DNA of 43,913 nucleotides. It comes from Bacteroidales bacterium (GTDB lineage: Bacteria; Bacteroidota; Bacteroidia; Bacteroidales; UBA7960). Below the pieces are notes generated by a model. That model made no database searches, was not told where the DNA came from, and saw nothing but the letters and a program-made list of their open reading frames with translations. Location of the stretch: assembly GCA_019429055.1 (NCBI GenBank), contig JAHYJP010000011.1:1-43913 (forward strand). The letters are read 5' to 3'. The translations under genes and the position numbers were made by a program. Every line of letters begins with the position of its first letter. Within the stretch, counting starts at the first letter, position 1. Below, one piece after another: positions 1 through 43,913 of this stretch.

Positions 1-1
1 C

Positions 2-679
2 AAGATCCTTGCCATCAGTGTCGATGAAGGTATTCCGGATGATATCATTCCCGGAGAACCTTGTCCCACCCTTATGGATGCCATTACTCTTATGTTCCCC
101 GAGGGTCAGAACGCCATGGACCTTCACCCTTATTTATTTGAAGAAGGTGTTACCCTCAATGTAACAGTTGAAGAAGAAACTGATGTTTACGTTAAATTTA
201 TCCGGGAAGGTGCGGGCTGGAAAAATACTTTCGGATATTATGCTTATCCGGCTGATAATCTGCCTTCAAGTATTGAAGAACTCGAAAAGTTTGTTGTATT
301 TCCCAATGCCTCAATGGTTGGCAATGGCGGTGGCCTGAAACCAGGAGATATGGTACAGCTGGGCAATGCTCCTTTCCCGGCAAATACTGTTATCGGGTTT
401 TATCTCTTAGCGCAAGGCTGGGCAAATGGCCAGATGGTTGAAGGTATTTATACTCATTACACAAACATTTCTTTTAATGAAAATAACAACCAGCAACACC
501 TGCTTTTCATTGAAAATGGCTGTGAAGACCTGGTTCTTACTTTTGAAGATATTTTGCTGCCCGGTGGTGATAAAGATTTTAATGATATTATTCTTGTAAT
601 CAAGGACAATGACGAAGATTTTCCCAACACAAAATTCAATGTTGAGGGAATCATTACTTTATCTGAAGACAATATGTAG
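2..679 (+). CDS. DUF4114-domain protein, 5'-truncated at window start
   Basis: Frame stays open to base 2 (KILAISVDEGIPDDIIPGEPCPTLMDA...); C-terminal FEDILLPGGDKDFNDIILVI resembles the DUF4114 motif. Confidence 0.75.
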   Translation, partial: KILAISVDEGIPDDIIPGEPCPTLMDAITLMFPEGQNAMDLHPYLFEEGVTLNVTVEEETDVYVKFIREGAGWKNTFGYYAYPADNLPSSIEELEKFVVFPNASMVGNGGGLKPGDMVQLGNAPFPANTVIGFYLLAQGWANGQMVEGIYTHYTNISFNENNNQQHLLFIENGCEDLVLTFEDILLPGGDKDFNDIILVIKDNDEDFPNTKFNVEGIITLSEDNM

Positions 680-696
680 TATACTCCTCCCAAATA

Positions 697-734
697 AAAA
701 AGCCGGCAGTTTTGTTTTAATCTGCCGGCTTTTT
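697..734. terminator. Bidirectional intrinsic terminator
   Basis: AAAAAGCCGGCAG (697-709) / CTGCCGGCTTTTT (722-734), perfect 13-bp inverted repeat between convergent genes. Confidence 0.9.
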
Positions 735-749
735 ATATGTTAAAAGATC

Positions 750-1283
750 TTACGATCTAATCAATGCAATTGAAGGATATTTTTGTTGCAGAAAATAAAA
801 TCCGCCGAAGAAAACACTACTGTAAAACAAATCGCCGATTAAAGATGAATGGAAAAAAGGTATTGCCATAGTATAACTTTGCATCAAACCGCTGAGAGTT
901 TGCGGGTAATAGGGGCTTCCTGCCCATACAGCAAAATTGGTAATTAAAAAGAAAATTACCGATGAAGCAATTGCTCCACCCAGCACTGTAGCAAGCTTTA
1001 CATTATTTCTCATGAGATTGCCCAAAAGTACCACCAGTGCAAAGCTGATATAAACCGGTACCATAAATCCGTGGAAACCTATAATCAGGTCGCTTATAAA
1101 CAATGCAAACAAAGGCACAAAAAATGCCAGCCATTTTCTTCCCATATGTGCTCCGCCAAAGAGTGCAATGGCAGCAATAGGTGTAAAATTAGGATAATGG
1201 GGAACCAGTCGCATTACAGCGGCAAAAAGTATAATTCCGGTAACTACAAGCACCTTTGGGGTAAATATTTTCTTCAGATCCAT
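750..1283 (-). CDS. DUF6580 family putative membrane transport protein (ECF S-component-like)
   Basis: Multi-TM protein; MRLVPHYPNFTPIAAIALFGGA...FALFISDLIIGFHG motif. Confidence 0.8.
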   Translation of the reverse strand: MDLKKIFTPKVLVVTGIILFAAVMRLVPHYPNFTPIAAIALFGGAHMGRKWLAFFVPLFALFISDLIIGFHGFMVPVYISFALVVLLGNLMRNNVKLATVLGGAIASSVIFFLITNFAVWAGSPYYPQTLSGLMQSYTMAIPFFHSSLIGDLFYSSVFFGGFYFLQQKYPSIALIRS

Positions 1284-1324
1284 GATAATAGTTTTTATTT
1301 TTGAATAGCTGCTCTAATCCTGAG

Positions 1325-1332
1325 CAAAAGTA
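1325..1332 (-). promoter_or_regulatory. Bacteroidota -7 promoter element TACTTTTG upstream of the DUF6580 gene
   Basis: Exact TAnnTTTG match on minus strand, ~40 nt upstream of the start codon. Confidence 0.55.
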
Positions 1333-1411
1333 AAAAATCATTTTCATTTTAACAGCAGAAAAATAATTTTGTTTTCCGGCGTTTAATTTATTCATCAATA
1401 AAACCTTTTTT

Positions 1412-1780
1412 ATGCTTTTAGCAGCTGATTATTTCTTTACATTTTTTCACCTTTTATTGATATTATTTAATTTGTTTGGATGGATATGGAAGCCATTTAG
1501 AAAAATACATTTTGCGACAATTTCATTAACACTGGCCTCATGGTTTATCCTGGGCATCTGGTACGGATGGGGTTACTGCCCTTTTACCGACTGGCATTGG
1601 CAGGTATTGCGTGAGTTGGGTTATTATGGCTTGCCGTCATCTTATATTAGTTTCCTTGTAACAAGAATTTCCGGTTATGTACCACCTGCCCAATGGGTTG
1701 ACGGACTTACCATTGGGTTTGCTTTGCTGGCATTCATTGTTTCCATTAAGGTAAACTTTTTCAGGAGAAAATCAGGTTAG
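1412..1780 (+). CDS. DUF2784 family membrane protein
   Basis: FHLLLILFNLFGWIWK...LGIWYGWGYCPFTDWHWQVLRELG pattern typical of DUF2784. Confidence 0.8.
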   Translation: MLLAADYFFTFFHLLLILFNLFGWIWKPFRKIHFATISLTLASWFILGIWYGWGYCPFTDWHWQVLRELGYYGLPSSYISFLVTRISGYVPPAQWVDGLTIGFALLAFIVSIKVNFFRRKSG

Positions 1781-1871
1781 ATATATAATCCGGAAACAAT
1801 TGAACCGGAGGTATAAAAGTTAAAACTTTATTTATACCTTTAAAAATTCTCAATTATTAAATCAAACAACC

Positions 1872-3866
1872 ATGAAATATCCTGTATATCTTGAGAATGA
1901 CCCTTATCTTCAGCCTTTTGCCGAAGCCATTATAGGTCGCCTTAAAAGAGCCGAAAGCAAAGAAAAGGAATTGTTGGGAGATAAAAACAGCCTTGAAGAA
2001 TTTGCTGTGGGCTTTATGTATTATGGACTGCAAAAAAATAAGAAAAACTGGATATTGCGCGAATGGGCTCCCAATGCTACTCGTATTTACCTGGTGGGTG
2101 AATTTTCGGATTGGGAAATCAGAGACGATTATTCATTTCAGAAAAAGGAAAACGGAAACTGGGAGTTTGAACTTCCGCTGAGCACTTTAAAGCATCTTGA
2201 TCTTTACAAACTTCACATGTGCTGGGAAGGAGGAAGCGACGACCGTATTCCTGCCTGGGCCCGACGGGTGGTTCAGGATGAGCAAACCCAGGTATTTAAT
2301 GCACAGGTATGGGATCCACCCAAACCCTACAAATGGAAAAATCAACCCCCGGAAAAGCCCAAAGATTTTATACCTCTTGTTTATGAAGCCCATGTGGGAA
2401 TGGCTACTGAAGAATACAAGGTGGGTAGTTTTAACGAGTTTAGAAAAAATGTATTACCCACCATCAAAAAATCGGGTTACAATACCATTCAGTTGATGGC
2501 CATACAGGAACATCCATATTACGGTTCGTTTGGGTATCATGTAAGTAGTTTCTTTGCAGTATCTTCACGTTTTGGCACACCCGATGAATTGATGGCGCTG
2601 ATAGATGATGCGCATGGGATGGGAATATTCGTAGTGATGGATATTGTTCATTCTCATGCTGTTAAAAATGAAGTAGAGGGAATCAGCAGATACGATGGTA
2701 CTTTGTATCAGTTCTTTCATGAAGGTTCTCGTGGCGATCATCCGGCATGGGACAGTCGCTGCTTTGATTACGGAAAAAACGAAGTATTGCACTTTCTGCT
2801 TTCCAATTGCAAATTCTGGCTTACAGAATACCGTTTTGATGGTTTCCGTTTTGATGGTGTTACCAGTATGCTATTCAAAGATCATGGGCTTGGCAGTGCC
2901 TTTACCGGATATCAGCAGTATTATAACGGAAACCAGGATGATGATGCTATTGCGTATATAAAAATGGCCAACAAGCTTATTCACCAGGTAAATCCGGATG
3001 CTATGAGTATTGCCGAAGAAATGAGTGGCATGCCCGGACTGGCCACACCTGCAGAACATGGCGGCTATGGATTTGACTATCGCCTGGCAATGGGAATACC
3101 AGATTTCTGGATTAAAACCATAAAAGAAACACGGCTTGAATTCTGGCATGTGGGCGATATGTTCTACAATCTTTCCAATAAGAGGGCCGATGAGAAAACC
3201 ATTCACTATGCCGAATCGCATGATCAGGCACTGGTAGGAGATAAAACCATCATCTTCTGGCTTATGGACAAGGAAATGTATTTTAATATGCATGTGAGCC
3301 ACCAGAACATTGTTGTGGATAATGGGATTGCCCTGCACAAAATGATCCGCTTGCTTACGCTTGCCACTGCCGGTAACGGTTATCTTAATTTTATGGGTAA
3401 TGAGTTTGGACATCCTGAATGGATCGATTTTCCCGGAAGGCACAACAACTGGTCGTATCATTATGCCCGCCGTCAATGGAGCCTGGCAAAAAACGAAGAA
3501 TTACGCTATCATTTCCTCAATAGTTTTGACAGGGAAATGATCGGATTCTTTAAACGAAGAAAAATTATTCAAAAGCCCGTGGGCTACCCCAGGGTGCAGA
3601 ATAAATCGGATCAGGTTTTAATTTTCGAAAGGGGTAAGTATCTTTTTGTGTTTAATTTTAACCCCTTCCACTCCTTTACCGATTATGCCTTTGAAGTTAC
3701 CTCCGGCAAATATCAGGTAGTGCTTGATACTGATAACCCATCCTTTGGTGGTTTTGCAAGGCAGGATGCCGAATACGTTCATGAGACCTATGAAAATGCC
3801 TTTGGTAATCCGGCTTTGCGTTTATATATTCCCTCACTTACTGCTTTTGTTCTCGAAAAAAAATAA
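1872..3866 (+). CDS. glgB: 1,4-alpha-glucan branching enzyme, GH13, eukaryote-like type
   Basis: EYRFDGFRFDGVTSMLFKDHG, SIAEEMSGMPGLATP and YAESHDQALVGDKTIIFWLMDKEMYFNM motifs; N-terminal CBM48-like region. Confidence 0.93.
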   Translation: MKYPVYLENDPYLQPFAEAIIGRLKRAESKEKELLGDKNSLEEFAVGFMYYGLQKNKKNWILREWAPNATRIYLVGEFSDWEIRDDYSFQKKENGNWEFELPLSTLKHLDLYKLHMCWEGGSDDRIPAWARRVVQDEQTQVFNAQVWDPPKPYKWKNQPPEKPKDFIPLVYEAHVGMATEEYKVGSFNEFRKNVLPTIKKSGYNTIQLMAIQEHPYYGSFGYHVSSFFAVSSRFGTPDELMALIDDAHGMGIFVVMDIVHSHAVKNEVEGISRYDGTLYQFFHEGSRGDHPAWDSRCFDYGKNEVLHFLLSNCKFWLTEYRFDGFRFDGVTSMLFKDHGLGSAFTGYQQYYNGNQDDDAIAYIKMANKLIHQVNPDAMSIAEEMSGMPGLATPAEHGGYGFDYRLAMGIPDFWIKTIKETRLEFWHVGDMFYNLSNKRADEKTIHYAESHDQALVGDKTIIFWLMDKEMYFNMHVSHQNIVVDNGIALHKMIRLLTLATAGNGYLNFMGNEFGHPEWIDFPGRHNNWSYHYARRQWSLAKNEELRYHFLNSFDREMIGFFKRRKIIQKPVGYPRVQNKSDQVLIFERGKYLFVFNFNPFHSFTDYAFEVTSGKYQVVLDTDNPSFGGFARQDAEYVHETYENAFGNPALRLYIPSLTAFVLEKK

Positions 3867-3870
3867 AATC

Positions 3871-4242
3871 ATGGAACTCAAAATTGCTCATAAAATCAAA
3901 GGCAGCCCTGAAGAAGTCTACAGAGCCCTTACCAATCCTTTTACAATACAGTTATGGACAGATGCGCCTGTCACCATGGAAGAAAAAGCCGGAACAGAGT
4001 TTTCTATTCTTGGTGGAAATATTACCGGCCGGAATATTGAATTTATTCCTAATCAGATGATTCGCCAGGTGTGGTATTTTGACGGCTCGGAATCGGAAGT
4101 GTTGATAAAAATCTTTCCAGACAAATCCAATACGCGAATCATCGTAGAACAATCAGGTATACCTGAAGATGCCTATGAAAACATACTGGAGGGATGGAAG
4201 GAAAGTTATCTGGGTCCATTGACAGATTTTTTTGAAGCCTGA
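3871..4242 (+). CDS. SRPBCC / AHSA1 (START-like) domain protein
   Basis: MELKIAHKIKGSPEEVYRALTNPFTIQLWTD...; ATG at 3871 follows the glgB stop, so the longer ORF start at 3724 is not likely. Confidence 0.8.
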   Translation: MELKIAHKIKGSPEEVYRALTNPFTIQLWTDAPVTMEEKAGTEFSILGGNITGRNIEFIPNQMIRQVWYFDGSESEVLIKIFPDKSNTRIIVEQSGIPEDAYENILEGWKESYLGPLTDFFEA

Positions 4243-4282
4243 TTTTTTATTTTACAGGTAAAGATGGTTCCGTTTTTTTATC

Positions 4283-4290
4283 TAATTTTG
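4283..4290 (+). promoter_or_regulatory. Bacteroidota -7 promoter element TAATTTTG
   Basis: Exact TAnnTTTG match ~50 nt upstream of the lipoprotein start at 4340. Confidence 0.5.
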
Positions 4291-4339
4291 TAGCCGTATT
4301 TATTCAAACCCAATCAATTAATCAACAAAAAAAAAGTTT

Positions 4340-4885
4340 ATGTTTAAGAAAATTGCAATTCTTGCTGTTCTTGGAGTAATATTTTACTCTTGCAGCCAGG
4401 CTCCTCAGCCAACCGAAGATACCCAGGTTTACAAAATCGCTGAGCTTGTAGCCGAACCTCTGGGTTTCGATGGTAAAGAGGTAACTTTTGAGGGAACCAT
4501 TACGCATATTTGCCGCCATAGCGGAAATAAAATGCGCGTAAACCAACTGGAAGATGCCGATTTCAGCATTATGGTTATGCTTGAAGAGTTTCAGACACAG
4601 TTCAGCCCGGATTTTGAAGGCAGAAATGTTAAAGTTACCGGTTTACTGAAAACCAGTGTAAGAAATATCGACCAACTGGAAGAAGACCATGAGGGCCATG
4701 ATCACGAAGGTGAAGAAGGTCATGGTTGTTCATCTACTGAAGAAGCAGTTAAAAGAATGCAGGAAAGAGGTATTACTCCTGACATTATTGCTTTTATCGA
4801 GATGACAGGCTTTGAAATTATTGAAGTTGCTGCTGCAGAGGAAGCTGAAGCAGAGGAAGAGGTGATTGAAATCGCTGAAGTTTAA
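4340..4885 (+). CDS. Lipoprotein with predicted OB-fold-like domain and His/acidic-rich segment
   Basis: Lipobox-like VIFYSC; VTFEGTITHICRHSGNKMRV; HEGHDHEGEEGHGC segment. Confidence 0.65.
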   Translation: MFKKIAILAVLGVIFYSCSQAPQPTEDTQVYKIAELVAEPLGFDGKEVTFEGTITHICRHSGNKMRVNQLEDADFSIMVMLEEFQTQFSPDFEGRNVKVTGLLKTSVRNIDQLEEDHEGHDHEGEEGHGCSSTEEAVKRMQERGITPDIIAFIEMTGFEIIEVAAAEEAEAEEEVIEIAEV

Positions 4886-4921
4886 AAGCCGGTTGTAAGT
4901 TTCTGTCATTAATTAAACTAT

Positions 4922-4966
4922 AAAAAAAACAGGATATCGGATTTAGGTCGATATCCTGTTTTTTTT
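4922..4966. terminator. Bidirectional intrinsic terminator
   Basis: AAAAAAAACAGGATATCG (4922-4939) / CGATATCCTGTTTTTTTT (4949-4966), perfect 18-bp stem between convergent genes. Confidence 0.93.
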
Positions 4967-4977
4967 TCAGATTTGCA

Positions 4978-6096
4978 TTATTCCTGCTGGAATAGCTTGT
5001 CAATATATTTTTTGTAATCATCCAGTATCTGGTTGATTTGTTTCTCAAAATCAGTCCTGGCATTCTCTTCAGCTGCAAGTCTTTCCTTGTAAATTTCTAT
5101 TTTCTGATTGAGTTTTTCAATTTCCGGAGTCTGATCAGAAACCGAAAATTCAGCGCTTTTCATTTGATCTCTTGTACTCTCAAGTTCATTCTGAATCTCT
5201 TCTTTATGCTGCAACGTTTGAGATAGTTCAATGCCAATTTTTTCAATTTCAGCCTGGTAATTCTGCTCCCTCTGAATATAATTCTGTAACTCACTGCCCA
5301 TGATCTTATTTTGTTCAGAAAGATCATTAATGTTTCTCTGGGCTTGTTCCAGCTGGTTTTTAAGATTAATCAGCTCTTCCCGGTTTTGTTCAATAGCAGC
5401 TGTTGATTCAGGTTTTTCTGACACTCCTTCGGTTTGTAACTGATTCAGTTTTTCTTCGAGCTGGCGTTTTTCGCTTTTCAATTGAATTAGCTGCACATGC
5501 GTTTCGCCCGCTTTCTTTTCATATTCGGCAATTCTATCTTTGAGTTTTTCAGCTTCTGCATCTTCTGTCATTGGCGGGTTATTTTTAAGCTCTTCCAGTT
5601 CATCTTTCAGTTTGAGTATATTATCCCTCTGGATTTTTATGAGGGCTTTATCATTCTCAATAAATCCCAGATTGCGTTTTTGTTTTTTGATTCTCATAGC
5701 CAGGAATGTAATTAGGGCCAGAGTGATCATAAGCAAAATCATAAGAACAATAATGATAAGGAAGCCGGCCGAATTCATGTCTTCAATCTTTTTTTCCAGC
5801 TCCTTATTTCTTTCGTATTCAATCTGGAGGTCGCGCAATGCATTTTCACGGGCATCAATGGCATTATCAAAAAAATCTTCCAGCAATACATTGTCAACAC
5901 TAATGATGCGATTCTGCAGGTCGAAGATCTGTCTTTCAACACCCGCTGAACGACGCGGATTGGAGATCAGATCAATATATTGCGAAATAAGCTCTGTGCG
6001 TTTTAGTCTCAGACTGTCCTGTTCACTTCTTGCAAAACTTTGCAGATGAGTTAATACAAATAAACTGCAAATCAGGAAATATAAAAAGGTTCTCAT
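4978..6096 (-). CDS. Membrane-anchored coiled-coil protein
   Basis: N-terminal signal sequence, mid-protein TM (GFLIIIVLMILLMITLALITFLAMRI), long Glu/Gln/Lys heptad-rich C-terminus. Confidence 0.7.
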   Translation of the reverse strand: MRTFLYFLICSLFVLTHLQSFARSEQDSLRLKRTELISQYIDLISNPRRSAGVERQIFDLQNRIISVDNVLLEDFFDNAIDARENALRDLQIEYERNKELEKKIEDMNSAGFLIIIVLMILLMITLALITFLAMRIKKQKRNLGFIENDKALIKIQRDNILKLKDELEELKNNPPMTEDAEAEKLKDRIAEYEKKAGETHVQLIQLKSEKRQLEEKLNQLQTEGVSEKPESTAAIEQNREELINLKNQLEQAQRNINDLSEQNKIMGSELQNYIQREQNYQAEIEKIGIELSQTLQHKEEIQNELESTRDQMKSAEFSVSDQTPEIEKLNQKIEIYKERLAAEENARTDFEKQINQILDDYKKYIDKLFQQE

Positions 6097-6233
6097 GGTG
6101 TAATTATTAATAGATTTGTAAAGGATTCAATACAAAGTACAAGTTTAATAATTTCCTTTTGATTTTTCGCCTAAATTGGAAATAAAACCGATTAATTTTT
6201 GGAAAAATATTTCATATGGTATAACTTCATAAT

Positions 6234-6890
6234 ATGAACAAGATATCGAATTTTAAAGATCTGCAAAACCATCTGAAGCTCTGTTTTGAAAAAAGTCTTC
6301 CGGGCATGGATGCACACCTGAGCATTGCCCCGATGCATCGCAAGTCCGAAATTCAGGATGCCGGACTTAGAAAGAATGCAGTAAAAAGTAGTGTGCTTAT
6401 ATTGTTTTATGAAAAAGAAAATGAAGCGAATATTGTTTTTATCAGAAGGCCTCATTACAATGGCGTTCACAGCGGGCAAATTTCCTTTCCGGGTGGCCGG
6501 TGGGAAATGACGGATAAGAGTCTTTATCACACTGCCCTGAGAGAAGCCCGCGAAGAAATCGGCATCAACACCCATAAAGTGAAGTATTCCGGGAAGCTCA
6601 CCGATTTGTATATACCTCCCAGCAATTACATTGTAAGTCCGTATGTAGCAATTTACAACGGAGAATGCCGATTTGTACCTGATCCGGCTGAGGTTGCTGA
6701 AATTATTGAAGTACCCTTTGCCTTTTTATTGGAAGCAGCTTCACTGAGAAATGTTGATATTACGGTAAGAGGGGTAGAATCGCTTTCTACACCGGCGTTT
6801 GTTTATAAAAACAATATTATCTGGGGTGCAACGGCCATGATATTGAATGAGTTAATCGTTTCATGGAAAAACGTTAAAAATGAGAAATGA
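6234..6890 (+). CDS. Nudix hydrolase, CoA pyrophosphatase-like
   Basis: Nudix box GGRWEMTDKSLYHTALREAREEIGI preceded by GQISFPGG. Confidence 0.9.
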   Translation: MNKISNFKDLQNHLKLCFEKSLPGMDAHLSIAPMHRKSEIQDAGLRKNAVKSSVLILFYEKENEANIVFIRRPHYNGVHSGQISFPGGRWEMTDKSLYHTALREAREEIGINTHKVKYSGKLTDLYIPPSNYIVSPYVAIYNGECRFVPDPAEVAEIIEVPFAFLLEAASLRNVDITVRGVESLSTPAFVYKNNIIWGATAMILNELIVSWKNVKNEK

Positions 6891-6976
6891 AGGAAATCCG
6901 ATGACGGGTTTGATCACCTTTTTTGTACAGGCTTTTAAAAACTTTAACAATTCAATAATAATATGCGCATAATTCT

Positions 6977-6984
6977 TAATTTTG
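6977..6984 (+). promoter_or_regulatory. Bacteroidota -7 promoter element TAATTTTG
   Basis: Exact TAnnTTTG match ~58 nt upstream of the CDS at 7042. Confidence 0.5.
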
Positions 6985-7041
6985 CCCTTTAATCAATCAA
7001 ACTTCCCATCAGGAAGATTATATACTTAAAATCAATTAACT

Positions 7042-7488
7042 ATGAGAACTGTAAAGATAATGTTCGTTGCAATGACAGCGATTTTTGTGTTTCATGCCTG
7101 TAAAACCACCGACAGTCCCGAAAAGGTAACAGAAAAATTCATGAATCATCTTGCATTAGGTGAGTACGACAAAGCAGGTGAATACGGAACTGAATCCACC
7201 AAGCAAATGATGGAGATGTTTAAAGCACTTGAGTCTCTGGGTGGAGAAAGTATTGTGGATGATGATGTTAAGCCTGAAAAGATTAACAATATAGAGTGTG
7301 AAATAGATGGTGATTTTGCTGTTTGCCGGTTTGAAGAAGATGGTGAAATGGCCGAAGTTCAGCTTTTAAAAGTTGATGGCAATTGGCTGGTAGATATGAA
7401 GAAAGAGAACCCTTTCGGTGATATGGATATGGACTGGGAAGACGAAACAGAATGGGATTTGGATGATGAAGAAATTGAGGAATTGTAA
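7042..7488 (+). CDS. DUF4878-like lipoprotein
   Basis: Lipobox FHAC; SPEKVTEKFMNHLALGEYDKAGEYGTESTKQMM followed by NTF2-like pattern. Confidence 0.65.
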   Translation: MRTVKIMFVAMTAIFVFHACKTTDSPEKVTEKFMNHLALGEYDKAGEYGTESTKQMMEMFKALESLGGESIVDDDVKPEKINNIECEIDGDFAVCRFEEDGEMAEVQLLKVDGNWLVDMKKENPFGDMDMDWEDETEWDLDDEEIEEL

Positions 7489-7515
7489 AATACGGACTAG
7501 CTATTTATTACGGGA

Positions 7516-8166
7516 ATGAAGCAACGAAGCTTTTTCGTCCTGTTTCTTTTCTTTTTTGCAATCACGTTTGGAAACGGTTGTTCAGACCCTGCTTCCAAAC
7601 GTGATTTTGCTAATGTATATTCCCTTTCCGGGGATGAAAAGGAACTTATTAAACCTGGCGATATTATTATGCGGCATGGCTATGGTTTTGTCAGCAATAC
7701 CATTGTAAAAACCCTTCAGGAAGATTATGCCATTTCACATGCGGGAATAGTTGTAAGTGATAATCAGGGTGGACTTCGGGTTGTACATTCTGTTTCTCAA
7801 ACCATAAGTGATTTTGACGGAGTTCAGGATGTGGATATCAACACATTTGTTCGCGACAGTCAACCCAATTCCATAATGGTAGTAAGGTTTTTACCCTCTT
7901 CAGAAAACCCTGAAAGCAGGGTTGGAATTTCCCGGAGAGCGAATTACTACCTGGAGCAAAAAATCCCCTTTGATTACTCATTCAGCCTGGATGATGACAC
8001 CCGTTTTTATTGCTCTGAATTCATTGTGCGTGTTCTGGCTGATATTTTCGGAGATTCACTGTTCGGTCAGTTTTACCCGGCCAATATATCAGGGCTTGAA
8101 AAGCTTAAATTCGGAATTTTCATCGATCCCGGTTTGTTTGAGATTGTTATCAACCATCAGCAATAG
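7516..8166 (+). CDS. YiiX/YebB-like NlpC/P60-superfamily cysteine hydrolase lipoprotein
   Basis: LIKPGDIIMRHGYGFVSNTIVKTLQEDYAISHAGIVV and FYCSEFIVRVL catalytic-type motifs. Confidence 0.75.
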   Translation: MKQRSFFVLFLFFFAITFGNGCSDPASKRDFANVYSLSGDEKELIKPGDIIMRHGYGFVSNTIVKTLQEDYAISHAGIVVSDNQGGLRVVHSVSQTISDFDGVQDVDINTFVRDSQPNSIMVVRFLPSSENPESRVGISRRANYYLEQKIPFDYSFSLDDDTRFYCSEFIVRVLADIFGDSLFGQFYPANISGLEKLKFGIFIDPGLFEIVINHQQ

Positions 8167-8180
8167 TTCTGAGATCAATT

Positions 8181-9488
8181 CTAACCGCTTAATGCTTTTT
8201 TAAAAACCTTCAGACATCTTTCCCGGGCTTCTTTATGATCAATGATGGGTTTGGGATACTTATCGGAATCTAATTCGGGAATCCAGTTTTTTACATATTT
8301 ATTTTCAGGATCAAATTTCTTTTGCTGGGATTCCGGGTTGAAAATCCTGAAGTAAGGTGCCGCATCACAACCGCTTCCGGCACTCCATTGCCAGCCGCCG
8401 TTATTGTTTGATAGTTCAAAGTCAAGAAGTTTTTCAGCAAACCATGCTTCGCCCCATCGCCAGTCGATAAGCAGATGTTTGGTTAAAAAGCTTGCTGTAA
8501 TCATTCTTACCCGGTTGTGCATATAACCGGTTTGGGCCAGCTGGCGCATGCCTGCATCCACCATGGGGTAGCCTGTCATGCCCTCCTTCCATCGTTCAAA
8601 TTGTTGCTTGTCGTTTATCCATTCAATATTATCGTACTCCGGTTTGAAAGATCTGTTGACAACCTTCGGATAATGCCACAAAATCATGGCATAAAACTCA
8701 CGCCAGAGAAGTTCATTAAAATAAGTATCGTTTTTTTCCAATGCTTTTTTGGCTAATTGTCGAAGACTTATCGTGCCGAAACGCAGGTGAACTCCTAACC
8801 GTGTGGTTCCCTCCTGAAACGGATAATCTCTTGTTTTATCGTAAGTCTCAATGATGCCACCCTTGTTTTCTTTTTCAGGAAATTCAATTTGTGAGGGTTT
8901 AAAGCCAATATCCTTCAGATCAGGAAATTTCACATCTTCTATAGGTTTAAAATTTTTCAGAAGATCTTCCGATGGGTATAATTTAAAGTGATCTGTGGTT
9001 ATAACTTCTCTGCACTTCCTTGCGTAAGGCGTGAAAACATGGTACAGGGTGCCGTCATTTTTCAAAACCTCATCTTTGTCAAATAACAGATGATCCAGAA
9101 AAGAATGAAATTCAATGTTTTTTGAATCCAGAAACTTCCGGATTTTTTCATCCCGCTCAATGCTATACGGTTCGTGGTCCTTATTGCAGTAAACTGCTTT
9201 TATCTGATAATCGTCTGTAATTATTTTGAAAACGTCAATAGGTTTGCCCTTAAAAACAAGCATGTTACTTTGTTTTTCACGCAATTCATTTTGCATTTTA
9301 CTTAAACTGTTATGAATGAATTCTACGCGGGCATCGTTATCAGGCAGACTGTCTGTAATATCTGTATCAAAAATAAAAAGTGGAACAACATTGTCGCTGT
9401 CTTTCAGTGCAAAGTAAAGTCCTTTGTTGTCGGAAAGACGCAAATCGCGGCGAAACCAGAAAATATTTACGGGTGTTTTTTTTGACAT
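8181..9488 (-). CDS. phrB: Deoxyribodipyrimidine photolyase
   Basis: VNIFWFRRDLRLSDNKGLY; WRWGEAWFAEKLLDFELSNNNGGWQWSAGSGCDAAPYFRIFNP. Confidence 0.95.
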   Translation of the reverse strand: MSKKTPVNIFWFRRDLRLSDNKGLYFALKDSDNVVPLFIFDTDITDSLPDNDARVEFIHNSLSKMQNELREKQSNMLVFKGKPIDVFKIITDDYQIKAVYCNKDHEPYSIERDEKIRKFLDSKNIEFHSFLDHLLFDKDEVLKNDGTLYHVFTPYARKCREVITTDHFKLYPSEDLLKNFKPIEDVKFPDLKDIGFKPSQIEFPEKENKGGIIETYDKTRDYPFQEGTTRLGVHLRFGTISLRQLAKKALEKNDTYFNELLWREFYAMILWHYPKVVNRSFKPEYDNIEWINDKQQFERWKEGMTGYPMVDAGMRQLAQTGYMHNRVRMITASFLTKHLLIDWRWGEAWFAEKLLDFELSNNNGGWQWSAGSGCDAAPYFRIFNPESQQKKFDPENKYVKNWIPELDSDKYPKPIIDHKEARERCLKVFKKALSG

Positions 9489-9851
9489 TATATTGAGTTT
9501 CTTTTAATAACAATCGATGATAGCCAATGGTTTGTTCTCAATGTAAAAACTACAAATAAAGTTGTTATATGCCAGACAGATTAATTTTATAATAAAATTG
9601 TTAATTTTTTTTTCTTCCGGAAAAGGCAACAGAAGGCTGTTTGCCGATAAAACAATGGATTGAGAGTTAAAAACCCCGAAATTCTTCTAAAGAAAATCAA
9701 TTGATGATTACTTTTATATAAATTTCATAAAATTCCGGTGGGTTTTTACCGTTATGTATAATTAGCAGTGTCCATAAACATTTCCCCGGACTAAGAGTTT
9801 GATTTAACAGGTGTGGGCACAGGGCTACATTTGAAATTATAGATCGGAAAG

Positions 9852-12524
9852 ATGAGAAGTAAATTATTTGGAGAAAAACATCTGAAAACCAAAGTGTTTT
9901 TAAGTTATGCATTGATCATTCTATTGATTTCTTCCATCGTTTATTTTACAATCAGCAGTTTTCAGCAACTTACCCAATCCTCTGATGAACTGGCAAAACC
10001 CAATGCAAGAATAGAATTACTTCATGATATCCTTTTCACTATTTATAATGCTGAGAGCAATATCCGGTCGTACACGCTCAGCGAGCAGGAAGAAACTTTG
10101 AATGCTTATTTCCTGGAGCTTTCCAATATCAATGATATGGTTGATTCATTGCTTATTCTGGCCGGAAGTGATAGATACTTTCTCCGGATGATTGACTCTG
10201 TAAATATTAAGTTGAATGAAAAAACTGAGCTTCTTGAGCAGTTTATAGAATTAAAGAGGCAGGATGAAAACTCTATCTTTTATCAGAGAGCATTGCATGA
10301 AATACTTCAGATAGCAGAAGGAGAAGGCAAACTCAGAGAAATTACCCATCAGAGTATTTTTGATCCTGAATTTAACGATTCAATTTCTGAAGGTTATCTT
10401 GAAGAAGTTTCGGAAGAGCGGGAATCGGCCTTTAGGAGACTTTGGAAATCAATTACTGGTAGAGATGATAAGAAAGATAAAGAGCAAGAACAGGTTGCTG
10501 AGGAGAATGAATTCACTGCAATTGAAACTGATGACTCTCAAATTGCTCAGCAGGTAAGAACCGATTCAATTATAACAGTTTACAGGGATACTGATGATTT
10601 AAGGGGTGATATTGAAAGTACACTCAGGAGCATAGCACAATCGATGGTAAGGAAACAGCAGAGATTAAAAGCTGAGGAAAACCGCATTCTGAAAGAGGAT
10701 AAGGAAGTTATGGATCGGATCTGGGGCTATGTTAAATTGCTTGAAGACTATGAAAGAGCCAATGCCGTTGAAAAAGCACAAACGGCCCATTACACAGTAA
10801 GGTCAACAACAAATAAGATCTTTTACATTGTAATTTTCTCCCTCTTTGTTCTTATCGTCTTTTCAATGTTTCTTGTTTCAGATATTAATAAAAGCAGGTT
10901 TTATAAAAACCAGCTGGTGCATGCAAAAAACAGAGCTGAGGATCTATTGCTGGTAAAACAACGCTTTATGGCCAACATAAGTCATGAAATCCGGACACCT
11001 CTTAACAGCATTATAGGATTTTCGAGGCAACTTGGCAAGATTGATCTTAAAAAAGAACATAAAACGTTTGTAAATGCCATAAATCAATCTTCCGTTCATT
11101 TGCTCAATATGGTAAATGACATTCTTGACTTTTCGAAAATTGAAGCTGGAAAAATACATCTTGAAGATATATACCTGAACATCAAAGAAATTGCAAAGGA
11201 GGTTCATAACACCCTTCATATTATTGCTACAGAAAAAAAGATAGACTTTAAAATTGACACAAGAAGTTTGAAAAATCATGATGTGTCGGGCGATCCGATA
11301 CGTATCAGGCAAATCCTGCTTAATATTGCAGGTAATGCAATCAAGTTTACTGAAAAAGGCTCGGTGGAGATGGTTTTATCGGATTATGTGAAAGAAGAAA
11401 ATCCGGAAATCAGCTATGTAAGTATAAGAATTACGGATACCGGAGTAGGTATTGCACCGGCAGATCAGGAAAAAATATTTGAAGAGTTTGCACAGAGCGA
11501 CAACCAGGTCAGCAGAAAATTCGGTGGTACAGGGCTGGGTTTGTCAATCAGTAAAAAGCTGGTGGAGATCATGAACGGGAGTATCGAACTGATAAGTAGC
11601 AAAGGCAAAGGAACCACCTTTACCATTCATTTGCCTTTAAAAATTGCGGAGAAACCTGCTGAGCAGGTAATAAAAGAACCTGAAAAAACAGATGAAAAGT
11701 TAACTGCAAAGATATTACTGGTTGAAGATGATAAACTGAATCGTTTGTTGCTGAAGTCTGTTTTTAATGATTATCCTGGAATCCATCTGCTGGAAGCCGA
11801 AGATGCATTAAAGGGTCTTGAACTTATCAAAAAGGAAAAATTTGATCTGATCATTACGGATATCCAGATGCCCGGAATGAGCGGTATTGAAATGGTCAGA
11901 CAAATGAAACAGATCCCTGATGTTGTAAATTTCAAAACCCCGGTTCTGGCCTTTACGGCTGATATTACACCGGAAAATATTGTTGAAATAGAGCAAAACG
12001 GAATTGATGATTATATTACAAAACCGGTTGATGAAAATCAGTTACTAAATAAAATTTCAGAGTTACTGAATGCAAATAAACGAGCAACCTATACTGATTT
12101 AACTGATCCGAAGCAGATCGATCATCGGGATCCGGATTCCGACAGAAGTGTTTCATCTCCTGGTAATAAACTCTACGATCTGGAAGGTCTGAAGAGATTT
12201 ACCGGAAATGATGAAAAATCAATGATCTTGATTATTGAAGCATTCCTGGATGATACTAAAAAACACATTAAAGAACTGGAAGCAGGTTTGGAAGATGATA
12301 ACCGACATGGTATATTTCAGATTGCACATAAAATGTCGAATATGTTTGATATACTGATTGTAAATGGTGCAACAGATAATCTGAAGAACCTGAGTCGTAT
12401 AATGGATAACAACATTACTGAAAAAGAAATAGCAGAAAATGTGAATCGGGTTATTGATGTTAGTAAAGAGTTGGTAAAAAGTCTGAAATCCGACCTTGAA
12501 GAGCTTGTTGAAAGGAGTGCCTGA
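9852..12524 (+). CDS. Hybrid sensor histidine kinase with HisKA, HATPase, REC and Hpt domains
   Basis: Two TM segments flanking ~290 aa sensor; ANISHEIRTPLNSIIGFSRQL; GTGLGLSISKKLVEIM; DLIITDIQMPGMSG; Hpt-like IFQIAHKMSNMFDIL. Confidence 0.92.
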   Translation: MRSKLFGEKHLKTKVFLSYALIILLISSIVYFTISSFQQLTQSSDELAKPNARIELLHDILFTIYNAESNIRSYTLSEQEETLNAYFLELSNINDMVDSLLILAGSDRYFLRMIDSVNIKLNEKTELLEQFIELKRQDENSIFYQRALHEILQIAEGEGKLREITHQSIFDPEFNDSISEGYLEEVSEERESAFRRLWKSITGRDDKKDKEQEQVAEENEFTAIETDDSQIAQQVRTDSIITVYRDTDDLRGDIESTLRSIAQSMVRKQQRLKAEENRILKEDKEVMDRIWGYVKLLEDYERANAVEKAQTAHYTVRSTTNKIFYIVIFSLFVLIVFSMFLVSDINKSRFYKNQLVHAKNRAEDLLLVKQRFMANISHEIRTPLNSIIGFSRQLGKIDLKKEHKTFVNAINQSSVHLLNMVNDILDFSKIEAGKIHLEDIYLNIKEIAKEVHNTLHIIATEKKIDFKIDTRSLKNHDVSGDPIRIRQILLNIAGNAIKFTEKGSVEMVLSDYVKEENPEISYVSIRITDTGVGIAPADQEKIFEEFAQSDNQVSRKFGGTGLGLSISKKLVEIMNGSIELISSKGKGTTFTIHLPLKIAEKPAEQVIKEPEKTDEKLTAKILLVEDDKLNRLLLKSVFNDYPGIHLLEAEDALKGLELIKKEKFDLIITDIQMPGMSGIEMVRQMKQIPDVVNFKTPVLAFTADITPENIVEIEQNGIDDYITKPVDENQLLNKISELLNANKRATYTDLTDPKQIDHRDPDSDRSVSSPGNKLYDLEGLKRFTGNDEKSMILIIEAFLDDTKKHIKELEAGLEDDNRHGIFQIAHKMSNMFDILIVNGATDNLKNLSRIMDNNITEKEIAENVNRVIDVSKELVKSLKSDLEELVERSA

Positions 12525-12546
12525 TTATAAATAATTTCCAACTCAC

Positions 12547-13929
12547 TTAATCAAGCGAGATACCATAAAGCTTTAACTTATTATATAATGTTCTGCGGTC
12601 GATATTAAGCAATTTTGCAGCTTTTGATTTATTGTATTTTACTTTTTGCAGGGTTTCAATGATAATTTCTTTTTCAGTAATTCCGGTCTGAACTTTCAGA
12701 TAGTTCTCCGAATCGTTGTGGTCCGATTTGCTCTGATCTTTAACTGCTGAAAAAATAATTTCCCGGGGCAGTGCACTTTTGTCCAGTTCATTTCCTTTGC
12801 TTAATAAGACTGCTCTCCGGATCACGTTTTTAACTTCCCTTATGTTACCGGGCCATGAGTAATTAACCAAAACTTCCATAAGATTATCCGGGATTACTTT
12901 CACATCTCTGCCCAGTTCAGCATTGGCTTTTTTGAGAAAATGATTCACAAAAGGTTGAATGTCTGATTTTCTTTCCCTTAAGGGATGCACATGAATAGTA
13001 AACTCATTGAGCCTGTGGTATAAATCTTCGCGGAAATTCCCATTCTTAACTTCCTTTTGCAGATCTTCGTTGGTTGCAACGATAATCCTTACATCAACAG
13101 CTATATCTTTATTGCTGCCGATTTTCCGGATTTGCCTTTCCTGGATAGCTCTCAGAAGTTTTATCTGAATATCATAGGAAAGGTTTCCGATCTCATCAAG
13201 AAAAATAGTGCCGTGGTTGGCCACTTCAAACTGGCCGGTTTTATCCTGTATCGCACCGGTAAACGAACCTTTTAAGTGTCCGAAAAACTCACTGCCTGCC
13301 AGATCTTTGGAGAGAGCACCACAATCAACAGCAATAAATGGATTTTTATTTCGCCGGCTCATTTCGTGTATCTTTCTTGCAATAAATTCCTTACCAGTGC
13401 CGCTTTCACCCTGAATTATCACCGACATTTCTGTTGGCGCAACCAGGCTGATATGTTCATGCATCAGTTTGGATTCATTGCTGGTGGCTTCCAGATATTC
13501 TGCCAGAACCGGATATTCTGTTATAGATTTACTGGCAGGCTGTTTTTCATCGTTTTCATTAGGACTATGTTTTTTTAAACCTGTATTTATATGATCCAGC
13601 AATTCTTCAGGATTGACCGGCTTTGCAATATATTCGTATGCCCCGTGTTTTATGGCTTTCACCGCCATACGGATATCGCCATAGGCAGTCATCAGAATAA
13701 CCAGTGTTTCTTTTCTGTTTTCCTTGATTATTTTCAGAAGCTCGATACCGTTTTGATCAGGAAGTCGGAAATCGGTAAGAACCACATCATAAGAACCGGA
13801 ACGAATTTTTTCTGATGCTTTCTGTGCCGAAGAAGCAGTTTCTGTTTTAAAACCTTGCCTTTCAAGAAAGGTTTTTAATGTTATGGAAAAGCTGGTATCA
13901 TCTTCTACGATCAATATTTTCCGGTCCAT
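12547..13929 (-). CDS. Sigma-54-dependent NtrC-family response regulator
   Basis: REC (VVLTDFRLPDQNGIELL), AAA+ (GESGTGKEFIARKIHEMS, GSFTGA, FLDEIGNLSYDIQIKLLRAIQE), Fis-type HTH (NKSKAAKLLNIDRRTLYNKLKLYGI). Confidence 0.95.
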   Translation of the reverse strand: MDRKILIVEDDTSFSITLKTFLERQGFKTETASSAQKASEKIRSGSYDVVLTDFRLPDQNGIELLKIIKENRKETLVILMTAYGDIRMAVKAIKHGAYEYIAKPVNPEELLDHINTGLKKHSPNENDEKQPASKSITEYPVLAEYLEATSNESKLMHEHISLVAPTEMSVIIQGESGTGKEFIARKIHEMSRRNKNPFIAVDCGALSKDLAGSEFFGHLKGSFTGAIQDKTGQFEVANHGTIFLDEIGNLSYDIQIKLLRAIQERQIRKIGSNKDIAVDVRIIVATNEDLQKEVKNGNFREDLYHRLNEFTIHVHPLRERKSDIQPFVNHFLKKANAELGRDVKVIPDNLMEVLVNYSWPGNIREVKNVIRRAVLLSKGNELDKSALPREIIFSAVKDQSKSDHNDSENYLKVQTGITEKEIIIETLQKVKYNKSKAAKLLNIDRRTLYNKLKLYGISLD

Positions 13930-14269
13930 CTTCGCAGTTTTGTTAATTTATTTGATATACCTGATTAAAGTAGTAACAACACACAAAACCCTCCCTGGGG
14001 TACTTCGGTTGCAAGATGCCTCAATATTTCACAAATATAGTTTTAATTGTTTTAAAAAATGATTTTGAAAAAAATAGTAACATACCCTCTCTGATTTTTC
14101 AAAGGTGAGCGAAAAAACAAGCTGTCGCTGTTTATCCCCAGATTGGGGAAAACTCTGTAAAGAAATATGTATAGAAATAAAGAAAAGTTGAGTATGAAAT
14201 TCTGATATTAGTGTTTACAAAACTGATATACAGATAAATACAGAATGTAAATTGGTTTTGTACCAGGAT

Positions 14270-14286
14270 TTGGCATAAAAATTTCT
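14270..14286 (+). promoter_or_regulatory. Candidate sigma-54 promoter (TTGGCAT-N5-TTTCT)
   Basis: Near match to TTGGCAC-N5-TTGCA with correct GG-to-C spacing, ~50 nt upstream of the ATG at 14337. Confidence 0.35.
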
Positions 14287-14336
14287 TATATTCGATTTAG
14301 ATAACTAATTTATTATTAACCTATTAAAATTGAATT

Positions 14337-14546
14337 ATGAAGAAAGCAGGAATATTGATAATTGTGGTAGGAATTCTGATTACCATTTTTACAGGTATAA
14401 GTTTTAAAACTGAGGAAGAAGTTCTTGAGATCGGCGACTTTGAATTAACCCGTGAGGAAGAACATGAGGTAAACTGGGCTCCCTGGGTTGGTGTAGTTGT
14501 AGTAGCTGCAGGAGTTGTTGTTATGCTTACAGCAAAGAAAAAGTAA
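14337..14546 (+). CDS. Small two-TM membrane protein
   Basis: 69 aa; N- and C-terminal hydrophobic segments with acidic centre. Confidence 0.7.
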   Translation: MKKAGILIIVVGILITIFTGISFKTEEEVLEIGDFELTREEEHEVNWAPWVGVVVVAAGVVVMLTAKKK

Positions 14547-14580
14547 TTTGTTTTTATTTCTTAACCTAAAACCTTAAGCT

Positions 14581-14730
14581 ATGAGATTTCTTTATTACAT
14601 AGCAGTTTTGCTGATCCTATTATGGGCTATCGGTTTTCTGGCCCTCAATCTTGGCTCATTAATTCACATCTTGCTGGTATTGGCTGTAATTTCAGTATTG
14701 TTAAGATTAATTCGTGGTAAAAGATTGTAA
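14581..14730 (+). CDS. lmo0937-family-like small membrane protein (49 aa; absent from the ORF track)
   Basis: ATG...TAA translating MRFLYYIAVLLILLWAIGFLALNLGSLIHILLVLAVISVLLRLIRGKRL, characteristic of the lmo0937/DUF5670 family. Confidence 0.85.
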   Translation: MRFLYYIAVLLILLWAIGFLALNLGSLIHILLVLAVISVLLRLIRGKRL

Positions 14731-14760
14731 AGAGAGTGCATTACTGATTTTTTAAAAATA

Positions 14761-14794
14761 AAAAAGCTGTCCGGACAATGCCGGACAGCTTTTT
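14761..14794. terminator. Bidirectional intrinsic terminator
   Basis: AAAAAGCTGTCCGG (14761-14774) / CCGGACAGCTTTTT (14781-14794), perfect 14-bp stem. Confidence 0.93.
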
Positions 14795-14831
14795 ATTGAT
14801 GTAAATAAACTACATCAAGGGGGTCACCAAT

Positions 14832-15749
14832 CTAATCGATACTTACAACAAGATATCGTGTATTGCTCCAGAATTTTTCCGGATTTTCTATGACAATCTG
14901 TGTACCTTCATCTTCTGTGGTTTCTACAAAATAGGAGTCCCTGGGGTGGGTACTTACCAGTTTAAGACTTGATGCTGGTACCATTACCTTATCAACCTGC
15001 GAGATATTTACCCTTGTAAAATATTCAGTATTTACATCAGAACTAACCACACTTGTGCGACCAATACCCAGTATTCCACCTTGTCTGTCGATAATTTCTT
15101 GGTCCTGCAGTTCTTTGCGGGTACCAAATACATAATAAGCCGTATTTAGCTGTTCTGTTTGTTCTTCTATTAACTGAAGTCTCTCAGTATTTTCTTCCTC
15201 CAACCTGTCGATTGTTGCTGTAAGTTCTGCATTGTAAATATTAAGTTCATTCATGCTGTCGCGCAATTGACTGATCTCAACATTTCTTTCTTCAATTTCA
15301 GAGGTGAGACTTGCCACCAGATTCTCAAATTCCTGAATTTTTACATTTGATTCGCGAATCTGACGATTAAGGGACGCAAGCCTTTTGCGGTTGTCTTCCA
15401 TAAGATCGCTGATGATCTTCAGATCGTCTTCAATTTGCTGACGTGCATCAGGGCCAATAAGATCTTTGTCACGGGTTTCCTCTGAGATCAGGTTTTGTCT
15501 TACTTTGATTTCATTAAGATTTTCCCTGATATTCGACATGGTTTCGAAAAACTCACTAAGGTGAACTTCTTTTTCTGCTGCGGTTTGACGGAGCATTTCA
15601 TTTTCTTCTGTCAGATTTGCTATCTCCTCCTGTTGCGTTTCCAGTTGCTGCTGGTTACAGGATGCCATTACAAACATTACCACCAATACAGAAGTAATTT
15701 TGAAAATACTCTGGATTTTTTTTTCACTCATTAAAACTGTCGTTTTCAT
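14832..15749 (-). CDS. Coiled-coil lipoprotein
   Basis: Lipobox-like VMASC; long Glu/Gln heptad region (QQEEIANLTEENEMLRQ...). Confidence 0.65.
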   Translation of the reverse strand: MKTTVLMSEKKIQSIFKITSVLVVMFVMASCNQQQLETQQEEIANLTEENEMLRQTAAEKEVHLSEFFETMSNIRENLNEIKVRQNLISEETRDKDLIGPDARQQIEDDLKIISDLMEDNRKRLASLNRQIRESNVKIQEFENLVASLTSEIEERNVEISQLRDSMNELNIYNAELTATIDRLEEENTERLQLIEEQTEQLNTAYYVFGTRKELQDQEIIDRQGGILGIGRTSVVSSDVNTEYFTRVNISQVDKVMVPASSLKLVSTHPRDSYFVETTEDEGTQIVIENPEKFWSNTRYLVVSID

Positions 15750-15975
15750 AATTGATCATTTTTTGTGTTTACATACATTATTACCAACATAATTGTTCCA
15801 ATTGTCTTCTGATTAAAAAAAACTTTTCATATATCTGATAACTAATATGTTATATTTACGCCTGGTATAATCCGGGAATAAGTTTTTATCTATACCGTGA
15901 AATTTAATTCACAGAATGAGAAATAAATGATTGTTTCCGTTTTGAACCACTTCAAACCAATTCTGTTTCTTTTCC

Positions 15976-17460
15976 ATGAAAAGGACAAATCAAACGAGTA
16001 ATTACGGATTTAATTTTCAGAATACTTACATAAAGCTTGACAAAAGGCTTTTTTCATCTTTAAATCCTGTAAGTGTAAAAAAACCTTCTGTTGCTTTATG
16101 GAATGAGACACTGGCGAAGGAATTGGGATTAGAATTTCCAGATGGTTACAAAAAAGACCTGGCTGAAATATTCTCCGGCAATCGTTTGCCGGAAGGTTCT
16201 CAACCGCTGGCCCAGGCATATGCCGGACATCAGTTTGGCCATTTTACCATGCTGGGCGACGGCCGGGCCATTTTGATGGGTGAACATATTACACCTGAAA
16301 ACAAAAAGTTCGATATACAATTTAAGGGTTCAGGGCAAACTCCCTACTCAAGAAGGGGAGATGGTAAAGCCACTCTTTACTCCATGTTGAGAGAATATCT
16401 CATAAGTGAGGCCATGCATCATCTGGGTATACCCACCAGCCGCAGCCTGGCTGTTGTTGCCACAGGAGAGGAGGTAATCCGCGAAACCACCCATCAGGGC
16501 GCAGTGCTTACCCGCGTTATGACAAGCCACATTCGGGTGGGTACTTTCGAATACATAAGGTATCTGCAACCCCAGCTGATTGAAGAGTTTACCCGTTATG
16601 TCATAAACCGGCATTTTCCTGATCTGGCAGAATCCGAAAATCCTGCTTTGGCACTTTTTGAGAAAGTGATGCAATTACAGATTGATCTGGTAGTCAACTG
16701 GATGCGGGTAGGATTTATACATGGGGTAATGAATACTGATAATATGAGCATCCCCGGTGAAACCTTTGATTATGGGCCATGTGCTTTTATGAATGATTAT
16801 CATTCCCAAAAGGTGTTCAGCTCCATTGATCATTATGGCCGGTATGCTTTTGGCAATCAGCCATCCATAGCACAATGGAATCTGGCTTGCTTTGCTTCTA
16901 CATTACTTTCACAGTTTGACGAAAATGAGGAAACCGCCACTGAAATGGCAAAGGAAAGGCTGGAAGAATTTGAAAAACAGTTCAGCAGTAAATTTGTATC
17001 CATGATGTGCCGGAAACTTGGCATTGACGACCCGGTATCAGGTGATGCTGAGTTGGTGGAAGAGTTGTTAAATCTTATGCAGGAGAACAAAGCTGACTAT
17101 ACCAATACTTTTCTTGGGTTGGAAAATAAAGGTATTCCATGTCTTTTTGACGGATCAAATATTTTTGAGAAAGAAGCTTTTTCAGGTTGGTTAAATAAGT
17201 GGGAAAACCGGGTTACACAAAATGGGTTTACAATGGAAGATGCAAAGAAAATCATGCAAAAAAATAATCCGGCTTTCATCCCCAGGAACCACCTCGTGGA
17301 AGAAGCCCTGGAGGCAGCTTCCAATAAAAGTGATTTTAATCCTTTCCATAAACTTCATAAGATTCTTTCAGATCCATATACTCGTCCCCGCGAAGTATCT
17401 TCTTATCAGCTCCCACCGCCTGGTGGTGATGCCGGGTATCAGACTTTTTGCGGCACCTGA
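15976..17460 (+). CDS. selO: Protein adenylyltransferase SelO (YdiU/UPF0061), Cys form
   Basis: HQFGHFTMLGDGRAILMGE, FKGSGQTPYSRRGDGKATLYSMLREYLISEAM, NTDNMSIPGETFDYGPCAFM; ends TFCGT with Cys where animal SelO has Sec. Confidence 0.95.
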   Translation: MKRTNQTSNYGFNFQNTYIKLDKRLFSSLNPVSVKKPSVALWNETLAKELGLEFPDGYKKDLAEIFSGNRLPEGSQPLAQAYAGHQFGHFTMLGDGRAILMGEHITPENKKFDIQFKGSGQTPYSRRGDGKATLYSMLREYLISEAMHHLGIPTSRSLAVVATGEEVIRETTHQGAVLTRVMTSHIRVGTFEYIRYLQPQLIEEFTRYVINRHFPDLAESENPALALFEKVMQLQIDLVVNWMRVGFIHGVMNTDNMSIPGETFDYGPCAFMNDYHSQKVFSSIDHYGRYAFGNQPSIAQWNLACFASTLLSQFDENEETATEMAKERLEEFEKQFSSKFVSMMCRKLGIDDPVSGDAELVEELLNLMQENKADYTNTFLGLENKGIPCLFDGSNIFEKEAFSGWLNKWENRVTQNGFTMEDAKKIMQKNNPAFIPRNHLVEEALEAASNKSDFNPFHKLHKILSDPYTRPREVSSYQLPPPGGDAGYQTFCGT

Positions 17461-17473
17461 TAATTTTTATGTG

Positions 17474-20400
17474 TTAATAAGCCAGATTGGGTCTGAGCAG
17501 TTTTTCTGCTTCTTCTGTTATGATGTTTTTTTTCAGGGCATACAATTCCACCTGCTCACGGGTAATTTTTCCCAGGTTGAAATAACGGGAGCGAGGGTGG
17601 GCAAAATACCAGCCTGAAACGGATGCTCCCGGCACCATGCTGAAACCTTCTGTTAAACGGGTACCGGCATTTTTTTCTGCGTCAAGCAGTTCAAATATTT
17701 TGAGTTTTTCGCTATGCTCGGGGCATGCAGGATAGCCACATGCCGGACGGATTCCTTCGTAACGTTCTTTTAACAGTTCGGAGAGATTCAGATTTTCCCT
17801 TGTATCATAAGCCCACAGCTCCTTGCGGACCTTTTCGTGAAGCAATTCGGCAAAGGCTTCTGCCAACCTGTCGGCCAGCATTTTAACCATAATGCTGTTG
17901 TAATCGTCTCGGTTCTTTTTAAATTCATCAGCCAGTTCATCTGCCCCGTGAATACTTACGGCAAATGCTCCCAGATGGTCTTCAATACCTGATTCTTTCG
18001 CTGCAATATAATCCGCCAGTGAAAGGTTGAACTTGCCGGGTTCTTCCTTGATTTCCTGTATGCGCAGGAAATTGAACCGCATTTCTTCTTCTTTACGATT
18101 TTTATCTTTGAAAATAATTATGTCTTCGTCTTCACTGTTGGCGGGAAATATTCCTGCTACTCCTTTTGCCCGAATGGATTGCTCTTCAATAAGCTTCTTC
18201 AATAAGTTTCTGGCGTCGTCAAACAATTTACGTGCTTCTTCCCCTTTCAATGGATCTTCCAGTATTTCAGGGTATTTTCCTTTGATTTCCCATCCGTAAA
18301 AGAAAAAAGTCCAGTCGATATATTCAGCAATTTCATTGAGTGAATAATTATCGAAAATATGAACACCGGGCCGGGCAGGTTTTGTAATGTTGGCCTGTTC
18401 GGGTACATAAGGAAATTTCTTTTTGCGGGCCTGTTCCATCTTCAGGTATTGCTTTTGCGCATTACGTTGCTCGTGCTCAAAAACAAGGTTTTTGTAATTT
18501 TCTTCCGTCTGGTTAAGAAATGATGATTTCTCCTGTGAGATCAATGCACTGCAAACTTTGGCTGCGCGGGAGGCGTCTTTAACATGTATTACGCCATGGT
18601 CATAGGCAGGAGCAATTTTTACCGCCGTGTGCAAAACACTGGTGGTGGCACCTCCGATGAGCAGGGGAAGCTCGAATTCCTGTTTCTTCATTTCTGAAGC
18701 TACATGCACCATTTCATCAAGAGAAGGGGTTATGAGACCGCTCAATCCTATGATATCAACCTTTTCATCTCTGGCCACCTGAAGTATTTTATCACAAGGT
18801 ACCATTACACCCAGGTCAATGATTTCAAATCCATTACAGGCAAGCACAACGCCTACAATATTTTTTCCGATATCGTGTACATCACCTTTAACGGTTGCCA
18901 GCAATACTTTTCCGGCACTTGAAACATCGCCGTGAAGTGCTTTTTCTTCTTCAATGAATGGTGTAAGATAAGCTACAGCTTTTTTCATAACCCTGGCGCT
19001 TTTTACCACCTGCGGCAAAAACATTTTGCCCGAACCGAATAAGTCACCCACTTTATTCATGCCATCCATAAGCGGACCCTCAATTACTTCCAGTGCTTTG
19101 GCCATTTGCTGCCGCATTTCTTCTACATCGGCCTCAATAAACTCATCTTTACCTTTTACCAAAGCATGAGAAAGCCTTTCGCGGATTTCAAGCATTCTCC
19201 AGGCATTCTTATCCAGGTTTTCTTTACGGTCCTCCTGCTGGTCTTTTACCCTTTCGGCATATAGCAACAGGCGCTCTGTGGCATCTTTCCTCCTGTTAAG
19301 AATGGCATCTTCAACCAGACGAAGCAGGTCTCTGGGTATTTCGTCATATACCTGCAGCAGGGCAGGGTTTACAATTCCCATGTCCATGCCTGCCTGTATG
19401 GCATGATACAGAAAAGCCGAATGCAGGGCTTCCCTGATGATATTATTGCCGCGGAATGAGAATGACAGGTTGCTTACCCCGCCGCTTATGTGCACATGGG
19501 GTAGGTTTTCGTTTATCCATCTGCAGGCGCGGATATAATCAAGAGCATAATTGTTGTGCTCACTGATGCCGGTGGCAATGGCCAGCACATTGGGGTCGAA
19601 GATGATGTCACGAGCCGGGAAATTGATTTTCTCGGTCAGAAGTTTGTAGGCACGTTCGGCAATTACAATCTTGCGTTCAAAAGAATCGGCCTGGCCCTTT
19701 TCATCAAAAAGCATGACTACAACAGCTGCTCCGTATTGTTTTACAAGCCTTGCCTGACGCAAAAATTCCTCTTCGCCTTCTTTAAGACTGATAGAGTTGA
19801 CAATTGATTTTCCCTGCACGCATTTCAGCCCGGCTTCAATAACTTCCCATTTCGATGAATCAATCATCAGCGGAACCTTGGAAATATCAGGTTCTGCGGC
19901 AATATAATTCAGGAATGAAGTCATGGCTTTTTGTGCATCTATCATGGCATCATCCATGCAGATGTCAATGATTTGGGCTCCGTTTTCAACCTGGTCCAGT
20001 GCAATGCTGAGTGCTTCTTCGTATTTTTCTTCTTTAATTAACCGGGCAAATTTTGTTGATCCTGCTACATTGGTTCGCTCACCGATATTGATAAAATTGG
20101 AGTCAGGCCTTATTTCGAGATGTTCAAGGCCGCTTAGGAAAGTGTTGTTTGATGGTTCAGGAATCTGTCGCGGAGCATACTTCTCAGCCAGATGGGCAAT
20201 ACGTTCAACATGTTCAGGGGTAGTGCCACAACATCCGCCAATGATGTTTACCAGGCCATCTTCAAGAAACCCTTCAATGATATCGGCCATAATGGTGGCT
20301 GACTGATCATACTGACCAAACTGGTTAGGTAAACCTGCATTGGGATGGGCGCTTACGGCAAAAGGCGCCATATTGCTGAGTATTTCCAGGAAAGGTTTGA

Positions 20401-21157
20401 GTTGTTCTGCACCCAATGCACAATTCAGTCCCACACTTATAAGGTCAAGATGTGAAATAGAAGTGAGAAAAGCTTCGGTAGTCTGGCCGGATAGCGTCCG
20501 GCCGCTTGCATCGGTTATGGTGCCCGATACCATTACAGGGATTTTAATGTTTTGCTCATCCTGGAATTGACTGATCGCCATGAGGGCAGCCTTGGCATTT
20601 AATGTGTCGAAAACAGTTTCTACCAGCAAGATATCGGCGCCGCCATCCATCAAACCCTTTACCTGTTCGTAATAACTGTCTCTAAGCTTATCGAAAGTAA
20701 CGGCACGGTAGGCCGGACTGCTTACATCGGGAGAAAGGCTTGCTGTTTTATTGGTTGGGCCAAGTGATCCTGCGACAAAACGAGGTTTATCGGGCGTTAA
20801 AAGATTGTATTTGTCGCATGCTTTTCTTGCAATCCGGGCAGCCGCCACATTGATCTCATATACCAGATCTTCCATTTTGTAATCGGCCATGGAAATGGAA
20901 GTGGAGTTGAAAGTATTGGTTTCAATGATATCTGCACCGGCTTCCAGGTATGCTTCATGGATCTGACTAATGATTTTAGGTTGGGTTAAACTCAAAAGAT
21001 CATTGTTTCCTTTTACTTTCTGACTGATATTGGCAAATCGCTCACCCCTGAAATCTTCTTCTTCCAGTTTATGGCGTTGTATCATGGTTCCCATGGCACC
21101 ATCAAGCACCAGAATTCTTTGTTCCAGGATGGTTTTGATATGCTGGTATGTGGTCAT
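17474..21157 (-). CDS. metH: Cobalamin-dependent methionine synthase
   Basis: Full-length 1227 aa: homocysteine domain ([21 protein letters not shown]), pterin domain ([11 protein letters not shown]), B12 domain ([30 protein letters not shown]), AdoMet activation domain ([14 protein letters not shown]). Confidence 0.97.
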
Positions 21158-21175
21158 TACAATTATTTTTTTTGT

Positions 21176-22132
21176 TTACAACACATTTTCCGAAATCCGG
21201 GTAATGTGATCAACCTTTCCCATGGTGTATATATGCACAAATGGATAACCATTGGCGAAAAGCTCTTTGATCTGATTACTGGTCCATTCAACTCCCAGTT
21301 CTCTTACTTGCTTGTTATCTGTACATTTCTGAACTTCTTTGGCAAGGTCAGGAGGGACAGTTAGGCTGAAAGTACGCGGCAAAACATTAATGTGTTCTTT
21401 TATACTGATCGGTTTCAGTCCCGGAATAATAGGCACATGAATTCCTGCTTCCCTGCATCTCTTTACGAAGTTAAAGAAAACTTCATTGTCGAAAAACATT
21501 TGGGTAACAATATATTCGGCACCTTTATCAACCTTCTGTTTCAGGTAAAATAAATCTTCATCACGATTGGGAGCTTCGGGGTGCTTTTCAGGATAACCCG
21601 CCACACCTACTGAGAAACTGGTGTGTGTTGGATTCTGAACATATTGTTCATGATAAATTCCATTGTTCATGGCGATGATCTGTTCAATTAAACCAGATGC
21701 GTAGCGATGGCCAAGGGGGTTGGGTTTAAACCTTCCGGTGATCTTATCTCCATCGCCCCGGACTACCAGTAGATTTCTGATACCCAGAAAGTCAAGGTCA
21801 ATCAATGCATCTTCGGTTTCTTGTCTTGAGAAACCTCCACAAATGATATGCGGAACCACATCCACCTTGTATTTTGCCTGTATGGCAGCTGCAATGGCAA
21901 CTGTGCCGGGTCTTTTACGAACCACAGCAGGCTTGAGGCTTCCATCGGCCTGTCTGATGTAAGAAACTTCCTCCCGATGATAGGTTATATTGATAAATGG
22001 AGGACTAAAAGGTACTAACTTTTCCAGCGTATCAAAAATGGTATTGATACTGCTGCCTTTTATGGGAGGGAGCAATTCGTAACTGATCCTGTTATTGCCA
22101 TTGCTTTGGGCTATGTGTTCGGGTATGGTCAT
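21176..22132 (-). CDS. metF: Methylenetetrahydrofolate reductase
   Basis: SYELLPPIKG, DVVPHIICGGFSRQETEDAL, LVVRGDGDK, VTQMFFDNEVFFNFV, IPGLKPI. Confidence 0.95.
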   Translation of the reverse strand: MTIPEHIAQSNGNNRISYELLPPIKGSSINTIFDTLEKLVPFSPPFINITYHREEVSYIRQADGSLKPAVVRKRPGTVAIAAAIQAKYKVDVVPHIICGGFSRQETEDALIDLDFLGIRNLLVVRGDGDKITGRFKPNPLGHRYASGLIEQIIAMNNGIYHEQYVQNPTHTSFSVGVAGYPEKHPEAPNRDEDLFYLKQKVDKGAEYIVTQMFFDNEVFFNFVKRCREAGIHVPIIPGLKPISIKEHINVLPRTFSLTVPPDLAKEVQKCTDNKQVRELGVEWTSNQIKELFANGYPFVHIYTMGKVDHITRISENVL

Positions 22133-22168
22133 GGGGGGTAATGGGTTATTAAGTTATTAGGTTAATGG

Positions 22169-22282
22169 GGAAATAAGAAAGTAAGAAAGTAAGAAAATAG
22201 GTAACTGAGTGACAGGTGCATAAGTAAATAGTTTTTAAATTAATTTGCTTCGGACTTCGGACTTCAAGCTTCTGACTTCTTT
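22169..22282. repeat. Short-period low-complexity repeats in the hom-metF gap (period ~8 agtaagaa; period 7 cttcgga)
   Basis: aataagaaagtaagaaagtaagaaaatag and cttcggacttcggacttcaagcttctgacttc. Confidence 0.7.
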
Positions 22283-23481
22283 CCCGGAATATCAAAAAAC
22301 GCCAGAAACACATCCAATGTTTGAATCAGTTTCCTGATATGTATGAGATTGGAGAGTTTGATGGTGCCAATTACGTAGTTATAATTGTGTGAAGAAAGTT
22401 TTTCATCGATGGTATCAAACTCAAAATGGCTGAAGTCCAGCAGGTTCTTAAAGCGTAAATAAACTTTCACCACCACATCGTTAGTATGTTTAGGGATAGA
22501 AAAGTATTTGCGCTTTTTATATTCATACCTGTATCCGTGCATGCGGGCAGTAATATCCGAGAGTACTGAACTTCCGGTAGGATGCCCACCGGCACCTTTT
22601 CCGAACATGAACTGTTTCTCGTAGAAGGATCCTTCGATGATCACTCCGTTGTATTCATTTTCTACATTGAAAATGTATTCATCTTCAGTGACCATTTTAG
22701 GCATTACCATCAGGTTAAAGCTTTTTCCATTGATTTTGGTGGCCTGTGCCACCAATTTTAAACGATAACCTTTTTCCTTTGCAAAACGAATATCGCCTGC
22801 CTGCAGGTTGGATATTCCACTTACAAAAACTTCGTCAGGATTAACGATGGTTCCAAAACCATGCAAGGCAAGGATTACCAGCTTGTAAAGCGAGTCCCAG
22901 CCGCCCATATCCAGTGAGGGATCGGTCTCCGCAAAACCTAACTCCTGGGCTTCTTTTACCGATTCCGGATAGTTTTTGTTCTCATTAAAAACTTTTGAAA
23001 GCACAAAATTGGATGAGCCATTGAGGATTCCGGTTATGGAAAGCAAAAGGTCATTGTCGTAATACTCTTCCAGATTTCTTATGACTGGTATTGAGCCACA
23101 GGCTGATGCATCGTATAATAATGCTGACCCCGTTTCTTTTTGAAGCTCAATAAGTTCGGGAAGATGTTTTGCAAGCATTTTCTTGTTGCCCGATACAACA
23201 CTTTTGCCTTTTTGCAGAGCCCGGCTTACGATGTGAAAGGCTTCTTCCGAATCATTGATAAGTTCCACCACCAGGTTTATTTCGGGGTCGTTAAGAATAT
23301 CATCTGCATTAACTGTAAAATGCGTTTTGGGTATGCTTCTTTCCTTTTTCGGATCCAGAATACATATCTTTCTTACCTCAGCATTCGTGGTATGACTGTG
23401 CTGAAGCACATGAAAAAGTCCTTCGCCTACCACGCCAAAGCCGAAGAGCCCAATGATCTGTTTGTTATTGTGGTGTGTCAT
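22264..23481 (-). CDS. hom: Homoserine dehydrogenase
   Basis: GLFGFGVVGEGL; NKKMLAKH; ASACGSIPVIRNLEEYYDND; GILNGSSNFVLSK; AQELGFAETDPSLDMGGWDSLYKLVILA. Confidence 0.92.
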   Translation of the reverse strand: MTHHNNKQIIGLFGFGVVGEGLFHVLQHSHTTNAEVRKICILDPKKERSIPKTHFTVNADDILNDPEINLVVELINDSEEAFHIVSRALQKGKSVVSGNKKMLAKHLPELIELQKETGSALLYDASACGSIPVIRNLEEYYDNDLLLSITGILNGSSNFVLSKVFNENKNYPESVKEAQELGFAETDPSLDMGGWDSLYKLVILALHGFGTIVNPDEVFVSGISNLQAGDIRFAKEKGYRLKLVAQATKINGKSFNLMVMPKMVTEDEYIFNVENEYNGVIIEGSFYEKQFMFGKGAGGHPTGSSVLSDITARMHGYRYEYKKRKYFSIPKHTNDVVVKVYLRFKNLLDFSHFEFDTIDEKLSSHNYNYVIGTIKLSNLIHIRKLIQTLDVFLAFFDIPGKKSEA

Positions 23482-23498
23482 TTTCAGAGGTTTTTGAT

Positions 23499-23584
23499 GG
23501 AACGCGGATTACGCTGATCAGTATTTATTTAAGACGATTTATAAATCTTATTGTATTATAACCGATCAGCGTCATCTGCGTTCC
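23499..23584. repeat. Imperfect inverted repeat filling most of the metY-hom gap
   Basis: GGAACGCGGATTACGCTGATCAGT (23499-23522) versus reverse complement of 23561-23584, GGAACGCAGATGACGCTGATCGGT. Confidence 0.8.
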
Positions 23585-23593
23585 TTAGTTAGT

Positions 23594-24926
<1,333 letters not shown>

Positions 24927-24980
24927 TGAGAAAGTGAATTAAATTAGTTTCGAAATTCGAAATTCGAATTTTATACTTTT

Positions 24981-25070
24981 TGCCTGGCCACAATAGGGCA
25001 ATGGCTTCCATTGGAAGTCAGAAAGATATTGCCCGGGACTGATCAGAATTCAGTGATCAGCAGCCAGGCA
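24981..25070 (-). other. Structured palindromic element (predicted three-way junction) in the metY leader
   Basis: TGCCTGGC/GCCAGGCA closing stem (24981-24988/25063-25070), GGGCAAT/ATTGCCC (24996-25002/25028-25034), CTTCC/GGAAG (25005-25009/25013-25017), CTGATCA/TGATCAG (25039-25045/25054-25060). Confidence 0.6.
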
Positions 25071-25208
25071 TGCGCATAGACATATGCACGCTATGAATGA
25101 AGTTATTGATGGAAGCTTTTACGGGTTGGTATAACGAAAAACAGATACTACCCGAAAGGTGAATAAATTTAAAAAAGAAGAATTCAGTAAACATGATCAT
25201 AATTTTTT

Positions 25209-25310
25209 GTTTATAATTCCTTTGATTAAGGCAGGTTTTGGCACCTTCCCCCGGGAGGGTGGGTTGCCAGAGCATCAGCGAGCCTGTTCTCTCCGCTCTT
25301 CGTTATAAAC
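25209..25310 (-). promoter_or_regulatory. SAM-I (S-box) riboswitch upstream of the methionine cluster
   Basis: Minus strand GUUUAUAACGAAGAGCGGAGAGAACAGGCUCGCUGAUGCUCUGGCAACCCACCCUCCCGGGGGAAGGUGCCAAAACCUGCCUUAAUCAAAGGAAUUAUAAAC: AGAGcGG...GAUG...GGCAACC...GGUGCCAA..CCUGCC core, and perfect 8-bp P1 GUUUAUAA/UUAUAAAC. Confidence 0.93.
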
Positions 25311-25345
25311 ATCTTTTCAAAGAAGTCCTTGCTGAATCAGCAGCG

Positions 25346-25353
25346 CAAAAGTA
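25346..25353 (-). promoter_or_regulatory. Bacteroidota -7 promoter element TACTTTTG for the riboswitch-met transcript
   Basis: Exact TAnnTTTG match ~36 nt upstream of riboswitch P1. Confidence 0.6.
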
Positions 25354-25394
25354 AAATAAAATTTTTTAAATGTGCATTTAAAATTTTATTTTTT

Positions 25395-26267
25395 TTAATC
25401 CAATAGCTCATAGGTTCCCATACTGAACTGATTATCAAGGTTCTTCAATATTCTCTCCAGCATAATTCCTTCTCGCGTATCGTAATTGTGTCCAAAAGTT
25501 GCCCTTACACCGTATGATATGAACTGCACTGCCCGATCCAGGGCGATGGGCAGGCTGTCTCCCTGTAATAATGAGCCCGTAAGCGCACTGGTAAATGAAT
25601 CCCCGGTGCCGGGGTAATTGGCAGGAAGGTAGTGGCAGGAAACCTTCCAGAAGCGCTTTGTCTTGCTTTCATAAGCCATCACTGAGGTTGTTTTGTTTTT
25701 GGGAAGCTCAGGCACACTGGTAATAACAACAGTTGAAGGTCCCTTCTCTGACAACCTTAGTAACCATTCTTTTACGGTTTCCTGATCAATGGTTTCAATG
25801 TACTTTTCTCCCAGTAATAATGCAGCCTCGGTAAGATTCGGGGTAATAACATCTGCCTTTTGAATCAATCGTTGCATCTCACTTACCAGGTCCATGCCCA
25901 GCGATGCGTATCTGCTGCCATTATCACCCATAACCGGATCAACAACTACCATCATGCCTTCCTTGTAAAAGGTATCTATGAGATGCTCCACTATTTCAAC
26001 CTGTGCTGCAGATGCAAGATAGCCGCTATAAATGGCATCAAACTTAAGTCCGAGATTCTTCCAATGATTTATAAAAGGATGCATGTGTTCAGTCAGATCC
26101 ACTTTGTAAAAATCCGGATATTGAGTGTGTGACGACAAAACAGCTGTGGGTAAGGGGCATACCTGTATGCCCATAGATGATAAAATGGGAATTACGGATG
26201 TAAGTGAAACCCTTCCAATACCGGATAGGTCGTGAACGGCGGCGAGTTTTTTTATGGGGTTATGCAT
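25395..26267 (-). CDS. Pyridoxamine/pyridoxal kinase
   Basis: AVHDLSGIGRVSLTSVIPILSSMGIQVCPLPTAVLSSHTQYPDF; VVDPVMGDNG; NYPGTGDSFTSALTG. Confidence 0.9.
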   Translation of the reverse strand: MHNPIKKLAAVHDLSGIGRVSLTSVIPILSSMGIQVCPLPTAVLSSHTQYPDFYKVDLTEHMHPFINHWKNLGLKFDAIYSGYLASAAQVEIVEHLIDTFYKEGMMVVVDPVMGDNGSRYASLGMDLVSEMQRLIQKADVITPNLTEAALLLGEKYIETIDQETVKEWLLRLSEKGPSTVVITSVPELPKNKTTSVMAYESKTKRFWKVSCHYLPANYPGTGDSFTSALTGSLLQGDSLPIALDRAVQFISYGVRATFGHNYDTREGIMLERILKNLDNQFSMGTYELLD

Positions 26268-26448
26268 AATTGTTTATTTCAATTGTGTTTGCAGTAATTT
26301 TTCATCAAAACTAACCCTTTATTAAAAAATATTCCAGAAAAAAAATTTACAAATCAATTTTACTGGATTATCTCCTGTGCTTTGCAACATTTACAATTTC
26401 AGATTGATATGTACTATGTCCGGTAATTGTCCATCTGTTGTCCATGTA

Positions 26449-26503
26449 AAAAATTAGTTTTCGGTATTCCATAACATTAATTTTACAGCCGAAACTAATT
26501 TTT
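26449..26503. repeat. Inverted repeat flanking the putative promoter of the T9SS cargo gene
   Basis: AAAAATTAGTTTTCGG (26449-26464) / CCGAAACTAATTTTT (26489-26503), one 1-nt bulge; loop contains TAATTTTA (26478-26485). Confidence 0.75.
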
Positions 26504-26522
26504 AATTACAAAACCAAAAATT

Positions 26523-28460
26523 ATGAAAAAGAATCTTACTTTAATCTTTTCTTTCCTTTTACTGGGCTTTTTAAATGTTAACGCACAGCATCATCACGGT
26601 GAATGGGCAAGGCATTTCGATGGAAATGGAACATCAGCTTTTAATAATATTGCATTTGATGGACAGGATATTATTGCTATTGGTCATTATATTGGTTTGG
26701 AGATTGAATACGAAGATCTTGATTTACCAATGGAAATTGGTGGTCAAACATTGATTATTAAGATGGACACCCAGGGAAATCACATCTGGCATTCTACCAT
26801 TGTGGGTGATGGATTTGATGTTGTTTACGATTTTGATATCGATTCAGAAAACAATATAGTGGTTGCTGGATCCATAACTACTAGTATGCCTTTAAAAATT
26901 AATGGTGAGGTTGTATATACTCCTCCTTTTGCCTGGACCTCCCGTGCATTGGTTGCCAAGTTTGACGGTTTAGATGGCAGTCTGATTTGGGTAAGGATCA
27001 TTGAGCCCACAGAACAGTATACTGATGTTAATGCTACAAGGATGACTGTTGATGATAACGATAACATCTATATCGGTGGTTACCACAGCATTGAATTTGA
27101 ATTCCAGGACATAGAATTTGATTATGAAGAAAGCTTTTATTCATTGCGTTTATTTGCACTGAAACTCGACAATGACGGTGATGCAGTATGGGGAAAATCT
27201 TTTCCGTATTCAACAACTGCCAGCGGTGGTGGTTTTGTAACCCCAAGAACGATGGCTTATGTGGATGATCATATTTACTTCGGGTTTGAATACAGTAAGC
27301 CACTTGTGATGGACGAAATCACTTTGCCTTATAGCGGTCAGTATTATTGGCTTGCGCTAGCCAAGATTGATGTATCAAATGGGGATGTAATTGATGTAAA
27401 AGCCTTTGGCAGTGAAGGAGGACAAGGGCTTAGCCGAATGAAGGTTGATAATGCGGGCGAAATTGTGCTGGGCGGTTGGTTCTCACATGAAACAGGTTTA
27501 ACTATTGGTGATATTACTCTTGAAGGTTATGGTATCGAGGATGGATTTGTTGCGAAGTTCAATACCGATCTCGATGTAATCTGGGCAAAGGATATGGGAA
27601 CAGAATCCATTAGCCGCGCATTTAATATCAAAATTGCTGAGGATGACCGCATATTTATTGGTGGTGGATTCCATGCCGAAACATACCTTATGTTTGATGG
27701 CGAGCCGGTTATTGAGCCCGATGATTCAAACAGCCTGGGCATGTTTGAGGTGGTAATTGATAAAAATGCCAACTTCTTAAAAGCTTTTGCATTACACGCC
27801 AATAATGAAATGGGAATGGTTGAATATCGCGATGGTATTTTATTGCCAGGAGATATAGTTTATGCTGCGGGAGCAACCCTTGACAGTGTTGCATTGACAA
27901 GAACTTTAACTGTTTGGTCTGATCATAACCAGGGCTTTATTATGGAATGGGATCTGTTTAATGATGAGGAAATCCAGTTATATCAGGTTACTTTCATCGT
28001 TGAAGATCAGGAAGGAAATGTACTGGAAAATGCTGTAATCACTTTCCATGGAACTGCCTATGAAGAGGGTGCCTATACATTTATTGACCTGGAGCCCGGT
28101 GTTTATGAATACGCTGTATCTCATCAGGGCTATTTTCCGGAAAGCGGGCAAGTAGAAATTGATGATGAAGATATTGTGCATACGGTTGTTATGACAGTGG
28201 ATAATACATCCGTAAACGACTTTGCAGGTAATTCACTCCAGGTATTTCCCAATCCTGCATCAACCCATTTGAATATCAGAACATCTGAAATGGTTACAGA
28301 AATTGTTTTGATGGATGTTAGAGGAACCATTGTAAAAAGAATCGAAAATATTACAAATTCCGTTGTAATTGATCTTTCAGGATTTGCCTCCGGAATGTAT
28401 CTTATCAGGATAACCGGAAATGATATTAATGAAACCCGAAAGTTGCAAATAACTAATTAA
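26523..28460 (+). CDS. Secreted repeat protein with T9SS type A sorting domain
   Basis: Signal peptide; repeated D.DGN.....G.. beta-propeller-like units; carboxypeptidase-regulatory-like segment; C-terminal LQVFPNPASTHLNI...GMYLIRITGNDINETRKLQITN. Confidence 0.88.
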   Translation: MKKNLTLIFSFLLLGFLNVNAQHHHGEWARHFDGNGTSAFNNIAFDGQDIIAIGHYIGLEIEYEDLDLPMEIGGQTLIIKMDTQGNHIWHSTIVGDGFDVVYDFDIDSENNIVVAGSITTSMPLKINGEVVYTPPFAWTSRALVAKFDGLDGSLIWVRIIEPTEQYTDVNATRMTVDDNDNIYIGGYHSIEFEFQDIEFDYEESFYSLRLFALKLDNDGDAVWGKSFPYSTTASGGGFVTPRTMAYVDDHIYFGFEYSKPLVMDEITLPYSGQYYWLALAKIDVSNGDVIDVKAFGSEGGQGLSRMKVDNAGEIVLGGWFSHETGLTIGDITLEGYGIEDGFVAKFNTDLDVIWAKDMGTESISRAFNIKIAEDDRIFIGGGFHAETYLMFDGEPVIEPDDSNSLGMFEVVIDKNANFLKAFALHANNEMGMVEYRDGILLPGDIVYAAGATLDSVALTRTLTVWSDHNQGFIMEWDLFNDEEIQLYQVTFIVEDQEGNVLENAVITFHGTAYEEGAYTFIDLEPGVYEYAVSHQGYFPESGQVEIDDEDIVHTVVMTVDNTSVNDFAGNSLQVFPNPASTHLNIRTSEMVTEIVLMDVRGTIVKRIENITNSVVIDLSGFASGMYLIRITGNDINETRKLQITN

Positions 28461-28489
28461 AGGTTCTGTTTGAGTAAGTTTAACTATTG

Positions 28490-28520
28490 AAGACTGCCCC
28501 GGGAATACCGGGGCAGTCTT
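28490..28520 (+). terminator. Intrinsic terminator
   Basis: AAGACTGCCCCGG / CCGGGGCAGTCTT, 13-bp perfect stem, GAATA loop. Confidence 0.88.
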
Positions 28521-28705
28521 TATAGAATCTGGGGTTAATGTATTAAATTTTAATGTGATAGTATGATTTGATTTCATTGATTTATCCCTTGGTTCATTTT
28601 TTAGTAAATTTACCGTGTGGTAGAACATGAATGATTGTTTTGCATCATTTTCGGCTTTGTTAACCTTTCATGATGCATATTTAAAGGAAGTATAATAGCT
28701 TTTTC

Positions 28706-30481
28706 ATGAGATTCAGTTTTTTTAAAATCATACTTTTTCTTTCATATTTCATGTTTTTGTCCGGTGCAATCTCTGGTCAGGAACTGGACAATAATCAGCA
28801 ATTAAAAAATCAGATCGGGAAACTGCAGACAGATAATGATGTTATAGGGGTTAACCGTATCCTGAACAGAAATACTTCTCTTGATCCTGAATATGTGCTT
28901 TTGGTTATCACCAAAAATCTGCAGATTGCCAACCAGATTTCGGATCATGAAGCACTTGCCGATACCTATCTTACTAAGGGAAATTTCTGGTTTTTCCAGG
29001 GAAACAGGGTAAAAGCCTTTGACAATTATTTTCAGTGTGAAATCATTAGCAGGAACAACCGGCTTGCCAGGTTAACGGGACTGGCTATTATGAACAGATC
29101 TCACCTTGTAGAAGATAGCTCAGAAAAAATTGACATGCTCAAAGAGGCAATGGTTTTTTTCGAACAAGTGGGAGATATTGTTAATTTGTCAAAAGCCCAT
29201 TTGAACACGGGAAATGCATACTCATCATTTGTTCTTGGTGATACAAGTTCTCAGCCTGAGTTGCTGGAATCAGAAGCAATCAAGGATACTAAATCACACG
29301 AAGTAGAGTTTTACAAAGAAACAGCCTTTTATCATTATAATATTGCAAAGGAACTTAATGATTCCATAGGGCATAACGAAGTTTATGCATCGTTGAATAT
29401 CAGGTTTGGTCAGTGGAGTAAATATGAAAGAAATTTTGGTCAGGCTGAAGTATATTTTAAAAATGCCCATGAATATTTCGGTAAGGCAGGGTTGCTGAAA
29501 GGCCAGATTTATGCAAATCTGCAACTGGCTTCCATAAAAATAGAAAAAGCCAGGTATAGAGAAGCGCTTGATCTGCTGGAGTTGGCAGAAAACATTTCCC
29601 TAAGCTACAGTTATAATGATTACCTGGTTTATGTTTACAATTATTTTGTTTTAGTTTATGAACGCCAGGGTTTGTTTGAAAAAGCACTTGAATATAAGCG
29701 TAAATACACATCCAGCCTTGTTAATTATAACGAACTTATCAGCAAAGATAAAATACATGCTTTAAATCTGGAATATACTCTTCTTGAACAGAACAGGATC
29801 ATATCAGAGTATGACCAGCAAAAAAAGGTAAACCGACTGATCATTTTTCTGACATCTTTTCTGGCTGTTTTTGTCTCACTTACCGGATACCTGGCAGTTA
29901 TGAATAAAAGAAGGAAAATCCATGCCATGGAGAAAAGTGTGGAAAAAACCAGAAAGATCAATGAGATGCAACGTACGTTGATGGAAACCCGTATGAAAAA
30001 TCAACAGTTGCAAAAAGAACTTCTTGAGGAAAAGGTGAAAATAAGATCAGAAAGTCTTGTTTTGTTTGCAAATCAGATGCAAAAACTCGAGAATTTTCTC
30101 CAAACCATTAGCAAAGGCATAAAGTCTCTCTCAGGAAGTGCGGAAAGTGAAAAATTTATTGAAAAAGTAAACTTCTTGAAGCTTCCTCTTACCCAAATTA
30201 TTCATGAACAAAAGAACCTCAAGGAGATCAGCTTGTTATCAGAACAGGCCAATCAGGATTTTTTCTTTTATATTGAAAAGAATTTTGATTCGATAACCAA
30301 AGATGACAAAAAGTTGCTGTCATTTTTGATTCTTGACATGAGTTCTAAGGAAATAGGGGAGTATCTTAATATTTCAACTGAGAGTGTTCACAAGAAACGC
30401 TACAGACTTCGCAAAAAGCTTAACATTCCCAATAACCAATCTTTTTTGGAGTTTTATAAAAACTCACTTATTGTTGCATGA
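28706..30481 (+). CDS. TPR-containing membrane-associated transcriptional regulator with C-terminal LuxR-like HTH
   Basis: Signal peptide, TPR-like helices, TM (LIIFLTSFLAVFVSLTGYLAVM), coiled coil, HTH LLSFLILDMSSKEIGEYLNISTESVHKKRYRLRKKLNI. Confidence 0.85.
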   Translation: MRFSFFKIILFLSYFMFLSGAISGQELDNNQQLKNQIGKLQTDNDVIGVNRILNRNTSLDPEYVLLVITKNLQIANQISDHEALADTYLTKGNFWFFQGNRVKAFDNYFQCEIISRNNRLARLTGLAIMNRSHLVEDSSEKIDMLKEAMVFFEQVGDIVNLSKAHLNTGNAYSSFVLGDTSSQPELLESEAIKDTKSHEVEFYKETAFYHYNIAKELNDSIGHNEVYASLNIRFGQWSKYERNFGQAEVYFKNAHEYFGKAGLLKGQIYANLQLASIKIEKARYREALDLLELAENISLSYSYNDYLVYVYNYFVLVYERQGLFEKALEYKRKYTSSLVNYNELISKDKIHALNLEYTLLEQNRIISEYDQQKKVNRLIIFLTSFLAVFVSLTGYLAVMNKRRKIHAMEKSVEKTRKINEMQRTLMETRMKNQQLQKELLEEKVKIRSESLVLFANQMQKLENFLQTISKGIKSLSGSAESEKFIEKVNFLKLPLTQIIHEQKNLKEISLLSEQANQDFFFYIEKNFDSITKDDKKLLSFLILDMSSKEIGEYLNISTESVHKKRYRLRKKLNIPNNQSFLEFYKNSLIVA

Positions 30482-30719
30482 CCTGTATTTCTTTTCAAAT
30501 CTTTCTCAAATTTTTCAAACAATACATGAAATTGAATGTTACTGCCATGTAATCATAAGATTTTGAATTAAATATAATACAGGCATACATCTTTAAATAT
30601 CAGCGCATTATAAAAGTATTATGCCAATCAAAAGAACTTTGTTATAAAACCCTTTAAAAAACAGCTTAAAACAACTATTTGGCTCGTATGTTTTTTCTTG
30701 GTTATTGTATAAAAAAAAT

Positions 30720-30727
30720 TACTTTTG
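30720..30727 (+). promoter_or_regulatory. Bacteroidota -7 promoter element TACTTTTG
   Basis: Exact TAnnTTTG match ~25 nt upstream of the DUF2795 gene. Confidence 0.55.
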
Positions 30728-30751
30728 CAAAAAATATAAACACTACATAAT

Positions 30752-30973
30752 ATGTATTGGACTCTCGAACTGGCATCCAAACTGGAAGATGCTCCCTGGC
30801 CCGCAACCAAGGAGGAGCTTATAGATTATGCTCTGCGGTCAGGGGCACCCATGGAAGTTATTGAAAATCTTCAGGAAATTGAAGACGAGGGCGATGTATA
30901 CGACAGTATTGAAGACATCTGGCCCGATTACCCCACCAAGGATGATTTCTTTTTCCATGAAGATGAATATTAA
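30752..30973 (+). CDS. DUF2795-like small acidic protein
   Basis: 73 aa; WTLELASKLEDAPWPATKEELIDYALRSGAPMEVIENLQEIEDEGDVYDSIEDIWPDYP. Confidence 0.85.
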   Translation: MYWTLELASKLEDAPWPATKEELIDYALRSGAPMEVIENLQEIEDEGDVYDSIEDIWPDYPTKDDFFFHEDEY

Positions 30974-30988
30974 CACAAAATCTTATGG

Positions 30989-31010
30989 AGCCGGCAAACG
31001 CCGGCTTTTT
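30989..31010 (+). terminator. Intrinsic terminator
   Basis: AGCCGGC-AAAC-GCCGGCTTTTTT. Confidence 0.85.
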
Positions 31011-31063
31011 TAATCCCCTTACAAATATCTAAAAGCAGTATTTATTTTTTTGCAGAATTGGAC

Positions 31064-31071
31064 TAACTTTG
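31064..31071 (+). promoter_or_regulatory. Bacteroidota -7 promoter element TAACTTTG upstream of secA
   Basis: Exact TAnnTTTG match; implies translation from the ATG at 31132, not 31069. Confidence 0.5.
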
Positions 31072-31131
31072 CCTTTCGCTTCTGGTGTAAGAGAAGGAAA
31101 ATTCGGAAAATTATTAAAATCATTATATATT

Positions 31132-34100
31132 ATGCTTAGCATTTTTAAGAAACTTTTTGGAGATAAAGCTACACGCGACCTAAAAGAGGTTATGCCTCTG
31201 GTGAAGCAGATTCAGGATGTTTATGAAAGCATCAAACAATTGAGTAACGATGAGTTGCGCATGAAAACCATTGAGTTTCGTGAGAAAATTTCAACATATC
31301 TGAAAGAAGAAATTACCCAGATTGAAGATCTGAAAAAACAAGCAGAGGCCTACGATCTTGATATGGATGAAAAAGAGAAGATTTTCAACCGTATCGATGA
31401 ACTGGAAAAGATTCAATACGATAAGACCGAAGACATTTTGCTTCAGATTCTTCCCGAAGCATTTTCTGTTGTAAAAGAAACTGCCCGGCGGTTTAAGGAA
31501 AATGAAATTGTTGAAGTTACTGCAAAAGATTTCGACAGGGAGCTTGCAGCCACACGCCCAAGTATAGAAATTAAAGGTGACAAGGCCTACTACAGAAATA
31601 AATGGATGGCCGGAGGTAATGAAATTACCTGGGATATGGTGCATTATGATGTGCAGCTTATCGGTGGTATCCACCTGCATAAAGGAAAGATTGCCGAGAT
31701 GGCAACAGGTGAAGGTAAAACTCTTGTGGCTACATTACCTGTTTACCTTAATGCCCTTCCGGCAAAGGGAGTTCATGTGGTTACAGTAAACGACTACCTG
31801 GCCAAACGTGACTCAGAATGGATGGGAATGTTGTTTGAGTTTCACGGGCTAAAAGTAGACTGTATTGATAAACACCAGCCTAACTCAGAAGAAAGGCGAA
31901 AAGCTTATCTGGCTGATGTAACTTATGGTACCAATAACGAATTCGGGTTCGATTACCTGCGCGACAACATGGCCCGCAACCCCGAAGAGCTGGTTCAGCG
32001 CAAGCACAACTATGCCATTGTGGATGAGGTCGACTCGGTATTGATCGACGATGCCCGTACACCACTTATCATCTCTGGCCCGACACCACAGGGAGAGAAG
32101 CATGAGTTTCATGAAATGAAACCTAAAGTAGAAAAACTGGTTTCAGCACAAAGGGCACTTGCCACTTCCATGCTCGCCGAAGCCAAAAAACTGTTCTCTG
32201 CCGATGATGGCGATAAGGAAAAAGAAAAGAAAGGTGGAGAGCTTCTTCTACGCTGCCATCGTGGTTTGCCTAAAAACAAGGCACTCATCAAGTTTTTGTC
32301 AGAGCCTGGTATGAAGAGTATCCTGCAAAAAACTGAAAATTTTTACATGCAGGAGCAAAATAAGCACATGCATATTATAGATGACGAACTTTATTTTGTT
32401 ATCGAAGAAAAAAATAATGTAATCGAGTTGACGGATAAAGGTATTGACCTTATAACCGGTGATTCCGATGACCCCGAGTTTTTCATTCTCCCCGATATTG
32501 GAGCTGAAATGGCCGATCTTGAAAAATCCACCCTTGCAGAAAAAGAGAAACTGGAAAGGAAAAATAAATTGCTCAGCGATTTCTCTGCCAAATCGGAAAG
32601 GGTGCATACCATTAACCAGCTTCTTAAAGCCTACAGCTTGTTTGAAAAGGATACAGAGTATGTGATCATGGATAACAAGGTGAAGATCGTTGATGAGCAA
32701 ACCGGCCGTATTATGGAAGGCCGCCGTTACTCCGATGGTTTGCACCAGGCCATTGAAGCCAAGGAAAATGTAAAGATTGAAGCAGCTACCCAAACCTATG
32801 CTACAATTACCCTGCAGAACTATTTCAGAATGTATGGTAAACTGGCAGGTATGACAGGTACCGCCGAAACAGAAGCAGGAGAGCTCTGGAACATTTACAA
32901 ACTCGATGTTGTGGTAATTCCCACAAATAAACCCATAGTCAGAGAAGACCGCGAAGACCTGGTTTATAAAACCAAAAGAGAGAAGTACAACTCGGTTATT
33001 GATGAGATTGGAGCCCTTGTGGCTAACGGCCGTCCGGTTCTGGTAGGTACTACATCCGTTGAGATTTCGGAATTGCTGAGCAAAATGCTTAATCTGCGTA
33101 AGATCAAGCATAATATACTCAACGCGAAGCAGCACCAGCGCGAAGCTCAGGTGGTTGCAGAAGCAGGTAGGCCGGGCGCCGTTACCATTGCTACCAACAT
33201 GGCAGGTAGAGGTACCGACATCAAACTCGGACCCGGCGTAAAAGAAGCAGGTGGATTGGCTATCATCGGTACCGAAAGGCATGAATCGCGCCGTGTTGAC
33301 CGTCAGCTAAGAGGTCGTGCCGGACGTCAGGGCGACCCGGGTTCATCGCAGTTTTTTGTTTCGCTCGAAGATGACCTGATGCGTATTTTCGGTTCGGACC
33401 GAATCAGCCGTATCATGGACCGCTTGGGTCTGCAGGAAGGGGAGGTGATTCAGCATTCCATGATCACCAACTCCATTGAAAGAGCCCAGAAGAAGGTTGA
33501 AGAGAATAACTTCGGTATCAGGAAGAGATTGCTGGAGTACGACGATGTGATGAACGCCCAGCGCGAGGTAATTTATAGAAAACGTCGTAATGCGTTGTTT
33601 GGTGACAGGCTTTCCCTGGATCTTTCCAACATGCTTTTTGATGTTTGTGAGCAAATGATTGTTGATTCTCAGGAAACTTCAGACTATGAAGGGTTCAAAA
33701 TGGAAGTTTATCGAAATCTTGGAATTGAAGTACCCTTCGATGAAACAGGCTTTCTCGATACAAAACCCGCTAAACTGGCAGACAATCTTTTCGATCAGGC
33801 TTCAATGAGATACAGGGAAAAAATCCAGAATGTTGCCCAACTGGCCTATCCTGTCATAAGAGACGTTTATGAAAATGCAGGCGAACGTTACGAAAATATT
33901 GCTATTCCGGTTACCGATGGAATGAAAACCATGAATGTGCTGGCCAATCTGAAAAAATCTTTTGAAACAGAAGGACGTGAAGTAACCCTTTCCATTGAAA
34001 AGGGTATAACGCTTGCCATCATTGATAATGCATGGAAAGAACACCTTCGTGAAATGGATGATCTTAAGCAATCGGTTCAGGGTGCTGCCTACGAACAGAA

Positions 34101-34407
34101 AGACCCCTTGCTGATCTATAAGTTTGAATCTTTTGAATTATTCAAGCGGATGTTGCAGAAAGTTAATAAGGATATTATTTCTTTCCTGCTCAAGGCACAA
34201 CTACCTGTAAAAGATCCATCGCAGGTAAGAGCGGCTGATGCTCCGGGCAGAACCGATATGAGTAAACTCAGCGCCGGCCGGAGCGACCTGCCGGGGAGAG
34301 ATTCACGCGGGAAGGCCGAACCGGTAAGGGTTGAAAAGAAAGTGGGTCGAAATGAGCCCTGCCCTTGCGGAAGCGGTAAAAAGTTTAAGCAATGTCATGG
34401 CAAATAA
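31132..34407 (+). CDS. secA: Preprotein translocase ATPase SecA
   Basis: [68 protein letters not shown]-terminal zinc motif [21 protein letters not shown]. Confidence 0.97.
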
Positions 34408-34418
34408 TTTTTTAATAG

Positions 34419-34471
34419 TATAAAAGAAAAGGGGGTATTCAGTTCATTTGAATACCCCCTTTTCTTTTATA
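34419..34471. terminator. Bidirectional intrinsic terminator
   Basis: Perfect 23-bp stem TATAAAAGAAAAGGGGGTATTCA / TGAATACCCCCTTTTCTTTTATA, 7-nt loop. Confidence 0.93.
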
Positions 34472-34481
34472 TCTCCAGGCT

Positions 34482-35291
34482 TCAGGGCAAAGTCTCCTGA
34501 GTCCAGTCAATTTCCGATCCCAGCAAAGAATGGGGTATCAGAAATACAATAAGTGTAACAATAGCAGCAGCCAGCACCCATCCTCTGTGATGTCTGTTTT
34601 TATAAACTTTTACAAGTGCATAAGCCCAGAAAAGAAATGCAATGGCTGTTTTATTATCCGTAAGATCAGTTCCGAAAGGCCATCCTGTCCACCATGCACC
34701 GAATGCATATTTTTGCATGATGGGGCCAAATATTAGTCCTCCAACGATAAGAGTGATCAGGGTCCAGAGTGTAAGAGAAAATGTTTTCTCTTTTAAAATG
34801 GCAGCTATTCCAGCACGTGTGCTCAAAAGCATAGCGATAAAAATAATAATGATATGCGGAATAAATGCCCAGGCAGGCACATCTCCCCTGAATCGGATTG
34901 TGATAGGATTCTCAGTAATTTTAACCCTTTCCTCATCTCCTTGAAAAGTGATCTGATACATTACTTTTCCGGCAGGGGGTTGTTGCGGGATATAAGCAAT
35001 CAGATAGTCTCCTTCTCTGATCATTTCCTCTTTTGTCCATTCATCATTACTGGGTGTACGCTTGTAAATATAACTTCCGGTAATGTCTTCGTTTTCAACC
35101 AATATCCGTATGGGTGCATCCGTAGGACGTGGAAATGAACGAATCAGCCGGTAGCTTATGTCTTCATTTTCGATGCTTACGTTGCCTCTAACGGGGTGGG
35201 TAGGTCCGGTCATGCGCTGGTAAATCACTGTTGCAAGGGTTATAATTAAAGCTAAAACCCATATTGATAATGATTTCAGAGTTCTTTTCAT
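34482..35291 (-). CDS. Uncharacterised membrane protein with N-terminal extracytoplasmic domain
   Basis: N-terminal TM, ~110-aa soluble region, then four hydrophobic segments with AWWTGWPFGTDLTDNKTAIAFLFW. Confidence 0.6.
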   Translation of the reverse strand: MKRTLKSLSIWVLALIITLATVIYQRMTGPTHPVRGNVSIENEDISYRLIRSFPRPTDAPIRILVENEDITGSYIYKRTPSNDEWTKEEMIREGDYLIAYIPQQPPAGKVMYQITFQGDEERVKITENPITIRFRGDVPAWAFIPHIIIIFIAMLLSTRAGIAAILKEKTFSLTLWTLITLIVGGLIFGPIMQKYAFGAWWTGWPFGTDLTDNKTAIAFLFWAYALVKVYKNRHHRGWVLAAAIVTLIVFLIPHSLLGSEIDWTQETLP

Positions 35292-35307
35292 GTTTTTTCT
35301 TCTTTAA

Positions 35308-35976
35308 TTATTTCTGATCCTGAAGTAGTTTTATCATTGTAACTTTTCCATCTGTACCTGGTTGCTCAGTAAATCCCATCTTCTTCAAATAGTGATGGTG
35401 TTTCTTGTTTTTTCCTTCGGTAATAAGTTTTTTAATTCCCATTTCCAGAAAATGTTCCAGATTTTGCCTGTAAACATAGTCACCTGTTTTAAAATCGCGG
35501 TATTCGGGTATGGCAAAATCAATTTCTATAAACATTTCATCATCATTGACCTTTCTTCCTATAAAAAGCCCGGCAACATTGGCATTTCTGATGATGAGAA
35601 TGCATAGAAGGTTTTCATTTTCGTACAAATGGTTTTTGAAATTGTTGCAAAATCCGGGAAAGAATTTATTTATATCCTTTGAATAGAAGTCAAGGAAATA
35701 TTGCAGATACCTGTTTTCTTTTCTGATGTGCAGAATTTTGAAATAGTCTTTTGCTGAGTAAATTCTGGTAAGATAAAAGATATTTATGAGTGTGATAAAG
35801 AGATTCAGAAATGCTACCGGCATTGACCCAATAATGAAACCGTAGGTTGAAAAGATTGATGCTCCCATGAGGTTAAGCCATCTCAGCCTGATGATGGAGC
35901 TCATGGTAAGTGAAATTGCTATTATAACAGAACCCACATAACCGATCCACTCTATTAAATTGATATTTTCGAACAT
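35308..35976 (-). CDS. YgjV-like membrane domain with C-terminal GNAT-like domain
   Basis: N-terminal IGYVGSVIIAISLTMSSIIRLRWLNLMGASIFSTYG (YgjV-like); C-terminal ...HHHYLKKMGFTEQ typical of an acetyltransferase end. Confidence 0.6.
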   Translation of the reverse strand: MFENINLIEWIGYVGSVIIAISLTMSSIIRLRWLNLMGASIFSTYGFIIGSMPVAFLNLFITLINIFYLTRIYSAKDYFKILHIRKENRYLQYFLDFYSKDINKFFPGFCNNFKNHLYENENLLCILIIRNANVAGLFIGRKVNDDEMFIEIDFAIPEYRDFKTGDYVYRQNLEHFLEMGIKKLITEGKNKKHHHYLKKMGFTEQPGTDGKVTMIKLLQDQK

Positions 35977-36012
35977 AGATGTAATTTTATTTCAATCAGC
36001 TAATTACGTCTG

Positions 36013-39000
36013 TTATGGCAGACGAGTATTAAATATAAGTCGTTCTGAAAAAACGGCATCATAAATAGCCTGGTGAATTTCTAACCTGATACTCATTTCC
36101 GAAATTTTTCTATTGGAAGCATCGGGGTGCACACGATTGGATAAGAAAACATAAACAAGGTTTTCCTTTGGATCTACCCATGCATAGATACCTGTAAATC
36201 CGGTATGACCATAACTTTGAAAGGATGCGCTTTTGGCTGCCGGGCTTGAGTCAAGGGCTCTTATACTTGGTTTGTCAAAACCCAATGCTCTGCGGTTCTG
36301 ATTTCCCGCATATTGCGTTGTGGTAAATTCGCGAACCGTTTCGGGACTAATAAACTCAATTCCTCCATAGCTTCCGTTCTGGAGCAGCATTTGCATAAAA
36401 ACAGCCACATCAGCTGCGTTTGAAAACAGCCCCGCATGCCCTGCTACACCACCCAACATGGCAGCTGTAGGGTCATGAACATATCCTTTTAAAGTTTGCC
36501 CACGAAACAATGTATCGTTTTCAGTAGGAATAATTCGATCAGTTGAAAATTTTTCCAGAGGATTGTAGGTCATGGTTTTCAGACCCAGCGGCTTAAAAAA
36601 GGTCTGGTTTACATAGTTATCGATGCTCAGTCCTGTAACACTTTCTATCATTTCGGCAAAAAGGATAAATCCCAGGTCGGAATAAATATATCTTCTGCGG
36701 CTGAGCAGTTCCGAATCAAGCAGCTTACGAAAAATAGTATCTCTGTAGTCTTTATGGATATACAGGTTCTCAGCCACTTTAACCGGGAAATCCTTCGAAT
36801 TGCGCGATTGAAAAATGGCCGGATCAGGCCGGCCTTCATTTAAAGTGGCAATAAAAAAAGGTATCCATGATCGAAGTCGTGCCTGATGTGCCATTATTTC
36901 GCGTATGATCAGATTTTCTTTATTGGTACCTCTCACCATTGGTAAATAAACATCCAGCGGGTCATCAATATTGATCTTTTCTTCGTCAGCAAGTTTCATA
37001 AGGGTTGCTGTGGTAGCAATAATTTTGGTCAGAGATGCCAGGTCATAAATATCAGTATTCTTAACAGGTATTTTATTTTCGTAGGTATGATAACCGAATG
37101 AATGATTATAGATCATAGCTCCATCTTTTAAAATGGCAATCTGGCATCCGGGAAAAGCTTTTTCATGAATACCATGCAGAGCAATGCTATCAACTCGTTT
37201 CAACATTTCAGGGTTAATACCCACGTCATCGGGATTTAAGTATCTTGCTCTTAATCCTCCCTGGGTCATTATTCCTGTGTATATAGGGAAATGTGGCATA
37301 ACAGATACAGGAAGGCGGCCCCTGGCAGGAATTGCTCCGAAAATTACCTGTGCCGAGGCGTGCTCAAAATCTTTTCCATCCTGGTAAGAAATTACTACAG
37401 CTTTAGCGTTATTTAATCCGTCACCAAATGCCTGAAGGCTATATGGGTTGGCAAAAATGTTAAGAACTACATTATTCTCAGCAGATAATTTATTGATCAG
37501 ATCAATATTCGCCTGGCTTATTCCGTAATTCCGACCCGGGAACATGCTGTTGTTTTGCACAGATAAAATAATCAGGTTATAATCTGATAATTGCCTGATC
37601 ATGTTTTCTGCCTGTTGAGAAGTATGGTTTTTTGAGATGCTGAACATATTCATCGGACCATAATTGGCCAGCATGGACTGAAAAGGGTTCTCGGTGGATG
37701 AACCGATGGAAAGAGCAGCAATGTTAAGGGTATCAAGTCTTTTAAGAGGCAATAAATCGTTTTCATTATGAATAATAGTTATGGCTGCTTCTGCCAGACG
37801 ACGATTGATTTTGTGAAAGCGCTCTGAGTTCAGGTCGGAATGCAGATCCCTTATTGGCAAGGGACGGTATTTATCCAAACCTGCCAGTTCTTTAAAATAC
37901 AATACTTTCCGTACTTTCTGGTCAATGTAATCCTGCTCAATGATGCCGTTTTCAACTGCTTTTTTTATACTGTTTATTGCTTTGGGCACATCATTGGGCA
38001 TAAGCAGAATGTCATTACCTGCAAGCAATGCCCGAACTTCCAGCTCTCCCGACGGATAATAATCTGAAACTCCCTTCATATTCAAGGCATCTGTAACTAC
38101 CAATCCTTTGAATCCCATTTCACCCTGCAATATTTCTGTTACCATTGGCCTTGAAAGACTTGATGGTATGCCCGGGGTATTGTCTAGTTCCGGTATGTTC
38201 AGGTGGGCAACCATAACCGACAATAAACCCTGCTCAATAAGTTTTTGAAATGGAAACAGATGCACTGAGTCCATTTCTTCGCGCGAGTGATGCAGCACAG
38301 GCAGCGTATAGTGTGAATCAAGATCGGTATCGCCATGACCCGGAAAATGTTTGGCACTTGCAATAATGCCGGCATCATTCATACCGTACATCATGGCTAT
38401 TCCTTTTCGCGAAACATTATACCGGCACTCACCAAAAGAGCGTGAATTTATAACAGGATTGCGCGGATCGGAATTTACATCCACTACAGGCGAAAAATTC
38501 ATATGAATACCCATTCGCCTGCTTTGCCAGCCCATTTCAAGTCCCAGTTCATAAATCAGCCTTTCATTGGTTATGGCACCCAGGGTAATCTGTCTCGGGA
38601 AACTGATGGTACTGTCGAGTCGCATGGCCAATCCCCATTCGGCATCTATAGATACAAACATGGGAGTTTGCATTTGCCTTTGCAATGTATTGGTTAGTCT
38701 GAGCTGGCTTACCGGTCCGCCGCGGAAAAAGATAACCCCACCAATATTGTATTCAGAAAGTAATTTGCTGATGCGATCATAATACCTGCGATTCTGATTG
38801 CTTTGCACCTCAATAATGAAAAGCTGTGCCAGTCTTTGCTCGGGAGTAAGAGAATAAAAAACCGAGTCTACCCATGGAGTTGAATAATCTATGGGAGGGT
38901 CGAAGGAACTACCTTGGAAATTTTCCAGAAATTCTGATTCAACCGGTGTGGCAAAAGAAAATAAAAGGAAGAATGAAAGTGTGAGAAAAACGGGACTTAT

Positions 39001-39015
39001 TTTGTAGAAATTCAT
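36013..39015 (-). CDS. Glycoside hydrolase family 3 (NagZ-like) / serine beta-lactamase-like fusion
   Basis: NFSPVVDVNSDPRNPVINSRSFGE, ASAKHFPGHGDTDLDSHYTLP; second half has SLTK (SxxK) and YSD (YxN-like). Confidence 0.92.
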   Translation of the reverse strand: MNFYKISPVFLTLSFFLLFSFATPVESEFLENFQGSSFDPPIDYSTPWVDSVFYSLTPEQRLAQLFIIEVQSNQNRRYYDRISKLLSEYNIGGVIFFRGGPVSQLRLTNTLQRQMQTPMFVSIDAEWGLAMRLDSTISFPRQITLGAITNERLIYELGLEMGWQSRRMGIHMNFSPVVDVNSDPRNPVINSRSFGECRYNVSRKGIAMMYGMNDAGIIASAKHFPGHGDTDLDSHYTLPVLHHSREEMDSVHLFPFQKLIEQGLLSVMVAHLNIPELDNTPGIPSSLSRPMVTEILQGEMGFKGLVVTDALNMKGVSDYYPSGELEVRALLAGNDILLMPNDVPKAINSIKKAVENGIIEQDYIDQKVRKVLYFKELAGLDKYRPLPIRDLHSDLNSERFHKINRRLAEAAITIIHNENDLLPLKRLDTLNIAALSIGSSTENPFQSMLANYGPMNMFSISKNHTSQQAENMIRQLSDYNLIILSVQNNSMFPGRNYGISQANIDLINKLSAENNVVLNIFANPYSLQAFGDGLNNAKAVVISYQDGKDFEHASAQVIFGAIPARGRLPVSVMPHFPIYTGIMTQGGLRARYLNPDDVGINPEMLKRVDSIALHGIHEKAFPGCQIAILKDGAMIYNHSFGYHTYENKIPVKNTDIYDLASLTKIIATTATLMKLADEEKINIDDPLDVYLPMVRGTNKENLIIREIMAHQARLRSWIPFFIATLNEGRPDPAIFQSRNSKDFPVKVAENLYIHKDYRDTIFRKLLDSELLSRRRYIYSDLGFILFAEMIESVTGLSIDNYVNQTFFKPLGLKTMTYNPLEKFSTDRIIPTENDTLFRGQTLKGYVHDPTAAMLGGVAGHAGLFSNAADVAVFMQMLLQNGSYGGIEFISPETVREFTTTQYAGNQNRRALGFDKPSIRALDSSPAAKSASFQSYGHTGFTGIYAWVDPKENLVYVFLSNRVHPDASNRKISEMSIRLEIHQAIYDAVFSERLIFNTRLP

Positions 39016-39242
39016 TGGTAAATGTCGAAATTTAATCCTTTGCAGGAATATAAATAATCAGATATCAGACCTTTCAGTTTTGTATACTTTTTTTGTCTAC
39101 GAAAAATCTCCCAGAAGGTTATTTGCATGAACGACTGAAAGAGCTGAAAAATTAGTACAAACCTACATATTTTTTTAGATTCGGGATGGGCCGTTAACAA
39201 CAATTATTATTATGCGTCTTTGATAAATAAAATAAGCTGTTA

Positions 39243-40577
39243 TCATATTGTAATTTCACGCCAGTTTGCTTTTTTAAGTGCAATGAAAGCAAAAAGGCCC
39301 ATGGAAGAAAAGTATATAATTTCAACCATCCAGACCACATGCGCCGGAGCTTTAAAGCCTAAGGCAAGAATAAGGGTTGTGAGAAGATAGAATAAAATGG
39401 CCAGAATTTCTATTTTCAGCGCCAGCATGGTTTTTCCTGTTCCTGACAAACCGTTAAAAATGATCATTCCCACCGAAAATGCAATAAGAGCTACTGAAAT
39501 TACTCTTAACAATGGCAGAGTAGCTTCGATGATTTCATGGCTTTCCGTATAAAATCCGATAATGGGCTGGGGAAAAAACAGGATAATCTGTACCATAAAA
39601 ACGGTAATAACAATTCCAATCATAAGCACTCTTAATATCAGAGGGATTACCAGATGATGCTGTCCGCGGCCTATGGTGTTGCTTACCAGCGTATTTACTG
39701 ATGCACTTAATCCCCAAACGGGTATCATCAAAACCATGTAAATACTTCTGGTAATATTGGATGCTGCAAGAGCGGTTTCACCTATGCGCTCAATGATGAG
39801 AAAAAATACAAACCATGCTGAAAACGAGAAAAAGTACTGAAACATTACCGGTACAGAAAGGTTTAGAAGAGATTTAAGCAATTTTAAATCAGGTGTAATC
39901 CGCACGAAGAACTTATATTTCTTATGATCACCATGTATCAAAACCCAGCTTATGTAAAAAATGAATGTAAAGAATTCTGCAATGTTGGTAGCAAGAGCAG
40001 CACCTGCAATTCCCATCTCCGGGAACCCGTAATGACCAAAAATCAAAACATAATCTAATACTATATTGAAGATAGCCATAACGAATGTACTCAACGACAA
40101 TACTTTTGTTCGGGTATTTCCAATGTATAAGGCATTAAACCCCAAAACAATAAATCCGAAAAGCAATCCATATTTTCGAACATCAATAAAAATCAAACTT
40201 TCCCTGAGAATAGCTGGAGAGCTGATAAACTGTTCCAGAAGTGGCGGAGCAAAGAAGTGCAATAAAAACCAAAGAATAACAGCCATAATAACCAAAACAC
40301 CCAGAGCATGATCAAATACATTACCGATGGCATGGAGCTGTTTTTCCCCATTGCGTCTTCCTATCATAATCTGCGCACCCACCGCAAAACCGGTTGCCAG
40401 CATTACCATGGTTAAGTAAAATACGCCACCTATAGCCGCTGCACCCAGGGTAATATCCGATACCCGCCCAAGAAATGCAGTATCAATTACCAGCATTACA
40501 TTCTGAGCCACCAGTCCAATGATGATGGGATAGGAGATCTTCCAGATATCGCGATATGAAAAAAGGTTGCCCTGCAA
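39243..40577 (-). CDS. MATE family efflux transporter
   Basis: 12 hydrophobic segments; SYPIIIGLVAQNVMLVIDTAFLGRVSDITLGAAAIGG. Confidence 0.92.
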   Translation of the reverse strand: MQGNLFSYRDIWKISYPIIIGLVAQNVMLVIDTAFLGRVSDITLGAAAIGGVFYLTMVMLATGFAVGAQIMIGRRNGEKQLHAIGNVFDHALGVLVIMAVILWFLLHFFAPPLLEQFISSPAILRESLIFIDVRKYGLLFGFIVLGFNALYIGNTRTKVLSLSTFVMAIFNIVLDYVLIFGHYGFPEMGIAGAALATNIAEFFTFIFYISWVLIHGDHKKYKFFVRITPDLKLLKSLLNLSVPVMFQYFFSFSAWFVFFLIIERIGETALAASNITRSIYMVLMIPVWGLSASVNTLVSNTIGRGQHHLVIPLILRVLMIGIVITVFMVQIILFFPQPIIGFYTESHEIIEATLPLLRVISVALIAFSVGMIIFNGLSGTGKTMLALKIEILAILFYLLTTLILALGFKAPAHVVWMVEIIYFSSMGLFAFIALKKANWREITI

Positions 40578-40626
40578 TGTATTCCGATTTACTTTGATTC
40601 CTCCGGTATATTGATTTAACCGGTAA

Positions 40627-41826
40627 TTATTCTATATATAACACCAAACCTTTCAGATACTCACCCTCGGGATGGAATGCATTTATGGGATGATCAGCAG
40701 GCTGGTTCATCTGGTGGAGTATTCTCACCTGCCGTCCGGCCTGTATGGCAGCAGCTATAACAGTTGATTTGAATAAACTCATATTAACAACCTGGGAACA
40801 ACTGAAAGTGAAAAGTATACCCCCGGGAGAAATTTGCCTGATGGCTTCGGCGTTTAATCTTTTGTATCCCTGCACTGCATTGTGTCTTACATTGCTGTGC
40901 TTGGCAAATGCCGGCGGATCGAGTACAATAAGGTCGTATACTTTCTGATTTTCGCGGATATACTGTACTGCATCGGCAAGAATAACACTGTGATTTCCGG
41001 TATCGGAAAAATTCAATTCCACATTTTTTTCTGCCAGTTCAAGTGCTTTTCGGGAACTGTCAAGCGATTCAACGGTTCTGGCTCCGGCTGCCAGCGCATA
41101 AACGGAAAAGCCACCCGAATAGCAGAAAGTGTTAAGCACGGTTTTACCAGGAGCATATTGGGCCAGTAACTGCCGGTTTTCACGCTGATCAATAAAGAAA
41201 CCGGTTTTTTGTCCCTGAATAAAATCGATTTCAAACTTATGACCATATTCCAATACAATATCGCTGGCCGTATTTCCAAAAAGAAAACCTTCTGCTTCTT
41301 CTGATTGTGAAAAGTTGCCGGGCAGAGTATCTTTACTTTTATAGTAAATGCTCTTCAGTTTGTCTCCATAGATATTCTTCAGACTTTGAGCTATCTCATT
41401 ACGGTATTTATGAATACCAATGGCATGTGCCTGAACTACAAGATTGCCATTGTAGTGATCAATGATAAGCCCGGGCAGGAGATCGCCTTCACCATGTACC
41501 AGACGGTAAACGTTGGTATTTTTATTTTCGGTAAGGCCTGTGGCCTGGCGCAAATGGTATGCCGCAGCAAGTTTCTTTTGCCAGAAATCCGCGTTCAGTT
41601 CATCGGGTTTGTGGGGTGCAAATGCCATAATCCTTACAGCAATGGACGCATCCTGGTACAAACCGGTGCCCAGGTATTCATCGCGGTTGGAAAACACTTC
41701 CACAAGACTTCCGTCGGCCTGCGGCCCGTGAATCTTTTTTATGGCACCACTGAAAACCCAGGGATGAAACCTTTTAATGGCATCATCTTTCCCGGAACGC
41801 AGTATGACTTTTGTTTTTGTTGACAT
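40627..41826 (-). CDS. Class I SAM-dependent rRNA methyltransferase (RlmI-like)
   Basis: N-terminal PUA (RFHPWVFSGAIKKI), GQKTGFFIDQRENR, VLNTFCYSGGFSVYA, DLIVLDPPAFAK. Start set at MSTKTKV (41826). Confidence 0.93.
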   Translation of the reverse strand: MSTKTKVILRSGKDDAIKRFHPWVFSGAIKKIHGPQADGSLVEVFSNRDEYLGTGLYQDASIAVRIMAFAPHKPDELNADFWQKKLAAAYHLRQATGLTENKNTNVYRLVHGEGDLLPGLIIDHYNGNLVVQAHAIGIHKYRNEIAQSLKNIYGDKLKSIYYKSKDTLPGNFSQSEEAEGFLFGNTASDIVLEYGHKFEIDFIQGQKTGFFIDQRENRQLLAQYAPGKTVLNTFCYSGGFSVYALAAGARTVESLDSSRKALELAEKNVELNFSDTGNHSVILADAVQYIRENQKVYDLIVLDPPAFAKHSNVRHNAVQGYKRLNAEAIRQISPGGILFTFSCSQVVNMSLFKSTVIAAAIQAGRQVRILHQMNQPADHPINAFHPEGEYLKGLVLYIE

Positions 41827-41892
41827 GGATGGAAAAAATAACAAATTGTATCGGGGTAAAATAATATAAAAACGTTGCCCTGAAAATGATTG

Positions 41893-41900
41893 CAAAAGTA
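41893..41900 (-). promoter_or_regulatory. Bacteroidota -7 promoter element TACTTTTG
   Basis: Exact TAnnTTTG match on minus strand upstream of the methyltransferase; overlaps the longer ORF start, supporting the start at 41826. Confidence 0.5.
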
Positions 41901-41946
41901 ATTACTTTAACCGAATAAAGAAGGACCCGGGAAGAGAGACTTGTTC

Positions 41947-42579
41947 TTAAAATTTTATATTTTTCAGGACAGAAGTATCCTTTATGAGAAAACGATAAGG
42001 CAGTTTTGCATCTTCCCCTGCATAATCGACACCTACCCGGGGGCCGTCCTGGATTTCAGAGTCTGCAAACTTCAGGTTTTTGTCCTCCAGCCATATTGTA
42101 TTGCCTGTTAGTGATGTTCCGTCGTAATCAGTTTGAATTCCAAGGGCTTTGGTAAGTTTGCCGGGACCATCCAGATGTGTTGGGACTTTTTTACCGGTTC
42201 TTTTTTCCATCACTTCTTTCCCCAATACGGGAAAAACACCTCTTATAAGAATAGCGTGGGGAATATTCTCCCTATGGGTTACTATATTGAAAAGATGATG
42301 AATGCCATAGCAAAGATATATGTAAGCAACACCACCCGGCAAAAACATGGTTTGTGTTCTTTGGGTTTTTCTGTTTCCCCATGCATGGGAAGCTTTGTCT
42401 GTGGCACCCAGGTAGGCCTCTGTTTCAGTAATTATGCCGCCGCAAAGATTATGGGTATCAGTTTGGGTAAATAAAAATTTTCCCAGCAGATCTCTGGCCA
42501 GCTCAAGCGTATCGGGGTTCCTGTAATAATTTAATGGTATTTTGCTCATGCCGTAAACTGCTGCTTTTGTACTTTGCAC
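41947..42579 (-). CDS. 3-methyladenine DNA glycosylase (AAG/Mpg family); start may be 42549
   Basis: LARDLLGKFLFTQ, ITETEAYLGATDKASHAWGNRKTQRTQTMFLPGGVAYIYLCYGIHHLFNIVT, DGPGKLTKALGI. Confidence 0.95.
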   Translation of the reverse strand: MQSTKAAVYGMSKIPLNYYRNPDTLELARDLLGKFLFTQTDTHNLCGGIITETEAYLGATDKASHAWGNRKTQRTQTMFLPGGVAYIYLCYGIHHLFNIVTHRENIPHAILIRGVFPVLGKEVMEKRTGKKVPTHLDGPGKLTKALGIQTDYDGTSLTGNTIWLEDKNLKFADSEIQDGPRVGVDYAGEDAKLPYRFLIKDTSVLKNIKF

Positions 42580-42625
42580 ATAATCAGAACTTTGCCCGGG
42601 TAAGCTTACTTAAAAGTTTTTGTTA

Positions 42626-43237
42626 TTATTTAATATCGAGATCCAGCATTTTTTTACCTTCAATATATGCCTTCAGATTATCATCAATACTAACGGGGCC
42701 AACGCCTGCAGGTGTACCGGTGAAGATCAGATCACCAATTTTAAGGGTCACAAAGCGAGACACGTAAGCAATGATCTTTTCGAAGTTAAAGATCATCATT
42801 CCTGAGTTTCCTTTCTGAACAGTTTCGTTGTTTTTTTCAAGGGAGAAATTGATGTCGTAAAGATCTGCAAAGTTTTCCCTGGAAATAAATTTGCTTACCG
42901 GAGCTGAACCGTCGAATGCTTTGGCAATTTCCCAGGGCAAACCTTTTTGCTTGCATATGCTTTGTACATCGCGGGCGGTAAAATCAATACCAATGCCTAT
43001 TTTGTCATAATAAGTGTGGGCAAATTTTTCACTGATATGTTTTCCCAGCTTACAAATATGCAAAACCAGTTCAACTTCAAAATGCACATCCTTTGAAAAA
43101 TCGGGATAAAAGAAGGGGAGACCGGCCCTAATCAGCGCCGTTTCGGGTTTCATAAAAAAAACAGGTTCGGCAGGTACCGGGTTATTCAATTCGTGGGCAT
43201 GTTCGATGTAGTTGCGCCCGATACAAATGATCTTCAT
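42626..43237 (-). CDS. Fumarylacetoacetate hydrolase family protein
   Basis: MKIICIGRNYIEHAHELN, PVFFMKPETALI, GIGIDFTARDVQ, GDLIFTGTPAGVGPV. Confidence 0.92.
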   Translation of the reverse strand: MKIICIGRNYIEHAHELNNPVPAEPVFFMKPETALIRAGLPFFYPDFSKDVHFEVELVLHICKLGKHISEKFAHTYYDKIGIGIDFTARDVQSICKQKGLPWEIAKAFDGSAPVSKFISRENFADLYDINFSLEKNNETVQKGNSGMMIFNFEKIIAYVSRFVTLKIGDLIFTGTPAGVGPVSIDDNLKAYIEGKKMLDLDIK

Positions 43238-43242
43238 TCCTG

Positions 43243-43913
43243 CTATTGTTTTTTGATGATCATATTGGAGTTTTCAAGCGCCCTGAAGCGGATATCTTTG
43301 ATTACATTTTTTGTAGAAAGCGGAAAATCAGCATTCATCATCCAGTCGTAATAGTGGGGGTCTTTGGCAAAAACATCTTCAACAGCTTTTCCTTTGTATT
43401 TTCCAAAGTTGAAGGACTCTTTTTCTTTGGCATTATAAACGATATGCCCTACAAGATCAACATTTCGGTGGTTGTATGAAAATTTGTAAAGGGCTTCCAT
43501 ATCATTTATTACCGGGGTGCTTGCATTGCCTTCGTTATCAACAAATTCGGTTTCTTTATATCTTTCAATCTGCGACATCAGAATTTCGTAGGTTGCAATG
43601 GTATCAGCTTCAGCTGTATGGGCATCAACAAGCTCCTTCCCGCAATAAAATTTATAAGCTGCTTTCAGTGTCCGGGGTTCCATTTTATGAAAAATGTTCT
43701 GTACATCCACCAGGTTACGATTTTTAAGGTGGAAATCGATATCGCATCTGAGAAATTCTTCAATTAGCATGGGGACATCAAACTTGTTGGAGTTATAACC
43801 CGCAAGATCGCAATCTTTAAGCCAGTCAAAAAGTGATTTAGCAACTTGCTTAAAAGTGGGTTCATTTTCCACATCGGCATTTGTGATTCCGTGAATGGCA
43901 GTTACTTCAGGTG
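43243..43913 (-). CDS. 3'-5' exonuclease (DnaQ-like DEDDh), 5' end beyond window
   Basis: Frame open to the window edge (PEVTAIHGITNADVENEPTF); LAGYNSNKFDVPMLIEEF; DAHTAEADTIATYEIL. Confidence 0.9.
   Translation of the reverse strand, partial: PEVTAIHGITNADVENEPTFKQVAKSLFDWLKDCDLAGYNSNKFDVPMLIEEFLRCDIDFHLKNRNLVDVQNIFHKMEPRTLKAAYKFYCGKELVDAHTAEADTIATYEILMSQIERYKETEFVDNEGNASTPVINDMEALYKFSYNHRNVDLVGHIVYNAKEKESFNFGKYKGKAVEDVFAKDPHYYDWMMNADFPLSTKNVIKDIRFRALENSNMIIKKQ

Follow-up and report, generated by a model that had tools for sequence, protein, structure and literature searches.

The metY locus and its leader

The element examined here lies in a window of 43,913 nt, the whole stretch of DNA that was analysed, which covers positions 1 to 43,913 of contig JAHYJP010000011.1 from a Bacteroidales bacterium (assembly GCA_019429055.1). 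On the minus strand of this window a SAM riboswitch precedes metY, and the transcript was divided into the following features.

25346..25353, minus strand: TAnnTTTG-type Bacteroidota -7 promoter box TACTTTTG, read in the sequence
25208..25311, minus strand: SAM riboswitch aptamer RF00162 (77.8 bits, E 9.9e-17)
25057..25194, minus strand: leader-peptide uORF of 45 codons, MFTEFFFFKFIHLSGSICFSLYQPVKASINNFIHSVHMSMRMPGC followed by a stop (comparative evidence)
25069..25083, minus strand: three putative regulatory Met codons, ATG TCT ATG CGC ATG (M.M.M in every same-genus copy)
24981-25070, minus strand: three-way junction (fold, RNAalifold on nine sequences, covariation, covariance model R1 at 118.8 bits)
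25057..25059, minus strand: uORF stop TGA, inside arm 1 of the junction (A1 columns 38-55)
24893..24976, minus strand: low-complexity spacer from the junction to metY (tandem repeats, sequence not conserved)
23594..24892, minus strand: metY, O-acetylhomoserine aminocarboxypropyltransferase, the regulated gene (TIGR01326, 686.9 bits; PF01053)
22264..23481, minus strand: homoserine dehydrogenase, the next gene in the same direction (NF004976, 305 bits)
21176..22132, minus strand: metF-type methylenetetrahydrofolate reductase, next in the same direction (PF02219, 201 bits; TIGR00676, 281 bits, just below the cut-off)

The promoter box was assigned from the -7 consensus of the phylum, and the metY transcript probably begins there, judged from the sequence. 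Its position is kept in the leaders of the same genus and in two genomes of a second genus (G027 and G030). Immediately upstream of the transcript, in the same direction, lies a pyridoxamine kinase gene (NF005491, 25395-26267, minus strand), so that a gene of PLP supply stands beside the PLP enzyme metY. The aptamer match is full length, well above the curated 44.4 bits and outside the junction, and it is the single RF00162 match in the genome. No intrinsic terminator was found on the metY strand of the window region, either by our own simple search or by an independent scan, and the window leader is thus not a member of the SAM-I platform that uses an intrinsic terminator.

The earlier note on this DNA had described the leader around the junction as low in complexity. 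This holds for the downstream spacer, where short tandem repeats (GTTTAGAA four times, TTCGAAA three times) occupy 24895-24926 and 24949-24968 and the sequence varies freely among relatives, whereas the upstream part is a conserved uORF.

A covarying three-way junction

Folding of the metY-sense strand gave a closing stem of 8 bp plus one G-U pair (24981-24988 with 25063-25070) that encloses two arms of 7 bp each, arm 1 (25039-25045 with 25054-25060) and arm 2 (24996-25002 with 25028-25034). Arm 2 holds an inner CTTCC/GGAAG stem (25005-25009/25013-25017), for which the minus-strand MFE structure contains a rival, register-shifted alternative. The coordinates and all helices that the earlier note had drawn from the letters were reproduced by folding, and its distances of about 140 nt past the riboswitch and about 90 nt before metY were measured as 137 and 88 nt. 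The metY start, at that distance from the junction, is unpaired in the predicted fold. The minus-strand junction has a folding energy of -40.1 kcal/mol compared to -26.8 +/- 3.2 kcal/mol for shuffled sequences (z -4.1, 0 of 200 shuffles equal), and the plus strand of the same interval also folds (z -4.8). When the whole leader was folded, the closing stem and arm 2 formed with a probability of 0.88-1.0 and arm 1 with 0.84-0.99.

An Rfam covariance-model search of the junction returned no match at the gathering threshold except SAM, and relaxing the threshold produced chance matches only. Known RNA classes, hammerhead and other ribozymes among them, were dropped on these models, in agreement with the earlier remark that the element matches none. 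The junction is present in one copy in its own genome, so a REP- or MITE-type repeat was dropped as well, and with it the suggestion of a small mobile palindrome.

A DNA search of 59 relatives matched the junction in G003 (90%), G010 (81%) and, partially, G004. When the leaders between riboswitch and metY were extracted, homologous junctions were found upstream of metY in nine genomes of the same genus, and most of these homologues fold unaided into a three-way junction. A covariance model built from the nine sequences (R1) finds each of them again and gives weak matches in two genomes from a different genus; a further R1 match, in G012 (L010, E 0.03), falls within a long coding frame and was rejected as chance. 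RNAalifold recovered the junction from the nine-sequence alignment, including 11 pairs in which both partners change. Overall 11 of the 24 junction pairs covary and 91% of cells pair. Cells changed on both sides numbered 26 against 8.6 +/- 2.4 in shuffled alignments (0 of 500 shuffles equal), and at most 7 when the partners were slid by 1-3 columns; the set is small, comprising nine sequences of which those from G002 and G005 are nearly identical. The G002 assembly carries two versions of the metY leader, L106 (C209) and L122 (C526), one of them near-identical to that of G005, which probably represents two strains or contamination. A clear U-run 3' of arm 2 occurs in G010 only, and the leader yielded no conserved antiterminator pairing.

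Covarying homologues in relatives that share the leader were the check that the earlier note had proposed, and they were obtained. They bear directly on whether the element is a mobile palindrome, a repeat or a chance fold. A near-symmetric fold on both strands is what such an origin would give, but the single genomic copy, the same placement in relatives and a covariation far above the controls leave it a negligible probability.

A predicted leader peptide between aptamer and junction

The sequence between aptamer and junction contains an unannotated uORF that starts just past the SAM riboswitch, at an ATG at 25194 (a second in-frame ATG lies at 25200), and ends in NNFIHSVHMSMRMPGC at the TGA at 25059-25057. 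All ten leader copies of the genus contain it, with a length of 43-47 aa and an ATG placed 8-14 nt 3' of the 3' strand of aptamer helix P1. The N-terminal half varies freely, while the tail NxFLHKVHMAMPMPGC before the stop is conserved. In the final 16 codons pN is only a small fraction of pS (0.03 and 1.06, for instance, in the G006/G011 pair), and substitutions between distant pairs are mostly synonymous in the tail. From this comparison of sequences, the uORF is under protein-level selection.

Five leaders have an in-frame stop 18-30 nt ahead of the uORF start, showing that the frame is not a simple continuation from the aptamer. A 72-aa frame reported by the ORF finder (25057-25275), which has no Pfam match, was set aside: it begins inside the aptamer, its conservation is limited to the 45-codon part and its upstream portion is closed by nearby stops in G010, G003, G005, G006 and G011. 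Read-through of the UGA as selenocysteine was rejected because the stop of G011 is TAA, and the uORF of G003 ends in PGY, which makes the final Cys dispensable.

Of the eight codons that precede the stop, three encode Met. The pattern M-x-M-x-M-P-G-C-stop was unique to the window site among 393 genomes of the order, a sample that holds no other member of the window's genus.

Overlap of the putative regulatory codons with the closing stem

The 5' strand of the closing stem (25063-25070) consists of the last Met, Pro and Gly codons of the uORF, its GCCTGGC being the G of the third Met codon followed by the Pro and Gly codons. By footprint arithmetic, a ribosome with its A site on Met codon 2 or 3 covers this strand entirely. 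The stop codon takes part in pairing as well. In eight sequences its columns (38-55 of A1) form a G-C pair, while in G011 the change from TGA to TAA is compensated by a change of the partner from C to U and the pair becomes A-U. With coding selection and compensatory pairing of this kind, peptide and pairing both appear to be under selection.

The same arrangement was found in shortened form in G027 and G030, which belong to genus g6 of the same family. In these genomes a 22-codon uORF (MQTISINYFLHKVHMAMRQPGC and MKTLRINFFLHTVHMAMRQPGC, each followed by a stop) lies right behind the SAM riboswitch and shares the tail, reading FLHKVHMAMRQPGC and FLHTVHMAMRQPGC; it is followed by a GCCTGG/CCAGGC hairpin and then by metF, with metH further downstream in G027. 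The two-arm form is limited to one genus and the metF copies are simple hairpins, which identifies the closing stem as the constant part and, on this sequence comparison, the two arms as a genus-level elaboration.

Since the junction overlaps the end of a Met-rich leader peptide that starts at the riboswitch, its most plausible role is that of an attenuator's switch helix rather than of an RNA that acts alone. Of the three guesses in the earlier note, a second cis-regulatory RNA was thus the right one, except that the element is not separate from the leader peptide. An independent structured RNA that merely abuts the uORF, be it a second riboswitch, a protein site or a processing element, would account for the stable, covarying fold and is nevertheless very improbable: it has no Rfam match, it occurs at uORF ends only, and conservation is poor in its arm loops and in arm 2, leaving no conserved unpaired core of the kind that a ligand pocket needs.

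Predicted leader peptides behind SAM riboswitches across Bacteroidota

The layout was examined in 122 SAM-riboswitch leaders of Bacteroidota, counting as a uORF any ATG-started frame of 12-70 codons that begins 3-19 nt past the aptamer. Such a uORF is present in 63 of the 122 leaders compared to 13.6% of mononucleotide shuffles. The last 10 residues of these 63 uORFs contain 12.7% Met and 26.5% Cys, against 2.0% and 3.3% in the preceding parts, and 48 of the 63 tails have at least two Met or Cys residues, against about 9% of windows of sequence. Our own simple search found intrinsic terminators in 0 of 47 leaders with a Met/Cys uORF and in 21 of 52 leaders without a uORF (Fisher p 1.3e-7, a value that is indicative only because the leaders are not phylogenetically independent and some were picked by MetY similarity). 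Many SAM leaders in other sampled lineages are without a uORF.

The composition of the tail differs between lineages. Families of the window's order have uORFs that end in Met clusters (SMRMR, MFMRCMRSMLS and MDMRGMRM before the stop), and those of Cytophagales and Sphingobacteriales end in Cys runs (MCCCCACCC and CMCMCCCC). In Pedobacter and Mucilaginibacter, relatives that share the layout, the uORFs terminate in CMCCC or CMCMCCCC. Other genes behind uORF leaders resemble aspartokinase, metH and metX, as judged by eye from their N-termini. One leader (L182, G232:C53:15290-16382, minus strand) has a SAM riboswitch, a uORF ending in NNPCCCCCCC (Cys7) and then a gene that appears cysH-like by eye, making combined SAM and Cys sensing at a sulfate-assimilation (PAPS reductase-like) gene possible.

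Several of these leaders also contain candidate helices near the stop. In Cytophagales the Cys codons beside the stop can pair with a conserved downstream CAGCAACA, from reading and single-sequence folds, and a second, covarying hairpin lies 3' of CAGCAACA; RNAalifold recovered the second hairpin and not the codon helix, in a region where the alignment is poor. The metY leaders of this order (for example L044, L038, L061 and L054) share a hairpin TAGCC...CTGCC-RRGTGAC-RGG...GGTTACGGCTA some 30-90 nt past the uORF stop, in which 4 of 11 pairs covary and the loop is unusually conserved, and which could represent an RNA motif in its own right or a protein site. In Sphingobacteriales metY leaders (for example L043, L056, L069, L077 and L082) other conserved hairpins follow the uORF (TCTTCC...GGAAGGCCTC...GAGGTACGC), and a small hairpin, GTATGTGCTGTTGCATATAC, is built from the Met/Cys codons. 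Five leaders of the window's order (L224, L230, L242, L073 and L111) carry Met-Arg repeats (ATGCGC) in a self-complementary context, so that the regulatory codons can form a hairpin of their own, TATGCGCNNCATGCGCA.

The pairs of riboswitch and uORF that take the place of a terminator suggest, at the level of sequence, that a single region senses SAM and, in addition, the availability of charged Met or Cys tRNA. We give about an even chance to the wider proposal of a phylum-wide platform in which the intrinsic terminator has been swapped for a leader peptide whose start would be gated by SAM and whose end would sense charged Met-tRNA or Cys-tRNA, giving a two-input, terminator-free output through a helix near the stop.

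Tail composition also bears on an alternative in which the nascent chain, and not the tRNA supply, arrests the ribosome. The tail FLHKVHMAMxxPGC would then stall its own ribosome, perhaps with SAM or Met bound there, and the stalled ribosome would open the junction. The non-Met residues F, L, H, K, V, H, P, G and C are shared between two genera and between leaders of two different target genes, in contrast to the variable N-terminal part of the uORF, and the conservation of FLHKVH and PGC exceeds what a plain codon run needs. Against this, PGC is constrained by the closing stem too, other families of the order keep Met(-Arg) clusters only, and Cys runs replace them in Cytophagales and Sphingobacteriales, both as expected for tRNA sensing. 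We consider nascent-chain arrest unlikely.

Proposed mechanism

The junction probably serves as switch helix in a leader-peptide attenuator, one that lies behind the SAM riboswitch and is gated by it. The coding uORF, its position at the aptamer, the Met/Cys tail, the overlap of codons with a covarying helix and the absence of a terminator are supported by the comparisons above; gating by the riboswitch, ribosome stalling and the lowering of metY by the junction are inferred from this arrangement. When SAM is bound, helix P1, with its 3' strand 8-14 nt ahead of the start codon, would block initiation at the uORF, allowing the junction to fold and metY expression to fall. When SAM is low the uORF would be translated. 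If Met-tRNA is short, the ribosome would stall at Met codon 2 or 3 of the cluster, covering the 5' strand of the closing stem, so that the junction could not form and metY expression would rise. With ample Met the ribosome would finish the uORF and depart, and the junction would re-form. The output is not an intrinsic terminator; termination by Rho, or a change in how the metY mRNA decays or is translated, is most likely.

Rho is encoded in the genome, and both the uORF and the spacer contain more C than G (0.226 against 0.181 and 0.218 against 0.152, respectively), which fits a role for Rho without proving it. The same observations, with the missing terminator, would be expected if the uORF were a passenger whose translation shields the leader from Rho, with the riboswitch as sole sensor and the junction as an RNA stabiliser near the stop. 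We regard this as improbable, somewhat more so than nascent-chain arrest, since it leaves unexplained both the strong phylum-wide clustering of Met and Cys at the uORF end and the overlap of codons and helix.

If the attenuator reading is true, it would explain how many Bacteroidota SAM riboswitches work without a terminator: the riboswitch would pass control to the ribosome, and one leader would read both SAM and tRNA charging. Met tails in the window's order and Cys tails in Cytophagales and Sphingobacteriales, both before metY, suggest that the limiting precursor is lineage-specific. The uORFs would add dozens of small genes of a kind that automated annotation may overlook, and the system is directly testable.

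Comparison with known systems

Leader-peptide attenuators and riboswitch-controlled uORFs are both already known. No description of a SAM riboswitch joined to a Met/Cys leader peptide in Bacteroidota was found in the open literature, which is weak evidence of novelty, and leader peptides are absent from a 2007 survey of riboswitch mechanisms.

The leaders of mgtCBR and mgtA in Salmonella involve Pro codons and Mg2+, mgtA/MgtL being a further case of this kind. The mgtCBR leader, with two short ORFs (PMC3641672), resembles the window leader in combining leader RNA and codon-sensing short ORFs ahead of one gene, although the sequences are unrelated. The tandem SAM-I and AdoCbl riboswitches of Bacillus clausii metE (PMC2258182) likewise place two sensors in one met-gene leader, but both are aptamers controlling transcription termination, while in the window leader the ribosome would act as the second sensor. 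In the B12 riboswitches with uORFs of Mycobacterium tuberculosis (ppe2 and metE; PMC11260477) a metabolite riboswitch also acts on the translation of a uORF, through which the gene is controlled. The riboswitch is of a different kind, the ppe2 case is based on reinitiation, and the abstract of that report describes no regulatory codon cluster as a second sensor.

Classical attenuators (trp, his and ilv) share with the window leader a short peptide whose clustered pathway amino-acid codons lie inside a helix, and a Cys example is uORFC-8-2 ahead of cysS (PMC8632094). In the window leader a short ORF between the promoter and metY is conserved, codons for the pathway end product are clustered (three Met codons, with phylum-wide enrichment), and these codons lie in or beside the helix that a stalled ribosome would open, with covariation. 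Classical attenuators end in an intrinsic terminator, whereas in the window leader no terminator or sequestering hairpin was found as output and the uORF start adjoins a SAM aptamer; it is therefore better said to work like an attenuator than to be a classical member. Among systems whose working is established, the closest is the speF leader ORF34 of Salmonella (PMC6386406). It senses Arg and ornithine, has no metabolite riboswitch ahead of it and is unrelated in sequence, and its control also includes RNase. As in the window leader, a uORF with regulatory codons acts without reliance on an intrinsic terminator and a hairpin lies just past the uORF stop; in speF, stalling alters the mRNA fold and Rho is involved.
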